Positions 1 through 64,000 of a DNA stretch of 64,000 bases are shown in pieces. This DNA is from Maribacter sp. (GTDB lineage: Bacteria; Bacteroidota; Bacteroidia; Flavobacteriales; Flavobacteriaceae). The stretch lies in the NCBI GenBank assembly GCA_024643345.1, contig JAHENB010000006.1:1-64000 (forward strand), read 5' to 3'. Each line of letters opens with the position of its first letter. Position 1 is the first letter of the stretch. The notes beneath the pieces were generated by a model. The model saw only the letters and a program-made list of their open reading frames with translations, was not told the DNA's origin and did no database searches. The position numbers were made by a program, and so were the translations under genes.

Positions 1-172
1 CGACCAGGCAAATCAGGGCTTTGCTGTCTTGCCTTTTTTTAAGGGCATATACTTTGCTTACGGCCGTTTCGTTGGTGGCATCGCAACCAATGCCCCAGAT
101 GGTATCGGTGGGGTATAGTATAAGGCCTCCCTTTTGGAGGACCTCAATGGCTTTGTTGATTTCTTCCGTCAA
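1..172 (-). CDS. Sua5/YciO/YrdC threonylcarbamoyl-AMP synthase, N-terminal part
   Basis: This partial gene is absent from the ORF track because it has no ATG and runs off the window. The reverse strand reads LILYPTDTIWGIGCDATN followed by KVYALKKRQDSKALICLV. That is the characteristic N-terminus of the Sua5/YrdC family, which makes threonylcarbamoyl-AMP for the t6A37 tRNA modification. The proposed start is TTG (172-170), giving about 57 visible residues starting (M)TEEINKAIEVLQKGG. The frame is open back to the stop codon of the upstream neuB, so a start at an upstream ATT or ATA cannot be excluded. It is the last visible gene of the sialylation operon, probably read through from it. Family assignment is firm; the start is inferred. 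Confidence 0.85.
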   Translation of the reverse strand, partial: MTEEINKAIEVLQKGGLILYPTDTIWGIGCDATNETAVSKVYALKKRQDSKALICLV

Positions 173-208
173 AAAAATTTCTTTTTGGTCTATAAATGAT
201 GCAATCTG

Positions 209-1078
209 TTATTTTTTAAACTTCAACTTTTCTCGTTGAACCTGCTCTATATCCAAAATGTCTTTTTGTTTGAAAGTCAAGGCTTCGTGCGTGGCACGAA
301 GGTCCCTGCATAGTTTCCGGAGGCCCATTGGTTCCAGGGAAGCTGCATGGTCGGTACCTTTCCAGGTTCTGTCCAAAGTGAAATGGCGCTCAATAATATG
401 GGCGCCCAAAGTGTAGGCGGCGATATCGACCGCTATCCCTAAATGATGACCGGAAAAACCGATGCTTTTCACTTTTTCGCCATATTTATCTTGAAGCGTT
501 AGGATGTCTAAGAGGCAAATGTCCTTAAAGGGAACAGGATATCCTGAGGTACAATTGTATACCACCAAATCCTTGTTTCTGCCTTTTTGCGTAAAGAAGT
601 CGACAATGGTCCCGATTTCGTCCTTGGTGGTCATTCCCGTAGAAATATGTATTTCCCCTTCATAATTATCGCACAACCATCCCAACATGTCGAAGTGGTT
701 GTTGCAGGCCGACGGGATTTTAATGAATTCAGGATTTAAGCTGGCGATTTCCTTGGCAGAAGTGGTTTCCCATACCGAGGTCGAATAGGTTATCCCGACT
801 TCTTCGCAATAGTCCTTTAGCTCTTGATGTTCGGCCAAATCGAATTCTAAAAATTCGCGGTGAGCCCCGTAGGTATTTCCGTATGCGTTGATCGGGTTTG
901 GGTGAGGCGCGTTGTATTGTTCTGTCGTGAGCAACTCCCGATTATTTCTTTTTTGGAATTTAACCGCATTGGCGTTGCCAAAAATTTTCGCCATATTGAT
1001 CAGCTCCTTCGCAATTTTTATATCCCCTTTGTGATTGCAGCCGATTTCCGCAATGATATATGGCTCTTTATAGGTCAT
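209..1078 (-). CDS. neuB: NeuB-family nonulosonic (sialic) acid synthase lacking the SAF domain
   Basis: NeuB enzymes condense phosphoenolpyruvate with an N-acyl hexosamine (or its 6-phosphate) to make a nine-carbon sialic-type acid. The N-terminus AEIGCNHKGDIKIAKELI, the AVKFQ strand near residue 38 and the segment IERHFTLDRTWKGTDHAASL (about 229-248) are diagnostic of the TIM-barrel domain. His211 and His232 have the same 21-residue spacing as the metal-binding histidines of meningococcal NeuB. The protein is 289 residues and stops after the barrel, whereas usual NeuB proteins are about 340-350 residues with a C-terminal antifreeze-like SAF domain. Its start overlaps the NeuA-phosphatase gene by 11 bases. 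With a phosphatase next door, a 9-phosphate product (Neu5Ac-9-P or KDN-9-P type) is possible but not shown. Confidence 0.9.
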   Translation of the reverse strand: MTYKEPYIIAEIGCNHKGDIKIAKELINMAKIFGNANAVKFQKRNNRELLTTEQYNAPHPNPINAYGNTYGAHREFLEFDLAEHQELKDYCEEVGITYSTSVWETTSAKEIASLNPEFIKIPSACNNHFDMLGWLCDNYEGEIHISTGMTTKDEIGTIVDFFTQKGRNKDLVVYNCTSGYPVPFKDICLLDILTLQDKYGEKVKSIGFSGHHLGIAVDIAAYTLGAHIIERHFTLDRTWKGTDHAASLEPMGLRKLCRDLRATHEALTFKQKDILDIEQVQREKLKFKK

Positions 1079-2240
1079 TGAATCTTTTGTTATAATTAAT
1101 GATAAACTCGCAGGCTTCCCTTATGGCGCCCTCTCCTGATTTATGTTGTAATATGATATCCGAATGAAATTTTATGGTCTTGGTTGCATTGGCGGGACAT
1201 ATAGACCATCCCGCCCTCAGCATATTGCTCCAATCGTTCACATCATCTCCCATATAGGCGATTTGTTTTGCCGAAATTCCTCGTTGAGAGCATAGATGCT
1301 CCAGAAGGCCATACTTATCCTTAACACCGAAAAAAGCATCGGTGATCTTTAATTTTTTCATTCGTTGTTTCACCACATCGGAATCTTCGGAAGTCATCAC
1401 CATGAGGCCCACATTGTGCTCGCGAATAATTTCCAATCCCATACCATCTCGTATATCAAATGATTTGGAAAATTCACCTTCCTTGTTGAATTCGACCATA
1501 CCATTGGTAAAGACGCCATCTACATCCAACACCAAATAGTCGATTCGTTGTGGGGGTTTTCTGGTCTTGAAGTTGGAAACCATCAATTGTTCTACGATTT
1601 GCCAATCGGTCTCGGAATCGATTTCGATAAGGGTTTCCTCGGGCATTTCGAAGGTGCCTATGCTTCCGCTCAATCGGTTTTTCGATTTCAGGAGTGCGGT
1701 TTTTGTGGTACAGTAAACCGCACCGTTCTCCATCAATAAGCCGTCGAAGTCTTGTCTTCTTGGCCTCTTAAAGATGTTATAGTTGATGGCCTGCCCTTTT
1801 TTGTCCCAGATAAACCGATGTGTTTTGACCACACTTAATACGGCATCATGGTTATGCTCTTCCCGCTTCGCTAGGGCAAGGTCAATGTCCTGTCTTTTGG
1901 TAAGTGGTGAAGTGGCCTGCAAGAGACAAAAAACATCAAAATCATGATCGAACGTATCGCAAAACTCCATAATGGCATCCTCGGTGGAAGAAGTGTCCGA
2001 AGCATTTTCATTGGAACGTTTAAGACAATGAACTTTGGGCGACCATTTAAAATGCCGGGCCACATAATCGATGATTTCTTCATCATCGGTAAAGACAATT
2101 ACTTTGTCCAAACTCGAGAACAATGCTTCTGTCAAAACCCACGAAAATAAGGGGCGTCCCAAAAGTTTTTTTTTGTTTTTATTCGGAATTCCCTTGGAAT
2201 TCTTCCGTAGGGGAATGAATCCTAACTTCATTTTGGGCAT
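1068..2240 (-). CDS. neuA: Bifunctional CMP-nonulosonate cytidylyltransferase / HAD phosphatase
   Basis: Residues 1-225 are a CMP-sialate synthetase domain: the nucleotide-binding loop reads IPLRKNSKGIPNKNKK (9-24), matching the family IPARxxSKGIPxKN pattern. It would activate a nonulosonic acid with CTP. Residues 233-385 are a KdsC-like HAD phosphatase with all four motifs: DVDGVFT (239-245), the Ser/Thr of MTSE (282-285), Lys307 and GDDVND (331-336). At 390 residues it is a true fusion with no frameshift. Vertebrate CMAS has the same order of domains, with a KDN-9-phosphatase-like C-terminus. The likely division of labour is dephosphorylation of the NeuB product followed by CMP activation. 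It sits 11 bases downstream of the transferase gene and overlaps neuB. The exact sugar is unknown. Confidence 0.9.
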   Translation of the reverse strand: MPKMKLGFIPLRKNSKGIPNKNKKKLLGRPLFSWVLTEALFSSLDKVIVFTDDEEIIDYVARHFKWSPKVHCLKRSNENASDTSSTEDAIMEFCDTFDHDFDVFCLLQATSPLTKRQDIDLALAKREEHNHDAVLSVVKTHRFIWDKKGQAINYNIFKRPRRQDFDGLLMENGAVYCTTKTALLKSKNRLSGSIGTFEMPEETLIEIDSETDWQIVEQLMVSNFKTRKPPQRIDYLVLDVDGVFTNGMVEFNKEGEFSKSFDIRDGMGLEIIREHNVGLMVMTSEDSDVVKQRMKKLKITDAFFGVKDKYGLLEHLCSQRGISAKQIAYMGDDVNDWSNMLRAGWSICPANATKTIKFHSDIILQHKSGEGAIREACEFIINYNKRFNDL

Positions 2241-2251
2241 GGTTTTCTTTT

Positions 2252-3295
2252 CTATTGGTCTATGATCATGTTTTCAATCAAATCCCTTGTCGCTTTGACT
2301 GTAAATTTATCCAAATAATCCTTACCTAAAAAAAAGCGCTCCTTGACGATTTCCAAATTTGATAAGGCGGTCGAGAATAAAGTATAGCCCCTATTAAAAT
2401 AAAAGCCATCTTTTAGGCCTAAGATTTCAATGGGGAAAAGTGCAGGCAGTATCGTGATATTCTTAAAATGATCTTGGTATCTTGTGATTTCCCTAGGATG
2501 TGTTTTAAGAAAAATATTCATGTTTTCCGGCACTTTTGAAATCAAATCCCGGTAAATCTTAATTTTGACATCCTCATTTTCCACCACCTTGTCCTCCGAT
2601 ATCGGTTGGGTTAAAATAAGGGCGTTGTTACAACCTTCAATTTTAAAAGAATCATCTGAAATAAAAATTTGAAAAATATCTTGTTTTGTTCTCTGGTCAA
2701 GCTTTGATGTCTCCTCTTTTATATTGAGTTCTTTGGCTTTTTTTTGTAAAACAGGGGGTAAACGATTTGGAAATTGGGCAAAAACCGTCTTTATTTCTTT
2801 GTCGAACCCCCCTCCGATCGGTGTTTTGGTGATATAGGTTTTAATAAGTTGTTCAAAGGAGCTATGCCTTTGTCGATAGGTTCTTGCGCCATCTTCTATC
2901 ATGTTGATTCCCATTTTACCAAATTCATAGATGAAATAACTTTTGGATGAGTCGGTATCGCATAAATAAATATCTGATGATGCTATAAATCTTTTTTCCT
3001 TCAAGAGTTCAGGATGTTTTTTTTCCAGATATTGGGGCAGTTTTGCTTTTCTTCTAAAACTGTAATTGAATTTGCCTAAATCGGACACATGTTCTTTTCT
3101 CTCGGAGATGATATAAACCGCTCTGAAAAACCTTTTTTTTAGATTCGGTATCAATGCTTCTATCATTGGCGTACTTTCTACCAAGATCAAAATATTTTCA
3201 TCGTTGTTTGAAGCGGAATATCCAGAGTCTTTTATACTGTGAAGTATAGCAAGGTAGATGTGATAAATTGTAGATCCTACATAGGTTCTATACAT
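2252..3295 (-). CDS. Sialyltransferase-like protein (GT52/polysialyltransferase type)
   Basis: The 347-residue protein has no signal peptide. It shows two motifs shared by bacterial sialyltransferases of families GT38, GT52 and GT80: an acidic D/E-D/E-G motif (EDGARTY, 134-140) and an HP motif (FLKTHPRE, 262-269). The latter is followed by FPIEIL and a Ser/Thr-rich FSTAL stretch. It is the first gene of the operon that carries the NeuA and NeuB enzymes, so transfer of a CMP-nonulosonic acid to LPS or capsule is the natural role. Family assignment rests on motifs and context because overall similarity to known transferases is low by eye. A perfect TATCTTTG box lies about 29 bases upstream. Confidence 0.72.
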   Translation of the reverse strand: MYRTYVGSTIYHIYLAILHSIKDSGYSASNNDENILILVESTPMIEALIPNLKKRFFRAVYIISERKEHVSDLGKFNYSFRRKAKLPQYLEKKHPELLKEKRFIASSDIYLCDTDSSKSYFIYEFGKMGINMIEDGARTYRQRHSSFEQLIKTYITKTPIGGGFDKEIKTVFAQFPNRLPPVLQKKAKELNIKEETSKLDQRTKQDIFQIFISDDSFKIEGCNNALILTQPISEDKVVENEDVKIKIYRDLISKVPENMNIFLKTHPREITRYQDHFKNITILPALFPIEILGLKDGFYFNRGYTLFSTALSNLEIVKERFFLGKDYLDKFTVKATRDLIENMIIDQ

Positions 3296-3323
3296 GCAAA
3301 TTCAAAATAATTTAATAATCGTG

Positions 3324-3331
3324 CAAAGATA
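3324..3331 (-). promoter_or_regulatory. Putative -7 promoter box of the sialylation operon
   Basis: The minus strand reads TATCTTTG, a perfect match to the Bacteroidota -7 consensus TAnnTTTG. It ends 28 bases before the ATG of the sialyltransferase-like gene. I see no clear TTTG -33 element at the usual distance. Confidence 0.45.
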
Positions 3332-3439
3332 GCCAATTTATAAGTTCAGCAGTTGATACGCGTTTTAGGCCTTTGGATTATTTGGAGATCATATTCAATA
3401 AGCTACATTTGTAAAAACACCAGAAAGCAAGCGCATCCT

Positions 3440-4252
3440 ATGAGCACGGTAAGTGTTATCGTTAGTACTTATAACAAACCCGATTGGCTGGAGAAGGTTT
3501 TATGGGGCTTTAATTGCCAGACTTATAAAGATTTCGAGCTCATCATTGCCGATGATGGATCAGGGTCGGAAACAAAGGATAAAATTGAGGAGATGAGGCA
3601 TCAAGTGTCTTACCCCATCAAACATATCTGGCAGGAAGATGATGGGTTTCAAAAATGTAAGATATTGAACAAGGCCATTGTTGCCTGTAAAACCGAATAC
3701 ATCATCATGACCGACGGTGACTGTATTCCCAGGGAAGACTTTGTGCAGGTGCATTATATCAACAAGGAGCCGGGATATTTTATTTCGGGAGGTTACTATA
3801 TGTTGCCCATGAACATTTCATTGGCCATTACCAAAGTGGATATCGAAAAACAAAACTGCTTCAATATTCAATGGCTAAAGGAAAAAGGCATACCAAAGAC
3901 CTTTAAAAACAACAAATTGACCGCCAAAGGCTTTATCTCCAAGTTCTTCAATGCGATAACCCCTACCAATGCCAGTTGGAACGGTCACAATTCATCGGGG
4001 TGGAAAAAGGACATAATGAACATCAACGGATTTGACGAGCGGATGCAGTACGGGGGGGAAGATCGCGAATTTGGTGAAAGACTGTTTAATTATGGGGTAA
4101 GATCAAAGCAGTTGAGATACAGTGCCGTATGCGTGCATTTGGATCATGAACGGGGCTATAAAACACCGGAGGCCATTGCGAAAAATCAAGTGATACGAAG
4201 AGAAGTGCGACAGAACAAAAGCGTATGGACCTATCACGGCATTACCAAGTAA
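3440..4252 (+). CDS. Family 2 glycosyltransferase, chondroitin-synthase-like type
   Basis: The GT-A fold starts at STVSVIVSTYNKPDWLEKVL and continues with FELIIADDGSG, then IIMTDGDCIPREDF, which holds the DxD nucleotide-sugar and metal motif. A C-terminal galactosyltransferase-like segment NGFDERMQYGGEDREFGERL follows, as in Glyco_transf_7C proteins. I chose the ATG at 3440, 29 codons inside the track ORF, because the family N-terminus begins there and the upstream codons look non-coding. The product is 270 residues, cytoplasmic, and probably adds a hexose or HexNAc to LPS or another glycan. It runs opposite to the sialylation operon and overlaps the next gene tail to tail by 19 bases. Confidence 0.85.
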   Translation: MSTVSVIVSTYNKPDWLEKVLWGFNCQTYKDFELIIADDGSGSETKDKIEEMRHQVSYPIKHIWQEDDGFQKCKILNKAIVACKTEYIIMTDGDCIPREDFVQVHYINKEPGYFISGGYYMLPMNISLAITKVDIEKQNCFNIQWLKEKGIPKTFKNNKLTAKGFISKFFNAITPTNASWNGHNSSGWKKDIMNINGFDERMQYGGEDREFGERLFNYGVRSKQLRYSAVCVHLDHERGYKTPEAIAKNQVIRREVRQNKSVWTYHGITK

Positions 4253-5028
4253 TAGGCAAGTTCATTCTTTTTCTCCAATTTTTTCAACTCCCGATACCTT
4301 TCCAGATCACTCAAAGCGTTCAGATAGCATATGGTGATTCCCCTTTTGCCATCTAATATGCCCAACCGTACAAAGTAGTGGTTGAAAAATTTCCATAGCG
4401 GTTTAAAAACGAGATAAAAGTAATTGAACTGCTTTTCCCTATAGAACGATTCCTGAGCCTTTAACCTGCCGTATTTGAGCATTTTACATTTGTAATCCTC
4501 AAAATTTTTGTAGCAATAATGCACCAATTGTTCCTTGAAAATGCCTGATGGGCCATCGATATCCAAAGTCTCATGAACAATTTTCTTATCGGAGAACTGT
4601 GCCTTACTTTTTCTGAAAAGCCTGTAGTTCTTATCGGTCTGCCATCCACTGAACCGCAAATGTTTATTTTGGAACATGAATTTTCTATAGAACCAGTAAG
4701 CTACAATTTCCGAATCCCCGTTAACGGTCTCTAGAATTTCTGATTTCAGGTTTTCGGAGACCACTTCATCGGCATCCAAAAATAAGATCCAATCATTGGC
4801 GGCCTGTTTCAATGCAAAGGATTTTTGTAATGTGAAATTCACAAAAGGATGTTGGATCACGTTGACCTTAGGATGGCTTTTTAGGTATTCATAGGTGCCA
4901 TCTGTGCTAAAAGAATCAATAACAATGATCTCATCGGCAAAAGAAACCGACTCAATGCAGCGCTCAATATAGCCTTTCTCGTTATATGCGATTATCAATG
5001 CCGAAATTTTTTCTTTGGTACGATTCAT
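4234..5028 (-). CDS. Family 2 glycosyltransferase, LPS core type (WaaE/KdtX-like)
   Basis: The 264-residue protein begins KISALIIAYNEKGYIERCIE and has the DEIIVIDSFSTDGT strand and the FLDADE metal motif. The later segment KIVHETLDIDGPSG and the aromatic, basic C-terminus are typical of WaaE/KdtX-like LPS core glucosyltransferases. It probably acts on the cytoplasmic side of the inner membrane on lipid A-core or a similar lipid-linked glycan. Its 3' end overlaps the convergent glycosyltransferase by 19 bases. Acceptor and donor are not predictable from sequence. Confidence 0.85.
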   Translation of the reverse strand: MNRTKEKISALIIAYNEKGYIERCIESVSFADEIIVIDSFSTDGTYEYLKSHPKVNVIQHPFVNFTLQKSFALKQAANDWILFLDADEVVSENLKSEILETVNGDSEIVAYWFYRKFMFQNKHLRFSGWQTDKNYRLFRKSKAQFSDKKIVHETLDIDGPSGIFKEQLVHYCYKNFEDYKCKMLKYGRLKAQESFYREKQFNYFYLVFKPLWKFFNHYFVRLGILDGKRGITICYLNALSDLERYRELKKLEKKNELAYYLVMP

Positions 5029-5121
5029 ATCCTGGACAAATTGTAGGAAGCTTTGGTTGGTAACTATTTAATAACTAAAAAAAAAGAAAAAAAGTATTGA
5101 TGATCAAAAAAACCGGTCTTT

Positions 5122-5937
5122 CTATACGGCCACATCGTATTCCCTAAGCGCCTCGTTCAACGAGGTTTTTTTATTGGTGCTCTCTTTTCGCACACCGATG
5201 ATCAGGGCACAGGGCACCTGATATTCACCGGCCGGAAATTTCTTGACATATCCCCCTGGTATAACAACTGAACGCGACGGAACCCTACCTTTATATTCAA
5301 TGGGCTTGTCGCCGGTGACATCAATGATCTTGGTTGAGGCGGTAAGTACCACATTCGCTCCCAAGACCGCTTCTTTTTCTACCCTGACCCCTTCGACCAC
5401 GATACATCGCGAGCCGATAAAGGCATTGTCCTCTATGATCACGGGCGCCGCTTGCAAGGGTTCCAAAACGCCACCTATACCCACGCCACCGCTGAGATGC
5501 ACATTTTTGCCGATCTGGGCACAGCTACCGACCGTGGCCCAAGTATCGACCATGGTGCCCTCATCTACATAGGCACCGATGTTCACATAACTGGGCATCA
5601 AGATGGTGCCTGAAGAAATGTAGGCGCCGTGACGGGCCACGGCATGTGGCACCACTCGAACACCTTTTTCGGCATAGCCCCTTTTCAGAGGTATTTTGTC
5701 GTGAAATTCAAAAATACCCACTTCCAAGGTTTCCATTTTTTGAATGGGAAAATACAGAACCACACCTTTTTTTACCCATTCGTTGATCTGCCATCCGCCG
5801 TCTTTCGGTTCCGCGCATCGGAGCTTTCCTTGATCTAGGAGCGCAATAACCTCCCGAATGGCTTTTTGTGTAAACGCTTCTTTCAAAAGTTCCCTGTTTT
5901 CCCAGGCATTTTCAATGGTTTGTCTTAATTCGGTCAT
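5122..5937 (-). CDS. dapD: 2,3,4,5-tetrahydropyridine-2,6-dicarboxylate N-succinyltransferase
   Basis: DapD transfers succinyl from succinyl-CoA to tetrahydrodipicolinate in the diaminopimelate/lysine pathway, which feeds peptidoglycan. The 271-residue length is normal. An N-terminal helical domain is followed by left-handed beta-helix hexapeptide repeats from about residue 95 to 200 (VPHAVARHGAYISSGTILMP, GAYVDEGTMVDTWATVGS). The segment GVGIGGVLEPLQAAPVIIED is diagnostic. It is a single-gene unit with its own promoter box. Confidence 0.97.
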   Translation of the reverse strand: MTELRQTIENAWENRELLKEAFTQKAIREVIALLDQGKLRCAEPKDGGWQINEWVKKGVVLYFPIQKMETLEVGIFEFHDKIPLKRGYAEKGVRVVPHAVARHGAYISSGTILMPSYVNIGAYVDEGTMVDTWATVGSCAQIGKNVHLSGGVGIGGVLEPLQAAPVIIEDNAFIGSRCIVVEGVRVEKEAVLGANVVLTASTKIIDVTGDKPIEYKGRVPSRSVVIPGGYVKKFPAGEYQVPCALIIGVRKESTNKKTSLNEALREYDVAV

Positions 5938-5957
5938 GCGATTCTCTAAATTTATTG

Positions 5958-5965
5958 CAAATATA
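5958..5965 (-). promoter_or_regulatory. Putative -7 promoter box of dapD
   Basis: The minus strand reads TATATTTG, matching TAnnTTTG, 20 bases upstream of the dapD ATG. Confidence 0.45.
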
Positions 5966-6019
5966 GGTGGTCAAAAATGAATTAGACTTTCAATTTTACG
6001 GTAATAACAATTTATGGGT

Positions 6020-6027
6020 TATTTTTG
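6020..6027 (+). promoter_or_regulatory. Putative -7 promoter box of ruvX-def
   Basis: TATTTTTG matches TAnnTTTG exactly, 13 bases before the TTG start of ruvX, implying a very short leader. Confidence 0.45.
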
Positions 6028-6040
6028 CAAAAAAAATTAA

Positions 6041-6454
6041 TTGGGCAGGGTTTTGGCATTGGATTATGGGAAAAGGCGTACCGGAATTGCGATAACCGAT
6101 GAGTTGCAATTGATCGCCTCTGGTCTCACCACGGTAGATACCGATGATTTGATGAAATTTTTAAAGGCTTATATGAATAGTGAAAACGTGTCTGGCATAG
6201 TGGTGGGCGAGCCCAAACAAATGAACAGTTTGCCTTCTGAATCAGAAGCGTTCATTCAACCCTTTATAAAGAGACTGGCAAAGCAATTCCCACAGATACC
6301 CATATATAGACAAGATGAACGCTTTACCTCCAAAATGGCAGTACAGTCCCTGTTACAGGCTGGCGTGAAGAAAAAACAAAGAAGAAACAAGGCCTTGGTA
6401 GATGAAGTAAGCGCTACCTTGATTTTACAGGCCTATTTAAACAGAATTCAATGA
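6041..6454 (+). CDS. ruvX: YqgF/RuvX-family putative pre-16S rRNA nuclease
   Basis: The RNase H-like fold is recognisable from ALDYGKRRTGIAITD at the start, IVVGEPKQMN in the middle, and YRQDERFTSKMA then DEVSATLILQAYL near the end. The family trims pre-16S rRNA 5' ends. Length is 137 residues, as expected. The start must be TTG at 6041, because the only upstream in-frame ATG (6014) is cut off by a TAA eight codons later. Its stop overlaps the start of def by four bases (ATGA), so the two are translationally coupled. Confidence 0.93.
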   Translation: MGRVLALDYGKRRTGIAITDELQLIASGLTTVDTDDLMKFLKAYMNSENVSGIVVGEPKQMNSLPSESEAFIQPFIKRLAKQFPQIPIYRQDERFTSKMAVQSLLQAGVKKKQRRNKALVDEVSATLILQAYLNRIQ

Positions 6455-7041
6455 TATTACCCATTGTTGCATACGGTGATCCTGTTTTGAGGAAGGTAGG
6501 CATGGACATCGATGAGGCTTATCCCAATCTCAGCGAACTCCTTGAGAATATGTGGGAAACCATGTATAAAGCCAATGGCGTAGGCCTTGCCGCGCCACAA
6601 ATAGGCCTTGCGATCCGATTGTTTATGGTCGATACCAGTCCCTTTGCCGATGATGAAGATTTGTCAGCTGAGGAGAGAAAAGCGTTGAGCGGCTTCAAAA
6701 AGGTCTTTATCAATGCCAGAATCAATGAAGAAAAGGGCGAAGAATGGCCGTTCAACGAAGGGTGCCTCAGCATTCCCGATATTCGAGAAGATATAAAACG
6801 TAAGGATACGATCACCATCTCCTATCTCGATGAGCGGTTCAAACCTTTTACAAAAACTTTTGATGGACTGCTGGCTCGGGTGATACAACATGAGTACGAT
6901 CACATTGAGGGAATATTATTCATAGATAAAGTATCGCTCCTAAAAAAGCGGCTCCTCAAGAGTAGGTTAAAAAACATATCGCAAGGAAAGATCGTGGTCG
7001 ATTATAGAATGCGTTTTCCCGAACTCAAAAAAGCGCGGTGA
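6451..7041 (+). CDS. def: Peptide deformylase
   Basis: The enzyme removes the N-formyl group from new proteins. All three catalytic motifs are present: GVGLAAPQ (43-50), EGCLS with metal ligand Cys105 (103-107) and QHEYDH (146-151) with the other two ligands and the catalytic Glu. Length of 196 residues is usual for Bacteroidota. It follows ruvX with a four-base overlap. Confidence 0.98.
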   Translation: MILPIVAYGDPVLRKVGMDIDEAYPNLSELLENMWETMYKANGVGLAAPQIGLAIRLFMVDTSPFADDEDLSAEERKALSGFKKVFINARINEEKGEEWPFNEGCLSIPDIREDIKRKDTITISYLDERFKPFTKTFDGLLARVIQHEYDHIEGILFIDKVSLLKKRLLKSRLKNISQGKIVVDYRMRFPELKKAR

Positions 7042-7064
7042 TCATCGCTAAAACAAAACTAAAA

Positions 7065-7080
7065 TAGGCATATTTGCCTA
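7065..7080. repeat. Perfect inverted repeat before the DUF5606 gene
   Basis: TAGGCA-TATT-TGCCTA is a six-base perfect inverted repeat 19 bases upstream of the DUF5606 start codon. It could be an operator or the edge of the promoter. Nothing else supports a function. Confidence 0.3.
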
Positions 7081-7098
7081 TGCAATTTTCGTAGTATT

Positions 7099-7527
7099 AT
7101 GGGATTAGATAAAATATTGGCCATTGGCGGCAAACCGGGACTTTTTAGATTGGTGACCCAGACCCGGGCAGGTTTTGTGGCGGAATCGTTATTGGATGGG
7201 AAAAAAATTACGGTGGGCCTGCGGAGCAATGTGAGCGTGCTCTCCGAAATTGCCATTTATACACTGGAAAAGGAAGTACCCTTGCATGAGGTTTTCCAAA
7301 GCATCAAATCCAAGGAAAATGGAGGTAAGACTTCGGTAAACCACAAAGATGAAAAAATCAAGTTGGAAGAATATTTTTTTGAGGTATTGCCCGATTATGA
7401 TGAAGACAGGGTTTATCCGAGCGATATTAAGAAAGTGATTCAATGGTACAATATTCTTCACGACAATGGTATCAACGATTTCGTGGAAGCTGAAACAGAA
7501 TCGGATACTGCCGGCGAAGAGGAATAG
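7099..7527 (+). CDS. DUF5606 family protein
   Basis: A 142-residue soluble protein starting MGLDKILAIGGKPGLFRLVT, which I recognise as the DUF5606 family, conserved in Bacteroidota next to def. It has no signal peptide or membrane segment and ends with an acidic tail (EAETESDTAGEEE). Function is unknown. The conserved place beside ruvX-def suggests a housekeeping or translation-linked role, but that is inference only. Confidence 0.85.
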   Translation: MGLDKILAIGGKPGLFRLVTQTRAGFVAESLLDGKKITVGLRSNVSVLSEIAIYTLEKEVPLHEVFQSIKSKENGGKTSVNHKDEKIKLEEYFFEVLPDYDEDRVYPSDIKKVIQWYNILHDNGINDFVEAETESDTAGEEE

Positions 7528-7631
7528 CCCTTTGTTTGGCAAATTGATCCAAGGGCCAATAACCAAGGCCCATGACATAGTCCTGAAGTTTTTTGGCCAA
7601 TGTTGGCCGCATGACCCATTTTTAAAATCGT

Positions 7632-10600
7632 ATGCAAAATCGAAGTATCCTAAGAATGGCCTTTCTTATGGCCATTTTAAATTTATCCATGGGCCTGGCC
7701 CAACAGAATTCGAGTCCAATTGACTCTGTTAAGAAAGCAACAGAAGAACTCCCCTTGGAACCGGAGCGCAGCATTACCTTCACAACCGACAAGGGTACCT
7801 GGATTTCCTTGGATGTGAGTCCCGATGGCCAAACCATCATCTTTGATTTGATGGGAGACCTCTACACCCTCCCCATCAATGGTGGAACGGCAACAAGAAT
7901 CACCCATGGCCTGGCATACGATGTGCATCCACGGTTTAGTCCCGATGGAAAATCGCTCGTCTTCATTTCAGATAAAAGCGGTTCCGATAATATTTGGACC
8001 ATGAACCTTGAGACCAAAGAAGAAAAACAGGTAACCGAAGAAAAAAAACACAATTTTTTCTCAGCCGAATGGACGCCCGATGGTGAATATATCGTTGGTG
8101 TAAAAGGGCGAAGAAACATCAAGCCGCACATTTACCATAAAGATGGCGGATCTGGAAGCCAACTTATAGAAAAACCGCAAGATGCGAAATTGATCGACCC
8201 TGCTTTCAGTGCCGATGGCAAACTGCTTTACTTCTCACAGCGAAAAAATGCATGGAACTACAATGCCCAGTTGCCACAATACCAAATAGGGACCTATGAC
8301 ATGGAAGATGGTGATATGGCGGTGATCACCTCACGGTATGGATCGGCCTTTACCCCAACGCTGTCCCCGAATGGCGAATGGTTGGTCTATGGCACCCGTT
8401 TTGAGGCCGAAACCGGACTTATTCTGCAAAACCTTTCAACCGGGGAAGAACGTTGGCTGGCCTATCCGGTGCAGCGCGACGAACAAGAGTCGATCGCATC
8501 TTTGGGGGTTTTGCCGGGCATGTCGTTTACCCCGGACAGCAAAAACCTGGTGACTTCCTATGGGGGAAAGATATTTTCAATCGATGTGGAAGGCAATACG
8601 GCCGAAGAAATTCCTTTCACCGCATCGGTGGATTTGGATATGGGCCCGAGGCTTTCTTTCAAATATCCCATAAAGGATGACGTAGAGGCCTTGGTGACCC
8701 AGATACGTGATGCAAAACCTTCTCCCGATGGTTCAAAGTTGGCATTTACCGCCCTGAACAGGCTCTATGTGATGGATTTTCCGAACGGAACGCCAAAACG
8801 GCTCACTGAAAATGATTTTATCGAGGCACAGCCTGCTTGGTCGCCCGATGGTAAGTTTTTGGTCTTTACCACTTGGAAAGAAGGCGGTGGGCACCTTTAT
8901 AAAGTAAACGCCACAGGTCGTGCACAATTGGTCAGGTTAACTCAGGAAGCGGGCCTTTATACCTTTCCGGAATGGTCTTACAAATCGGATCGGATCGCTT
9001 TTCATAGGGCAACGGCACAGTCTTTTCAGGACTTGTTGGGCCTATCATCGGATCGGATGTACGAAGACCTGGTTTGGGTTAGCGGCAATGGTGGCCCTAT
9101 TCACTTTATCGACAAGTCGAAAGATCGGACGATGCCCCATTTTACCAAGGTCGACGATCGTATTTATCTGAGCAATTCTGAAAAGGGTTTATTGTCGATC
9201 CGTTGGGACGGTACCGACGAGAAAGAACATTTAAAACTTAATGGGATCGAAACCTATGGATCTCAAGATATTTTTGATGAACACCATGCACTCCCAATGG
9301 ATGCCGAAGCCGATGATAAGGATAAATCATCGAAACCCGATTTGATCCGTATTTCCCCCGACGGGAAATCGGTGCTTGCCAAGATCAACAATGACATCTA
9401 TACCGCCATCATACCCAAATATGGTAAAACACCGACCATTTCTTTGGCAAAGGTAAATAAAGCGGCATTTCCGGCCATGAAATTGACGGTAATGGGAGGC
9501 GAATTCCCATACTGGTCTTCCGACAGCAAAAAAGTGCACTGGTCTTTGGGTGCCAGCCATTTTAGATATGATGTGATGGCAGGAAAGCAGTTTGTAGATA
9601 GCTTGGCCAAGGCCAAAAAGAAGGAAAATGAACTGAAGAAAACCAAAAAGGAAACCGATTCGGCAGACACCAAGAAAAACGGGGAAGATAAAAAAGACCC
9701 CCAATTCGAAGCAGAGGAATTCAAGGTAAAGGTATCCTACAAAAAAGATAGCCCAAACGGAAACCTGCTTTTGAAAGGGGGCCGGGTGATAACCATGAAG
9801 GGTGATGAGGTCATCGAAAATGGAGATGTGCTGATCGAGAATAACAGAATCAAAGCGATCGGGCCTTCAGGTACGCTCAACGTTCCCAAAGGAACGGCGG
9901 AAATAGGAGTTTCCGGTAAAAACATCATCCCCGGTTTTGTGGATGTCCATGCCCATTTGAGACCCGCTTGGGGCATCCACAAAAACCAGGTCTGGATGTA
10001 TGCGGCCAACCTCGCCTATGGGGTCACCACCACTAGGGATCCCCAGACGGGGACCACCGATGTTTTGACCTACTCAGATATGGTGGAGGCCGGTATGCTC
10101 GATGGTCCAAGGATCTATAGTACAGGTCCCGGATTGGGCTATTGGGGCTATCAATTGGAAAGCTTGGAACAGACCAAGGCCGTGTTGAAACAATACAGTG
10201 ACTATTTCAACACCAAGACCATAAAAATGTATTTGGTGGGCAATCGCCAACAAAGGCAGTGGGTAATCGAGGCCTGCAAGGAATTGAAATTGATGCCCAC
10301 GACCGAAGGGGGATTGGATTTTAAACTCAATATGACCCAATTGCTCGACGGTTACCCCGGTCACGAGCATTCGCTCCCCATTTACCCCATTTATGAAGAT
10401 GTGGTGAAAACCATTGCAGAATCTCAAATGGCGGTTACCCCGACCCTTTTGGTTTCCTATGGCGGGCCCTGGGCCGAAAATTACTATTATTCGACCGAGA
10501 ACGTTTGGGGTGATCAAAAACTGCAGTATTTTACGCCCTATGACGAGTTGGCAGGAAAAAGTAGAAGGAGGCCGGGTTGGTTTATGGATGAGGAGCACAT

Positions 10601-11015
10601 CTTTAAGAAACATGCCGAATTCATGACTGCGCTCGTTGAGGCAGGAGGTTTGGCGGGCATTGGAAGCCATGGCCAGTTGCAGGGATTGGGTTTCCACTGG
10701 GAACTTTGGTCGGTGGCCAGTGCAGGGATGAAAAATCATGATGCCCTTAGGGTAGCAACCATCATCGGAGCCGAGGCCATTGGTTTGGATGAGGATTTGG
10801 GAAGTCTGGAAATCGGAAAACTGGCGGATATACTTATCCTTGAGAAAAATCCGCTCGATGATTTAAGGAATACCACAACATTGACCCATATCATTAAAAA
10901 TGGGAAGGTTTACGATGCCAACACGCTTGATGGGCTTTGGCCCGAGACCAAAAAGGCGGCCCCGTTCAACTGGCAAACCAAGAAACCACTGGGCTTACCG
11001 GGAACGAAAAAATAA
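7632..11015 (+). CDS. Exported PD40 beta-propeller / amidohydrolase fusion
   Basis: The start MQNRSILRMAFLMAILNLSMGLAQ is a signal peptide. From about residue 45 to 640 there are many TolB/PD40 repeats of the type FSPDGKSLVFISDKSG, a beta-propeller. A lysine-rich linker (about 655-700) leads to an amidohydrolase domain with IIPGFVDVHAHLRP (metal-binding HxH, about residue 770), GVTTTRDPQ, and the C-terminal GKLADILILEKNPLDD. The 1127-residue size fits this group of periplasmic hydrolases. They are often annotated as imidazolonepropionase-like, but the substrate is unknown; peptides or cyclic amides are plausible. It is a single gene with a strong terminator behind it. Confidence 0.9.
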   Translation: MQNRSILRMAFLMAILNLSMGLAQQNSSPIDSVKKATEELPLEPERSITFTTDKGTWISLDVSPDGQTIIFDLMGDLYTLPINGGTATRITHGLAYDVHPRFSPDGKSLVFISDKSGSDNIWTMNLETKEEKQVTEEKKHNFFSAEWTPDGEYIVGVKGRRNIKPHIYHKDGGSGSQLIEKPQDAKLIDPAFSADGKLLYFSQRKNAWNYNAQLPQYQIGTYDMEDGDMAVITSRYGSAFTPTLSPNGEWLVYGTRFEAETGLILQNLSTGEERWLAYPVQRDEQESIASLGVLPGMSFTPDSKNLVTSYGGKIFSIDVEGNTAEEIPFTASVDLDMGPRLSFKYPIKDDVEALVTQIRDAKPSPDGSKLAFTALNRLYVMDFPNGTPKRLTENDFIEAQPAWSPDGKFLVFTTWKEGGGHLYKVNATGRAQLVRLTQEAGLYTFPEWSYKSDRIAFHRATAQSFQDLLGLSSDRMYEDLVWVSGNGGPIHFIDKSKDRTMPHFTKVDDRIYLSNSEKGLLSIRWDGTDEKEHLKLNGIETYGSQDIFDEHHALPMDAEADDKDKSSKPDLIRISPDGKSVLAKINNDIYTAIIPKYGKTPTISLAKVNKAAFPAMKLTVMGGEFPYWSSDSKKVHWSLGASHFRYDVMAGKQFVDSLAKAKKKENELKKTKKETDSADTKKNGEDKKDPQFEAEEFKVKVSYKKDSPNGNLLLKGGRVITMKGDEVIENGDVLIENNRIKAIGPSGTLNVPKGTAEIGVSGKNIIPGFVDVHAHLRPAWGIHKNQVWMYAANLAYGVTTTRDPQTGTTDVLTYSDMVEAGMLDGPRIYSTGPGLGYWGYQLESLEQTKAVLKQYSDYFNTKTIKMYLVGNRQQRQWVIEACKELKLMPTTEGGLDFKLNMTQLLDGYPGHEHSLPIYPIYEDVVKTIAESQMAVTPTLLVSYGGPWAENYYYSTENVWGDQKLQYFTPYDELAGKSRRRPGWFMDEEHIFKKHAEFMTALVEAGGLAGIGSHGQLQGLGFHWELWSVASAGMKNHDALRVATIIGAEAIGLDEDLGSLEIGKLADILILEKNPLDDLRNTTTLTHIIKNGKVYDANTLDGLWPETKKAAPFNWQTKKPLGLPGTKK

Positions 11016-11030
11016 AAACACATTAGAATG

Positions 11031-11060
11031 AAAAAAGAGCCTCACTGAGGCTCTTTTTTT
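11031..11060. terminator. Bidirectional rho-independent terminator
   Basis: GAGCCTC-ACT-GAGGCTC forms a stem of seven pairs, flanked by six A on the left and seven T on the right. It can therefore end both the amidohydrolase fusion and the convergent S10 peptidase transcripts. Confidence 0.85.
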
Positions 11061-11132
11061 ATTGGGTCAATGTAAGCTTGGCCGCCCTTTTAACCACAAT
11101 TGGAAATCAGTATCCCCAATGGGTAGAATAAG

Positions 11133-12659
11133 TTAATTAGAAGTGGCTTTGATGAATTCCGAAATATCTGCCTTAAATTTTTCCAAGGAGGGTTGATGGG
11201 TATACATCATATGGCCTGCTTCGTAATATTTCATGATGATGTTGTTGCGTACGGCTTCCGTAAGGCCCAGATGGTCTATGCTGTGTTCCACGCCATAGAA
11301 GACCGTGGCTATATCGTAAATACCGTTCAAAATAAGGACTTTCATATTGGGATCTCTGGAAAGGGCCTGTGCCAAGTCTATTCCGGTGTTGATGGCCGAT
11401 TGGGTGCCCCAGTTGTCGTTGCCCTCGTGCTTCCAATCCCATTTAAAACCTTCCCTGCGACCCGCGGTTATCATGTACATTTGATCTTTGCTTACTTTGA
11501 GGTCCCCGTGAAAATAGTCTAAAAATCCAGTAATATAGGCGGGTGAGATTGCTGTGCTTTGGGGATCGTGACTGCCTTCCTGAGAAAGAAGATCTTGGTT
11601 GATGCCCGTAAACCTTGAATCAAGGCGGCCCACTATCTGGGCCTCATCCCTTAAAAATTCTGCAAAAAATTCACTGGCACTGACACGCAGATTGGCTTTC
11701 ATCCAATATTCGGTATCGGTGCCGGTAAAGTTGGCCAGTTGATCGGCCACTTCCTTTTTTTTATCGGTCGATAATCGATCCCCTTTAAAAAGTGCGGGGG
11801 TATATACCTCCTCTGTAAAAGTTCTGATCTCATTTAAATAAGTATAAACATCTTCCGGTTTGTTTTTTACCTTGTTGTGGTACCAGGCCGTTGCGGCATA
11901 GGTAGGGAAATGCACAATATAGGGCAGATCGTCGTTGGGGGGGAACAACAGTGTGCGCAAATCGAAAACAGCCGAAACCATGATTACCCCGTTCATGGCG
12001 ATGCCCTGATCCAGTAATTTGTTCATCAATCCCGCATTTCTAAAAGTGCCATAGCTTTCGCCCAATAAGAATTTCGGACTGTTCATACGGTCTTCGGCAA
12101 TCAGGAATTGGGTGATAAAAAACGAGAGGCTTCGGATGTCCTGGTCTACACCCCAAAAATCCTTGAATTTGGCTTTGCCCACCGGGATGCTCAAGCCGGT
12201 ACCAACGGGATCGATCATCACCAGATCGGCCACATCGAGGATTGAAAAATTATTGTTCATGATTTTATAGGGAGCCCCTGGAGTGGTTTCCGGGTCGTTG
12301 ACCACGATTCTTTTGGGTCCCAGGGCACCCATATGGAGCCAAAAAGAGGAAGAGCCCGGGCCGCCGTTAAAAGCAAAAACAATGGGCCTTTTTTGGGTGG
12401 CTACGCCCTTTTTTTCTCCCCGGGAATAATAGGTAAATCCCATAAGGGCGATCGCTTTATTATTTTCATCCCTAACTTCAAAGGTTCCCGCTTTGGCAGT
12501 GAGATAAATGACATTGCCCCTGATACTGACACTTTGCATGGTCGTTGATACCTCGGCCTTGGGTACGGTGTCGTTCGCCTGCTGGGCGCGTAAGGCTGTG
12601 ATCGCAAATAGGGCGAGCAGAAGGTGCGTTGCTTTCATGTTCAAAGTTTTATTGTTCAT
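11133..12659 (-). CDS. S10-family serine carboxypeptidase-like protein, exported
   Basis: A signal peptide (KATHLLLALFAITALRAQ) leads into an alpha/beta hydrolase of peptidase family S10. The oxyanion region AFNGGPGSSSFWLHMGALGP (96-115) and the nucleophile elbow GESYG (200-204, Ser202) are clear. So are the catalytic Asp in LNGIYDIATVF and His in YEAGHMMYTHQPS near the C-terminus. S10 enzymes remove C-terminal residues from peptides at acidic pH. The start could be Met1 or Met8; the latter gives a tighter signal peptide. It lies downstream of the GH20 gene (23-base gap), probably in one unit. Confidence 0.92.
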   Translation of the reverse strand: MNNKTLNMKATHLLLALFAITALRAQQANDTVPKAEVSTTMQSVSIRGNVIYLTAKAGTFEVRDENNKAIALMGFTYYSRGEKKGVATQKRPIVFAFNGGPGSSSFWLHMGALGPKRIVVNDPETTPGAPYKIMNNNFSILDVADLVMIDPVGTGLSIPVGKAKFKDFWGVDQDIRSLSFFITQFLIAEDRMNSPKFLLGESYGTFRNAGLMNKLLDQGIAMNGVIMVSAVFDLRTLLFPPNDDLPYIVHFPTYAATAWYHNKVKNKPEDVYTYLNEIRTFTEEVYTPALFKGDRLSTDKKKEVADQLANFTGTDTEYWMKANLRVSASEFFAEFLRDEAQIVGRLDSRFTGINQDLLSQEGSHDPQSTAISPAYITGFLDYFHGDLKVSKDQMYMITAGRREGFKWDWKHEGNDNWGTQSAINTGIDLAQALSRDPNMKVLILNGIYDIATVFYGVEHSIDHLGLTEAVRNNIIMKYYEAGHMMYTHQPSLEKFKADISEFIKATSN

Positions 12660-12682
12660 AATTTATATTCGGTATTTTGACC

Positions 12683-14362
12683 TTAATCTTTTTTGATTTC
12701 CTTGTAGGTATATTTACTTTTTTTCCAATCGATCAAGGGCGAGGGATAATACTTGACATCCATTCGGTCTAGATAGGGGGCCTGGTTGGCCAAACGAACC
12801 TTATACCCTTCCCAATCGCGGTTTTCCTTGGTCGTCCAACTCAATTCAGAATAGCCTATGGCGCGTGGAAAAGCCAAATATTCGAGTTCATCGATAGTAC
12901 TGATGGTCTCCGACCACAAAGGGGCTTCAAGGCCCAGAATATTTTTTAAGGGAACACCTTCATATGCTTCCGGGGTCCAAACATAGGCCGTATCTACAGG
13001 AATGTATGCGGCCCAATGAAGCCCGAATTTTGACAGGGTATCGTATTGCATATCCAAATACACTTTCTTTGCAGGGGATAAGATTACCTTCATGCCCTTC
13101 GAAACCGCTTTTTCAGCGTTGGCCCTGCTCGACCAAAATTGCGCAATACTTGTCGAATCGATGTCCGCCTGCGCCACTTCGTCCCAACCGATCATGCGTT
13201 TCCCATGCTTTTTGACGATTTTGGAAACCTTTTCCACAAAATAGATATAGTCGTTCTTTTTGGTCACATGGCTTTCATCGCCACCGATGTGGAAGTAAGG
13301 CCCCGGTGTCATTTCTGAAATTTCGCGTACCACGTCATCGATAAAAGCATAGACCGTATCTTTTCGGGTATCGAAGGTACTGAAACCGACATGGGTACCC
13401 TCGTATAGTTCCGCCTTTTTGCCGTTCCCGTTCAAGATGGGATAGGAAGCCGAAGCGGCATTGGTATGGCCGGGCATATCAATTTCAGGAACCACGGTAA
13501 TATGGTGTTTTGCGGCATAGGCCACGATTTCTTTATAATCTTCCTGTGTATAGAAGCCGCCGGCCTCACCGCCCACTTCCGTACTTCCCCCGATTTCGGT
13601 AAGCAGGGGCCAGGATTTGATCTCGATGCGCCAGCCCTGGTCATCGGAAAGATGCAGGTGCAATATGTTGTATTTGTAATAGGCCAAGAGATCGATATAC
13701 TTTTTAACGTCGGCCACACTGAAAAAATGACGGGCCACATCAAGCATCGAACCTCGGTATTCAAAGGATGGGCTGTCGGTAATTTTACCTGTAGCGATGG
13801 GCCACACTTTATATGCGGCCAAGGTGTCGTTACCTGCATCCGGAATAAGTTGTTGTAAGGTTTGGATGCCACGAAACGCCCCGGTGGCGGTATTCGAATT
13901 CAGGACAACGGAATCTTGGGTGATGTACAATTGGTATGCTTCGGCCGCATTGATTTCCAAACTATCGGATTGGTTGATGTAAATGACCCCTTGCTGGGTT
14001 TCTTTGGCCAAGGCATTGACCGGAAGATCCAAATCGGTTTTCCATTTGATTTTTTCTGCCAAAAAATTTCCAACCTCCTCAAAACCCGATGCGTTTTCGG
14101 AAGTGTAGATGGCGGTAAATTGATCCAGGGCAAAAGCACTTTCGGTGGCGATGATCTTAAGGGGCTTTGGAATCAAATTTTCTGAGGCCATATCGGTCCT
14201 GGGCAAGTTCAGCATTCTTTTCTTTTTTTCTTTTTGACAAGATAGACCCAACAAAACGACCGCCATGAACAGGGCACTTCGCACCAAGTTGGATCGGATG
14301 GGGTTTTTCTTGAGTAAGGGTATTGATGGAAGTGCTAGACTGGTTTTTGATTTTGATCTCAT
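12683..14362 (-). CDS. GH20 beta-N-acetylhexosaminidase, lipoprotein
   Basis: GH20 enzymes release terminal beta-GlcNAc/GalNAc by substrate-assisted catalysis. The N-terminal GH20b domain (about 65-195) precedes the barrel, which starts at FEYRGSMLDVARHF. The catalytic Asp-Glu pair lies in HIGGDE (Asp362, Glu363), and VVPEIDMPGHT is also typical. A lipobox LGLSC puts the lipidated Cys at residue 42. That is late for a signal peptide, so translation may really begin at the TTG or GTG codons around residues 26-27. Likely role: cleavage of chitin oligomers, glycoprotein glycans or muropeptides on the cell surface. Confidence 0.95.
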   Translation of the reverse strand: MRSKSKTSLALPSIPLLKKNPIRSNLVRSALFMAVVLLGLSCQKEKKKRMLNLPRTDMASENLIPKPLKIIATESAFALDQFTAIYTSENASGFEEVGNFLAEKIKWKTDLDLPVNALAKETQQGVIYINQSDSLEINAAEAYQLYITQDSVVLNSNTATGAFRGIQTLQQLIPDAGNDTLAAYKVWPIATGKITDSPSFEYRGSMLDVARHFFSVADVKKYIDLLAYYKYNILHLHLSDDQGWRIEIKSWPLLTEIGGSTEVGGEAGGFYTQEDYKEIVAYAAKHHITVVPEIDMPGHTNAASASYPILNGNGKKAELYEGTHVGFSTFDTRKDTVYAFIDDVVREISEMTPGPYFHIGGDESHVTKKNDYIYFVEKVSKIVKKHGKRMIGWDEVAQADIDSTSIAQFWSSRANAEKAVSKGMKVILSPAKKVYLDMQYDTLSKFGLHWAAYIPVDTAYVWTPEAYEGVPLKNILGLEAPLWSETISTIDELEYLAFPRAIGYSELSWTTKENRDWEGYKVRLANQAPYLDRMDVKYYPSPLIDWKKSKYTYKEIKKD

Positions 14363-14405
14363 AGGTGCTTATTCTTGTTAATTTTTAAAATGATGATTAA
14401 AAAGG

Positions 14406-15053
14406 TCATTCCTCCAAATAGGGTTTAAGTACGGTATACCAGATGTCATATCCTTTTGAATTCATGTGGAGGCCATCTTCCAAAAATATATCCTGTTTTA
14501 CCTTTCTGCCCTGTAACATTGGCTTCCAGACATCGGCATATTGTAAATGGTTGTTATTTTTCACCAAGCTTTCCATTTTTCGGTTCAGTCGTTTGAAGTG
14601 CCTTTTTAAGTGCCAACGGGCGATACTGGGTTTTGCCGCGATCAAGACAATCTCCGTCCCGGGATCATAAGCTTGTATGCGTGAAATGATGCCTTTGATG
14701 TCGGTAATTACCAAACGTGGTCCTTTGTTCGCGTTGATATCGTTATCCCCCTCGTAAATGAAGACTTTTTTTGGCTTGTACCTCAAGATCAAATCGTCTG
14801 TAAAGGCCAAAAGATCTGAGGCCTCGGAACCGCCAAAACCAGAATTGACGATCTGGACCCCCGGAAAACGTATTTGTAAATCGTTCCATATTCGCACACT
14901 GGAACTTCCCGTAAAGACTATGGTCTCTTTGGAGGCATCCCAAAGGGTATCATATTTTTTGGAGATCGAAGATACCTCCTCTTTAAACCGCAGTGGATCC
15001 TGTGCCTTCACACAGACACAGGCGAATAAAATTAAAACGAACCAATTTCGCAT
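14406..15053 (-). CDS. SGNH/GDSL-family hydrolase, exported
   Basis: After a signal peptide (MRNWFVLILFACVCVKAQ) the protein shows the SGNH blocks: TGSSSVRIW (nucleophile Ser), NSGFGGSEASDLL (Gly block), YEGDNDIN (Asn block) and DGLHMNSKGYDIW (Asp-His). The 215-residue size fits GDSL_2 esterases that deacetylate carbohydrates or lipids. It is probably co-transcribed with the alpha/beta hydrolase and the small membrane ORF upstream. The ester substrate is unknown. Confidence 0.9.
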   Translation of the reverse strand: MRNWFVLILFACVCVKAQDPLRFKEEVSSISKKYDTLWDASKETIVFTGSSSVRIWNDLQIRFPGVQIVNSGFGGSEASDLLAFTDDLILRYKPKKVFIYEGDNDINANKGPRLVITDIKGIISRIQAYDPGTEIVLIAAKPSIARWHLKRHFKRLNRKMESLVKNNNHLQYADVWKPMLQGRKVKQDIFLEDGLHMNSKGYDIWYTVLKPYLEE

Positions 15054-15077
15054 CGTTCCGGGCTTATTTTTTTCTCT

Positions 15078-15227
15078 TTAAGTTGATATGATTCTGGCAT
15101 AGGGGACGATATCCCATTTTACATAGACAACGCCGATCATCAATATCGGTATCCCAAGCAAAAGGCTCAATTTTCCCTCCAAAATTTCCCCTTTGCAAGA
15201 GTTGATGGTTTGATCGGTACATGCCAT
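15078..15227 (-). CDS. Small putative single-span membrane protein (49 aa)
   Basis: This ORF is below the size cut of the ORF track. It starts MACTDQTINSCKGEILEGKL and has one hydrophobic stretch, LSLLLGIPILMIGVV (about 20-35), followed by a lysine and a short tail ending RIIST. It fits between the alpha/beta hydrolase (7 bases upstream) and the SGNH gene (24 bases downstream) with operon-like spacing, filling the only sizeable gap. I do not recognise a family. The single hydrophobic segment and snug fit are the evidence; it may still be chance. Confidence 0.45.
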   Translation of the reverse strand: MACTDQTINSCKGEILEGKLSLLLGIPILMIGVVYVKWDIVPYARIIST

Positions 15228-15234
15228 GAAAACA

Positions 15235-16101
15235 TTAAGGTTTTTGAACGGTCGTAATTCCTTCCGATACCGACCAGTCGTAGAAACGTTGAATCCATTG
15301 ATCAGAAGGGAGTCCCTGCGTTTTCATCCCAAAACCATGGCCACCCTTGGCATACATATGTAATTCTACGACCTTGCCAAGCTCCAACCAAGCCGAATAC
15401 AGATCGATACTGGCCGGTGCCAAAAGCAATGGATCGTCAGAGGCACAGACCACCAACATCGGTGGGGCATCGGTAGGTGCCACATAGGCACCGATAACGC
15501 CCATCCAAGGGTATACGGGCACAATAAAATCGGGGCGATTTTCCGCCGTATAATTCAAGGTAACCCCCATGGTTACCGCACCTCCCGCGGAGAAGCCCAT
15601 AAAGCCTATTTTTTTGGTATCAATTCCATATTTTTGGGCGTTAGTGCGCACCTCCGCGATAGCGGCCAGTCCGTCTGCGATGGACAACGGCAGCACTGGG
15701 CTAACTTTTTCTCCTATCCTTTCTCCAATTTCAGAGACTTCCTTAACCCCATCGGTGCCCGTAGGCACCAATCGATACTTTAATACGAAAGCGGTAATAC
15801 CTTTCTTATTGAGCCATTGGGCCACTTCCTTGCCCTCACTGTTGATGCTCAGTGCAAATAATCCCCCTCCGGGCGCTATGATCACTGCCGTGCCGTTGGG
15901 GTTTTCCGGCCTGAACACTTCCATAGTAGGTACCGATACATTGGTGACCACTTGGGTTTGCCAAATGTCAGAGAAATATTCTTTTTCCTTTCCTTCCCAA
16001 AGCGTTCCCGAGCTATTTTCATGAGGGAGCATAATGATTTCTTGGGATTGGGCCAAAATTGATAATTGCATAAATATGAATAAGGCGATAAACTTTTTCA
16101 T
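15235..16101 (-). CDS. Alpha/beta hydrolase (esterase-like), exported
   Basis: A signal peptide (MKKFIALFIFMQLSILAQSQ) precedes a lipase/esterase fold. The oxyanion segment is APGGGLFALSINSEG, the nucleophile elbow GFSAGG, the acid region VCASDDPLL and the catalytic His lies in GGHGFGM. The pattern fits the acetyl-xylan-esterase/Abhydrolase_3-like group with 288 residues. It is 12 bases downstream of the aquaporin gene. The substrate could be an acetylated sugar. Confidence 0.88.
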   Translation of the reverse strand: MKKFIALFIFMQLSILAQSQEIIMLPHENSSGTLWEGKEKEYFSDIWQTQVVTNVSVPTMEVFRPENPNGTAVIIAPGGGLFALSINSEGKEVAQWLNKKGITAFVLKYRLVPTGTDGVKEVSEIGERIGEKVSPVLPLSIADGLAAIAEVRTNAQKYGIDTKKIGFMGFSAGGAVTMGVTLNYTAENRPDFIVPVYPWMGVIGAYVAPTDAPPMLVVCASDDPLLLAPASIDLYSAWLELGKVVELHMYAKGGHGFGMKTQGLPSDQWIQRFYDWSVSEGITTVQKP

Positions 16102-16113
16102 GGAAATATTTTT

Positions 16114-16839
16114 TTAAATGCCCAATGAAAGGTAAATAAGGGCGGCCAATGCCCCGCCCACCAAGGGTCCAACAATAGGGATCCAGGCATAGCCCCAATC
16201 GCTGGGACCCTTTCCTTGTAATGGCAATATGGCATGCATCAAACGCGGTCCGAAGTCACGGGCCGGATTGATGGCATAGCCCGTTGGACCACCGAGGCTC
16301 ATACCGATTCCTATGACCAGCAAGGCCACGGGAAGGGCATCCAACGAGCCCAAGGTAATAGGATCTTCACCATGGGTTCCCCCAGCAATAAAAAAAACGC
16401 CGAAAACCAATGCAAAGGTACCAATGACCTCTGTTATAAAGTTCCAGAGGGGACTTTTAATGGCCGGCCCGGTGGCGAAGGTCGCCAATAAAGCGCCCGG
16501 ATCTTCTGTGGCATCGTACTGCTTTTTATAGGTAAGCCAAACCAATGAAGTGCCCAGCATGGCCCCCAATACTTGAGAGAACATATAACCTGGAACCAAT
16601 TCCCAGGAGAACTTACCTGCAACCGCCAGTCCCAAAGTTACCGCCGGGTTCAAGTGCGCCCCGCTAACATCGGCGGAGATGAAAACGCCCGTGAAAACGG
16701 CTATCCCCCATGCAAACGTAATGCCTACCCATCCCGAATCTGAGCCTTTGGTGCCTTTTAGCACCACATTTGCCACAATACCGTTCCCTAAAAGGATCAG
16801 CATTGCGGTACCGATAAATTCAAAAAGATAGGAAGTCAT
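16114..16839 (-). CDS. Aquaglyceroporin (MIP family, GlpF-like)
   Basis: A six-span membrane channel of 241 residues with both signature loops: HLNPAVTLG (NPA 64-66) and AINPARDFGPR (NPA 191-193). The Asp after the second NPAR (Asp195) is the mark of the glycerol-conducting branch, so glycerol or another small polyol is more likely than water alone. No glycerol kinase is adjacent. It heads the minus-strand group with the alpha/beta hydrolase, small ORF and SGNH hydrolase. Confidence 0.93.
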   Translation of the reverse strand: MTSYLFEFIGTAMLILLGNGIVANVVLKGTKGSDSGWVGITFAWGIAVFTGVFISADVSGAHLNPAVTLGLAVAGKFSWELVPGYMFSQVLGAMLGTSLVWLTYKKQYDATEDPGALLATFATGPAIKSPLWNFITEVIGTFALVFGVFFIAGGTHGEDPITLGSLDALPVALLVIGIGMSLGGPTGYAINPARDFGPRLMHAILPLQGKGPSDWGYAWIPIVGPLVGGALAALIYLSLGI

Positions 16840-16998
16840 TTGGTTGTTTTTTAGAGGGCAAAAGATAGAAAAAAAATGTCTTAATTATCGGTTGTTGGGC
16901 ATTCAATTTAATAGAGGGCATTGGCCATCGCATATTAAATTTTGTCCTAAAATCGGAAATAATGTTATTTTAGCCATTGGTAGTATCAATCCAACGCC

Positions 16999-19212
16999 AT
17001 GACTATTTCCAGAACGCTGTTATTAGCACTTTTTTTCGTCTGTCCGGGCATTCTTTTAATGGCTCAGGAAGTCGTGGTTGCCGACTTTAAAGCCAGGCCG
17101 GTTGCAAATGCGGCCGCCTTGGCCAGTGGTCCCATTATGGACGGTGATGTGATCAATGACGAAATATGGCAGCAGATCGAACCTTTTGGTGAAATGAGCC
17201 AAACCCAGCCCAATTTTGGGATGCCCGCTACAGAAAAAACCGAGATTCGGGTCGCATATACCTCGGAGACCTTTTATGTTTCGGTCATATGTTATGATGC
17301 CCAACCCGATAACTTGGTGGTATCGGATGCCCGACGAGATGCCGATCTCAACAATACCGATGCTTTTCTCTTTATCCTCGATACGTATAAGGACGGGCAG
17401 AATGGGTTCATTTTCGGAACCAACTCCCTTGGTGTTGAATATGATGCACAGGTCGATAATGAAGGGCAGGGCAACAACAACGTAAACCGCCAGCAAGGCG
17501 GCACCATTGGCGGTTTCAACCTGAATTGGGACGGATCATGGGAGGTGCGTACCGAAGTAAGGGATTATGGTTGGAGTGCCGAGTTCGCCATCCCTTTAAG
17601 AACCTTGCGGTTTCAATCTGGAAAAGATTGGGGCATTAATTTTAGAAGGAACATACGGAAAACGAACGAAATTGTCTATTGGGCCGAAATGCCAGTAGGG
17701 TTGGACCTAAAAAGACTTTCCCTTGCCGGCACACTGACCGGTCTTGACCTCAGCAACCCCGGGAACCTTAAATTGATTCCGTATGTCTTGGGCCAGACTT
17801 CCAAAGATTTCACCCTTCCCGATGCGAATTATGAATACAAGGCCGAAGTGGGGGGTGACATTAAATATAGCATAACACCAAGCCTCACCCTGGACGTTAC
17901 TTATAATACCGATTTTGCACAGGTGGAGGTAGATGACCAACAGGTCAACCTAGATCGGTTCAACCTCTTTTTTCCAGAAAAAAGACCCTTCTTTCTAGAG
18001 AACGCAGGCTTGTTCAGTGTTGGTAGCCCAGGGGAAGTGGACCTGTTTTTTAGCCGTCGCATCGGGATAGGCGATAACGGCAATATTGTTCCCATAATCG
18101 GAGGGGCCAGACTTTCTGGCAAATTGAACCGCACCAATGTGGGCTTGTTGAGCATGTGGACGGAAGAGGTGGCGGAGAAAGGGATCGAACAAAATAACTT
18201 TACCGTGGCCAGGGTGAACCACGAATTTCGCGGTAGAACGGCATTGGGGGCGGTTTTTATCAATCGTGAAGGCTTGCAATCATCTGATGATTTTAACAGA
18301 ACCATGGCCCTGGACGGCAAACTTGGCCTTGGCCGAAAGGCCCGCATGACGGGCTTTTTCGCCAAAACCGTAGACCCCAATGATACAATCAATGCGCATT
18401 CCTTTAAATTCCAGACCGATTACAACTGGAACAATTGGGAATTAAGGGCGGCATATACCGAGGTGGGGCAGGGGTTTAATCCAGAGGTGGGCTTTTTGCT
18501 GCGATCGGCATTTAGGAAACCAGAGGGGTTGGTGCTATATCACCTCCGCCCCAAAAATCCTGATTCCAAGATCTTGGAACTGCGCCCGCATATCTCCTAC
18601 CGTGGCTATTGGAACTTCGATGGTTTTTTGGAAACCGGGTTTCTTCATATGGATAACCATTTTGAATTTAAGAGCGGCACTGAAGTACATACGGGCATTA
18701 ACTTCACCACGGAAGGTGTGGTGTTTCCATTTGATATTTCAAGGGGCAAAAACATTGTGGTTCAGCCCGGAACCTATAAGCACATGGAGTCGCAAATCGT
18801 TTATTTCACCAACCGCAGTAATCCGTTTTCGGTGAATGTTCGATCGGTCATTGGCGGTTCTTTTGGGGGCACACGATTTGTAGAAAGTGCCACCGCGAGT
18901 CTTCGACTGGGCGATAAATTCAATACCGACCTCACTTTGCAGTACAACAACTTTCAGTTGCCGGTCGGTAATTTTACGGCCAACATTGTAAGGACCCAAT
19001 TATCGTATGCGTTTAAGCCCAATATTTATTTACAAGGGTTGATACAGCACAATACGACCGATAAGCTCTGGGCGGCGAACCTGAGATTCGGATGGTTGGA
19101 ACGTGCCAATACCGGCCTGTTCGTGGTTTGGAATTACAATTTACAGGATGGCGATCCCCTGAACAATAGTTTTATCGTGAAGTATACCCGAATGATCGAT
19201 TTGGTGAAGTAA
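16999..19212 (+). CDS. DUF5916 outer-membrane protein with CBM9-like domain
   Basis: A signal peptide is followed by a carbohydrate-binding-like (CBM9 type) domain: IMDGDVINDEIWQQIEPF, then RVAYTSETFYVSVICYD and RRDADLNNTDAFLFILDTY. The remaining 500 residues are beta-rich with alternating polar and hydrophobic residues and match the DUF5916 beta-barrel family, including the conserved FFPEKRPFFLENAGLF. It should sit in the outer membrane. Function is unknown. It is transcribed alone and converges on the serine hydrolase gene with only 13 bases between stop codons. Confidence 0.9.
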   Translation: MTISRTLLLALFFVCPGILLMAQEVVVADFKARPVANAAALASGPIMDGDVINDEIWQQIEPFGEMSQTQPNFGMPATEKTEIRVAYTSETFYVSVICYDAQPDNLVVSDARRDADLNNTDAFLFILDTYKDGQNGFIFGTNSLGVEYDAQVDNEGQGNNNVNRQQGGTIGGFNLNWDGSWEVRTEVRDYGWSAEFAIPLRTLRFQSGKDWGINFRRNIRKTNEIVYWAEMPVGLDLKRLSLAGTLTGLDLSNPGNLKLIPYVLGQTSKDFTLPDANYEYKAEVGGDIKYSITPSLTLDVTYNTDFAQVEVDDQQVNLDRFNLFFPEKRPFFLENAGLFSVGSPGEVDLFFSRRIGIGDNGNIVPIIGGARLSGKLNRTNVGLLSMWTEEVAEKGIEQNNFTVARVNHEFRGRTALGAVFINREGLQSSDDFNRTMALDGKLGLGRKARMTGFFAKTVDPNDTINAHSFKFQTDYNWNNWELRAAYTEVGQGFNPEVGFLLRSAFRKPEGLVLYHLRPKNPDSKILELRPHISYRGYWNFDGFLETGFLHMDNHFEFKSGTEVHTGINFTTEGVVFPFDISRGKNIVVQPGTYKHMESQIVYFTNRSNPFSVNVRSVIGGSFGGTRFVESATASLRLGDKFNTDLTLQYNNFQLPVGNFTANIVRTQLSYAFKPNIYLQGLIQHNTTDKLWAANLRFGWLERANTGLFVVWNYNLQDGDPLNNSFIVKYTRMIDLVK

Positions 19213-19225
19213 CGCCAGCTGCAAA

Positions 19226-20464
19226 TCAATCCACAATGGCCTGATAGACCATTTGGCGCAATTTTTCCCCGTAAAAATTACTATAGGGCTGCAGTTGGGT
19301 CATTAAAATGGCCACCATATCTTCTTTCGGATCCACGAAAAAGTAGGTGCAATAAGCACCGCTCCAATAATACTGCCCCACCGATCCAAGCTGTTTGCTG
19401 TCTGCCACATCGGTAGTCACCCCAAAACCAAGCCCGAAACCTTGTCCCGGTGCCGGAAATAGGTCTCCGACCTGATTGGTGGTCATGATTTCAAGTGTTT
19501 TGGGACTTAGGTATTGTTTGTCGTTCCACTTTCCGCCGTTCAGTAGCATTTGTGCAAACTTCATATAATCGGATACGGTTGAAAAAAGTCCATGGGTGCC
19601 TCCATAAACCGTATTGCCTTCGATTGGCAATTGTTGAGGCGACCTGACCAATTTGCCTTCCTTGTCTATATTATGAACCGGTATCCATCGGTTTTGGTTC
19701 TCTTTTTTAATATTGTATCCGGTATCGTTCATACCAAGGGGATCAAAAAGTTTTTGTTGTAAAAACTCGGCGGTGCTCATGCCTGAAAAATGTTCGATCA
19801 GTAGAGAAAGTACGTCGGGCGAAGCACTATAATACCATTGGGCCCCGGGCTGCCCGATCAGCGGCAATTTCACCAGGGTATTGACCCTGCTTTCAATGCT
19901 TGACTGGGGTTCTACATATAGAGCATTTGCAATTTCGTTATCGAGTTTCGTTCCGCCAAGACCATGTGAAAAGCCGGCGGTATGCGACAAGATATTGGCA
20001 ATGGTTATCGATTGCACGGCCGGCACGGTTTCGCCATCGATGCCATTGTTGACGTCTTTTGCAACCTTCATTTCCTTGAATTGGGGCAGGTATTTTGAAA
20101 CGGGATCGTTCAAGGAGAATAAACCTTCCTCATATAACATCATGAACGCAACGGTAACAATGGGTTTGGTCATCGACATTATATGCCCGATCTGATCCAG
20201 TGTCATAGGGCTCTTTGTCGCAACATCGCTAAAACCAAACGCGGCTTGGTGTACCGTTTGTCCTTTTCGCATGACCAAGGAGATGGCGCCGGGAATTCGA
20301 CCTTCATCGATTTCTTTTTGTAGGAAGACCTCATAACGGCCCATGCGTGATTCGGACACGCCCGAAACGATCAGGTTCGGTTCCACGGCATTCTGCCCCA
20401 AAACCAGGTTGATCGTTAGAAAAAGGAAAAAGATTGGTAAAAAATTGAAATATCGGTTTTTCAT
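19226..20464 (-). CDS. Beta-lactamase-family serine hydrolase, exported
   Basis: A signal peptide ends near LVLGQ. The class C beta-lactamase/esterase (PF00144) fold shows SMTK (Ser97, Lys100) as the SxxK motif and WYYSASPDVLSLLIE as the Tyr motif. The Tyr motif has YSA in place of the YxN of true beta-lactamases, so an esterase or peptidase activity is more likely than antibiotic resistance. GGTHGLFSTVSDYMKF is typical of the family. It lies at the 3' end of the long minus-strand array but is separated by 135 bases and may have its own promoter. Confidence 0.9.
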   Translation of the reverse strand: MKNRYFNFLPIFFLFLTINLVLGQNAVEPNLIVSGVSESRMGRYEVFLQKEIDEGRIPGAISLVMRKGQTVHQAAFGFSDVATKSPMTLDQIGHIMSMTKPIVTVAFMMLYEEGLFSLNDPVSKYLPQFKEMKVAKDVNNGIDGETVPAVQSITIANILSHTAGFSHGLGGTKLDNEIANALYVEPQSSIESRVNTLVKLPLIGQPGAQWYYSASPDVLSLLIEHFSGMSTAEFLQQKLFDPLGMNDTGYNIKKENQNRWIPVHNIDKEGKLVRSPQQLPIEGNTVYGGTHGLFSTVSDYMKFAQMLLNGGKWNDKQYLSPKTLEIMTTNQVGDLFPAPGQGFGLGFGVTTDVADSKQLGSVGQYYWSGAYCTYFFVDPKEDMVAILMTQLQPYSNFYGEKLRQMVYQAIVD

Positions 20465-20532
20465 CGGGATTGGATTTTATGTTTCTAAAGATAACCTTTC
20501 TTGTGAATTATGGTCAGGAAATACATTCAATG

Positions 20533-20540
20533 TAAAAATA
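20533..20540 (-). promoter_or_regulatory. Possible -7 box before the serine hydrolase gene
   Basis: The minus strand reads TATTTTTA, one mismatch to TAnnTTTG, 69 bases before the ATG. Weak support. Confidence 0.25.
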
Positions 20541-20599
20541 GCCTTACCGACCAGTATTTCAAAACCATGAAAAGTGGTATAATAATCTAATCAAGAGAC

Positions 20600-22777
20600 C
20601 TAAGCCTGCAGTACTTGCAATACCCTTTCAGGGGTAAAGGGCAAATGCCGGAGTGGCTTGCCCGTTAACTTCAAAAAAGCGTTCGCGATGGCGCAGGCCA
20701 CCAGTGGGGTGCCCGATTCTCCCACGCCTTGGGGATGCTCTGACGACGCGATCATCTCAGTTTCCACGGTTTCCGGGATATCCTGCATGCGTAGTATTTG
20801 GTAATCATTGAAATTCGATTGCTGCACGGCGCCATCCACAATGGTGATCTGTTCATAAAGCACACTGCTGATGCCCATGAGGATGCCCCCTTCCATTTGG
20901 GCCTTTACATTATCCGGTTGTACGATCACGCCAGCATCCACAGCGTTCCAAAAATGATGCACCTTTATTTTACCTGTTTTTGTATCCAGGGAAATCTCGC
21001 ATACGCCCGTTCCCAAAGAACCGCTGCGTTCCAAAAAGGCCATGCCTTTTGCCCGTCCTGCAATCGAAGGTTCATTCCATTTCGACATTGCTACGGCTTT
21101 TTCCAAGGTTGCAAGCGCCCTGGGCGATTTTGACATGAGCCTCCTACGGAGTTCCACCGGATCGATACCTTGATCGTGCGCAATTTCATCCAACATACAT
21201 TCGATGGCGAATTTATTGGGCCCATGGCCTACGGCCCGCCAATGTTTAAGCCTTATGCCCTGTGAGACTTCACGCCATTCGGCATATTGATTGGCGATAT
21301 CGTAATGTTCATTTTTGATGCCGCTGGCGACCAGATTGCCCCCATCGCCCACCACGATATGGGAAAATCCCGTGATTTTCCCATTGGTATCGGTGCTCGC
21401 CCTAAGGCGCTGAAGGGTAAGCGGCCTAAAGGCGCCATAGGTAACATCATCCTCCCTGGTCCATAACAGTTTTACCGGGATACCGGGCATTGTCGCTGCC
21501 AGAGAAGTACATTCAAGTACAAAATCGGTCATGCTCCTTCTTCCGAAACCACCTCCTAAATATTGCAGGTTGATGTTCACATGCTCTGGCGGAATTCCCA
21601 AATGCTGGGGAACCCCCAGTTTAGAGTCGAACCCCTGCTGGCTGCCCACCCAGACCTCGGCACTTTGTTTGTCCTCCATAACTTTTACCATAGCATTCAG
21701 CGGTTCCATTTGGGCATGGTATACATAGTCGTTCTTAAAATCGGCAGTGTAGGTCTTTGCTGCCGATCGAAAGGCACTTTTTGTATTTCCGATTTCCGTG
21801 AGTACTTGTCCATTCTTGTTTTGATCGGCTATTTTTTCGTAGGCCCCATAGGCTTCCTGGGAATTAAAACCACTTGCGATGGCCTTGCCCCATTCGATTT
21901 CCAATTGTTTTTTGGCCGCCAGGGCCTTTGATAAAGTAGTGGCCACCACCCCGATGGCGTATTCAAAAGGCACCACTTTTAAGACGCCATCCAGGGCCAA
22001 AATCTCCTCTTCGTTCTTTATGATTGGCTTGGCCCCGTGCACTTTGCCCCTTTCCAAAACTCCATAAACCATGTCCGGAAGTTTCAGGTCAATGGCGAAC
22101 TTGGCCTTGCCGTTCACTTTTTCAGGAATTTCTGTACGTTCCAAATCCTTCCCGACCAACCGAAAGGAAGCGGGACTTTTTAATTGATCTTCCGTAAATT
22201 CGGGCAATTGCTCCGGAATCTCAAGGAAAGGAACAATGGCGCCATAACCAATCGACTTGTTTTCTTTTTCATGGATCACAATTCCATTTTCCGTGCTTAG
22301 TTCGGTTATGGGAACGTTCCATTTTTTTGCGACACTGTATAGCAATATGTACCTTGCCTGTGCCCCCGCCTTTCTCATGATGGAATAATAACCAAAGGTG
22401 ATGCGACTGCCGGCCGACAGCATTACCTTGCCGTTCGGCCCCCACCCATCGGACCCATAAATAGCCGATTCTTGGGGCGAAAAAGCGACCTTGACCAAAG
22501 ACCAGTCCGCATCCATTTCTTCTGCGAACAAGACCGGTAGTGAGGTCATGGATCCCTGGCCCATTTCAGCGGCCGGGTTATAGATTGTGACATGCCCATC
22601 CTCAGCCAACTCGACCCATGCCGTAAGTCGCTGTTTGTTGATGGTTTCCTGGAGTTTCTTTCGGTTCTTGCATGAGACCAGTTGCGGCAAAATGCCCGAA
22701 ACCCCAATGAATAGTGCCACACTGCTTGAGGACTTTAAGAATTGTCTTCTGGTTTGTGATTTTAACGGCATGTTCAT
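20600..22777 (-). CDS. Molybdopterin-binding subunit, xanthine/aldehyde dehydrogenase family (IsoQR-like)
   Basis: This is the large molybdenum subunit of a two-subunit oxidoreductase of the isoquinoline 1-oxidoreductase / aldehyde oxidase type. The Tat signal TRRQFLKSSSSVALFIG shows folded export to the periplasm. Typical Mo-cofactor segments are AAEMGQGSMTSLPVLFAEEM, YLGGGFGRRSMTDFV and the final GVGESGTPLVACAIANAF carrying the catalytic Glu. At 725 residues it is of normal size and uninterrupted. The [2Fe-2S] partner is directly upstream; a cytochrome c subunit to accept electrons is not in the window. The substrate, an N-heterocycle or aldehyde, is unknown. Confidence 0.93.
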   Translation of the reverse strand: MNMPLKSQTRRQFLKSSSSVALFIGVSGILPQLVSCKNRKKLQETINKQRLTAWVELAEDGHVTIYNPAAEMGQGSMTSLPVLFAEEMDADWSLVKVAFSPQESAIYGSDGWGPNGKVMLSAGSRITFGYYSIMRKAGAQARYILLYSVAKKWNVPITELSTENGIVIHEKENKSIGYGAIVPFLEIPEQLPEFTEDQLKSPASFRLVGKDLERTEIPEKVNGKAKFAIDLKLPDMVYGVLERGKVHGAKPIIKNEEEILALDGVLKVVPFEYAIGVVATTLSKALAAKKQLEIEWGKAIASGFNSQEAYGAYEKIADQNKNGQVLTEIGNTKSAFRSAAKTYTADFKNDYVYHAQMEPLNAMVKVMEDKQSAEVWVGSQQGFDSKLGVPQHLGIPPEHVNINLQYLGGGFGRRSMTDFVLECTSLAATMPGIPVKLLWTREDDVTYGAFRPLTLQRLRASTDTNGKITGFSHIVVGDGGNLVASGIKNEHYDIANQYAEWREVSQGIRLKHWRAVGHGPNKFAIECMLDEIAHDQGIDPVELRRRLMSKSPRALATLEKAVAMSKWNEPSIAGRAKGMAFLERSGSLGTGVCEISLDTKTGKIKVHHFWNAVDAGVIVQPDNVKAQMEGGILMGISSVLYEQITIVDGAVQQSNFNDYQILRMQDIPETVETEMIASSEHPQGVGESGTPLVACAIANAFLKLTGKPLRHLPFTPERVLQVLQA

Positions 22778-22810
22778 GGGTAAGATCGTTATTTAAGGTA
22801 ATAGTCATTT

Positions 22811-23284
22811 CTAGCTGACTGAAGGCGGATTTTCCGAAGCCAGTTGAATGGCCTTTAATATACGCATGTACGTACCACATCTGCATAAATTTCCATTCAT
22901 GTAGGACAATATTTGATCGCGATCGGGTTTCGGGTTCTCGTTTAACAAAGCCACGGCTTGCATGATCTGTCCTGATTGGCAATACCCGCACTGCGGTGCT
23001 TGTGCTTTGATCCAAGCTTTTTGTACGGGATGATCCCCCGCTTCAGATAAACCTTCAATGGTGGTGATTTTTTGTCCGTCCGCAAAACCGTCCACGGTTA
23101 GCACACAGGCCCTCTGGGGACTGCCATTGACATGTATGGTACAGGCGCCGCATTGCGCGATGCCGCAGCCATATTTGGTGCCAGTCAGTTGAAGATGCTC
23201 CCTTAGCACCCATAACAATGAGGTGCCTTGATCCACATCAATTTTGTGTACTTTGTTGTTGATGTTTAAGGAATAGGTGGGCAT
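22811..23284 (-). CDS. [2Fe-2S] subunit of molybdenum oxidoreductase (IsoR-like)
   Basis: The 157-residue protein has an N-terminal plant-ferredoxin-type cluster (Cys40, Cys45, Cys48, Cys60 in YGCGIAQCGACTIHVNG and the following strand). The C-terminal helical cluster uses Cys99, Cys102, Cys134 and Cys136 (CGYCQSGQ, CRCGTYMR). It has no signal of its own, so it probably rides through Tat bound to the large subunit, whose gene starts 33 bases downstream. Confidence 0.95.
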   Translation of the reverse strand: MPTYSLNINNKVHKIDVDQGTSLLWVLREHLQLTGTKYGCGIAQCGACTIHVNGSPQRACVLTVDGFADGQKITTIEGLSEAGDHPVQKAWIKAQAPQCGYCQSGQIMQAVALLNENPKPDRDQILSYMNGNLCRCGTYMRILKAIQLASENPPSVS

Positions 23285-23363
23285 GACAACGATTTGAATT
23301 TATGGTAAGCTACAAAAAAGCGCCGTGGATTACAAATGGGTAAAGGGCCCTGTAATAAACAAA

Positions 23364-24269
23364 TTACCTTACACCGCTGACATTCATCTCCAAGGTATAG
23401 ACCGAATCCATTGCCGTAATAAAAAGCGTATGTTGGCCTACGCCCCCAAAGGTAACATTGGCGGTCCAATTTTCTCCGGTAACAATATGCTCGATCTCTT
23501 GGCCTTCTTTATTGAAAACGGTCACCCCATCGCCAGTGAGGTAGACATTGCCCTGGTTGTCCAATGTCATGCCATCCGATCCTATTTCGCAGAATAGCTT
23601 TTTATTACCTAAGCTGCCGTCATCGTTTATGGTATAAGAATAGGTTTTTTTGTCACCGATATCCGCTACATACAAGGTTTTGCCATCAGGCGTACCGATG
23701 ATGCCATTGGGTTGTACCAAAGCATCGGCTACGATTCTTATTTCCCCTAGATCTGAACTAAGATGATAGACCCTTTGCTCCTTAATTTCCGGTTCCTCGT
23801 GATCCCAATATGGTCTTTTGTAAAAGGGGTCGGTAAAATAGATACCCCCATCGGGATCGATCCAAAGGTCGTTTGGTCCATTCAGTAGTTTTCCCTCAAA
23901 ATCATTGATCAAAACCGTAACATTTTGATCGGAATCGATCAACCACAATTGGTTTTTCTCGTCGGCACAGGCCAGAAGATTGCCGTCATGGTCGAAATAA
24001 AGTCCGTTCGCACGGCCCGCGGGCTGCATATAGGTCGAAACCGTATTGGTTTTGGCTTCCCATTTTAGGATGCGGTCGTTGGGTTGGTCCGTGAAGAATA
24101 CGTTTCCATCGGTGTCCACTGCCGGACCCTCGGTGAATTTGTAATCGTCGGCGACCAAGGTCAATTGTGCACCATCCTTAATGATGGCATTTTTTTGGGC
24201 CGTACAGGAAGTGATTGGCAAAAGGCAAACTAAAAATAGTGCCAACGGAGAATGGTTCATTTTTTTCAT
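23364..24269 (-). CDS. SMP-30/gluconolactonase-family lipoprotein
   Basis: A six-bladed beta-propeller of the SMP-30/LRE family: KFTEGPAVDTDGNVFFTDQP, LLNGPNDLWIDPDGGIYFTD and VQPNGIIGTPDGKTLYVADI are characteristic. These enzymes hydrolyse sugar lactones. The lipobox LPITSC gives a lipidated Cys22 when counted from the preferred start MKKMNHSPLAL; the track start lies six codons upstream. It sits between the D-aminoacylase-like and iron-sulfur genes in the array. The lactone is unknown. Confidence 0.9.
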   Translation of the reverse strand: MKKMNHSPLALFLVCLLPITSCTAQKNAIIKDGAQLTLVADDYKFTEGPAVDTDGNVFFTDQPNDRILKWEAKTNTVSTYMQPAGRANGLYFDHDGNLLACADEKNQLWLIDSDQNVTVLINDFEGKLLNGPNDLWIDPDGGIYFTDPFYKRPYWDHEEPEIKEQRVYHLSSDLGEIRIVADALVQPNGIIGTPDGKTLYVADIGDKKTYSYTINDDGSLGNKKLFCEIGSDGMTLDNQGNVYLTGDGVTVFNKEGQEIEHIVTGENWTANVTFGGVGQHTLFITAMDSVYTLEMNVSGVR

Positions 24270-24319
24270 GGCGTTCAATTTATGCAATCTTTAAAAATAA
24301 TTCTGCTTTTCTTATTTTA

Positions 24320-25969
24320 TTACTCTACTCCATTCCATCCTGGACCATGCACGACACGACCGGAAAAGACCCCTGTGTGTTCTCCATCTTTTAGCACCTG
24401 CTCGCCATTGACAAAAACATCTTTTACGCCGGTAGCATACTGGTGGGGCTTTTCGAAAGTCGCATTGTCCCTGATTTTATCTGCATCAAAAACAACGACA
24501 TCGGCAAAGAACCCCGCTTTCAATGACCCTCTTTTCTTTAATTTAAGATTTGTGGCAGGAAGGTTTGTAAGCTTGTAAATGGCCTCTTCCAAAGAAATGA
24601 CCTTCTCTTCGCGGACATATTTTCCCAAAAGCCGGGCAAAAGAACCGTATGCTCTTGGATGGGTGCTTTGTTCCAAAAATATCCCTTCGTTGGTATACGA
24701 ACCGGCGTCGGAACAGATGCTCATATAGGGAAGGGCCAGTTTCTTTTTGATATTGTCTTCGGACATTGAAAAGTATACCACCTGTATCCTACTATTGTCT
24801 TCATAAATAAGGTCTACCAAGGTTTCATTGGCAGTTTTGTTCCTTTCCTTGGCCACATCGGCAAGGGTTTTTCCGATGAGCTGCCTCAGGTCCTTGTTCC
24901 GGAAACCGACCAGAAGAATTTTATCGGGGGGAACGTGAAAATCAATTTCGGCCATCATTTTTACCCTTTGCTTCGGGTCCTCGATCAGTTTCATGGTCGC
25001 GTCATGTCCCCCTTCCTTGGCCCAAGCCGGAAGAACCACATTGAGGCCCGTGGAACTTGCGTTATAGGTGTACATGTCGGTTGTGATGGGCAAGCCTTTC
25101 TTTCGTGCGCCTTCGACCAATTGGATCGCACTGTCCAAGAGGTGCCAATTGGCATTTCCCGAAGCTTTGAAGTGATAAATTTCCGCAGGGATGTTGGCTG
25201 CCTCGGAAATGGTGATCAATTCCTGTACTGCATCCAGGAGTCCGCCTTCCTCATCACGGATATGGGAGATGTACATCCCGTTATAGGCTGAAACCACTTT
25301 GGCCAATTCAATGATCTCAGGAGTTTGTGCATGGCCACTGGGCACATAGATCAAAGAAGTGGAGAGTCCCACGGCGCCTTCCTCCATTGCCTGTCGCATC
25401 AGTCGTTTCATCGTATCCATTTCCTGCTCAGTAGGGGGTCTTTTTTCATAACCCATGACATATTCCCGTAAAGTGCCATTGCCGACAAATGAAGCCACAT
25501 TGGTGGAAATGCCCTTATTTTCCAAAAAGGCGAGGTATTCCCCAAGACTGTTCCAAGAAACATCATATCTGATATCGTCCTGTTCTTCCTTCATTTCATT
25601 TTTCATCTGCTTGTTCAAGGGACCCATGGAATGGCCTTCCCCCATCACTTCCAAAGTAACTCCCTGTCGGATATCGCCTTGGGAACGGCCATCTTGGATA
25701 AGCGATTCATTGGCCCAGCTGAGCATGTTGATAAAGCCTGGGGCAACCGTAAGGCCCGTTGCGTCAATTTCAGTCGTGCCATTTGAATTTTCAAGTCGAC
25801 CGATGGCGGCGATGGTATCTGAATTGATGCCGATATCCCCAACGAACGGTTTTGAGCCCGATCCATCGACGATGGTTCCATTTTTGATGAGGACGTCATA
25901 AGTGACGGGCTTGGAACAGCCCGTTAAAATGCAAAAAAACAGGAACAGGATTTGAATCGCCGATTTCAT
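24320..25969 (-). CDS. D-aminoacylase-like amidohydrolase with altered metal site, lipoprotein
   Basis: The lipobox ILTGC gives a lipidated Cys18. The composite barrel starts DVLIKNGTIVDGSGSKPF and ends with GFFADVVVFDADKIRDNATF, as in N-acyl-D-amino-acid deacylases. The first metal motif, normally GFIDxHxH, reads GFINMLSWANES (78-89), so both histidines are missing. The Cys-bearing GNCG segment is replaced by GEGHS (110-114). Other parts persist, such as SHIRDEEGG, EIYHFKASG and CSDAG. I believe this describes a subclade rather than a damaged gene, because the frame is intact over 549 residues. The reaction is uncertain; the neighbouring transporter probably imports its product or substrate. 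Confidence 0.85.
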   Translation of the reverse strand: MKSAIQILFLFFCILTGCSKPVTYDVLIKNGTIVDGSGSKPFVGDIGINSDTIAAIGRLENSNGTTEIDATGLTVAPGFINMLSWANESLIQDGRSQGDIRQGVTLEVMGEGHSMGPLNKQMKNEMKEEQDDIRYDVSWNSLGEYLAFLENKGISTNVASFVGNGTLREYVMGYEKRPPTEQEMDTMKRLMRQAMEEGAVGLSTSLIYVPSGHAQTPEIIELAKVVSAYNGMYISHIRDEEGGLLDAVQELITISEAANIPAEIYHFKASGNANWHLLDSAIQLVEGARKKGLPITTDMYTYNASSTGLNVVLPAWAKEGGHDATMKLIEDPKQRVKMMAEIDFHVPPDKILLVGFRNKDLRQLIGKTLADVAKERNKTANETLVDLIYEDNSRIQVVYFSMSEDNIKKKLALPYMSICSDAGSYTNEGIFLEQSTHPRAYGSFARLLGKYVREEKVISLEEAIYKLTNLPATNLKLKKRGSLKAGFFADVVVFDADKIRDNATFEKPHQYATGVKDVFVNGEQVLKDGEHTGVFSGRVVHGPGWNGVE

Positions 25970-25997
25970 CTATTTTAATTTAATTGGGTTGGCAACA

Positions 25998-27359
25998 TTA
26001 TTGTCCGAATAATTTAATGACCCCCAGTACGCCAACGCCGAGGATACTTAAGATGCTCAACCAAAGTACCAGGTCATAATATAGACCGGGCTTAAAAATA
26101 GGATTTATCCTTTTATATCTGAAATGGAGTACCGCATAGACCACCAGGAACAATAAAAATGAACCTACAATGCCTCCCGAAATAACCATGAGCACGGGCA
26201 ATTTAATAAATACGAACAACAATGCCCAAAGCATGGGAAGGACCCACGCAAAAATGGCCACCGTTTTTTTTCGACTCTTAAAATTGGAAAAATCGATCCA
26301 GCCCAACTGACCGAAAATATCGGATGCTTGTCTGGTCCACGCCGCCAGGGCAGCAAAAAGAGTTGAAAACAAGGTGATGAAGGCCCCGATCAAAAAGGCA
26401 GTTTTGGCCAATGGCCCCAGCGATTCGGTGTACATGGCAGATAAGGTCTCGACCATGGCGTACCCCTCGGGAATATTGCCCTGCGCATGCAGTACCGCTG
26501 CCCCCAATAAATAAAAGGCTGCCGTCACCGTGGTATAAATGAGCATGGCGACAATGGCATCAAGTTTCATCACCTTGAGCCAACCCGCCGCACGTTTTTT
26601 CCAGGCTTCCGAACCATCATTTTTTCCGGAATACGAAGCGTAGCCTTTTTCAAGGCACCAATAATTGTAATGGATGATTTCATCGCCCCCAACACCCGTA
26701 ATACCAAAGGCGCCAAAAGCTACGGCTAAATATTCTTTCGGCAAATTGAACTGCAACCCACTCCAAATATCGGCCCAATCGATTTGAAATGGCGTAAAAC
26801 TCAAAAAATAAAGGGAAGCAAAGGTGAACAAGGTAAAAATACCGATCATGGCCAATGACAATCGCTCGATATACCGGTAATACCCCCGGTACACCATCAA
26901 GGCAACAACGATGGCAATGCTGAACGCATACCATGGAATGCTTATTGCAGGTGCAATGATATTCAAGATAATGGCCACCCCGCCCACGATGCCCCCTACC
27001 TGCAAGAGTTTGATTACCATGACCATCAAAACTGTCCAAACCGACCATTTTGCCTTGCCAAAACGGGGTCCAGGCAACTGGTTAAAGGCTTGCATTGCCG
27101 TTTCCCCCGTTAGGATGGTATGTTTTCCAAATTCCAACTGAACGGCCACTTTTACCATACAGCTAACGATGATCACCCAAAAAGTGATGAAACCTGCTTT
27201 GGCCCCTAAAGTGGTGGTTGCAATCAGTTCTCCGGAGCCCACAATAGATGCCGATAGAATAAAACTAGGCCCCAAAAATTTAAACCTGTTTTTTAAAGTG
27301 TTTGGCGGTTCCTTGGTCTTATCGGGCGATAAAACATACGGATCGATCGGTTCGGGCAT
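25998..27359 (-). CDS. Nramp-related transporter without the metal-binding motifs
   Basis: About eleven hydrophobic segments and a LeuT/Nramp-like layout place this 453-residue protein in the Nramp superfamily. In metal-transporting Nramps TM1 carries DPGN and TM6 carries MPHN. Here TM1 reads SIVGSGELIATT (GSGE, 41-44) and the TM6 region reads FGITGVGGDEIIHYNYW (about 218-234). The residues that bind Mn/Fe are therefore absent, and the ion or solute is likely different. It sits in an array of exported hydrolases, so an organic substrate is a reasonable guess. Databases will probably call it a divalent metal transporter by default. Confidence 0.85.
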   Translation of the reverse strand: MPEPIDPYVLSPDKTKEPPNTLKNRFKFLGPSFILSASIVGSGELIATTTLGAKAGFITFWVIIVSCMVKVAVQLEFGKHTILTGETAMQAFNQLPGPRFGKAKWSVWTVLMVMVIKLLQVGGIVGGVAIILNIIAPAISIPWYAFSIAIVVALMVYRGYYRYIERLSLAMIGIFTLFTFASLYFLSFTPFQIDWADIWSGLQFNLPKEYLAVAFGAFGITGVGGDEIIHYNYWCLEKGYASYSGKNDGSEAWKKRAAGWLKVMKLDAIVAMLIYTTVTAAFYLLGAAVLHAQGNIPEGYAMVETLSAMYTESLGPLAKTAFLIGAFITLFSTLFAALAAWTRQASDIFGQLGWIDFSNFKSRKKTVAIFAWVLPMLWALLFVFIKLPVLMVISGGIVGSFLLFLVVYAVLHFRYKRINPIFKPGLYYDLVLWLSILSILGVGVLGVIKLFGQ

Positions 27360-27380
27360 TGTTATGTTTTGATTTGGGCG

Positions 27381-28217
27381 TTACAGAGAGGCCAAGAATT
27401 TCATGTTGTGCTGCATGCTTTCAAAAGGCGTGCTCGCATATTCTTCTTGTTCAATAAAGATATGTTTTACCCCTGAAGCTTCCTGAAGCGCCATCATGGC
27501 ACGAATATCCAGACCACCTTTCCCAAATTCGGTACTTTCCTTTTTGGCCATATCCATATCCTTGAGGTGCCATAAAGGAAATCGCCCAGGGAACCTTGTG
27601 AAGTAATCCTTGGGGTCTTTCCCGGCAACGATCACCCAACCGAGGTCTAGTTCCATATGTACCAAACCGGGCTCGGTGTTATCCAAGAGCAGATCGAACA
27701 AAACTTGACCGTTCTCCGATTCAAATTCGTACTCATGGTTGTGGTATCCGAATTTTATGCCCAATTGTCGGCAAGATTCCCCTGCTTTGTTAAATTCTTC
27801 GGCTACTTTTTTATAGTTGTCCGCCGTTTGCCCGTTACTCGGCATGGAGGAGCAGATCAAATATTCCTGTCCCGAAGCCACCGCCTCTTCCATGGTCTTC
27901 TGAAAGTTTTCATCCAAAGCCACGTGCCCGCTCGTTAATTTCATGCCCAACCCATCACAGGTTTGCTTCATTTCAATTGGGGAGAGGCCATAATAGTGTC
28001 CTTTTCCACTCCTTGCCGATTCTATTTCCTTAAAGCCGAGCGATGCGATCTGTTCCAAGGTGCCCATGGCGTCTTTTGCCATTTCATCCCTAAAACTATA
28101 TAATTGTACCCCATAGTTAGGGGAACTTACCGAGCCGAATAGGTCTGAGGGCATCAATAAAGATCCCAAAGCAAATGAACCCGTATGTTTAATAAAATTC
28201 CTTCTTGTGTGCGTCAT
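27381..28217 (-). CDS. Tat-exported sugar phosphate isomerase/epimerase-like protein
   Basis: The start MTHTRRNFIKHTGSFALGSL is a Tat signal. The body is a xylose-isomerase-like TIM barrel (AP endonuclease 2 family): YGVQLYSFRDEMAKDAMGTL, FGYHNHEYEFE, HMELDLGWVIVAG, FPLWHLKDMD and HIFIEQEEY carry the usual metal-binding acidic and His residues. It acts outside the cytoplasm, probably on a free sugar or polyol. It is 21 bases from the transporter gene and 5 bases from the DUF3500 gene. Confidence 0.9.
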   Translation of the reverse strand: MTHTRRNFIKHTGSFALGSLLMPSDLFGSVSSPNYGVQLYSFRDEMAKDAMGTLEQIASLGFKEIESARSGKGHYYGLSPIEMKQTCDGLGMKLTSGHVALDENFQKTMEEAVASGQEYLICSSMPSNGQTADNYKKVAEEFNKAGESCRQLGIKFGYHNHEYEFESENGQVLFDLLLDNTEPGLVHMELDLGWVIVAGKDPKDYFTRFPGRFPLWHLKDMDMAKKESTEFGKGGLDIRAMMALQEASGVKHIFIEQEEYASTPFESMQHNMKFLASL

Positions 28218-28222
28218 CCGGT

Positions 28223-29257
28223 TTAGTTTTGTTGTTGGTGTTCCATGCTGTAGTGGGCTTCCAGAAGGTCTTCGGCATAGTCATTGCCAAGGTCCCTTAT
28301 GACCGTATGCACATGGTTGGCGTTGTTCTGTATATTGTCATATTCAATGAGCAGCATGGGACCTTGGATACGATAGTACTGGGCAATTCCCTCCTGTTGG
28401 CCACCTGCCCAGGCGAAGCTTAGTTTTTCCAAGCCCGCTTCGATGATCCTATTCCTGAAAGATTCGGAAAACTCAAAGATATAATTGCCGATATAGACGT
28501 TCAACAATTCCATAAATATTTTCTTTTGGACATCGTCTAAAGCACTGAAGTAAATGCCTTTCTGTTCTATGCCTTCCACTTTCCTTTTATTGGCCGTGAT
28601 GATTTCGGCCGGTGCCTCATCGGAGAATTTGGCCACTTTGAGCTGCTCACCTGTCAACGCATTGACGAGCGCAAATCCCAGTTCCGATTCTTTTTTTAAA
28701 ACCTGCTTGCCGCGCTGCAGGTCTATTTTTACAATGGCGGGATTGGTGCCCATAAATGAGGGTGTTGCCGAAACGATCTTCCCTTGGTCAGAGGTGAAGT
28801 TCATCGAGAGATGATGCCCTTCGAACCGCCAACCCCATGGCTCGGTGGAAGAAGGGGTGCCGAAAATACAAAAATGATAGTTCAGGGGATCTCGTACGGT
28901 ACCATCGGGCATATGAAAACCCTTTTTTTCGATGACGAGCAGCACTTTTTCAAGTTCCCTGATGTCTTGCGCTTTGTCAAAGCCTTCCTTGCTCAAGGAG
29001 GCTTTTAATAGATCGAGGGCCGCTTGGGTTTGTTCCTCGTTGAAGTCATTAAAGGTGGGTCCTTTACGGATTACGGGTATATAGTTCATGTTGAACCGTT
29101 CCGAATCGTCCAATGAAAAAGTCGCGGCGGATCTTAATTCAGTTGGCAAGGTGCTTAAAAAGGCGTTCGCTTTTTCCGAAAGATCTTGGGCGCCTATTTT
29201 TGCCATGACTAACATGCAGGTGGCCAGTAATATTGTTTTAAAAGAATTCATATTCAT
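28223..29257 (-). CDS. DUF3500 domain protein, exported
   Basis: A signal peptide (MNSFKTILLATCMLVMAKIGAQ) is followed by about 315 residues that match the DUF3500 family, for example FGTPSSTEPWGWRFEGHH and the C-terminal FAWAGGQQEGIAQYYRIQGP. The conserved His residues in EGHH and in HVHTVIRD suggest a metal or redox site, but no activity is established. It is closely spaced with the isomerase gene, so it belongs to the same operon. Confidence 0.88.
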   Translation of the reverse strand: MNMNSFKTILLATCMLVMAKIGAQDLSEKANAFLSTLPTELRSAATFSLDDSERFNMNYIPVIRKGPTFNDFNEEQTQAALDLLKASLSKEGFDKAQDIRELEKVLLVIEKKGFHMPDGTVRDPLNYHFCIFGTPSSTEPWGWRFEGHHLSMNFTSDQGKIVSATPSFMGTNPAIVKIDLQRGKQVLKKESELGFALVNALTGEQLKVAKFSDEAPAEIITANKRKVEGIEQKGIYFSALDDVQKKIFMELLNVYIGNYIFEFSESFRNRIIEAGLEKLSFAWAGGQQEGIAQYYRIQGPMLLIEYDNIQNNANHVHTVIRDLGNDYAEDLLEAHYSMEHQQQN

Positions 29258-29307
29258 TTGATTAGGTGTTGGTTTCTAAATGGGAAATAAGACTTTTGAC
29301 AAAGCGT

Positions 29308-30798
29308 TTATTTCAATCTATAACTTACAAAGGCAATTCTTTGACTATCAGGGGACCAAGAAGGCACATTGATCGTGCCTTGCCCTCCAAAAAGCTTTGC
29401 CATGACCTGGATTTCCCTTGTTTCCAGATCCATCAATCGCAACATCACGTCTTTGTTGGGCGGATGGCTTCCCGAAGGCACTTCGGTGTTGAAGGAGACA
29501 TAAACGATCCATTTCCCATCGGGCGATGGGTGTGCGAACCAATCGTTGTATTCGTCCGTTGTAATCTGTTCTTGGTCGCTTCCATCCGGTTTCATCCTCC
29601 AAATCTGCATGGTGCCGGTGCGATTTGAGTTAAAGTAGATATACTTTCCGTCAGGTGAATAATCGGGGCCATCATCCAACCCTTCCGCACTGGTCAGCCT
29701 GGTTTCTTTCCCGCCTACGGTGGGAACGGTGTATATGTCGTAATTACCATTTCTTTCGGCACAATAGGCCAGGGTTTTTCCGTCAGGGGACCATCCATGC
29801 CAATAGGAGGGGCCAAGTGGCGTGATTTTTTTGGGAAGGCCTCCCGCTATAGGGAGGGAATAGATCAGCGATTTTCCCGTCTCCGTTTGATCACTGATGA
29901 CCAATTGCTTGCCATCTGGCGAAATCCCGTGATCATTATTGATCCTTTTTGCAAAATCTGTGGGAATCAGTTGTGGTTGGCCTCCCGAGGATGGAATTTT
30001 ATACAACAAACCCCCACTATTATAAATCAAGTTTTTTCCGTCGGGAGACCAATTCGGTGCCTCCAAATGGCTTTGGGTATGGTATACCACTTTTCGGTCA
30101 AAGGAACTTATGGGGATGGTTTCCAAAGTACTTTCAACTTTTTTGAGCGAATCGGGTTTTTGGGAAAGCGTTTCTATTACGACATTTGAAAATTTAACGG
30201 TTTCAATAATTTCAGCGTTGTGGGAACAGACTCCCAGACCTACATAAAAAGGTTCCTTGAACGGCAATTTAAATGAGCCTCCAGTGGAGACCAATTGGCC
30301 ATCGGCCAAGGCAAGGCTCATAGATAGGTAGTCCCCTTCCTTCTCGACCCGAATGCGTTTTGGCTTGCTTAGATTTGATTGCACTTCTCTGGTGGGGCCT
30401 CCCGAAACATCCCTGTATTGAATGGACGTAAGTCCGTCGCCATGTACCACGGCATCCGCATATGCCGAATTGGGCTCCAGTCCTTGTCGAATGATCAAAC
30501 ATGCCTTTCGATGGGGATCTACCCCTTCGGTGATCCATTCAATATCAGCCGCCAGGGAAATGTCTCCGGTCATTTTTTTCCAAACAAAATGGAATTCATC
30601 GGTATCGAACCACATATTGGAACCGCTTGCGGATATGGTATAGCTACTATCGGATGGACTAAACCTTAACGATCCCGCTTGTTTTACCGGACCTATATCT
30701 TCGCTGCCCTCAAAATATCCTAAATCGGGAGCTTTTTTGCACGCGTAATGGCCCAAAAAGAGCAAGGCAAGCACATAATATTTGATTGGCGATCTCAT
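29308..30798 (-). CDS. PD40/TolB-like propeller lipoprotein
   Basis: The lipobox near GHYAC gives a lipidated Cys20. Residues 40-210 form a beta-sandwich resembling DUF1349/LamG-type domains ([20 protein letters not shown]). Residues 230-496 carry repeated PD40 blades such as [28 protein letters not shown] and [16 protein letters not shown]. Such proteins bind ligands or partner proteins at the surface. It is the first gene of the long minus-strand array and follows a 197-base divergent gap shared with mazG. Confidence 0.88.
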
Positions 30799-30972
30799 TG
30801 TTTCCTGAATAGTTTAGCTACCATAATCGGCTCTCAAAGAGAAAGGTATGATTTTGGTACTTAAATGTAACTAAAATTTCCTAAAGCAGCACTTCCAAGT
30901 AGCAATGATGTGCTGTGCCGTGCAATTCGCGGTCAGCAAACAAAAAATGATACGCTTCAAGCGGGGTATTCG

Positions 30973-30980
30973 TACTTTTG
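30973..30980 (+). promoter_or_regulatory. Putative -7 promoter box of mazG
   Basis: TACTTTTG matches TAnnTTTG, 15 bases before the mazG ATG. The transcript leader would be only a few bases long. Confidence 0.45.
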
Positions 30981-30995
30981 TTCAAAACAAAATTA

Positions 30996-31772
30996 ATGAA
31001 CACAAGGGAAGCCCAATTAAAAGCCTTTGATCGATTACTCACCATTATGGATGAACTTCGCGCCCAATGCCCTTGGGACAAGAAGCAGACCATGCAGACC
31101 TTAAGGCATTTGACCATAGAAGAGACCTATGAATTGGGGGATGCCATTCTTGAAAACGATTTGCAGGAAGTGAAAAAAGAGTTGGGAGATGTTTTGCTCC
31201 ATCTTGTATTTTATGCCAAAATCGGTAGTGAAACAGATCATTTTGATATTGGCGATGTGTGCAATACGATCTGTGACAAACTTATTCATAGACATCCACA
31301 TATTTATGGTGATGTGGTCGTTGCCGATGAAGAAGAGGTAAAGCGAAATTGGGAGAACATAAAACTTAAAGAAGGTAAAAAAAGCGTCTTGGAAGGCGTT
31401 CCTTTAGGTTTACCAGCTTTGGTGAAAGCCAATCGCATTCAGGACAAAGTCGCGGGTGTCGGCTTCGATTGGGAAAAACCTGAACAGGTTTGGGAAAAGG
31501 TACAAGAGGAATTGCAGGAATTGCAAATGGAAATCGATCAGGGCGATTCCGATAAAATGGAAGCGGAATATGGCGATGTGCTTTTCTCCATGGTAAATTA
31601 TGCCCGTTTTTTGAATATTGATCCCGAAAACGCTTTGGAACGTACCAATAAGAAATTTATGAAACGGTTCTCACATCTGGAAAAGAGAGCCAAGGAAATG
31701 GGAAAATCCCTCAAAGAAATGACACTGTCCGAGATGGACGTCTTTTGGAACGAAGCCAAATTACTTCCATGA
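30996..31772 (+). CDS. mazG: Nucleoside triphosphate pyrophosphohydrolase MazG
   Basis: MazG hydrolyses (d)NTPs to monophosphates and pyrophosphate, a house-cleaning activity. The protein has two MazG helical repeats. The active-site helices are IEETYELGDAILENDLQEVKKELGD in the first repeat and EEELQELQMEIDQGDSDKMEAEYGD-like segments in the second; LRAQCPWDKKQT is the standard N-terminal signature. I start at ATG 30996 (MNTREAQLKAFDRLL) rather than the TTG given by the track, because the TTG lies inside the promoter box. Length is 258 residues. Confidence 0.95.
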   Translation: MNTREAQLKAFDRLLTIMDELRAQCPWDKKQTMQTLRHLTIEETYELGDAILENDLQEVKKELGDVLLHLVFYAKIGSETDHFDIGDVCNTICDKLIHRHPHIYGDVVVADEEEVKRNWENIKLKEGKKSVLEGVPLGLPALVKANRIQDKVAGVGFDWEKPEQVWEKVQEELQELQMEIDQGDSDKMEAEYGDVLFSMVNYARFLNIDPENALERTNKKFMKRFSHLEKRAKEMGKSLKEMTLSEMDVFWNEAKLLP

Positions 31773-31828
31773 ACTTCATATGGGTTTAAGTTTGTGATCC
31801 AAAACCTAAGAGGCGGCTTCGGCAGAAT

Positions 31829-32332
31829 TTATTTGTCTGTTGGCACGAATTTCAAGGCAACCCCATTGATGCAATGTCTTTGACCGGTGGTCGCACTGGG
31901 GCCATCATCGAATACGTGCCCTAAATGCCCGCCACAAACGGCGCAATGTTCCTCGGTACGTTTATATCCAATTTTATAGTCAACATCATAAGCGACATTT
32001 CCAGGTATTTCCCGGTCAAAACTTGGCCAACCGGTACCGGAATCGAATTTATGTTCACTTTTAAACAGTTCAGTACCGCAAGCGGCACAAACGTAGACCC
32101 CTTTTTTCTTGTTGTCGAGCAAGTCACTTGAAAAGGCATTTTCGGTCGCTGCTTTTCTAAGCACATAAAACTGCTCCGGGGTCAACTCTTTCTGCCATTC
32201 CGCTTCGGTTTTGGTCACCTTGTAGCTTGCTGCCGCCTCATCGGAGTTTTCCACGGCCATTTTCTTATTCTGCGAATTCCCTTGACACCCCGCCAAAACA
32301 ATGCAGAATACCAATACCAATTTCTTGTTCAT
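31829..32332 (-). CDS. msrB: Peptide-methionine (R)-S-oxide reductase, lipoprotein form
   Basis: MsrB reduces methionine-R-sulfoxide in proteins. The domain has two CxxC zinc pairs (VCAACG and CAVCGG), the fold segment SGTGWPSFD and the catalytic Cys in QRHCINGVAL. The start is taken at 32332, where MNKKLVLVFCIVLAGC gives a lipobox with Cys16; the 22 upstream codons of the track ORF look spurious. So this is a surface or periplasmic repair enzyme. It converges on mazG with no visible terminator in the 56-base gap. Confidence 0.94.
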   Translation of the reverse strand: MNKKLVLVFCIVLAGCQGNSQNKKMAVENSDEAAASYKVTKTEAEWQKELTPEQFYVLRKAATENAFSSDLLDNKKKGVYVCAACGTELFKSEHKFDSGTGWPSFDREIPGNVAYDVDYKIGYKRTEEHCAVCGGHLGHVFDDGPSATTGQRHCINGVALKFVPTDK

Positions 32333-32399
32333 CCCAATTTTTTTTATTTCGTCGACCTTTACCATTGTTCCTTTCAAATGTATCCCATTTTTTATCATT

Positions 32400-32431
32400 A
32401 AAAAACCCTGCCTACAATAAGTAGACAGGGT
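32400..32431 (-). terminator. Rho-independent terminator after the collagen-like lipoprotein gene
   Basis: On the minus strand ACCCTGTCTAC-TTATT-GTAGGCAGGGT is a stem of eleven positions with one mismatch. It is followed by six T and lies 22 bases past the lipoprotein stop codon. Confidence 0.8.
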
Positions 32432-32453
32432 ATAATGTTTTTTTCGAACAAGT

Positions 32454-33011
32454 TTAGTCCAATTTTATTTTTTGCACCTCGTTCTCTTGGACACCCAAGG
32501 CCTGCATTACCGAATTGATGTTCGATTTGTCCAATTTTGAACCAATACCAAACTCTGCAGGCAACACCGCAATCCGAAAAATTTGATTATCGGTGTCCCC
32601 TGTTGGAAGGGTGGCCAAATCGAAATCGGCTTCAAGGAACAGGCTAACGTCAAAAAAGGTATAGTCGTAATTGTATTGCAGCAAACCTTGATTCAAAATT
32701 CTGGTTTGGGGCATCAGCCGCCATATGTCCACTGGATCGCCATTGCCGTCGGTGGTCTGTTCCCAAAGCAGGTATACCAGAACCACATCGGTTTCGAAAA
32801 CTTCGATCGATTGCGGAAACTCGAAGAAAATCGAATAACCGTTCTGTGCGGTAAAATCGCCCTCGATATCGATTACTTTGCCCAAAATGTTGATTCCGTC
32901 CTGACCGTCAACGCCGTCAAAACCATCATAGCCAGGAGGTCCTTGCGGACCTTCGCATGATATAAAAAATAGCGTTAACAATGCGCCTAAAATAAGTGTT
33001 GCTTTTTTCAT
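32454..33011 (-). CDS. Lipoprotein with a short collagen-like stretch
   Basis: The start at 33011 gives MKKATLILGALLTLFFISC, a lipoprotein signal with Cys19; the track ORF begins 59 codons too early. Directly after the Cys comes a Gly-X-Y run, GPQGPPGYDGFDGVDGQDG, then about 145 residues with beta-strand character that I do not recognise. The collagen-like part may be an extended stalk holding the C-terminal domain off the outer membrane. It is monocistronic, divergent from the glgE operon and followed by a good terminator. Function unknown. Confidence 0.82.
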   Translation of the reverse strand: MKKATLILGALLTLFFISCEGPQGPPGYDGFDGVDGQDGINILGKVIDIEGDFTAQNGYSIFFEFPQSIEVFETDVVLVYLLWEQTTDGNGDPVDIWRLMPQTRILNQGLLQYNYDYTFFDVSLFLEADFDLATLPTGDTDNQIFRIAVLPAEFGIGSKLDKSNINSVMQALGVQENEVQKIKLD

Positions 33012-33197
33012 AAGAATGAATTTAGTGAATTGGTGCCGATTTAGAAACGGTTTATATTTCAATTTGTTTTCAAAAAGTGTTCCAAAAATTGATTTTGATA
33101 AATTATTAATGGCCAGGGCCCGTAAAAATATTGGTTTATGGTATCTTATTATTAGGGTTATTTTCCTATTTTTAACGAAACCAATCAATCAATAATT

Positions 33198-35135
33198 ATG
33201 CTGAAACAACAGCGGGTGGTCATTGAAAATGTTTCGCCGCAGCTCCAAGGAGGAGCTTTTTTCATTAAAAGGGTAGTAGGGGAAGAGGTACGGGTTTTTG
33301 CTGACGTATTCGGTGATGGCCATGATGTGATTCAAGTAGAGGTCCTGATCAAACATGAAAAATCAAAGCAGTTCAGTGCGGTGCGGATGGTTCATTTGGG
33401 CGAAGATGTCTTCGAAAGTGCCTTTACAGTTGAAAAACAGGGTTTTTATGACTACAAAATACAGGGGTGGATAGATCATCCGCTCAATTGGCAACATGGA
33501 ATCATTGCCAAACTCAATGATGGTCAAAAGGTCTCCAGCGAGCTGCTGGACGGCGTACAATATTTAAAATACCTCTTGAAGACGGTGCCGGCCAAATCGA
33601 AGCGATATCTCGAAAGGGCAATCTATATTTTTGGCGATGAAACGTATTACAAGGAAGCCATCGGCGTAGCAACTTCCGAACATCTGCACCATCTTTTCCT
33701 TGAATTCCCGCAGCGCACCCTGGCCAATACCAGTAAAACCTATCAGGTTTATGTAGATCGAAAAAAAGCCAGTTTTAGTACCTGGTATGAGTTTTTTCCA
33801 AGGTCTGCCTCTTTGGAGCATGGAAAGCATGGCACTTTCAACGACTGTGAGCGTCTTTTGCCCAGAGTAGCGGAGATGGGATTCGATGTTTTGTACTTTC
33901 CGCCCATCCATCCCATAGGTGAAGTCAATAGAAAAGGAAAAAACAATGCTACCAAAGCGAATGAAGGCGACTCCGGCGTTCCTTGGGCCATAGGGTCCAA
34001 GAAAGGGGGACATAAATCGATACATCCCGAACTGGGAACCGAAGCGGAATTCAGGGAATTGGTGGCCAAGGCGAAAAAAATGGGTATTGAAATCGCCATG
34101 GATCTGGCCTTTCAGGCCGCTCCCGATCATCCCTATATCACCGAACATCCCGAATGGTTCAGGAAACGACCCGATGGCACGATCCAGTACGCCGAGAATC
34201 CGCCCAAAAAATATCAGGATATCGTTAATTTCTATTTTGAATCCCCTGCCTATAAAGCCCTTTGGACCGAACTTTTAAACGTTACCCTGCATTGGGTAAA
34301 ATGCGGTGTTACCATTTTTAGGGTCGACAACCCACATACCAAGCCTTATTTTTTCTGGAATTGGCTAATCGCGGAAGTAAAGAAAAAACATCCCGACGTT
34401 CTTTTTTTGGCGGAAGCTTTTTCCCGGCCCAAAGTAATGCAGCAGTTGGCCAAACAAGGATTTTCGCAGTCCTATACTTATTTTACCTGGCGTGTAAGCA
34501 AGGACGATCTCATCGAATACGTTACCGAACTCACCCAATCGGAAATGAAGGAATATTACAGGCCCAATTTTTGGCCCAATACCCCTGATATCAACCCGTA
34601 CCACCTTCAAGGCGCGAACGATGCCATGCATTTGGCCAGATATGCGCTAGCGGCTACCCTTTGTGGCAACCTTGGTATCTATGGCCCTGTGTTCGAATAT
34701 CTGGTGTCGGACGCCCTTCCGGCAAGGGAAGAATACCTGAATTCGGAGAAATATGAGGTAAAACATTGGGACTGGACCAAGGAAAATAAACTTACGTATG
34801 TCATCGGACTGATCAACGCCATACGCAAAGAACATCCTTCCTTACAGCAAACGAACAACATTCGATTTTGTGCTCTTGAAAATGAAAATTTGATAGCCTA
34901 TCACAAATGGGACGATAATCGATCGGATGAAACTTTGATCATCATCAACCTGGATTCACATCATGTGCAAACAGGGATGGTACAATTGCCCATGGATGTT
35001 TTGGGAATGTACCACGGTCAGTCGATCCAACTATACGATTTGATAACCAATAATGGTTACATTTGGAACTCGGAATGGAATTATGTGGAAATAAGTCCTT
35101 CATTGCCGTTCCATATCTTTCATATCAGAAAATAA
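33198..35135 (+). CDS. glgE: Alpha-1,4-glucan:maltose-1-phosphate maltosyltransferase
   Basis: GlgE extends alpha-1,4-glucans with maltose from maltose-1-phosphate. The N-terminal beta domain, with the early motif RVVIENVSPQLQGGAFFIKR, precedes a GH13_3 barrel. Signatures are FPPIHPIGEVNRKGKNN, PWAIGSKKGGHKSIHPELG, FRVDNPHTKPYFFWNWLI (catalytic Asp) and VLFLAEAFSRP (acid/base Glu). The 645-residue length is normal. It starts two bases before the maltokinase gene that supplies its donor, so the two are co-translated. Confidence 0.96.
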   Translation: MLKQQRVVIENVSPQLQGGAFFIKRVVGEEVRVFADVFGDGHDVIQVEVLIKHEKSKQFSAVRMVHLGEDVFESAFTVEKQGFYDYKIQGWIDHPLNWQHGIIAKLNDGQKVSSELLDGVQYLKYLLKTVPAKSKRYLERAIYIFGDETYYKEAIGVATSEHLHHLFLEFPQRTLANTSKTYQVYVDRKKASFSTWYEFFPRSASLEHGKHGTFNDCERLLPRVAEMGFDVLYFPPIHPIGEVNRKGKNNATKANEGDSGVPWAIGSKKGGHKSIHPELGTEAEFRELVAKAKKMGIEIAMDLAFQAAPDHPYITEHPEWFRKRPDGTIQYAENPPKKYQDIVNFYFESPAYKALWTELLNVTLHWVKCGVTIFRVDNPHTKPYFFWNWLIAEVKKKHPDVLFLAEAFSRPKVMQQLAKQGFSQSYTYFTWRVSKDDLIEYVTELTQSEMKEYYRPNFWPNTPDINPYHLQGANDAMHLARYALAATLCGNLGIYGPVFEYLVSDALPAREEYLNSEKYEVKHWDWTKENKLTYVIGLINAIRKEHPSLQQTNNIRFCALENENLIAYHKWDDNRSDETLIIINLDSHHVQTGMVQLPMDVLGMYHGQSIQLYDLITNNGYIWNSEWNYVEISPSLPFHIFHIRK

Positions 35136-35137
35136 CT

Positions 35138-36772
35138 ATGCCGAAGAAAAAGCAGGAAACCCTATTGCAGCCCCCCTACGTATTTGACGTGGGATGGGAA
35201 GCGTTGCTCGATGACCCCGCTTTTATAAAGGTTTTCCTATCTGAGGTTTTGGAAGATTATATCCTTAGACAGCGCTGGTATGGGGGTAAATCGAGCAAAC
35301 TAAAATATATTGAGCTACATCAGTATTTCAGGATACAACAGCATGACGAACTCTATTATGGGCTGCTCTTGGAAGTGAATTTTGAAGAAGCCTTTTACCA
35401 ACATTATTTTTTGCCGATCGCCTTTGTTTCAGACGAATCTTTTGCGCAAAAGGATCGTATATTGTCATTAAGTATAGAGGGCCAAAGCGGTTTTATCATT
35501 GATGCCACGAATTTGGAAGCCTTTAGAAAATTGGTCTTTGAACGCATTCTCACTTCCCTGCCCAACGACAAAACCTCGGTAAGGTACCATAGAAGTACCT
35601 TGTTCTCGGATACCGCTTACATTTCATCGCGGTTTATGGGGTTGGAACAAAGCAACACTTCCATTATCTATAATGATAATTCTGTGATCAAATTTTTTAG
35701 AAGGATTTATGCCGATAAGAACCCTGATTTTGAAATGAGCCAGTTTCTTTCAGAAAAAAAAGGTTTCAAAAACATCCCTGCTTATTTGGGAAGTATCAGC
35801 TTTATCGATAAGGACAATGATAATATTACCATAGCCCTGCTGCAGCAATTGGTGCCCAACCAGGGCGATGCTTGGGAATTCATGCTTAAAGAGGTCGATA
35901 AGGTGTTCCGAAACCTGGAGAACAAACATATCAAGGTTTCGCAACTGCCCACAACCCAAATGTTCCAAAGGTTGCAAATCAAAGATGTACCGCCCGAGAT
36001 TATCGATTGGGCAGGCTTGAGTATTTTTTTGAAGCTACAGGTCATGGCCCGCCGTACTGCAGAAATGCATGTGGCCTTGGGTTCAGAATTTGAGGACACC
36101 GCTTTTACCCCCAAGCATTTCAACAGCGATTATGAGGTATGGCTTAAAAATCGGTTGTTGTACCAGTTCCAGAACCGTTTGAACAGTGTGGAGAACAACC
36201 TTCACAAATTGAAAGGCCGGGCGGCCGATTTGGTCAAAGAGTTTATGGAACGCAAAAATGAGATCAGAAGGCGCTTTGTTGCTTTCGATTGGACAAAACT
36301 GAAGGGGGAAAGAATAAGGGTGCACGGTGACTTTCATCTGGGCCAGATTTTGGTGAAGGACGATGATTTTTATCTTTTGGATTTTGAGGGCGAGCCGGAG
36401 AGCACCATTCGAGATCGAAAGGTAAAACACCCACCATTAAAAGATGTTGCCGGCATCTTTAGATCGTTCCATTATGCCATCTATGCCACCATTTTCAACA
36501 ATGGCGACAAATATCCCTATACACAGGAAGAACTTTTCAAGGCTGGCGAGGTACTTTACAAATTTTTTATTGGCGTATTTCTGGAATCCTATGTGACTCT
36601 GATCCAGGAAAATAACCTGAATATCGGCTACCATCAGGAAAGAATATTTATTTTAAAATATTGTATGTTGGAAAAGGCCGTTTATGAGCTGGGTTATGAA
36701 ATGAACTCGCGTCCCAGTTGGGCGGTAATTCCGTTGGAAGGTATTTTGGGCATCATCAATGACAAGAATTAA
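35138..36772 (+). CDS. Stand-alone maltokinase (Mak/Pep2-like)
   Basis: Maltokinase makes maltose-1-phosphate from maltose and ATP, the donor for GlgE. The aminoglycoside-phosphotransferase-like kinase site reads VHGDFHLGQILVKDDDF followed by LLDFEGEP, and the N-terminal Mak domain contains LRQRWYGGKSSKLKY. I start at ATG 35138, two bases after the glgE stop; the track ORF begins inside glgE. Length is 544 residues. In many bacteria this domain is fused to trehalose synthase TreS. Here it is separate and no treS is nearby, so its maltose may come from another source. Confidence 0.9.
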   Translation: MPKKKQETLLQPPYVFDVGWEALLDDPAFIKVFLSEVLEDYILRQRWYGGKSSKLKYIELHQYFRIQQHDELYYGLLLEVNFEEAFYQHYFLPIAFVSDESFAQKDRILSLSIEGQSGFIIDATNLEAFRKLVFERILTSLPNDKTSVRYHRSTLFSDTAYISSRFMGLEQSNTSIIYNDNSVIKFFRRIYADKNPDFEMSQFLSEKKGFKNIPAYLGSISFIDKDNDNITIALLQQLVPNQGDAWEFMLKEVDKVFRNLENKHIKVSQLPTTQMFQRLQIKDVPPEIIDWAGLSIFLKLQVMARRTAEMHVALGSEFEDTAFTPKHFNSDYEVWLKNRLLYQFQNRLNSVENNLHKLKGRAADLVKEFMERKNEIRRRFVAFDWTKLKGERIRVHGDFHLGQILVKDDDFYLLDFEGEPESTIRDRKVKHPPLKDVAGIFRSFHYAIYATIFNNGDKYPYTQEELFKAGEVLYKFFIGVFLESYVTLIQENNLNIGYHQERIFILKYCMLEKAVYELGYEMNSRPSWAVIPLEGILGIINDKN

Positions 36773-36815
36773 AGTGTATGCAATACATTTTTGGCTATTA
36801 TCATTGGGCCGGGCG

Positions 36816-36823
36816 TATTTTTG
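36816..36823 (+). promoter_or_regulatory. Putative -7 promoter box of glgB
   Basis: TATTTTTG matches TAnnTTTG, 83 bases before the glgB ATG, with a TTTG at 36790-36793 that could serve as the -33 element (22-base spacing). Confidence 0.4.
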
Positions 36824-36906
36824 AAATTATCGGTTTTTGCTTTTGCGGCTTACCAAAAAAGGATCTTTAAAAACAATTTATTCAAAATAGTATCAAACAA
36901 GAAATC

Positions 36907-38805
36907 ATGGGCAAAGTAGTACCACACAGTTTATTTACAGATTTCGATATCAATCTATTTAAATCGGGGAAACACTTTAGGCTCTATGAAAAACTGGGTT
37001 CACATCCCATGGAACTCGATGGCGTGCAAGGCACCTATTTTGCCGTTTGGGCCCCTACGGCCAAAGCGGTCTCGGTAATTGGTGATTTCAACCATTGGTT
37101 AGACCATGAACATCCATTAAACGTGAGATGGGACGAAAGTGGCATTTGGGAAGGTTTTGTACCAAACGTGGGGAAAGGGGAAATATACAAATACTACATA
37201 CGTTCCAACAATTTCGGAGTCGTAACCGAAAAAGCAGATCCCTTTGCGCGCTATTGCGAATTGCCGCCACATACCGCCTCTATTGTCTGGGACGCCCAGT
37301 ACAATTGGCAGGATAAAAAGTGGATGGAAACTAGAAAGGAAAGAAATGCCCTGGATGCCCCTTTTTCGGTATACGAAGTTCATTTGGGATCTTGGAAACG
37401 CAAAGAGGGAAATGAATTTTTGTCATATAAGGAGCTAGCGCATGATTTGGTCGACTATGTAAAGGAAATGGGCTTCACCCATGTTGAATTTATGCCCATC
37501 ATGGAGTATCCTTATGACCCCTCATGGGGTTATCAACTCACCGGATATTTTGCTCCGACCTCGAGATTTGGAGCACCCGAGGATTTTAAATTATTGGTCG
37601 ACACCTTGCACCAAAACGAAATTGGTGTCATTCTCGATTGGGTACCTTCCCATTTTCCGGAAGATGCACACGGACTCGGATTTTTCGATGGCTCACATCT
37701 ATATGAACATCCCGATAGGAGAAGGGGCTATCACCCCGATTGGAAGAGCCTGATCTTTAATTACGGCAGGAATGAAGTGCGTGCTTTCTTGATCAGCAAT
37801 GCTTTATTTTGGTTAGACCAATACCATACCGATGCCTTGCGTGTCGATGCGGTGGCTTCCATGTTATATCTCGATTATTCCCGTGAAGAAGGGGAATGGG
37901 AGCCCAATATGTATGGCAATAACGAAAATTTGGAGGCCTTGAGTTTTCTTAGGGAGTTCAACGAAACCGTGTATGGTAATTTTCCGGATGTACAGACCAT
38001 TGCGGAAGAATCTACGGCGTTTTCGGGCGTTTCCAGACCGGTTAATCTGGGCGGGTTGGGCTTTGGCATGAAATGGATGATGGGATGGATGCACGATACC
38101 TTGGAATATTTCAAAAAAGACACCATTTATCGCAAGCACCATCAGAACGACCTTACTTTTAGCATGACCTATGCCTTTACCGAAAACTTCATGTTGCCAT
38201 TTTCGCATGATGAGGTGGTATACGGGAAACAATCATTGGTCTACAGGATGCCCGGCGATGAGTGGCAAAAATTTGCCAATCTACGTTTGCTATTTGGTTA
38301 TATGTTTACCCATCCGGGTACCAATCTGATCTTTATGGGAGGTGAATTCGGGCAAACCTCTGAATGGAACTTTCAAAATAGTCTCGACTGGCATTTGACC
38401 GAGCATGGCGTTCACGCCGGAATTCAGGAAACGATCAAAGATTTGAACAGGTTGTACCGTTCAGAAAAAGCACTTTTTGAAAAACAATTTAGCCCAGAGG
38501 GTTTCCAATGGATAGATTATGGCGACCATGAAAACTGTGTGCTCACCTATATGCGAAAAGGCCATGATAAAAAGAACGATATTTATATCGCTTGCAACCT
38601 TACCCCGGTACCTAGGGAACGGTATCGCATTGGCATACCTAAAAAGTCAGGACAATTGAAAGTGATTTTCAATAGTGACGATAAAAAATATGCCGGTTCG
38701 GGGATGGCTGCCGAACTCTCTAAAATAGGGAAAACTGCGTGGCATGGGCATGCCCAATCAATTGAAATGACTATTCCACCGCTGAGCATGGTCATTTTTA
38801 AATAG
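36907..38805 (+). CDS. glgB: 1,4-alpha-glucan branching enzyme
   Basis: GlgB introduces alpha-1,6 branches into glycogen-type glucans. A CBM48 domain (about 20-120: YFAVWAPTAKAVSVIGDFNH) precedes the GH13 barrel with GYQLTGYFAPTSRFG, LRVDAVASMLYLDYSREEG (nucleophile Asp, about 310), AEESTAFSGVSRP (acid/base Glu, about 365) and PFSHDEVVYGKQSL. At 632 residues it is the usual short form. It follows the maltokinase by 134 bases and may have its own promoter. Together with GlgE it can build a branched glucan without ADP-glucose. Confidence 0.97.
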   Translation: MGKVVPHSLFTDFDINLFKSGKHFRLYEKLGSHPMELDGVQGTYFAVWAPTAKAVSVIGDFNHWLDHEHPLNVRWDESGIWEGFVPNVGKGEIYKYYIRSNNFGVVTEKADPFARYCELPPHTASIVWDAQYNWQDKKWMETRKERNALDAPFSVYEVHLGSWKRKEGNEFLSYKELAHDLVDYVKEMGFTHVEFMPIMEYPYDPSWGYQLTGYFAPTSRFGAPEDFKLLVDTLHQNEIGVILDWVPSHFPEDAHGLGFFDGSHLYEHPDRRRGYHPDWKSLIFNYGRNEVRAFLISNALFWLDQYHTDALRVDAVASMLYLDYSREEGEWEPNMYGNNENLEALSFLREFNETVYGNFPDVQTIAEESTAFSGVSRPVNLGGLGFGMKWMMGWMHDTLEYFKKDTIYRKHHQNDLTFSMTYAFTENFMLPFSHDEVVYGKQSLVYRMPGDEWQKFANLRLLFGYMFTHPGTNLIFMGGEFGQTSEWNFQNSLDWHLTEHGVHAGIQETIKDLNRLYRSEKALFEKQFSPEGFQWIDYGDHENCVLTYMRKGHDKKNDIYIACNLTPVPRERYRIGIPKKSGQLKVIFNSDDKKYAGSGMAAELSKIGKTAWHGHAQSIEMTIPPLSMVIFK

Positions 38806-38906
38806 TTCTCAACGATGAAAACGTTATAGTTATCAAATCTTTCTAATATCTTTTCGTAATTCGGCGCTAAAGTCTTTTTTTTGTGTGCTTATAAAATAAC
38901 GAGTTT

Positions 38907-41306
38907 ATGATTACCAATACCGAATTGGAATATAAGGGTAATTTGTACCCCAACCAGATAGCCGAATATAAAAGAGACACCGACAAATTATATTTTACCA
39001 CTGAAAATGGTGTGATCTTGGAAATCACCGTGATTCAGGACAGGACCATCCGTTTTCGTTACGCGACCGAACATATTTTTCAGCCCGATTTTTCTTATGC
39101 TATTAGTGAAAATGCGAAAAGGGGATACAATACCCTCACGGTGGTGGAGACCGCGACCGAGTATCTTATAGAAACGGCCAAGGTCAAAATACTTGTTGAC
39201 AAAAAAACATTGCGTATCCAGATTTCCGATTTAGAGGGCCAGATCATTAACGAAGATGAATTGGGCTTTCATTGGGAAGAAAATTACGAGTATGGAGGCA
39301 ATACCGTAAAAATGAGCAAGATTACCCAGGCCACAGAAAGTTATTATGGGATGGGCGATAAGGCCACCCATAGTAATTTAAAAGGAAAACGGGTCTTCAA
39401 TTGGGTTACAGACCAATATGCCTACGGTAAGGATCAAGATCCCTTATATAAGGCCATCCCATTTTATGTGGGCTTGCATCATGAAAAAGCCTACGGCATA
39501 TTCTTCGACAACAGTTTTAAGACCCACTTCGATTTTGCCCATGAAAAAAGAACGACCACCAGTTTTTGGGCCGATGGGGGCGAAATGAACTACTACTTCT
39601 TTTATGGTCCCGAAATGTCGAAAGTGGTCCAGGCCTATACCGATTTAACGGGTATACCAGAGCTGCCGCCAATGTGGGCCTTAGGCTACCATCAATCGAA
39701 ATGGAGCTATTTTCCGGAAAGTAGGGTCAAAGAAGTCGCAAGTACTTTCCGTGATTTAAGGATTCCATGTGATGGCATTTATTTGGACATTGATTATATG
39801 GACGGTTTTCGCTGTTTTACCTGGGACAAGACCCTCTTCCCCGATCCAAAAAGAATGATAGCGGATTTAAGCAAAGATGGCTTTAAAACGGTGGTCATGA
39901 TCGATCCTGGAATCAAAATCGATAAAGATTATTGGGTGTACCAAGAGGCCATGGAGAACGATTATTTCTGTAAAAGGGGAGATGGCCCTTACATGCACGG
40001 GAAGGTATGGCCCGGGGAATGTCATTTCCCCGATTTTACCAATCCCAAAGTAAGGGAATGGTGGGCCAGCCTATATAAAGAGTTCATGGCCGAGTTGGGG
40101 GTTCATGCCGTTTGGAACGATATGAACGAACCGGCAGTGATGGAGGTACCTTCTAAAACGGCCCCTTTAGATACCAGGCACAAATATGATGGTCATCCCT
40201 GTACCCATAGAAAGGCCCATAATGTTTACGGAATGCAAATGGTCAGGGCAACTTATGAAGGGGTCAAAAAGTATGTCTATCCGAAAAGACCCTTCGTAAT
40301 CACCCGCGCTGCCTATGCGGGTACGCAGCGGTATTCATCAACTTGGACAGGGGACAATGTGGCCACCTGGGAGCATCTTTGGATCGCCAACGTACAGGCG
40401 CAGCGAATGTGCATTAGCGGATACTCCTTTGTAGGTTCCGATATTGGTGGATTTGCCGAACAACCCAATGGAGAACTTTTTGCAAGATGGATACAACTCG
40501 GGGTATTTCATCCTTTCTGTAGGGTACATTCCAGCGGGGACCATGGAGATCAAGAGCCTTGGTCATTCGGTACCGAGATTACCGATATTGTAAGGAAGTT
40601 TATTGAATTGCGTTACCAATTGCTGCCTTATCTCTATACCATGTTCTGGAGGTATACCAAATATGGTAGCCCGATGTTGCAGTCCATTGTATATTACGAC
40701 CAAGCAGATACCCAAACCCATTTTAGGACCGACGAGTTTATCTTTGGCGAACAAATCTTGGTCTGCCCCATTCAAGAGCCCAATGCACAGGGCCGAAGAA
40801 TGTACATACCACGGGGAAAGTGGTATAATTATTGGACAGGGGAAATGGTAGAGGGTGGAAAGGAAAGGTGGGTGCCTGCCGATTTGGACAAGATTCCGTT
40901 ATTCATGAAAGCAGGGGCCATCATTCCTAAATATCCCATTCAGCAATACGTTGGTGAAGTTAAGGTGGAGGAGCTGGTTTTGGATGTTTATTACAAATTG
41001 GGCGCTGAAAATTCAACAGTATATGAAGATGCTCAGGATGGCTATGATTATCAAAGCGGAAAATACAGTTTAAGGAACTTTAAGCTTTTGGGCAAGGAAA
41101 AAGAACTCAATATACAACAGTTTAAAGATGGCACTTTTATTACGAGTTACGAGAGCTTTAAAATTAAACTTCATGGACTTCCATTTAAAATTAAAACTAT
41201 TCATGTCGATAATGTGAAAGTGAATCTCGAAGATATCAAGCTGAACGGCAATAATATTATCCAGGTAAGTAAGGAATTTACACAACTTCATATTACTGGA
41301 AAATAA
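38907..41306 (+). CDS. GH31 alpha-glucosidase
   Basis: A 799-residue GH31 enzyme without signal peptide, so cytoplasmic. The barrel includes PPMWALGYHQSKWSYFPESR, GIYLDIDYMDGFRCFTWD and the nucleophile region WNDMNEPAVM (Asp near 404). The acid/base region SSTWTGDNVATW and HPFCRVHSSGDH are also visible. It releases alpha-linked glucose from oligosaccharides. Placed after glgB, it probably degrades or trims the internal glucan or imported malto-oligosaccharides, which could also generate substrates for the maltokinase. Confidence 0.95.
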   Translation: MITNTELEYKGNLYPNQIAEYKRDTDKLYFTTENGVILEITVIQDRTIRFRYATEHIFQPDFSYAISENAKRGYNTLTVVETATEYLIETAKVKILVDKKTLRIQISDLEGQIINEDELGFHWEENYEYGGNTVKMSKITQATESYYGMGDKATHSNLKGKRVFNWVTDQYAYGKDQDPLYKAIPFYVGLHHEKAYGIFFDNSFKTHFDFAHEKRTTTSFWADGGEMNYYFFYGPEMSKVVQAYTDLTGIPELPPMWALGYHQSKWSYFPESRVKEVASTFRDLRIPCDGIYLDIDYMDGFRCFTWDKTLFPDPKRMIADLSKDGFKTVVMIDPGIKIDKDYWVYQEAMENDYFCKRGDGPYMHGKVWPGECHFPDFTNPKVREWWASLYKEFMAELGVHAVWNDMNEPAVMEVPSKTAPLDTRHKYDGHPCTHRKAHNVYGMQMVRATYEGVKKYVYPKRPFVITRAAYAGTQRYSSTWTGDNVATWEHLWIANVQAQRMCISGYSFVGSDIGGFAEQPNGELFARWIQLGVFHPFCRVHSSGDHGDQEPWSFGTEITDIVRKFIELRYQLLPYLYTMFWRYTKYGSPMLQSIVYYDQADTQTHFRTDEFIFGEQILVCPIQEPNAQGRRMYIPRGKWYNYWTGEMVEGGKERWVPADLDKIPLFMKAGAIIPKYPIQQYVGEVKVEELVLDVYYKLGAENSTVYEDAQDGYDYQSGKYSLRNFKLLGKEKELNIQQFKDGTFITSYESFKIKLHGLPFKIKTIHVDNVKVNLEDIKLNGNNIIQVSKEFTQLHITGK

Positions 41307-41341
41307 ATTATTTTGTAATTTTCTAATAATAATTGATTGAG

Positions 41342-42148
41342 ATGAGAAAAGCTTTATTGGTGATTGCTCTATTACTGGTGGTTACGGCTTGCAAAACCAA
41401 CCCGTTTACAGGAAAAAAAGTACTTAATTTTTATCCGAACAGCCAGATTTTCCCGATGGCTTTTGCACAATACGACCAATTTTTGACGGAAAATAAGCGG
41501 GTGACCGGCACTGCAGATGCCCAGATGATTACCAAAGTGGGGCAACGGATCGCCTCTGCAGCAGAAAGATGGTTATCGGCCAACGGTTATCAAGGTTATT
41601 TAAAAGATTATAAATGGGAATACAACTTGGTCAATGACGAGACTGTGAACGCTTGGTGCATGCCAGGAGGTAAAATAGTATTTTATACAGGCATATTGCC
41701 CATCACCCAAACGGAAACCGGGGTTGCCGTGGTCATGGGCCATGAGGTCGCACACGCCTTGGCAGATCACGGGGCCCAGAGGATGAGTGCTGGCACCTTG
41801 CAACAATTCGGTGCGGTCGCGGGGAATATCGCAATCAAGGACGAGCAAACACGCAATACTTTTAATCAGGCTTATGGTGTGGGATCTACCGTGGGCCTTA
41901 TGTTGCCCTTTAGCAGAAGCCATGAGACCGAGGCCGATCGTATAGGATTGCAGATTATGGCGATTGCCGGATACGATCCCGCGGAAGCTGCCGAACTTTG
42001 GAAAAGAATGCAGGCTAGAGGAGGGGAAGCCCCTCCCGAGTTTCTGAGTACGCACCCCTCGAATGAAACGCGCATCACCAACTTAACGGCTTGGGCCCCA
42101 GCGGCCAAAGCGGAGGCCACGAAATTTGGTGTGACCAAATTTCAATGA
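41342..42148 (+). CDS. M48-family metallopeptidase, lipoprotein
   Basis: The lipoprotein signal MRKALLVIALLLVVTAC gives Cys17. The Zn-site HEVAHALADHGAQRM is the HExxH helix, and SRSHETEADRIGLQIM supplies the third ligand (ExxxD). This matches the BepA/LoiP-type M48 peptidases that act in the envelope on misfolded outer-membrane proteins. The ATG at 41342 is preferred to the TTG of the track. Length is 269 residues. Confidence 0.93.
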   Translation: MRKALLVIALLLVVTACKTNPFTGKKVLNFYPNSQIFPMAFAQYDQFLTENKRVTGTADAQMITKVGQRIASAAERWLSANGYQGYLKDYKWEYNLVNDETVNAWCMPGGKIVFYTGILPITQTETGVAVVMGHEVAHALADHGAQRMSAGTLQQFGAVAGNIAIKDEQTRNTFNQAYGVGSTVGLMLPFSRSHETEADRIGLQIMAIAGYDPAEAAELWKRMQARGGEAPPEFLSTHPSNETRITNLTAWAPAAKAEATKFGVTKFQ

Positions 42149-42172
42149 CCCATTTGGGCAAGTCCTGCATCC

Positions 42173-42199
42173 ATTAAAGCCGTTAAAAACGGCTTTAAT
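42173..42199. terminator. Perfect 12-bp hairpin next to the MFS start codon
   Basis: ATTAAAGCCGTT-AAA-AACGGCTTTAAT is a perfect inverted repeat ending seven bases before the MFS gene ATG. It lies 24 bases after the M48 stop, so it may terminate that transcript. The T-rich tail is part of the arm and no separate T-run follows, so an attenuator or translation-masking hairpin is also possible. Confidence 0.5.
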
Positions 42200-42206
42200 C
42201 ATATCT

Positions 42207-43538
42207 ATGACCAACCGATCAGCCATTAAAGGGAGTAAAAAACTGCTCAATGCATGGGCATTTTATGATTGGGCCAACTCGGTATACAGTTTGGTGATTT
42301 CTTCCGCTATCTTTCCAATATATTATGGGGCACTATTTCGAGTTTCGGAAGTGGAAAAAGTAACGGTTTTTGGAGGCGAGATTGCAAGGGCACCTTTGAT
42401 CAGTTATGTAACCTCCGCGGCTTTTTTGTTTATTGCTTTTATTACCCCGCTTCTATCGGGTATTGCCGATTATTTGGGCAACAAAAAGGTATTCATGAAA
42501 TTTTTTTGTTACCTCGGGGGTTTTTCTTGTATTGGACTCTATTGGTTTTCATTGGAACATATTTATTTAGGTCTGGCGTGCTATTTTTTTGGTTTGATCG
42601 GATTTTGGGTAAGCTTTGCCTTCAATAATTCTTATTTGCCCGACATTGCCTATCCGGAACAGCAAGATCGTATCAGTGCCAAGGGTTTTTCCCTTGGCTA
42701 TATAGGCAGTGTCATTCTTTTGATCGTGAATTTGGCCATGGTCATGAAACCCGATTTTTTTGGGATTGTTTCGGCCCCGGGGGAGGCTGCCGAATTGAAG
42801 GCCATGAAATATTCCTTTGTTTCAGTAGGGATTTGGTGGATCATTTTTGCCCAATACAGTTTTTTCCACCTCCCGAAAGGATTCAGGAAAGCGGGAAAAA
42901 GAACCAATATAATCCTTAACGGGTTTAAGGAATTGAAATCGGTGTGGCTTCAGTTGGGCCATCAAACCAGCCTGAAACGCTATTTGAAGGCATTTTTTGT
43001 CTATAGTATGGCCGTGCAAACGGTGATGCTGATCGCCACCTATTTTGGGGAGCAAGAAGTTCTTTGGGGTTCCGATAGTGAACGCACTACTGGCCTCATC
43101 GTCAGCATTATGGTCATCCAGTTGGTCGCTATCATAGGTGCAATGCTCACTGCAAGGGCATCAAGAGCCTATGGCAATATCAAGACACTTGTTGTTGTGA
43201 ATCTTTGCTGGGTGATGATATGTATCTATGCCTATTTTGTCTACACGCCCACTGAATTTTATATTGCAGCAGGTTTTGTTGGCCTGGTGATGGGGGGCAT
43301 TCAGGCTTTGTCTAGATCTACTTATTCGAAGTTTATACCCGAAACCATTGATACCACATCATTCTTCAGTTTTTATGATGTTTCCGAGAAAATAGGGATT
43401 GTCATTGGCACTTTTATCTACGGATTCATTGCCCAGCGAACGGGCAGCATGCGCGATGCGACCATATTTCTTGGATTGTTCTTTTTAACAGGGATGCTAT
43501 TATTGCTAAGGGTCAATAAAAAAGCCCCTACGGGGTAG
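42207..43538 (+). CDS. MFS transporter, UMF1/Atg22-like family
   Basis: A membrane protein of about twelve spans (443 residues). The N-terminus LLNAWAFYDWANSVYSLVI is the hallmark of UMF1-family transporters, bacterial relatives of vacuolar Atg22 amino-acid effluxers. Other family segments are FNNSYLPDIAYPEQQDRISAKG and GGIQALSRSTYSKFIPE. The substrate is unknown. Its 3' end encodes APTG inside a terminator that belongs to the convergent gene. Confidence 0.9.
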   Translation: MTNRSAIKGSKKLLNAWAFYDWANSVYSLVISSAIFPIYYGALFRVSEVEKVTVFGGEIARAPLISYVTSAAFLFIAFITPLLSGIADYLGNKKVFMKFFCYLGGFSCIGLYWFSLEHIYLGLACYFFGLIGFWVSFAFNNSYLPDIAYPEQQDRISAKGFSLGYIGSVILLIVNLAMVMKPDFFGIVSAPGEAAELKAMKYSFVSVGIWWIIFAQYSFFHLPKGFRKAGKRTNIILNGFKELKSVWLQLGHQTSLKRYLKAFFVYSMAVQTVMLIATYFGEQEVLWGSDSERTTGLIVSIMVIQLVAIIGAMLTARASRAYGNIKTLVVVNLCWVMICIYAYFVYTPTEFYIAAGFVGLVMGGIQALSRSTYSKFIPETIDTTSFFSFYDVSEKIGIVIGTFIYGFIAQRTGSMRDATIFLGLFFLTGMLLLLRVNKKAPTG

Positions 43539-43542
43539 GGGC
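43517..43542 (-). terminator. Rho-independent terminator of the sigma/adhesin operon
   Basis: On the minus strand GCCCCTAC-CCC-GTAGGGGC is followed by six T. It lies 50 bases past the DUF2807 stop and overlaps the last codons and stop of the MFS gene. On the plus strand no T-run follows, so it should work mainly for the minus-strand operon. Confidence 0.75.
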
Positions 43543-43591
43543 CTGATTGATGGTTCGTTTTTTGATTGTAATGAGGTCTATGACATTTAGA

Positions 43592-44317
43592 TTAACCTTT
43601 TGAGATATCGCCAGAACCGGAGGTTTTGGTATCTACTTTGTCGGGATTCCCCCGGTAGGTGATATCCCCGGAACCCGACACCCTTGCTTTGAGGTATACC
43701 TTTGCCGTAACTTTTATATCGGCCGAACCTGAAACCGTGGCCTCCACATTATCGGCCTCTAGGTCAAATGCCTTGATGTCGCCCGAACCGGAAACGGTCA
43801 CACTAAAATCCCCTGATCTACCGCTGAGGTTCATATCCCCCGATCCCGACATGGTGGCGGTCATATTGTCCGCATCCACATCCAAGGTAATATCCCCGGA
43901 GCCTGACATCGTTGTCGAAAAACTGGAAGCCCTTATTTTTTTTCTGCCTACAATATCGCCCGATCCCGATAAGGTCACCGCATCGATTTGATCCACGGGG
44001 ACGGTAATCTTGATGCCTTCGTTCCAAGTTGATGGCTGTAAATTTCGATTGTCCTCGACCTTAATGATCAATTTTCCGTTCTTTACTTCGGTTTTGATAT
44101 ATTCCAAGAGGTTCTCCTCTCCTTTTAAGGTAAGTTCCCCTTCTTTTCCATCGACCAGATCTACGTCGAACCAGCCCGAAACTGAAACGGCGTCGTAAGC
44201 GCCAACACTTCGTTCTATACTAACGATATTGCCGTTGCCTTTGATTTTTTTGCCCCATTGGGCAGTGCAGGAAGCAGATAATAATATTACAAGACTGAGG
44301 ATGGATAATTTTTTCAT
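43592..44317 (-). CDS. DUF2807 (GIN) putative adhesin, lipoprotein
   Basis: A lipobox LSASC gives Cys17. The mature protein is a beta-helix of the DUF2807/GIN type built on a repeated G-S-G-D-I/M unit. Examples are LSGSGDIVGRKK, MSGSGDITLDVD, MSGSGDMNLSGR, VSGSGDIKAFDL and TSGSGDISKG, roughly every 20 residues. Such proteins are thought to be surface adhesins or polymer-binding proteins. It is the last gene of an ECF-sigma operon and ends at a terminator, so expression should follow the sigma factor. Confidence 0.9.
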   Translation of the reverse strand: MKKLSILSLVILLSASCTAQWGKKIKGNGNIVSIERSVGAYDAVSVSGWFDVDLVDGKEGELTLKGEENLLEYIKTEVKNGKLIIKVEDNRNLQPSTWNEGIKITVPVDQIDAVTLSGSGDIVGRKKIRASSFSTTMSGSGDITLDVDADNMTATMSGSGDMNLSGRSGDFSVTVSGSGDIKAFDLEADNVEATVSGSADIKVTAKVYLKARVSGSGDITYRGNPDKVDTKTSGSGDISKG

Positions 44318-44367
44318 TTGATTTCGATTTTAAAGTTTTTGAATAGGTTCAATTAATTGATGATGCA

Positions 44368-45459
44368 TTAGTTTTTGTTTAATTTTATGCCGCCATAATC
44401 ACTGTTGATGGTCATCATTTTGCCACTGTTCGCCGATCCATGGTACCCTTTGTAATAGTTTTGGTTCGACTTTTCCGTGCTGATGGCTATCTCGAGATCT
44501 TCTTTCCCGCTGACACCCGCATAGCTCGTCGTAATTTCAAAATCAAAATTGTAATCGGGGCTGTAGCCTATTTTTATACCGGTATAATTGGAGTTGATAT
44601 TAATGTTTCCGCCGTCGGCAGCCATTTCCTTGATGCCCAGTGATCCGTAGTCTGCACCGATTTCGACATTGCCATGGATGGTTCCCAGTTTTACACTGAT
44701 GTAATCGCCATTTCCTATGATGTTTTGGGCCTCCATTATTTCTATGTTACCGTAATCACTCGAGTATTCCAAGTTTTCCATTTTTACAACCGTGGAATTG
44801 GTATAATCGGCCTTGATGATAAGATTGCCCGCTTTCTGTACCGTAAAACCCGAGTAATCTGCCTTGATCTCTCCGCTATTGATAAATCCAATGCTCGAAT
44901 TGGAGGTATAGTCGAAGTTAAGTTCGTTGTTACGTCCGTGCAGTTCTCCGATTTCGAGCTTTCCATAATCGCAATTGATCTTTGCGTGCCCATCGATGCG
45001 GTCTAAAATGATATTGCCGTAGTCATTGTTCAATTGTACGCTGTTCTTAACGGGTAACTTGATCGTATAGTTGATCTGCATGTTCACATTGTTGTTGTTG
45101 CCCCAGTTCCAGCCCCAGCTACTTTTATTCTTACTGAATATGGTTTTTGCGGATACCATACTGTTGTTACCTTCAAATTCAACGGTAATTTCGTCCAATT
45201 TTTTTTGAACTTTTTCTTCATTGTTGCCATTGGTCTTGATGTGGACTTCGATTAAGATCCTATTTTCATTCCACGAGGTAATGTTCAAGTTCCCATAGCT
45301 ATTGCTTACTTTGAGCAAGGCATCTGCGTTGACGGAAAATTCTTTTTTGATTTTTTTTTCCTTGGTATGACGGCCACTTAAGGTTTTGTCATTCGCCGAC
45401 AATAGCATCGGGAAAGCCATTAAAAAGGCGATCGCATGTTTAAATAGTAAGGTCTTCAT
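44368..45459 (-). CDS. Exported DUF4097-like beta-helix protein
   Basis: A signal peptide (MKTLLFKHAIAFLMAFPMLLSAN) precedes about 340 residues with repeated short motifs such as YGNLNITSW, DYGNIILDRIDG, DYGKLEIGELHG, DYGNIEIMEAQN and DYGSLGIKEMA. This SDYGxxxI repeat every 20 or so residues is the pattern of DUF4097/adhesin-type beta-helices. No catalytic motif is visible. Its start overlaps the anti-sigma gene by 20 bases, so it is translationally coupled with it. Likely role: envelope or surface structure induced by the sigma factor. Confidence 0.85.
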   Translation of the reverse strand: MKTLLFKHAIAFLMAFPMLLSANDKTLSGRHTKEKKIKKEFSVNADALLKVSNSYGNLNITSWNENRILIEVHIKTNGNNEEKVQKKLDEITVEFEGNNSMVSAKTIFSKNKSSWGWNWGNNNNVNMQINYTIKLPVKNSVQLNNDYGNIILDRIDGHAKINCDYGKLEIGELHGRNNELNFDYTSNSSIGFINSGEIKADYSGFTVQKAGNLIIKADYTNSTVVKMENLEYSSDYGNIEIMEAQNIIGNGDYISVKLGTIHGNVEIGADYGSLGIKEMAADGGNININSNYTGIKIGYSPDYNFDFEITTSYAGVSGKEDLEIAISTEKSNQNYYKGYHGSANSGKMMTINSDYGGIKLNKN

Positions 45460-46009
45460 TGGTATTGTTTTTTATGTTATTAATGGTTTCTACCTGATCG
45501 AGAACGTCTTGCAAAAGGTCTATCCGGGTTTGGAAATTGGTAATCATGGCGCTTAAAATCAGTTTGCTGTTACCGCCGTTCAAAAGATCTTGTTCAAGAT
45601 GGCCATAATTGAGTTCCAGTTTTTGGAGCTGCAGTAAGGTATCCTCGATCATTTTTTCGGTAGCGGGGGTACTTTCACTTTTTAATTGGTTTATTTGCTC
45701 CTCGATGAGGCCTGCAAAATAGATTTGACTTTTCGAGACTTCAGGCGAAATATCGGCCACCCGTTTGTCAAGGGTTGGTCTCATCATGAATATACCCAAA
45801 CCTAGGGTCATCAAAACAAGTATCGAAGCAGCTATGGAGAGTGGTCTCCACCATGAACTGCGCTTCTTTTTCAGACTGATAACACCTTTCGAGGTATTTA
45901 GTTTTTCCAGAAATCTTTCCTGGTGCCCTAACCGTGGTTCTTCGGTATCAAAAGCACCTTGGCGACTGATAAACCAGTTATCTAAATTGTTCTTTTCCAT
46001 TTCAAGCAT
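45440..46009 (-). CDS. Putative anti-sigma factor, single-span membrane protein
   Basis: The 189-residue protein has a cytoplasmic N-terminal 50 residues, a membrane span PLSIAASILVLMTLGLGIFMM (about 55-75) and an extracytoplasmic helical, coiled-coil-prone domain (about 95-180). I see no zinc-binding HxxxCxxC motif. Position right after the ECF sigma gene, with an eight-base overlap, is the main argument for an anti-sigma role. Met4 (MEKNNLDNWF) is an alternative start without overlap. Confidence 0.75.
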   Translation of the reverse strand: MLEMEKNNLDNWFISRQGAFDTEEPRLGHQERFLEKLNTSKGVISLKKKRSSWWRPLSIAASILVLMTLGLGIFMMRPTLDKRVADISPEVSKSQIYFAGLIEEQINQLKSESTPATEKMIEDTLLQLQKLELNYGHLEQDLLNGGNSKLILSAMITNFQTRIDLLQDVLDQVETINNIKNNTNEDLTI

Positions 46010-46553
46010 CTATGAGTTGTTTTCTAAGGCTTTCTTTCGCCCTTGAGATCGTTGTTCGGCAATTGGCATAGCTGATGTTCATAATCGTGCTGATTTCCTC
46101 ATAATCATAACCTTCGATTAAATGTAAGGTCAAAGCGATTCTGTAATTGTTTTTTAAACGTTTCATGGTTTCCATTACTTGTTGAGCCTTCAGTTCAGTA
46201 AACACATGATCCGATTCAATGCCATCATCAGCTTCGACCTTGTACATTACATCTTCTAGGTCGACCTCGTTTTTTTTCTGTTGCTTTCGGTAATGGTAAA
46301 TACTATTGTTGACCACGATCCGTTTTAGCCAGGAACCAAAGCTCACTTCCGCTTTAAAGGTCTGCAGTTTCGTGAACGCATTCAAAAACGATTCCTGCAT
46401 AATGTCTTCCGCTTCGGCACTGTCTTTCACAATCCTAAGGGCAATATTGTACATGGCCTTATAATAGCGATTGTAAACTTCCAATTGCGCGCTTTGTTTC
46501 CCTTCAATACACCATTGCAATAGCGTATCAATATGTTCTCTTTTGTGGCTCAA
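46002..46553 (-). CDS. ECF-type RNA polymerase sigma factor
   Basis: Region 2 is visible as YNRYYKAMYNIALRIVKDSA then AEDIMQESFLNAFTKL, with SFGSWLKRIVVNNSIYHYRK. Region 4 is LIEGYDYEEISTIMNISYAN followed by CRTTISRAKESLRKQL. The 183-residue size without extra domains fits ECF sigma factors. It heads an operon with a membrane anti-sigma and two beta-helix surface proteins, which suggests an envelope-sensing regulon. Autoregulation is likely by analogy only. Confidence 0.95.
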   Translation of the reverse strand: MSHKREHIDTLLQWCIEGKQSAQLEVYNRYYKAMYNIALRIVKDSAEAEDIMQESFLNAFTKLQTFKAEVSFGSWLKRIVVNNSIYHYRKQQKKNEVDLEDVMYKVEADDGIESDHVFTELKAQQVMETMKRLKNNYRIALTLHLIEGYDYEEISTIMNISYANCRTTISRAKESLRKQLIDA

Positions 46554-46910
46554 AAAGTGAATGGTTTGACTAATAGATGAAGGAAGTTAGGGATTGTTAC
46601 AGTTTATTCTGAAAAAATTGATCACAATGACCAGTTAAGTGTTAACTATATTTAACTACAACCGAACGATAAAACCCAACTTAACTTTAAAATAGCTAAA
46701 TGTATATGAATAATTGGACCTTTCTGCCCGCAAGACTTCAAGGGTTTTTTGCTTTTAAGCCTTTATGGCACAACAATTGTCCATTAGGGGGTGAACGCAG
46801 TGCAAGAAGTGCATGAATATTGAATGCTTTCAGGCGATGTGGCTGCAAAACAATAATTTTAACGAACATGATTTCTGTTCCTGAAATGACAGAATGACCG
46901 AAAAATAACT
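46554..46910. other. 357-base intergenic region between ECF sigma and lon
   Basis: Divergent control region. No ORF of note and no perfect TAnnTTTG box for lon. The stretch TAATTTTAACG about 55 bases before the lon ATG is a weak -7 candidate. The part next to the sigma gene is AT-rich and must hold its promoter, but I cannot define it. Confidence 0.5.
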
Positions 46911-49373
46911 ATGGGAGCATCCAAATTTTCCAATTTTGACAATATGTCGTTGCATACCTTTGATGAAGATGCAGAACTTATACCTTTACTGACCGCGGAG
47001 GACGAAGAGCAAATGAACAGCGAAACACTGCCCGAAACTTTGCCCATCCTACCTTTGCGCAATACCGTCCTGTTCCCCGGCGTGGTAATTCCGATCACCG
47101 CAGGAAGGGACAAATCGATCAACCTGATCAAAGATGCCAATAACGGAAGCAAAGTGATAGGAGTGGTCTCCCAAAAAGACGAGACCACCGAAAACCCCGA
47201 TATTGACGATATCAATACTTTGGGCACCGTTGCCAAAATACTGCGGGTACTTCAAATGCCAGACGGCAATACAACAGTGATCATTCAGGGCAAAAAGAGG
47301 TTCGAAATCGCCGAGGTACTCACCAAAAAACCTTACCTAACGGCAACGATAAGGGAAACCAAAGAAAAGAGGCCCAAAGAGGGTGATAAAGAATTTTCGG
47401 CCATTATCGATAACATCAAGGAACTGGCCCTGAAAATCATAAAAATCAATCCCAATATTCCAAGTGAGGCTTCCTTCGCCATACAGAATATCCAAAGTAA
47501 TTCGTTTTTGATCAATTTTGTGTCCTCCAACCTCAATTTGAGCGTAGAGGAGAAACAAGATCTTTTGGAAATCAACAGTTTGAAAGATAGGGCTTTGGCC
47601 ACCTTAAAGTATATGGACATGGAGCTCCAGAAACTGGAGTTGAAAAATGTGATTCATTCCAAAGTGAGGAGCGATATGGACCAACAGCAGCGCGAGTATT
47701 TTCTGCATCAACAAATGAAGACCATCCAAGAAGAATTGGGCGGGGTATCCTATGATGAGGAAATACAGGAAATGCGCGTGAGGGCGAAAAAGAAGAAATG
47801 GAACAAAAAGGTCGCAGAATATTTTGAAAAGGAATTGGCCAAAATGCAACGCATGAATCCACAGGTGGCCGAATATTCCATCCAAAGAAATTATCTTGAT
47901 TTGCTGTTGGACTTGCCATGGAACGAATATTCAAAAGACAAGTTTGATCTAAAACGGGCACAAAAAATTCTGGATCGAGATCATTATGGACTCGAGGATG
48001 TGAAACGCAGAATCATCGAATACCTTGCCGTTCTGAAGCTACGTAACGACATGAAGTCCCCTATCCTATGTCTGTATGGCCCACCAGGGGTAGGTAAGAC
48101 CTCCTTGGGCAAATCTGTAGCGGAGGCTTTGGGCAGGGAATATGTGCGCATGTCGTTGGGCGGGCTGCGCGATGAAGCGGAGATCCGGGGCCACCGAAAA
48201 ACCTATATAGGGGCAATGCCGGGAAGAATTATCCAGAGCATCAAAAAGGCGGGCACCTCCAATCCCGTTTTTATCTTAGACGAAATCGATAAACTGTCGA
48301 ACAGTAATCAGGGCGATCCTTCATCGGCGATGCTCGAAGTACTGGATCCCGAGCAGAACAATGATTTCCATGATAATTTTCTGGAACTGGGCTATGACCT
48401 ATCGAAGGTCATGTTCATTGCAACGGCAAACAACCTTTCCAACATTCAGCCCGCATTGCTGGATCGTATGGAAATCATCAATGTTACGGGGTATACGATT
48501 GAGGAAAAAGTGGAGATTGCCAAAAGACATCTTTTGCCAAAACAGCTCAAGGAACATGGTCTGTTGTCTAAACACCTCAAAATAGGAAAGTTACAAATGG
48601 AAAAGATCGTTGAGGGATACACTAGGGAATCTGGGGTGCGCTCTTTGGAAAAACAAATTGCCAAAATGGTACGCTACGCGGCAAAATCGATAGCCATTGA
48701 AGAGGAATACGAAGTGAGGGTAAGCAATGATGACATTGAAAAGGTTTTGGGCCCACCGCGGATGGAACGCGACAAATATGAAAACAACGAGGTGGCCGGG
48801 GTGGTTACGGGTTTGGCATGGACTAGCGTGGGAGGGGATATTCTTTTTATCGAATCGATTATTTCAAAAGGGAAAGGCGACCTGAATATTACTGGTAACC
48901 TTGGGAAGGTAATGAAAGAATCGGCTACCATTGCCATGGAATACATCAAGGCGAACGCCGATCGATTCGATATCGATCCGGATGTTTTTTCGAAGTATAA
49001 TGTGCACATCCACGTGCCCGAGGGCGCCACCCCAAAAGATGGTCCGAGTGCCGGTATTACCATGCTCACTTCCTTGGTGTCACTGTTCACCCAACGCAGG
49101 GTAAAGAAGAGTCTGGCCATGACCGGGGAGATAACCCTTAGGGGCAAAGTGCTACCGGTTGGGGGCATCAAGGAGAAGATTCTTGCTGCAAAACGGGCCA
49201 GGATAAAGGAAATTATTTTGTGCAAGGACAATGAAAAGGATATCTTGGAAATTAAACCGGAATATCTGAAAGGCCTTACTTTTCATTATGTGACCGACAT
49301 GCATGAGGTTATCGAATTGGCCATCACCGATGAAAAGGTCAAGAACGCCAAAGCATTTTTAAGTACGCCTTAA
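46911..49373 (+). CDS. lon: ATP-dependent Lon protease
   Basis: Lon degrades misfolded and regulatory proteins. Domains in order: LAN substrate-binding N-domain ([20 protein letters not shown], from about 40), long helical linker, AAA+ module with Walker [14 protein letters not shown] (about 390) and Walker B FILDEIDK. The C-terminal protease domain has the catalytic Ser in [11 protein letters not shown] (about 710) and Lys in [13 protein letters not shown]. At 820 residues it is full length. The track start at ATG 46911 fits, with a short acidic extension before the N-domain. Confidence 0.98.
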
Positions 49374-49431
49374 TTTGCTGTTTGTGCTCAGATTATAATC
49401 GATTTAGAATGTACGCGTATATTTTTCTGCC

Positions 49432-49439
49432 TATTTTTG
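49432..49439 (+). promoter_or_regulatory. Putative -7 promoter box of cmk
   Basis: TATTTTTG matches TAnnTTTG and ends only four bases before the cmk ATG. The transcript would start at or near the start codon, i.e. it may be leaderless. Confidence 0.45.
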
Positions 49440-49443
49440 GTCA

Positions 49444-50133
49444 ATGCAAAAAATCACAATAGCAATTGACGGTTACTCGTCGACCGGTAAAAGTACCATT
49501 GCCAAGCAACTGGCGAAATCTTTAGGGTACGTATATGTTGATACCGGCGCAATGTACAGGGCGGTTACCCTTTTTGCCATGCGCAATGGATTCGTTGGCG
49601 GAGACAGACAAAATTTTGATGCCCTGGTACGTCTATTGCCTAAAATAGATCTTCAGTTTATGTTCAACAAAGCCTTGGGCTATTCTGAAATGTATCTCAA
49701 CGGGGAGAATGTCGAACAAGAAATCCGTAAGCTGCAAGTTTCCAAATATGTAAGCAAAATTGCAGAGATTGAACAAGTGCGTTACAAGTTGGTCGAAATG
49801 CAGCGGCAAATGGGCCTGGAAAAGGGTATTGTTATGGATGGTCGCGATATAGGAACGGTGGTTTTTCCGGATGCGGAACTTAAAGTCTTTATGACCGCCT
49901 CGCCAGAGGCCAGGGCTGCAAGGCGCTATAAAGAATTGTTGGAAAAAGGGGAAGCGGTGACCTACCAAGAGGTTTTGAAGAATGTTCAGGAGCGTGACCA
50001 TATCGATTCACATCGCGAATTTTCTCCCTTGATGAAGGCCGTTGACGCCATTGAATTCGACAATACAGATATGGGCCTCAAAGAACAGTACGAGCGTCTT
50101 TATAATTACGCCTTAAGGGTGATCAACAAGTAG
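49444..50133 (+). CDS. cmk: Cytidylate kinase
   Basis: Phosphorylates (d)CMP to (d)CDP. The P-loop is DGYSSTGKSTIAKQLAKSLG, followed by YVDTGAMYRAVTLFA, MDGRDIGTVVFPDAELKVFM and the LID ASPEARAARRYKELLEKGE, all standard for the family. Length of 229 residues is normal. It lies 70 bases after lon with its own promoter box. Confidence 0.97.
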   Translation: MQKITIAIDGYSSTGKSTIAKQLAKSLGYVYVDTGAMYRAVTLFAMRNGFVGGDRQNFDALVRLLPKIDLQFMFNKALGYSEMYLNGENVEQEIRKLQVSKYVSKIAEIEQVRYKLVEMQRQMGLEKGIVMDGRDIGTVVFPDAELKVFMTASPEARAARRYKELLEKGEAVTYQEVLKNVQERDHIDSHREFSPLMKAVDAIEFDNTDMGLKEQYERLYNYALRVINK

Positions 50134-50143
50134 CGAAGGAAAT

Positions 50144-50167
50144 AAAAAAGGACGTGTCGCCACGTCC
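50144..50167 (-). terminator. Rho-independent terminator after the LysM gene
   Basis: On the minus strand GGACGTG-GCGA-CACGTCC is followed by six T, 25 bases past the LysM stop codon. On the plus strand the hairpin lacks a T-run but may still help end the cmk transcript. Confidence 0.75.
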
Positions 50168-50192
50168 CTTACATTAAAATTACAGAATCTCC

Positions 50193-50573
50193 TTATAAAT
50201 TAGGAATCACTAGAACTTGATCGGGATGTATCATATCCGGATTTTTCAAAATATTGGTATTTGCTGAAAAAAGCTGCTTGTATTTCATGGGGTCACCATA
50301 GTAATGTTTTGCAATTTTGCTTAAAGACTCCCCACTCTTCACGATATGTCTGTGATAAACAGAATCATCCGCTACGGTAATGTTCGCTTTGATATCAGAA
50401 GGACTTTCCCCTCCTATTTCTTTAATCTTATCCCATAGAAGATCTTTTTCGTAAGGTGTTTTGGCTTCCCCTTTTACTTTGAGAATACCACCTTCCTCGG
50501 TGACGTTGCCATCTTTGATGCCCAATTGCTCACCAAGGTTCAATACCCCTTGATACTTTGCTTTAACACTCAT
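50193..50573 (-). CDS. BON-LysM domain protein (YgaU/Kbp-like)
   Basis: The start at 50573 (MSVKAKYQGVLNLGEQLGIKD) replaces the track start 13 codons upstream. The 126-residue protein has an N-terminal BON-like part (about 1-70) and a C-terminal LysM domain (HIVKSGESLSKIAKHYYGDP). This is the architecture of E. coli YgaU/Kbp, a small potassium-binding cytoplasmic protein. No signal peptide is seen, consistent with that. The K+ role is by family analogy. Confidence 0.88.
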   Translation of the reverse strand: MSVKAKYQGVLNLGEQLGIKDGNVTEEGGILKVKGEAKTPYEKDLLWDKIKEIGGESPSDIKANITVADDSVYHRHIVKSGESLSKIAKHYYGDPMKYKQLFSANTNILKNPDMIHPDQVLVIPNL

Positions 50574-50971
50574 AATTAATAGGATTATAGTTTTTATTAT
50601 TTGAAGATACAAGATAGCGATTTCAGATAGTTTTTTTGTTGATTTTTCGAATAAAAAAAAGCTTCAAACCTCATGTAACGCTCAATGTTTTTGCAAAAAA
50701 AGAAATGATTATGGGTCTGGCGTTCATCATTGTTTTTTGCTGCAATTTTTCTTGACTTAAGGGTCCTGATCAAATCCTTTCTGACCTTATTTTGGAAAAG
50801 ACCGGCGGTATCATGAAAATTGGGTTGGTATTGCCATTATAAAGTTGTATTTTTGCCGTCCTTTTTAGACAATGAATCAGGAGAAAAAGGGAAAAACGAA
50901 AATATAAATAACAGCTTTCGTGATTATTGTTTAACTCTTGTGCCATCACGGAATACAAATTAAATCAGCAA
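50574..50971. other. 398-base divergent region between the LysM gene and rpsA
   Basis: Holds the rpsA promoter and a leader of about 115 bases. The LysM-side half is AT-rich with no clear box. The minus-strand 62-aa ORF here is rejected. I see no structured RNA with confidence, though the long rpsA leader could carry an autoregulatory site. Confidence 0.5.
50848..50855 (+). promoter_or_regulatory. Putative -7 promoter box of rpsA
   Basis: TATTTTTG matches TAnnTTTG. A TTGG at 50825-50828 sits about 19 bases upstream as a possible -33 element. The start codon is 117 bases downstream. Confidence 0.5.
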
Positions 50972-52810
50972 ATGGCTGAAGAAAAAACAATCGCCGAAGT
51001 AGAAGAAACTACAGTGGCAACAGAAGAAAATAAGGTAGCAGCTCCAGTACAAGACCCTAAAGAATTTCTAGAGAATTTCGATTGGGACAAGTACGAGCAG
51101 GGTATTGAAAAGGTTGATGACACCAAACTTAAGGAGTTCGAGTCTTTGGTAGCCGAAAACTTTGTAGATACTGCAGACGCTGAAGTGGTTCAAGGAACCG
51201 TGGTCTATCTTACGGATCGTGAAGCGATCATCGACATCAATGCGAAATCGGAGGGCGTGATATCCCTTAACGAATTTAGATATAATCCCGGTCTTAAGGT
51301 CGGTGATAAGGTAGATGTACTTATTGATATCCGTGAAGATAAAAGTGGCCAATTGGTATTGTCCCATAGAAAGGCCCGTACCATTATGGCGTGGGAGCGG
51401 GTAAATAAGGCCCATGACAAAGAAGAAGTGGTGAGTGGTTTTGTAAAATGTAGAACCAAGGGCGGAATGATCGTTGATGTTTTCGGCATCGAAGCGTTTT
51501 TACCCGGTTCACAAATCGATGTGAAACCCATTCGCGATTATGATCAATATGTGAATAAAACCATGGAATTCAAAGTGGTTAAGATCAACCATGAATTCAA
51601 AAACGTGGTCGTATCTCATAAAGCCTTGATCGAGGCAGATATTGAAGAACAGAAAAAGGAAATCATCAGCCAATTGGAGAAAGGCCAAGTATTGGAAGGG
51701 GTTGTCAAAAACATCACTTCTTATGGCGTATTCATCGATTTGGGCGGCGTAGATGGTTTGATACATATCACCGACCTTTCATGGAGTAGGATAAACCATC
51801 CCAACGAAGTCGTTGAACTTGACCAGAAGCTGAATGTGGTCATCTTGGATTTTGATGAAAATAAATCCCGAATTCAATTGGGTCTTAAGCAACTGGAGAA
51901 ACATCCATGGGATGCGCTCAGCGATGAGATCAAAATTGGGGATAAGGTAAAGGGCAAGGTCGTGGTCATAGCAGATTATGGTGCTTTTATTGAAGTGGTA
52001 GAAGGCGTTGAAGGGCTGATCCACGTTTCTGAAATGTCATGGTCTACCCACCTCCGTTCTGCACAGGATTTCGTGAAAGTTGGTGATGAGATCGAGGCCG
52101 TGGTTTTGACATTGGATCGTGAAGATCGTAAAATGTCGTTGGGTGTCAAACAATTGACCCCCGATCCCTGGACCGATATTACTTCCAAATATCCTGTTGG
52201 TTCAAGACATACCGGAATCGTAAGGAACTATACCAATTTTGGAGTCTTCGTAGAATTGGAAGAAGGTATCGATGGCTTGATCTACATCTCGGATCTGTCA
52301 TGGACCAAGAAAATAAAACACCCATCTGAATTTGTAACCGTCGGCGATAAACTTGAGGTGGAGGTATTGGAGCTCGATGTTGAAGGCAGAAAATTGAGCC
52401 TTGGACATAAGCAAACCACTGAAAACCCTTGGGATAAATATGAATCTGAATTCGCAGTGGGTACCGTTCACAAGGGCGCCATTGCCGAAATTGTAGATAA
52501 GGGTGCTACCATTGATTTCAATGAAGACATCACCGCATTTATACCGCAACGCCATTTAGAAAAGGAAGATGGTAAAAAATTGGCCAAAGGCGAAGAAGCG
52601 GAATTCAAAATCATTGAGTTCAATAAAGATTTCAAACGGGTAGTTGCAAGTCATACTGCCATCTTTAGGGAAGAAGAGGAACGCAATGTGAAGGCGGCCG
52701 TTAAGAAGGCAAAAGCTAGCGCAGATGAGGCTAAGCCTACCTTAGGCGATGCCAATGAGCAACTGCAGGCCTTAAAGGACAAAATGGAAGCCAAAGCCAA
52801 GAAGAAATAA
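50972..52810 (+). CDS. rpsA: 30S ribosomal protein S1
   Basis: Six S1 RNA-binding repeats are visible. The last four contain the classical pattern: VVKNITSYGVFIDLGGVDGL, VVIADYGAFIEVVEGVEGLI, IVRNYTNFGVFVELEEGIDG and IAEIVDKGATIDFNEDITAF. S1 docks mRNA on the ribosome. The ATG at 50972 (MAEEKTIAEVEE) is chosen over the TTG of the track. An acidic N-terminus and a lysine/alanine-rich C-terminal tail frame the repeats; length is 612 residues. A strong terminator follows. Confidence 0.97.
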   Translation: MAEEKTIAEVEETTVATEENKVAAPVQDPKEFLENFDWDKYEQGIEKVDDTKLKEFESLVAENFVDTADAEVVQGTVVYLTDREAIIDINAKSEGVISLNEFRYNPGLKVGDKVDVLIDIREDKSGQLVLSHRKARTIMAWERVNKAHDKEEVVSGFVKCRTKGGMIVDVFGIEAFLPGSQIDVKPIRDYDQYVNKTMEFKVVKINHEFKNVVVSHKALIEADIEEQKKEIISQLEKGQVLEGVVKNITSYGVFIDLGGVDGLIHITDLSWSRINHPNEVVELDQKLNVVILDFDENKSRIQLGLKQLEKHPWDALSDEIKIGDKVKGKVVVIADYGAFIEVVEGVEGLIHVSEMSWSTHLRSAQDFVKVGDEIEAVVLTLDREDRKMSLGVKQLTPDPWTDITSKYPVGSRHTGIVRNYTNFGVFVELEEGIDGLIYISDLSWTKKIKHPSEFVTVGDKLEVEVLELDVEGRKLSLGHKQTTENPWDKYESEFAVGTVHKGAIAEIVDKGATIDFNEDITAFIPQRHLEKEDGKKLAKGEEAEFKIIEFNKDFKRVVASHTAIFREEEERNVKAAVKKAKASADEAKPTLGDANEQLQALKDKMEAKAKKK

Positions 52811-52855
52811 GTTTTTCTTGACTTTTCAGACGCATTGCGCGTTGATGAATAATGG

Positions 52856-52882
52856 GCCCCGGGGTAACAGCCGGGGCTTTTT
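52856..52882 (+). terminator. Rho-independent terminator after rpsA
   Basis: GCCCCGG-GGTAACAG-CCGGGGC is followed by TTTTTATT, 46 bases after the rpsA stop. Confidence 0.85.
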
Positions 52883-52927
52883 ATTGCGATATATCCGATG
52901 CTTAATTAAATTTACTGGGGAATTCCC

Positions 52928-52935
52928 TATTTTTG
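52928..52935 (+). promoter_or_regulatory. Putative -7 promoter box of the pyrR operon
   Basis: TATTTTTG matches TAnnTTTG, 29 bases before the pyrR ATG at 52964. No PyrR-binding attenuator hairpin is evident in this short leader. Confidence 0.45.
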
Positions 52936-52963
52936 CGCTGTTATCGTATTGATGTTCGAACCT

Positions 52964-53503
52964 ATGGGTCAAAAAGTACTGCTTTCCTCAAAAGAAATAA
53001 ACATCATACTTCATCGTTTGGCCTGCCAGCTCCTCGAATCCCATCTCGATTTTAAAGATACGGTGCTGATCGGGTTACAGCCGCGCGGCATATATGTGGC
53101 ACAACGTCTCAAAAAAATTTTGGTGGAAGAATATGGGGTAAAGCATATAGCCCTGGGTTTTTTGGACATTACGTTTTACCGGGACGACTTTAGAAGGGGC
53201 GATAAAACGCTTGCCGCAACCCAGACCAAAATAGATTTTTTGGTAGAGGATAAAAAAGTAGTGTTGATCGATGATGTATTGTATACGGGAAGGAGCATAA
53301 GGGCGGCCCTTACCGCCATACAATCTTTTGGAAGGCCTTCGGAAATAGAATTGTTAACTTTGATCGATAGAAGATTCAGTAGACATTTGCCCATACAACC
53401 AAATTACCGGGGAAGACAGGTCGATGCCATCAATAATGAAAAAGTGAAGGTCATGTGGAAGGAAAATGATGGGGAGGATACCGTTTATTTGGTTGATCGG
53501 TGA
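52964..53503 (+). CDS. pyrR: PyrR-type uracil phosphoribosyltransferase / pyr regulator
   Basis: The phosphoribosyltransferase fold shows the PRPP loop VVLIDDVLYTGRSIRAAL and a family-specific start QKVLLSSKEINIILHRLACQ. Family members can both regulate pyr genes by binding mRNA and make UMP from uracil. ATG 52964 is favoured (179 residues); the track start and ATG 52952 lie a few codons upstream. It is followed by pyrB, as expected for a pyrimidine operon. Whether it truly regulates RNA here is unclear, since I see no attenuator. Confidence 0.92.
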   Translation: MGQKVLLSSKEINIILHRLACQLLESHLDFKDTVLIGLQPRGIYVAQRLKKILVEEYGVKHIALGFLDITFYRDDFRRGDKTLAATQTKIDFLVEDKKVVLIDDVLYTGRSIRAALTAIQSFGRPSEIELLTLIDRRFSRHLPIQPNYRGRQVDAINNEKVKVMWKENDGEDTVYLVDR

Positions 53504-53579
53504 TCGGAAAATTTAGAATCATGGACAATTGCGAGCCAGACCCACTGAAATGGGACAATTATAATTGAAAAGCAACACA

Positions 53580-54506
53580 ATGGGCGATTTGAGTGTAAAC
53601 CACTTGTTGGGAATTAAATATCTGAAAAAGGAAGATATAGCGCTCATTTTTGAAACAGCCGATCATTTTAAGGAAGTGATCAATAGATCGATCAAAAAAG
53701 TACCTTCATTAAGGGATATTACCATTGCCAACATCTTTTTTGAAAGCAGTACACGAACCAAGCTTTCCTTCGAACTTGCGGAAAAACGCTTATCGGCCGA
53801 TGTGATCAATTTTGCGGCCTCCCAATCTTCTGTAAAAAAAGGCGAGACCTTGATCGATACCGTGAACAATATCTTATCGATGAAGGTAGATATGGTAGTC
53901 ATGCGGCACCCAAACCCGGGTGCCGGAATATTTCTTGCGAAAAACGTAAAGGCCTCAATCATCAATGCCGGTGATGGGGCACACGAACATCCGACCCAAG
54001 CCTTGTTGGATTCTTATTCTATCCGTGAAAAACTAGGTGGCGTTGGGGGCAAAAATGTGGTCATTGTAGGGGATATTCTTCATTCAAGGGTGGCACTTTC
54101 CAATATTTTCGCCCTAAAACTTCAGGGCGCTAACGTGAAGGTTTGCGGACCTAGAACCCTATTGCCAAAATACGTCGAAACACTTGGGGTTGGGGTGGAA
54201 ACCAATTTGAGAAAAGCCCTTAACTGGTGCGATGTGGCAAATATGTTGCGCATACAGAACGAAAGGCTCGATATCAGTTATTTTCCCACCACAAGGGAAT
54301 ATACACAGCAATTCGGTGTAAATAAGGCCCTGCTCGACAGTCTTGATAAGGAAATCGTTATCATGCACCCCGGTCCGATTAACCGAGGGGTCGAAATTAC
54401 CAGTGACGTAGCCGATTCCCAACAGTCGATCATTTTGAACCAAGTTGAAAACGGGGTCGCCATTCGTATGGCGGTCATTTATCTTTTGGCATCAAAAATT
54501 AAATAA
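53580..54506 (+). CDS. pyrB: Aspartate carbamoyltransferase catalytic subunit
   Basis: Catalyses the committed step of pyrimidine synthesis. The carbamoyl-phosphate loop FFESSTRTKLSFELAEKRL (STRT 57-60), the HPTQALLDSYSI motif and MHPGPINRGVEI near the end are diagnostic. The start at ATG 53580 (MGDLSVNHLLGIKYL) is preferred to the TTG of the track. Length is 308 residues. No pyrI regulatory chain is adjacent. Confidence 0.97.
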   Translation: MGDLSVNHLLGIKYLKKEDIALIFETADHFKEVINRSIKKVPSLRDITIANIFFESSTRTKLSFELAEKRLSADVINFAASQSSVKKGETLIDTVNNILSMKVDMVVMRHPNPGAGIFLAKNVKASIINAGDGAHEHPTQALLDSYSIREKLGGVGGKNVVIVGDILHSRVALSNIFALKLQGANVKVCGPRTLLPKYVETLGVGVETNLRKALNWCDVANMLRIQNERLDISYFPTTREYTQQFGVNKALLDSLDKEIVIMHPGPINRGVEITSDVADSQQSIILNQVENGVAIRMAVIYLLASKIK

Positions 54507-54513
54507 AACAGCT

Positions 54514-54846
54514 ATGATATTTGACAATGACGGCAACACGACGATCGTTTTTCAGGAGAATATCGCCCTTTCAAAATTTTTGGAAAACCTGAAAGGGGCC
54601 TATCCCAAGATAAAGAACGACAACATTATAGTAAACCTCTTTTCCTTTTCGAAATTGAGGGCAGATGACATTTTAGAGTTCCTGCAGTTGTCGGATGAGC
54701 ACCGGGCGGGTAAAAAATCCTTTGTTTTGGTCACCGATCGGGTGGGCTATGACGAGGTACCCGATAGTATTTGTGTGGTGCCAAGCCTCCAAGAGGCCAA
54801 AGACATTATAGAAATGGAAGAAATAGAGCGAGATCTGGATATGTGA
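54514..54846 (+). CDS. Conserved hypothetical protein, possibly STAS-like
   Basis: A 110-residue soluble protein, MIFDNDGNTTIVFQENIALS onward, with alternating strands and helices and an acidic C-terminus (DIIEMEEIERDLDM). The order beta-beta-alpha-beta-alpha with IIVNLFSFSKLRADDILEFL and FVLVTD resembles a STAS fold, but this is inference from pattern. I do not recognise a named family. It lies 7 bases after pyrB and overlaps the next gene by one base, so it belongs to the pyr-rnz operon. Confidence 0.8.
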   Translation: MIFDNDGNTTIVFQENIALSKFLENLKGAYPKIKNDNIIVNLFSFSKLRADDILEFLQLSDEHRAGKKSFVLVTDRVGYDEVPDSICVVPSLQEAKDIIEMEEIERDLDM

Positions 54847-55334
54847 TGGCCGAAAATTATCATTTAGCACAAATCAATATTGCTAAAATGTTGGCACCCA
54901 TAGACCATCCCAAAATGGCAGATTTTGTTGCCAATCTTGATAAAATCAATAATATAGCGGAAACAAGCCCTGGTTTTGTGTGGCGTTTAAAAGGCGAGGA
55001 CGACAATGCGACTGCGATCAGGATCTTCGAGGACGACTTTTTAATCATCAATATGTCGGTCTGGGAAACCCAGAAGGCACTTTTCGATTTTACGTATCGT
55101 TCTGACCATGTCGGAATATTTAAAAGGAAAAAAGAATGGTTCGGCCCCATGGGGGAAATGCATATGGCTTTTTGGTATGTGAGATCTGGAAATAAGCCTT
55201 CTCCCGAGGAAGCCAGAAAACGCCTGAATTACCTAAACAAATATGGCGAAACACCGTATGCCTTCACCTTTAAGGGTAAATTTGACCTTAAGGAAGCAAT
55301 CTTGTACAACCCGAAAACCGAAGGTACGGTATGA
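54846..55334 (+). CDS. DUF3291 domain protein
   Basis: The 162-residue protein starts at the TGATG junction with the previous gene (MAENYHLAQINIAKMLAPID). It matches the DUF3291 family: FVANLDKINNIAETSPGFVW, NMSVWETQKALFDFTYRSDH and GEMHMAFWYVRSGNKPSPEE. The fold is probably a dimeric ferredoxin-like barrel, as in small monooxygenases. No substrate is known. It overlaps rnz by four bases. Confidence 0.88.
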   Translation: MAENYHLAQINIAKMLAPIDHPKMADFVANLDKINNIAETSPGFVWRLKGEDDNATAIRIFEDDFLIINMSVWETQKALFDFTYRSDHVGIFKRKKEWFGPMGEMHMAFWYVRSGNKPSPEEARKRLNYLNKYGETPYAFTFKGKFDLKEAILYNPKTEGTV

Positions 55335-56236
55335 AACTGCATATCCTCGGTTGTTATGCGGCCACCCCAAGTACCCAGTCCAATCCAACATCACAGGTTC
55401 TGGAAGTAAAGAACCATCTTTTTCTTATCGATTGTGGGGAAGGGACCCAAGTACAATTGCGAAAAAACAAAATTAAGTTCTCTAGGATCAATCATATCTT
55501 CATTTCACATTTACACGGGGACCATTTTTTCGGATTGCCAGGATTGATCTCCAGTTTCCGATTGTATGGTCGGGAGAGGGAATTACATATCTATGGTCCC
55601 AGAGGCATAAAGGAAGCCATTACCCTTCTTTTGAAATTGGGCGATTCATGGACCAATTATCCATTGCTGTTTCACGAATTGACCTCCAGTAACATGGAAA
55701 TGATCTATCAAGACGAGAAGGTCACAGTGGAAACCCTTCCCTTGGATCATAGAATTTATACCAATGGATTTTTGTTCCGTGAAAAAATTGGCGAGAGAAA
55801 GCTCGATGTAAACGGTATTGCAAAATATAAGGTCGACAAAGCGTATTTCCAAAACCTCAAATCGGGAAAAGACTTTATGCGGGCCGATGGAACGCGCATT
55901 TCCAATTCAAAGCTGACCTTTGACCCACCCAAACCAAAATCTTACGCCTATTGCAGTGATACCGCTTTTAATTTGGATCTGGTCCCAAAAATCAGGCAAG
56001 TCGATGTGCTTTATCATGAGTCCACCTTTTTGGAGTCTGAATTAAAACTATCCGCCAAAACCAAGCACTCTACCGCCCATCAAGCTGCGACCATAGCCAA
56101 GGAGGCCAATGTGGGCACCCTTATCTTGGGACATTATTCGACCCGTTATACATCGATCGACCTTTTTAAGGAGGAAGCTGAGGAAGTTTTCAAGAATATT
56201 TGGTTGGCAGATGATGGAAAAGTCTTGGAGTTTTAA
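55331..56236 (+). CDS. rnz: Ribonuclease Z
   Basis: A metallo-beta-lactamase-fold endonuclease that processes tRNA 3' ends. The zinc site HLHGDH (60-65) and the downstream YCSDT, HESTF and LGHYSTRYT segments, together with a flexible exosite region, match RNase Z. Length is 301 residues. Translation is coupled to the DUF3291 gene through an ATGA overlap. Confidence 0.96.
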   Translation: MKLHILGCYAATPSTQSNPTSQVLEVKNHLFLIDCGEGTQVQLRKNKIKFSRINHIFISHLHGDHFFGLPGLISSFRLYGRERELHIYGPRGIKEAITLLLKLGDSWTNYPLLFHELTSSNMEMIYQDEKVTVETLPLDHRIYTNGFLFREKIGERKLDVNGIAKYKVDKAYFQNLKSGKDFMRADGTRISNSKLTFDPPKPKSYAYCSDTAFNLDLVPKIRQVDVLYHESTFLESELKLSAKTKHSTAHQAATIAKEANVGTLILGHYSTRYTSIDLFKEEAEEVFKNIWLADDGKVLEF

Positions 56237-56321
56237 TATTCCGGATAAAAATCGGGATTCCATTTTACAATCTCTTTTCTTTTCATGAACTTTACCTAAC
56301 TTGAAATGAGACCATGCCATC

Positions 56322-56969
56322 ATGCACAAAGATTTAGGTAAGTACAGAAAATCATATGAAAAGAGTGACCTCACGGAAGATGCCATCTCGGAGAATCCAA
56401 TGCAGCTTTTTCAAAAATGGTTTTACGAGGTCGAAGCATCCGAGGGGATAGATGAACCCAATGCGATGACCGTGAGCACTATTGGTTTGGATGGCTTTCC
56501 CAAAAGTAGGGTAGTACTTCTAAAAAAATACACCTATGAGGGCTTCATTTTTTATACAAATTATGAAAGTGAAAAAGGGAAGGCGATAGCAAATGACCCA
56601 AGGGTATGTGCCTCCTTTTTTTGGCCCAATATGGAACGACAGATCATCATCAAGGGACTTGCCGAAAAAATTTCCGAAAACCTGTCGGACGGTTATTTTG
56701 AATCAAGGCCCGAGGGCAGTAAATTGGGTGCCATAGTCTCCAACCAAAGCACGGTTATCCCTTCGCGTGAAGTCCTTGAGGAGAAGTTGAAAGCCTTGGA
56801 GAAACAATACGAAAATAAACCCATCGAGCGGCCCGATTATTGGGGCGGATTCATCATCAAGCCCATTTCATTGGAATTTTGGCAAGGGCGGCCCAACCGA
56901 CTCCACGACCGCATCCGATACTCCTTGCAAAAAGATTTTAATTGGAAGATTGAACGATTGGCTCCTTGA
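56322..56969 (+). CDS. pdxH: Pyridoxamine 5'-phosphate oxidase
   Basis: Makes pyridoxal phosphate from PNP/PMP with FMN. Typical segments are MTVSTIGLDGFPKSRVVLLK (FMN site), FFWPNMERQIIIKGLAEKIS and the C-terminal FIIKPISLEFWQGRPNRLHD. Length is 215 residues. It is 85 bases after rnz and could be the operon end or a separate unit. Confidence 0.97.
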   Translation: MHKDLGKYRKSYEKSDLTEDAISENPMQLFQKWFYEVEASEGIDEPNAMTVSTIGLDGFPKSRVVLLKKYTYEGFIFYTNYESEKGKAIANDPRVCASFFWPNMERQIIIKGLAEKISENLSDGYFESRPEGSKLGAIVSNQSTVIPSREVLEEKLKALEKQYENKPIERPDYWGGFIIKPISLEFWQGRPNRLHDRIRYSLQKDFNWKIERLAP

Positions 56970-57039
56970 GCCTCCCATAAAACTGTATACCGCTCAATGA
57001 ATTTGTTTTATAGTTAACCCCAACTTAAATGAGACTTAA

Positions 57040-57525
57040 ATGAAACAGCTCATCCTCGTAAGACATGGAAAATCTTCTTGGGATTACCATGTAAGCGATA
57101 AAGACCGTCCCCTGCTGGAAAGGGGAATCAATGATGTGATTTTGGTATCGCAAAAATATGCCAAGAAACCTATCAAAATCGATTTTGCCTATTCGAGCAC
57201 GGCCAATAGGGCGATGCATACCTGCACTATTTTCCTCAGGCAACTTGATTTTCCGATGGTTAAACTGCAATTGACCCATAATCTTTACGATTTTTCCGGA
57301 GATTCTGTCTTGCCTTTTATCCAAGGTTTTGACGATTCACTTGAGTCGGTAATAATTTTTGGCCATAACCACGCCTTCACACATCTTGCCAATTCATTAG
57401 GAAATACCTATATTGAAAACGTTCCGACCAGTGGGCTTGTTCATTTGCAGTTCAACACCGACCATTGGTCCAAAATAGGTAAAGGCAACACGGTTCAAAC
57501 CATTTTTCCCAAGCATCTAAAGTAA
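57040..57525 (+). CDS. SixA-like phosphohistidine phosphatase
   Basis: A short histidine phosphatase of 161 residues: LVRHGKSSWDYHVSDKDRPL carries the RHG catalytic His (His9), and IIFGHNHAFTHLAN holds the second His. SixA removes phosphate from phosphohistidine on phosphotransfer proteins. The ppk1 start codon directly follows its stop codon, so the two are made together. Confidence 0.92.
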   Translation: MKQLILVRHGKSSWDYHVSDKDRPLLERGINDVILVSQKYAKKPIKIDFAYSSTANRAMHTCTIFLRQLDFPMVKLQLTHNLYDFSGDSVLPFIQGFDDSLESVIIFGHNHAFTHLANSLGNTYIENVPTSGLVHLQFNTDHWSKIGKGNTVQTIFPKHLK

Positions 57526-59613
57526 ATGATCAAAACAAAAAACCAGTATATCAATCGGGAAATCAGTTGGCTGAGGTTTAATGAGCGTGTATTGCAGGAA
57601 TGTGCCGATAAACAGGTGCCCTTGATAGAACGACTTCGTTTTTTAGGCATTTTCTCTAACAATTTAGATGAATTCTTTAAGGTGCGATATGCTACCGTCA
57701 AACGTATCTTCGAAGCCGGTAAAACAGGTAAAAGTGTCTTGGGGGGCGAAACGGCGAAAGAACTGTTGGCCGAAATCACCGATATCGTCATCAAACAGCA
57801 GACCAAGAGCCTCAGAATATTGGCGAGTATCGAGAAGGAACTCGAATCCCAAAATATTTTCATTGTACAAGAAACCGAACTGACAGAAAAGCAGGCCATT
57901 TTTGTCAAGGACTACTTTTTGCAAAAGATCAGTCCACTATTGATGATCATTATTCTTAACGATCTTACACGATTTCCAACACTTAAGGACACCGCTGCCT
58001 ATTTGGCCATAAAAATGTTGCTAAAAAGCGATGGGAAGGTACTGGAGAAGGGAATAAGCGACCATAAGAGATATGCTCTGATAGAAATCCCAAAAGGAAT
58101 TGATCGTTTTGTGGTGCTTCCAAAAGAGGGAAATAAAGATTTTATCATCATGGTCGATGACATGATTAGATATTGTTTGAAGAGTATCTTTACCATGTTC
58201 GAATACCAATCGATTTCGGCCCACATGATCAAAATCACCAGGGATGCGGAACTTGATATGGATAATGACCTCAGCAAAAGTTTCATAGAAAAATTATCCA
58301 CCAGCGTACAACACCGGAAAATTGGTGATCCGGTGCGCTTCGTGTATGACAAAAGTATTGGAAAGGACACTTTGGCTTTTTTGAGGGACAAAATGAACAT
58401 TGCCGATACCGATAGTGTTATCCCAGGAGGTAGATACCATAACAGAAGGGATTATATGGGCTTTCCAAGTCTGGGCAGAAAGGATTTGCTTTATGAAAAA
58501 ATAACCCCCCTGCCCGTGGAAGGCGTCTGCATGGAAGGAAGTTTATTGGATCAGATTGCAAAAAAGGACTTTCTGCAACATACGCCATATCACACCTTCT
58601 CTTATATTACCAAATTTTTAAAGGAAGCTGCCTTAGATCCCAGAGTAAAAAGCATTAAAATTACGGTGTACCGATTGGCCAATAATTCTCAGGTTGCCGT
58701 TTCCCTGATCAATGCCGTAAAAAATGGAAAACAGGTAACCGTACAAATCGAATTACAGGCACGATTTGATGAGGAAGCCAATATTCAATATGCCGAACAA
58801 TTGCAGGCCGAAGGGGTTAAGTTGATTTTTGGCGTGCCGGGGCTCAAGGTTCACAGCAAAATATGTGTGATTGAACGAGAGGAAGAAGAAGGGATAAAGC
58901 GTTACGGTTTCATCAGCACGGGCAATTTTAACGAGTCAACTTCGAGAATCTATACAGATTATACACTATTTACGGCCAATGAGTCCATCTTGAAGGAACT
59001 GAATAAAATATTCGATTTTTTTGAGACCACCTATAAAATCAATAAATACAAACATTTGGTGGTCTCACCGCATTATACACAAAATATATTCGAAAAGCTG
59101 ATCGAAAATGAGATTGCCAACGCCATTATGGGCAAGCCGGCCTACATCAAGATCAAAATGAACAGCTTTACCTCCTATAAAATGGTCGATAAACTCTATG
59201 AAGCCAGTAGGGCAGGGGTGAAGATCCAGCTGATCATTCGTGGCATTTGCTGTTTGGTCCCTGGAGTAAAGGGAATGAGCGAAAATATCGAGGCCATCAG
59301 CGTAGTTGACAAGTTTTTGGAACATTCAAGGCTATTTGTTTTTTGCAATGAAGATGATCCAAAAATATTTATTTCCTCCGCCGATTGGATGACGAGGAAT
59401 TTAGATTATCGCGTAGAAGTGGGCTGTCCCATTTATGATAAGAATATCAAAAAGGAGTTACTGGATACTTTTGACATTTCATGGAAAGATAACGTGAAGG
59501 CACGCATATTCAATAAAGAACAGGACAATGCCTATCGAAGAAATAGAAATGGCAAATTGCGTTCCCAGTTCGCAAAATACGACTACTATTTAAGGAAGCT
59601 AAAATCCCAGTGA
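57526..59613 (+). CDS. ppk1: Polyphosphate kinase 1
   Basis: PPK1 makes polyphosphate from ATP through a phosphohistidine enzyme. The start YINREISWLRFNERVLQECA, the GGRYHNRRDYMGFP segment and the active His in LKVHSKICVIE (about 443) identify it. FISTGNFNESTSRIYTDYTL and CPIYDKNIKKELLDTFD also match. The 695-residue length is standard. Co-expression with a phosphohistidine phosphatase is suggestive of control over the His-phosphate intermediate. It ends seven bases from the convergent miaE. Confidence 0.98.
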   Translation: MIKTKNQYINREISWLRFNERVLQECADKQVPLIERLRFLGIFSNNLDEFFKVRYATVKRIFEAGKTGKSVLGGETAKELLAEITDIVIKQQTKSLRILASIEKELESQNIFIVQETELTEKQAIFVKDYFLQKISPLLMIIILNDLTRFPTLKDTAAYLAIKMLLKSDGKVLEKGISDHKRYALIEIPKGIDRFVVLPKEGNKDFIIMVDDMIRYCLKSIFTMFEYQSISAHMIKITRDAELDMDNDLSKSFIEKLSTSVQHRKIGDPVRFVYDKSIGKDTLAFLRDKMNIADTDSVIPGGRYHNRRDYMGFPSLGRKDLLYEKITPLPVEGVCMEGSLLDQIAKKDFLQHTPYHTFSYITKFLKEAALDPRVKSIKITVYRLANNSQVAVSLINAVKNGKQVTVQIELQARFDEEANIQYAEQLQAEGVKLIFGVPGLKVHSKICVIEREEEEGIKRYGFISTGNFNESTSRIYTDYTLFTANESILKELNKIFDFFETTYKINKYKHLVVSPHYTQNIFEKLIENEIANAIMGKPAYIKIKMNSFTSYKMVDKLYEASRAGVKIQLIIRGICCLVPGVKGMSENIEAISVVDKFLEHSRLFVFCNEDDPKIFISSADWMTRNLDYRVEVGCPIYDKNIKKELLDTFDISWKDNVKARIFNKEQDNAYRRNRNGKLRSQFAKYDYYLRKLKSQ

Positions 59614-59620
59614 TGCGGTA

Positions 59621-60202
59621 TTAGCCATGGATGCTTTCTTTGGTACCTAAGCCTTTCATTATTTCTGCCTCATACGCCAATAAACCATTCCATTTTTCAT
59701 CCACTATTTTGCGGTCTTGGTATTTTCGGGCAAAATTGAGGAACATGGTATAGTGTCCGGCTTCGCTCACCATGAGCTGGCGATAAAAATCTGCCAGTTC
59801 CTTATCTTTCAACTGCTCCGACAATAGTCTGAAGCGTTCGCAACTGCGCGCTTCTATCAAAGCGGCATATAGTAATCGATGTACCAATTGTGTGGTTCTA
59901 CTGCCGCCTTTGGGGAAGAATTTAATGAGGGCCAATACGTAGTCATCTTTACGATCACGACCAAGTACATTGCCCCTGGCCTTGATTTTGTCATGGACCA
60001 TTTTAAAATGGCCCATTTCTTCACGCGAAAGTGCGATCATTTCCTCTACCAATTCGGGATATTCGGGAAAGCCGACGATAAGTGAAATGGCCGTACTGGC
60101 GGCTTTTTGCTCACAATAGGCATGATCCGTTAAAATTTCGTCAATATTTTTTTCTACCAGATTTACCCATCGGGGATCGGTAGGCAGTTTTAATCCCAAC
60201 AT
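59621..60202 (-). CDS. miaE: tRNA-(ms2io6A)-hydroxylase
   Basis: MiaE is a ferritin-like di-iron enzyme that hydroxylates the ms2i6A37 tRNA base. The 193-residue protein shows YCEQKAASTAISLI, SREEMGHFKMVHDKIKARG, EARSCERFRLLSEQLKD and SEAGHYTMFLNFARKY. These contain the Glu and ExxH iron ligands. The assignment is by family pattern. Confidence 0.93.
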   Translation of the reverse strand: MLGLKLPTDPRWVNLVEKNIDEILTDHAYCEQKAASTAISLIVGFPEYPELVEEMIALSREEMGHFKMVHDKIKARGNVLGRDRKDDYVLALIKFFPKGGSRTTQLVHRLLYAALIEARSCERFRLLSEQLKDKELADFYRQLMVSEAGHYTMFLNFARKYQDRKIVDEKWNGLLAYEAEIMKGLGTKESIHG

Positions 60203-60378
60203 TTTTTTTTGTAAAAATAGGGAGAATCTATTAAACCTTTTTAAGTGCTAATTCAACCAAAATCCATGGTTTTAAACTTAATAATAATTAATTTTACGAT
60301 TAACCTCATCAGTATCGACTATTTTAATCGATTACGCAACCTAAATAATTTATTTAGCCAGAATAGTGTTTTTTTAAA

Positions 60379-61224
60379 ATGAAAACAAGCGAACAATTAA
60401 TATCGGTTATTAGGGACAACTTGGATACTGAGACCATTGATTGGCTACTTGAAAAACTGGAAGTGATATTGATTTCCGATTCTGCCAAGGATCTTTATCT
60501 TACTTACACCTTGATCGCGGCTAAGGTTTCTGTCAGAACAGACATTGTATACCAAAAAGACACAGCACTTATTGGATATTTGAAGGCTCAAGAAGCAAAC
60601 CTACATCAGATAGTACGCATCTTTTTGTTGGCAAAGGTTTTGGAAGAAAAGCCAGCGTATTTCACCGCCAAGGTGGCTAATCTGATCCAAGTAGCTGATA
60701 CGGGTGAATTGGTGACCTTTTTAAAGTTTTTGGTTTGGTTGCCCAATCCCAAAACATTTAATCAAACCGCGGTTGAGGCGCTGAGAACCAATATTTCGCA
60801 AGTATTTATGGCCATTGCGCTTCATAATCCTTACCCGGAGAAGTTTTTTAATGAACAACAATGGAACCAAATGTACCTTAAAGCAGCCTTTATGCAACTA
60901 GATCTAGGGGCCATTATAGGGGTTGATGAAAGGGCAAATGAGGATTTGGCGAGAATAATTTCTGATTATGCCCATGAAAGATGGGCGGCATCAAGAGATA
61001 TAGACCCTTTGTTTTGGAGGCCTGTGGGCAAATTTTTAAAAGGAACCCTTAAAGAAGACATGAAGCGCTTACTCTCAAGTCAAAACTTGCTAGAGAACAA
61101 AGCGGGCGTCCTCTGCTGTTGCCGGTCCGAAGATCTGGAATTGCGGGAACTTATGGGCCAACATCCCGAAATAATGAATTTGGTCAGCAATGATAGGCTT
61201 ACCTGGGAAAATTTTAAACAGTAG
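60379..61224 (+). CDS. eboA: EboA-domain protein
   Basis: A 281-residue soluble, helix-rich protein (MKTSEQLISVIRDNLDTETI) matching the EboA family. No catalytic motif is visible. EboA has no known reaction; it is a marker of ebo clusters, known in cyanobacteria, Bacteroidota and others, and in Nostoc punctiforme the cluster is needed to move a scytonemin precursor to the periplasm. Here it opens a set of four genes with gaps of 2, -4 and 9 bases. The AT-rich 176-base upstream region should contain the promoter. Confidence 0.85.
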   Translation: MKTSEQLISVIRDNLDTETIDWLLEKLEVILISDSAKDLYLTYTLIAAKVSVRTDIVYQKDTALIGYLKAQEANLHQIVRIFLLAKVLEEKPAYFTAKVANLIQVADTGELVTFLKFLVWLPNPKTFNQTAVEALRTNISQVFMAIALHNPYPEKFFNEQQWNQMYLKAAFMQLDLGAIIGVDERANEDLARIISDYAHERWAASRDIDPLFWRPVGKFLKGTLKEDMKRLLSSQNLLENKAGVLCCCRSEDLELRELMGQHPEIMNLVSNDRLTWENFKQ

Positions 61225-61226
61225 AT

Positions 61227-62135
61227 ATGGAAGAAAAAATAATGATCATAGACCCGCATATCCACATGACGTCGCGCACAACCGATGATTATGAAGCTAT
61301 GGCCAGGGCTGGCATTGTTGCGATTATCGAACCTTCGTTTTGGATGGGCCAGCCACGGACCCAGATCGGTTCCTTTCAGGATTATTTTAGCAGTCTGGTG
61401 GGTTGGGAACCTTTTAGGGCCAGCCAGTTTGGTATAAAGCACTATAGTACGATCGGCCTGAATTCCAAGGAAGCAAATAATGAATCGCTTGCAGAGCAGG
61501 TCATCGAGCTTTTGCCCTTATATCTGCATAAAGAGAATGTGGTTGCCATTGGTGAAATCGGGTACGATGACCAAACCCCAGCTGAGGATAAGTATTTTAG
61601 GATACAATTGGACATGGCCAAAGAATTGGGCATGACCGTACAGATCCATACACCCCATAGGGATAAGAAATCGGGAACGATCAGAAGTATGGAGGTTTGC
61701 TTGGAGCATGGCCTGGATCCATCGAATGTTATAATTGACCACAATAACGAAGAAACGGTGCAAGAAGTTTTGGACAGGGGATTCTTCGCGGCTTTCACGA
61801 TTTATCCAAAAACAAAGATGGGCAATGAACGCATGGTGGAAGTGGTCCGCAAATATGGCAGTGACCGTATCCTAATAGATAGTTCTGCAGATTGGGGGGT
61901 GAGCGACCCACTGGCCGTGCCCAAAACGGCTTCCCTAATGCTCAATAGGGGAATACCAAAATCGGATGTAATAAAAACATGTTATCAAAATGCCTTGGAG
62001 GCCTATGGAAAAAATGGTAAGATGAAAGAAGCGCATTGGCTCAAACCGGGACGAATAGACCAGTCCAATCTCTATAATGATAATAGTGTTTTAAGGGGTC
62101 AAACACCTCGGATTGACCAAGACCAGATAAAATGA
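61227..62135 (+). CDS. eboB: EboB-type TatD-like hydrolase
   Basis: A TIM-barrel metal hydrolase with DPHIHM at residues 9-14, GEIGYDDQ, QIHTPHRDK, VIIDHNNEETVQEVL and LIDSSADWGVSDP as metal-binding positions. It resembles TatD nucleases but with the ebo-type spacing; size is 302 residues. It starts two bases after eboA and overlaps eboC by four bases (ATGA). Its substrate in the ebo pathway is unknown. Confidence 0.9.
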   Translation: MEEKIMIIDPHIHMTSRTTDDYEAMARAGIVAIIEPSFWMGQPRTQIGSFQDYFSSLVGWEPFRASQFGIKHYSTIGLNSKEANNESLAEQVIELLPLYLHKENVVAIGEIGYDDQTPAEDKYFRIQLDMAKELGMTVQIHTPHRDKKSGTIRSMEVCLEHGLDPSNVIIDHNNEETVQEVLDRGFFAAFTIYPKTKMGNERMVEVVRKYGSDRILIDSSADWGVSDPLAVPKTASLMLNRGIPKSDVIKTCYQNALEAYGKNGKMKEAHWLKPGRIDQSNLYNDNSVLRGQTPRIDQDQIK

Positions 62136-63031
62136 ATAGGATTTTGATGGGCTATGCAAGATTGGCTCGCCCTGCGAATCTGCCCACAGCGGCAGCCGAT
62201 ATATTGGTGGGAATTGCCATCGCAGTCTATTTCGTTTCCCTTGAAATCTCTGTTTTTCTTGCCGATATTTCTATCGATGTCCTGAACTTGGTATGTGCAT
62301 CTGTGCTATTATATGCCGGGGGCGTTGTTTTGAACGATGTCTTCGATCGGAAGCTGGATATGGTTGAGCGTCCTGAAAGGCCCATCCCCAGCGGTCTCAT
62401 CCCCTATAAATCGGCCGCTACTTTCGGCATTGTTTTACTTCTTGCGGGTATTTTTTTTGGTTTTATGGTTGGAGCGACCAGTGGTGCACTCGCGGCAATC
62501 CTTGCCATAAGCATCTTAGGATATGATGCTTATGCAAAAAAACATGGTTTGTTCGGGCCCATGATCATGGGGCTTTGCCGCGCCCTGAATTTAGTTCTTG
62601 GTATGTCTTTATTTCAGGAAATTGGTCACTGGTGGTACGGTATGATACCGTTTTGCTATATTTTTGCAATTACGCTGATCAGTAGGGGAGAAGTTCATGG
62701 AAACAACAGGAACCATCTCATATGGTCCGCCATTTTGTATGGCTTGGTCATACTGATGGTCATAATCATAACCGGCAGGGAAACAGGGAAGTTTTTAGAA
62801 ATAATTCCTTTTTTAATGTTGTTCTCATTTTTGATCTACAGGCCTTTGATACGAGCCTATCGATCAAATGTGCCCAGCAATATTAAAAAGGCCGTAATGG
62901 CTGGGGTCCTATCGATCATTGTCCTGGACGCATCCCTTGCAGTGGGTTTTTCTGTTTGGTGGTATGGCCTTTTGATTCTTTTACTTTTACCAGTATCAAT
63001 GTTGTTGGCAAGACTATTTGCTGTTACTTAA
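62132..63031 (+). CDS. eboC: EboC-type UbiA-family prenyltransferase
   Basis: An integral membrane protein with eight or nine spans (299 residues). The first Asp-rich prenyl-diphosphate motif reads NDVFDRKLDMVERPERPIPS; the second is reduced to YDAYAKK. The family attaches or removes isoprenoid chains on aromatic or polyol acceptors. Within an ebo cluster it is EboC. It probably links a cyclitol-like EboD product to a lipid for membrane handling; this is inference. Confidence 0.92.
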   Translation: MNRILMGYARLARPANLPTAAADILVGIAIAVYFVSLEISVFLADISIDVLNLVCASVLLYAGGVVLNDVFDRKLDMVERPERPIPSGLIPYKSAATFGIVLLLAGIFFGFMVGATSGALAAILAISILGYDAYAKKHGLFGPMIMGLCRALNLVLGMSLFQEIGHWWYGMIPFCYIFAITLISRGEVHGNNRNHLIWSAILYGLVILMVIIITGRETGKFLEIIPFLMLFSFLIYRPLIRAYRSNVPSNIKKAVMAGVLSIIVLDASLAVGFSVWWYGLLILLLLPVSMLLARLFAVT

Positions 63032-63040
63032 TTGAAATAC

Positions 63041-64000
63041 ATGAAATTGAAACCAATTGCACAATCCTTTTCAGTAAATTATACCTACAAGCTTCATTTT
63101 ACCCAGAATTTATTTCATATAGATAATGGCTTGTTCAAAAATATTATCAAGGAATACGATAAAAAAAGAAAGGTCAAACTCTTCTTTGTTGTCGATAACG
63201 GTGTTCTTGAACACCATCCACAGTTGTTGGAGTCGATAAATGCGTACTGTCTTGCCCACGGAAATCTTATACAATTCACTTCAAGTTTGGTGATACCCGG
63301 AGGGGAACAATGTAAAAATGACGCTAGCTATGTTGATCTTGTATTACAAGGAATCAATTCGAACGCTATTTGCAGGCATTCATTTGTTGTGGTCATCGGG
63401 GGAGGAGCGGTCATTGATATGGCGGGTTATGCGGCGGCCATTGCACATAGGGGCGTTAAACTTATCCGGATTCCGACCACCGTGCTATCTCAAAATGATT
63501 CGGCAGTCGGCGTTAAGAACAGTGTTAATCTATTTGAAAAGAAAAATTTCCTGGGAACATTTGCCCCACCGTACGCCATTATAAATGACAGTGAATTTTT
63601 AAAGACCTTGGAGCAAAGGGATTGGATTGCCGGTATTTCTGAAGCCATAAAGGTATCGTTGATAAAAGATGCCGAGTTTTTTCGGTATATCGAGCAGCGT
63701 ACCGAACATTTGCGAAAAAGGCATATGCCCACCATGGATGAGATAATCTATAAATGTGCGGAAATGCATATGGATCATATTTCGCAAGGGGGGGATCCCT
63801 TTGAAAGTGGCTCTTCCCGACCATTGGATTTTGGCCACTGGGCAGCCCATAAGCTGGAACAGATGACGCATTATAACCTTCGACATGGCGAGGCGGTGGC
63901 CAAAGGTATCGCCTTGGATGTTACCTATGCCAATTTAATGGGATTGATTCCAGAAAAAACGCTAAAAAGGATTATCAAGGTGATGGAGGACATCGGTTTT
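63041..64000 (+). CDS. eboD: EboD, dehydroquinate-synthase-like sugar phosphate cyclase (3' end beyond window)
   Basis: I translated this open frame directly because the track omits it; it runs to the window edge with 320 codons and no stop. It starts MKLKPIAQSFSVNYTYKLHF. The NAD-binding turn is VVVIGGGAVIDMAGY (117-130), followed by RIPTTVLSQNDSAVGVKNSV (143-162), SEAIKVSLIKD (200-210), DFGHWAAHKLE (263-273) and RHGEAVAKG (281-289). These are the cofactor and metal sites of the DHQS/EEVS superfamily. VGVK in place of the DHQS VGGK suggests an ebo-specific cyclase rather than AroB. Substrate unknown, probably a sedoheptulose phosphate or similar. Confidence 0.9.
   Translation, partial: MKLKPIAQSFSVNYTYKLHFTQNLFHIDNGLFKNIIKEYDKKRKVKLFFVVDNGVLEHHPQLLESINAYCLAHGNLIQFTSSLVIPGGEQCKNDASYVDLVLQGINSNAICRHSFVVVIGGGAVIDMAGYAAAIAHRGVKLIRIPTTVLSQNDSAVGVKNSVNLFEKKNFLGTFAPPYAIINDSEFLKTLEQRDWIAGISEAIKVSLIKDAEFFRYIEQRTEHLRKRHMPTMDEIIYKCAEMHMDHISQGGDPFESGSSRPLDFGHWAAHKLEQMTHYNLRHGEAVAKGIALDVTYANLMGLIPEKTLKRIIKVMEDIGF

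Follow-up and report, generated by a model that had tools for sequence, protein, structure and literature searches.

An Nramp-fold protein without metal-binding motifs in a Maribacter operon is probably a carrier of organic acids

The stretch of DNA analysed here (the window, 64,000 nucleotides of Maribacter sp. contig JAHENB010000006.1) encodes an Nramp-fold protein that is probably an inner-membrane secondary carrier of a small carboxylate-bearing organic solute, and not of a metal. We consider import of an organic acid probable because the metal contacts of canonical Nramps have been lost, the gene belongs to an operon that degrades organic compounds, and a TRAP system is found in the corresponding cluster of a related genus. 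The initial annotation of this DNA had placed the gene at 25998-27359, which is exact, without giving its strand (minus), and had suggested that the product may carry an organic solute. This suggestion is supported by four lines of evidence, all indirect, namely the contact loss, the operon-like run of mostly export-type enzymes, the cluster with TRAP in place of Nramp, and the neighbours of distant relatives. The same four lines support its warning that a label of metal transporter would probably be wrong.

The carrier gene and the segments of its product discussed below are the following (TM, transmembrane helix):

25998..27359, minus strand: Nramp-fold carrier, 453 aa, ATG start, 11 predicted TM helices, GSGE in TM1
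27195..27269, minus strand: TM1 helix, residues 31-55, from the predicted model
27228..27239, minus strand: GSGE, residues 41-44, at the DPGN position, from ungapped profile alignments and mapping of E. coli MntH
27000..27011, minus strand: TM3 Lys117-Gln120, the stretch with the acidic proton-pathway residues in canonical Nramps
26664..26705, minus strand: TM6 break GITGVGGDEIIHYN, residues 219-232, in place of the MPH region, from the break in the model at residue 222 and the alignments
26172..26177, minus strand: TM10 Gly395-Gly396, with Gly396 where canonical Nramps have the conserved metal-contacting Gln (mapping of E. coli MntH Gln353)

The replacement of DPGN by GSGE, already read from the sequence in the initial annotation, is confirmed by ungapped alignments with DraNramp, BfraNramp, EleNRMT and E. 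coli MntH, in which D-P-G-N corresponds to G41-S42-G43-E44. The MPH motif of TM6 (A/C-x-x-M and His) is likewise absent, as had been claimed: the register of TM6 is uncertain by a few residues, and in all three possible registers residues 208-234 lack Met-Pro-His, containing no Met and a single His, H230, a position occupied by His in just 3 of 19 diverse GSGE members. When E. coli MntH is mapped onto the carrier, Asp34 falls on Gly41, Asn37 on Glu44, Met209 on Ile229, His211 on Tyr231 and Gln353 on Gly396. A shift of the motifs to another place is excluded, because neither Asp nor Asn occurs anywhere in TM1 (residues 31-55), and Met and His are not found as a pair in TM6. By these alignments, the residue loss is larger than first described, since TM3 (residues 106-135) has no Asp or Glu, with Lys117 and Gln120 there instead, and the canonical metal-contacting Gln of TM10 is not present. 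Every known metal and proton-pathway contact is thus gone from this protein, a loss that is conserved in its clade.

All 43 close sequences compared, namely the window protein and its relatives of 58-82% identity, have GSGE, and so do all 19 diverse members, down to 28% identity, which rules out chance or an assembly or sequencing error as its origin. Among the same diverse members Gln120 and Tyr231 are invariant (19/19), and Glu227 is kept in 18, with Asp in the remaining one. A phylogeny including Nramp variants had been proposed at the outset, and in the maximum-likelihood tree the window protein falls within an 18-row GSGE clade with a support of 100/100, with well-supported branches between it and E. 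coli MntH; the deeper joins are unsure, owing to long branches. Members of the clade come from Bacteroidota, Actinomycetota, Alphaproteobacteria and one haloarchaeon, the sampling outside Bacteroidota consisting of plasmid loci. A relative of the carrier was found in 20 of 396 evenly sampled Bacteroidota genomes, counting that of the window, and in none of 59 other nearest genomes at E<=1e-30. One GSGE-family copy (L065, G343:C33:142142-142849) has internal stop codons and is apparently a decaying gene.

The AlphaFold model (pLDDT 81, pTM 0.82, with lower confidence around TM1) indicates that the carrier keeps the Nramp/LeuT fold. The best Foldseek match is DraNramp (8e60, TM-score 0.83 by target length), followed by EleNRMT and BfraNramp; the top 27 matches are all of the Nramp family, with the YcsG model (9a52) at rank 21. 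The carrier has no match to the Pfam Nramp family PF01566 at E<=0.001, and it is accepted by NCBIfam NF037982, "Nramp family divalent metal transporter", with 125.1 bits for a curated cut-off of 50. This score does not certify metal transport, because the same equivalog model also accepts two paralogues from the same genome with GTSH and GPGT in TM1. Plasmid-borne GSGE relatives carry the name "divalent metal transporter" in their record annotations.

The carrier is the fourth gene, in transcription order, of a run of eight minus-strand genes separated by 5-79 bp. The other seven genes, in the same order, and the flanking gene are:

29308..30798, minus strand: PD40/TolB-like beta-propeller, putative lipoprotein, first gene of the run
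28223..29257, minus strand: DUF3500 protein with a signal-like N terminus
27381..28217, minus strand: xylose-isomerase-like TIM barrel (TIM) with a Tat-like N terminus
24320..25969, minus strand: D-aminoacylase-like amidohydrolase (HYD), putative lipoprotein, without the HxH and Cys metal ligands
23364..24287, minus strand: SMP-30/gluconolactonase-like (lactonase-like) protein with a putative lipoprotein signal
22811..23284, minus strand: [2Fe-2S] subunit of a xanthine-dehydrogenase-type molybdoenzyme
20600..22777, minus strand: molybdopterin-binding large subunit of the same molybdoenzyme, with a Tat-like N terminus
30978..31772, plus strand: MazG gene, a divergent flank outside the operon, by which the syntenic slot can be recognised in related genomes

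The two neighbours described initially are indeed adjacent on the same strand, HYD at 28 bp and TIM at 21 bp from the carrier. The kinship of HYD to D-aminoacylases stands, and its value as a clue to the substrate does not, as it lacks their HxH and Cys metal ligands; the "sugar isomerase-like" protein is a TIM barrel whose matches are restricted to broad TIM-barrel families. From N termini read by eye, HYD, the SMP-30-like protein, TIM, DUF3500, the propeller and the large molybdoenzyme subunit are putatively exported. Most of this gene order is kept in loci of marine Flavobacteriaceae, and HYD lies directly 3' of the carrier in 16 loci, the window included. An Rfam search of the window gave no match.

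HYD itself looks, from its sequence, like a distinct amidohydrolase subfamily. At the site of the D-aminoacylase HxH ligand it has GFINMLSW, and GEG instead of GNC, the same in all orthologs aligned, and it keeps two His and the Asp at the catalytic position. Partial HYD-related copies (56% and 65% identity) occur on contigs 20 and 32 of the same genome, one of them starting at a contig end. The relatives of HYD include D-aminoacylase and the N-acetylglucosaminate (GlcNAc1A) deacetylase PpOngB, a kinship that suggests amino acids or amino-sugar acids as possible substrates. No substrate can be named from HYD, given the missing ligands: a D-amino acid was dropped for this reason, the HxH and Cys ligands lacking in every aligned ortholog, and GlcNAc1A is a candidate at most, PpOngB being no closer to HYD than D-aminoacylase is. 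The described GlcNAc1A pathway imports through an SSS carrier, and its deacetylation step takes place in the cytoplasm (PMC9537276). An apparent link in the literature between Nramp and sugar-acid use by Salmonella proved to be mouse genotype text.

In many Flavobacteriaceae the locus is found next to MazG, whether or not it holds the carrier; we compared 32 such loci, sampled by HYD and by TIM and not by the carrier. A transporter is present in 7 of the 19 loci with HYD (five with the carrier, two with TRAP; neither in the other 12) and in none of the 13 with TIM and no HYD, so that in this sample a transporter is present only where HYD is (Fisher p=0.025 for any transporter, and p=0.064 if the carrier alone is counted, with no correction for kinship among the loci). 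One carrier locus without HYD, from Arenibacter (L017), is known. Both TRAP loci (in genomes G629, with DctP at L164:3702-4691, and G783) have the run DctP-DctQ-DctM-TIM-HYD-SMP30, with no Nramp gene there, and probably represent one event, since they belong to the same genus. The Pfam E-values are 1.5e-76, 1.2e-20 and 4e-118 for DctP, DctQ and DctM, and the best-scoring named equivalog for DctM is the 2,3-diketo-L-gulonate TRAP permease YiaN, far below the cut-off. TRAP systems are mostly carboxylate carriers. DctPQM thus stands in the same cluster, upstream of TIM-HYD-SMP30, as the carrier does elsewhere, but it has three components and an unrelated fold, so that the likeness is one of role only. 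In another locus (L162:9367-10467) a 366-aa membrane protein without a Pfam match lies between TIM and HYD, the place of the carrier elsewhere. In L209:3-9500, and similarly in L210-L212, related TRAP systems have as neighbours an amidohydrolase, two RidA-family proteins and a SelA-like PLP protein.

Distant GSGE genes often adjoin genes for sugar-acid or carbohydrate enzymes, whereas canonical MntH genes often adjoin metal genes. On two Streptomyces plasmids the GSGE gene is near a four-carbon acid sugar kinase, PdxA, a member of an aldolase family, an aldo/keto reductase and a phosphoglycerate dehydrogenase; on a Rubrobacter plasmid near a UxaA family gene, a FadR/GntR regulator and lactate genes; on a Halocatena plasmid near mannonate dehydratase, an aldolase of the dihydrodipicolinate synthase (DHDPS) family and an aldehyde dehydrogenase; and on a Microscilla plasmid near SusCD, a porphyranase and GH43. 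The context is less clear on a Skermanella plasmid, as it is on a Roseomonas plasmid, where the gene follows a catecholate siderophore-type biosynthesis cluster. In Bacteroidota, the neighbours include a putative cyclase (L037), an SDR (L029), a GH5 (L038), an alpha-L-fucosidase (L084), an FAA hydrolase (L098) and GFO/IDH dehydrogenases (L041, L097), and for many members (L030, L032 and L095) housekeeping or unrelated genes. A tannase/feruloyl-esterase-family gene lies 40 bp from the GSGE carrier in L088:6351-7943, and likewise in L089. None of the plasmid-borne GSGE members was found next to a metal regulator or metal-resistance gene, which 5 of the 8 plasmid loci of canonical MntH used as controls are, both samples being small and scored unblinded; in these controls a metal-dependent regulator is adjacent in three loci and P-type ATPase or copper genes in four, and one locus adjoins L-2-hydroxyglutarate oxidase.

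In the mechanism that we propose, the putatively exported enzymes of the operon would act on a small organic compound. The carrier would then import a product, an acid of the hydroxy, sugar or amino-acid-like kind, by alternating access in the Nramp fold. The substrate may be held between the broken TM1 (Gly41-Ser42-Gly43-Glu44) and the broken TM6 (Glu227, Tyr231), facing Lys117 and Gln120 of TM3, and we would guess that co-transport of H+ or Na+ powers the import. A Ser/Thr pair in TM8 was not used as a sign of Na coupling, because a comparable Ser-Ser-Thr is present in E. coli MntH.

Organic solutes that have no free carboxylate (neutral sugars, amides, amines or phenolic compounds, for instance) are unlikely substrates, although GH43, GH5, alpha-L-fucosidase, the tannase-family protein and the amidohydrolase-like HYD among the neighbours would suit such compounds, and hydroxyls or an ammonium group could be bound by Glu44 and Glu227. 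What argues for a carboxylate instead is that the exchange partner of the carrier, TRAP, is established as mainly carboxylate-carrying, that several distant neighbours act on acids (the four-carbon acid sugar kinase, UxaA family, mannonate dehydratase), and that Lys117 and Arg343, present in 14 and 18 of the 19 diverse members, respectively, could pair with one.

It is also unlikely that the protein still transports a divalent cation such as Mg or Mn, perhaps in hydrated form, through a site rebuilt on Glu44 and Glu227, perhaps feeding the neighbouring metalloenzymes. These two acids near the site are conserved, so that the lost residues do not by themselves exclude a cation, and motif loss alone is a weak argument, because EcoDMT with N54G/A232T/M235A, which removes N, A and M ligands, retained Mn transport (PMC8806188). 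The fold points in the same direction, as does the kinship to the Mg transporter EleNRMT (PDB 7qia), which is distant and yet the best sequence match of the carrier in the PDB (5e-6 with the single sequence, 1.6e-10 with a profile), and which also lacks the canonical motifs. The reported effect of YcsG (MntG) on cellular Mn (PMC10448178) and the siderophore-type cluster beside the Roseomonas relative could be read likewise. However, the NRMT signature, DxxG in TM1 and TxxA/T in TM6 (PMC8806188), differs from the carrier, which has Gly41 in place of the TM1 Asp and Glu44 at the fourth position. This Asp is described as universally conserved in SLC11 and required for transport by EleNRMT (PMC8806188), and here it is invariantly Gly, with the TM10 Gln also Gly. 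The plasmid-borne members without adjacent metal genes, set against the MntH controls, and the TRAP system in the same cluster of one genus also argue against a cation.

A carrier of metal-organic complexes, such as a metal bound to a hydroxy acid or a catecholate fragment, would fit the catecholate siderophore-type cluster and alpha/beta hydrolase beside the Roseomonas relative and a site that mixes acidic and basic residues, but it is very unlikely, this being a single such locus while the other informative contexts hold carbohydrate or organic-acid enzymes without siderophore genes.

The carrier thus shares with canonical Nramp/SLC11 proteins (E. coli MntH, DraNramp, BfraNramp) the fold and a remote sequence kinship over TM1-TM3, but not DPGN, MPH, the acidic TM3, the TM10 Gln or the gene neighbours. 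The role we favour, import of an organic acid, has a precedent in PxpT of Corynebacterium glutamicum, an Nramp-family protein required for growth on 5-oxoproline, as is reported also for YcsG in Bacillus subtilis (PMC13274462); overproduction of YcsG raised cellular Mn in B. subtilis, and Mn import was claimed (PMC10448178). Both are Nramp-family carriers encoded in organic-acid (5-oxoprolinase) operons that hold pxpABC, whereas no pxpABC-type product is found among the annotated neighbours of the window carrier. According to a 2026 BfraNramp preprint, the Nramp-related groups ("NRMT-like", "G-motif 3" and others) are paraphyletic, have neither of the metal motifs nor the proton pathway, and are uncharacterised except for NRMT and MntG; substrates and gene neighbourhoods of these groups are not given in its text (PMC12873925). 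The GSGE clade most likely falls within these groups, as compared through the text of the preprint.

If import of organic acids is right, a widespread clade labelled as metal transporters by a curated equivalog model has another function, metal-uptake predictions are wrong for many bacteria and some archaea, and a missing importer has been found for carbohydrate and organic-acid degradation. The uncharacterised Nramp-related groups (PMC12873925) would also become testable, via the soluble TRAP binding protein from the cluster of one genus. A broader idea, which we regard as possible but doubtful, is that the Nramp superfamily began as organic-acid carriers and acquired metal transport a single time, together with the DPGN/MPH site. 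The older function would then survive in the GSGE clade (sugar and hydroxy acids), PxpT (5-oxoproline), and the hydantoinase-linked Nramps of haloarchaea and the amidase-linked Nramp of Rhodococcus.

Nramps with DPGN were not found in the genome of the window, which encodes two further proteins of the superfamily, one with GTSH in TM1 (contig 48, L002) and another with GPGT in TM1 and VVPYN in TM6 (contig 18, L003). The latter clusters with Nramps of haloarchaea whose genes lie ahead of hydantoinase/oxoprolinase genes; in Haloferax and Haloarcula (L103:4992-9847 and L104:4989-9817) such genes lie directly before those for hydantoinase/oxoprolinase A and B, and are annotated as metal transporters. 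In Rhodococcus (L102:4932-7639), an Nramp-related gene is directly followed by an amidase gene, with RidA and an FAD oxidoreductase encoded upstream.
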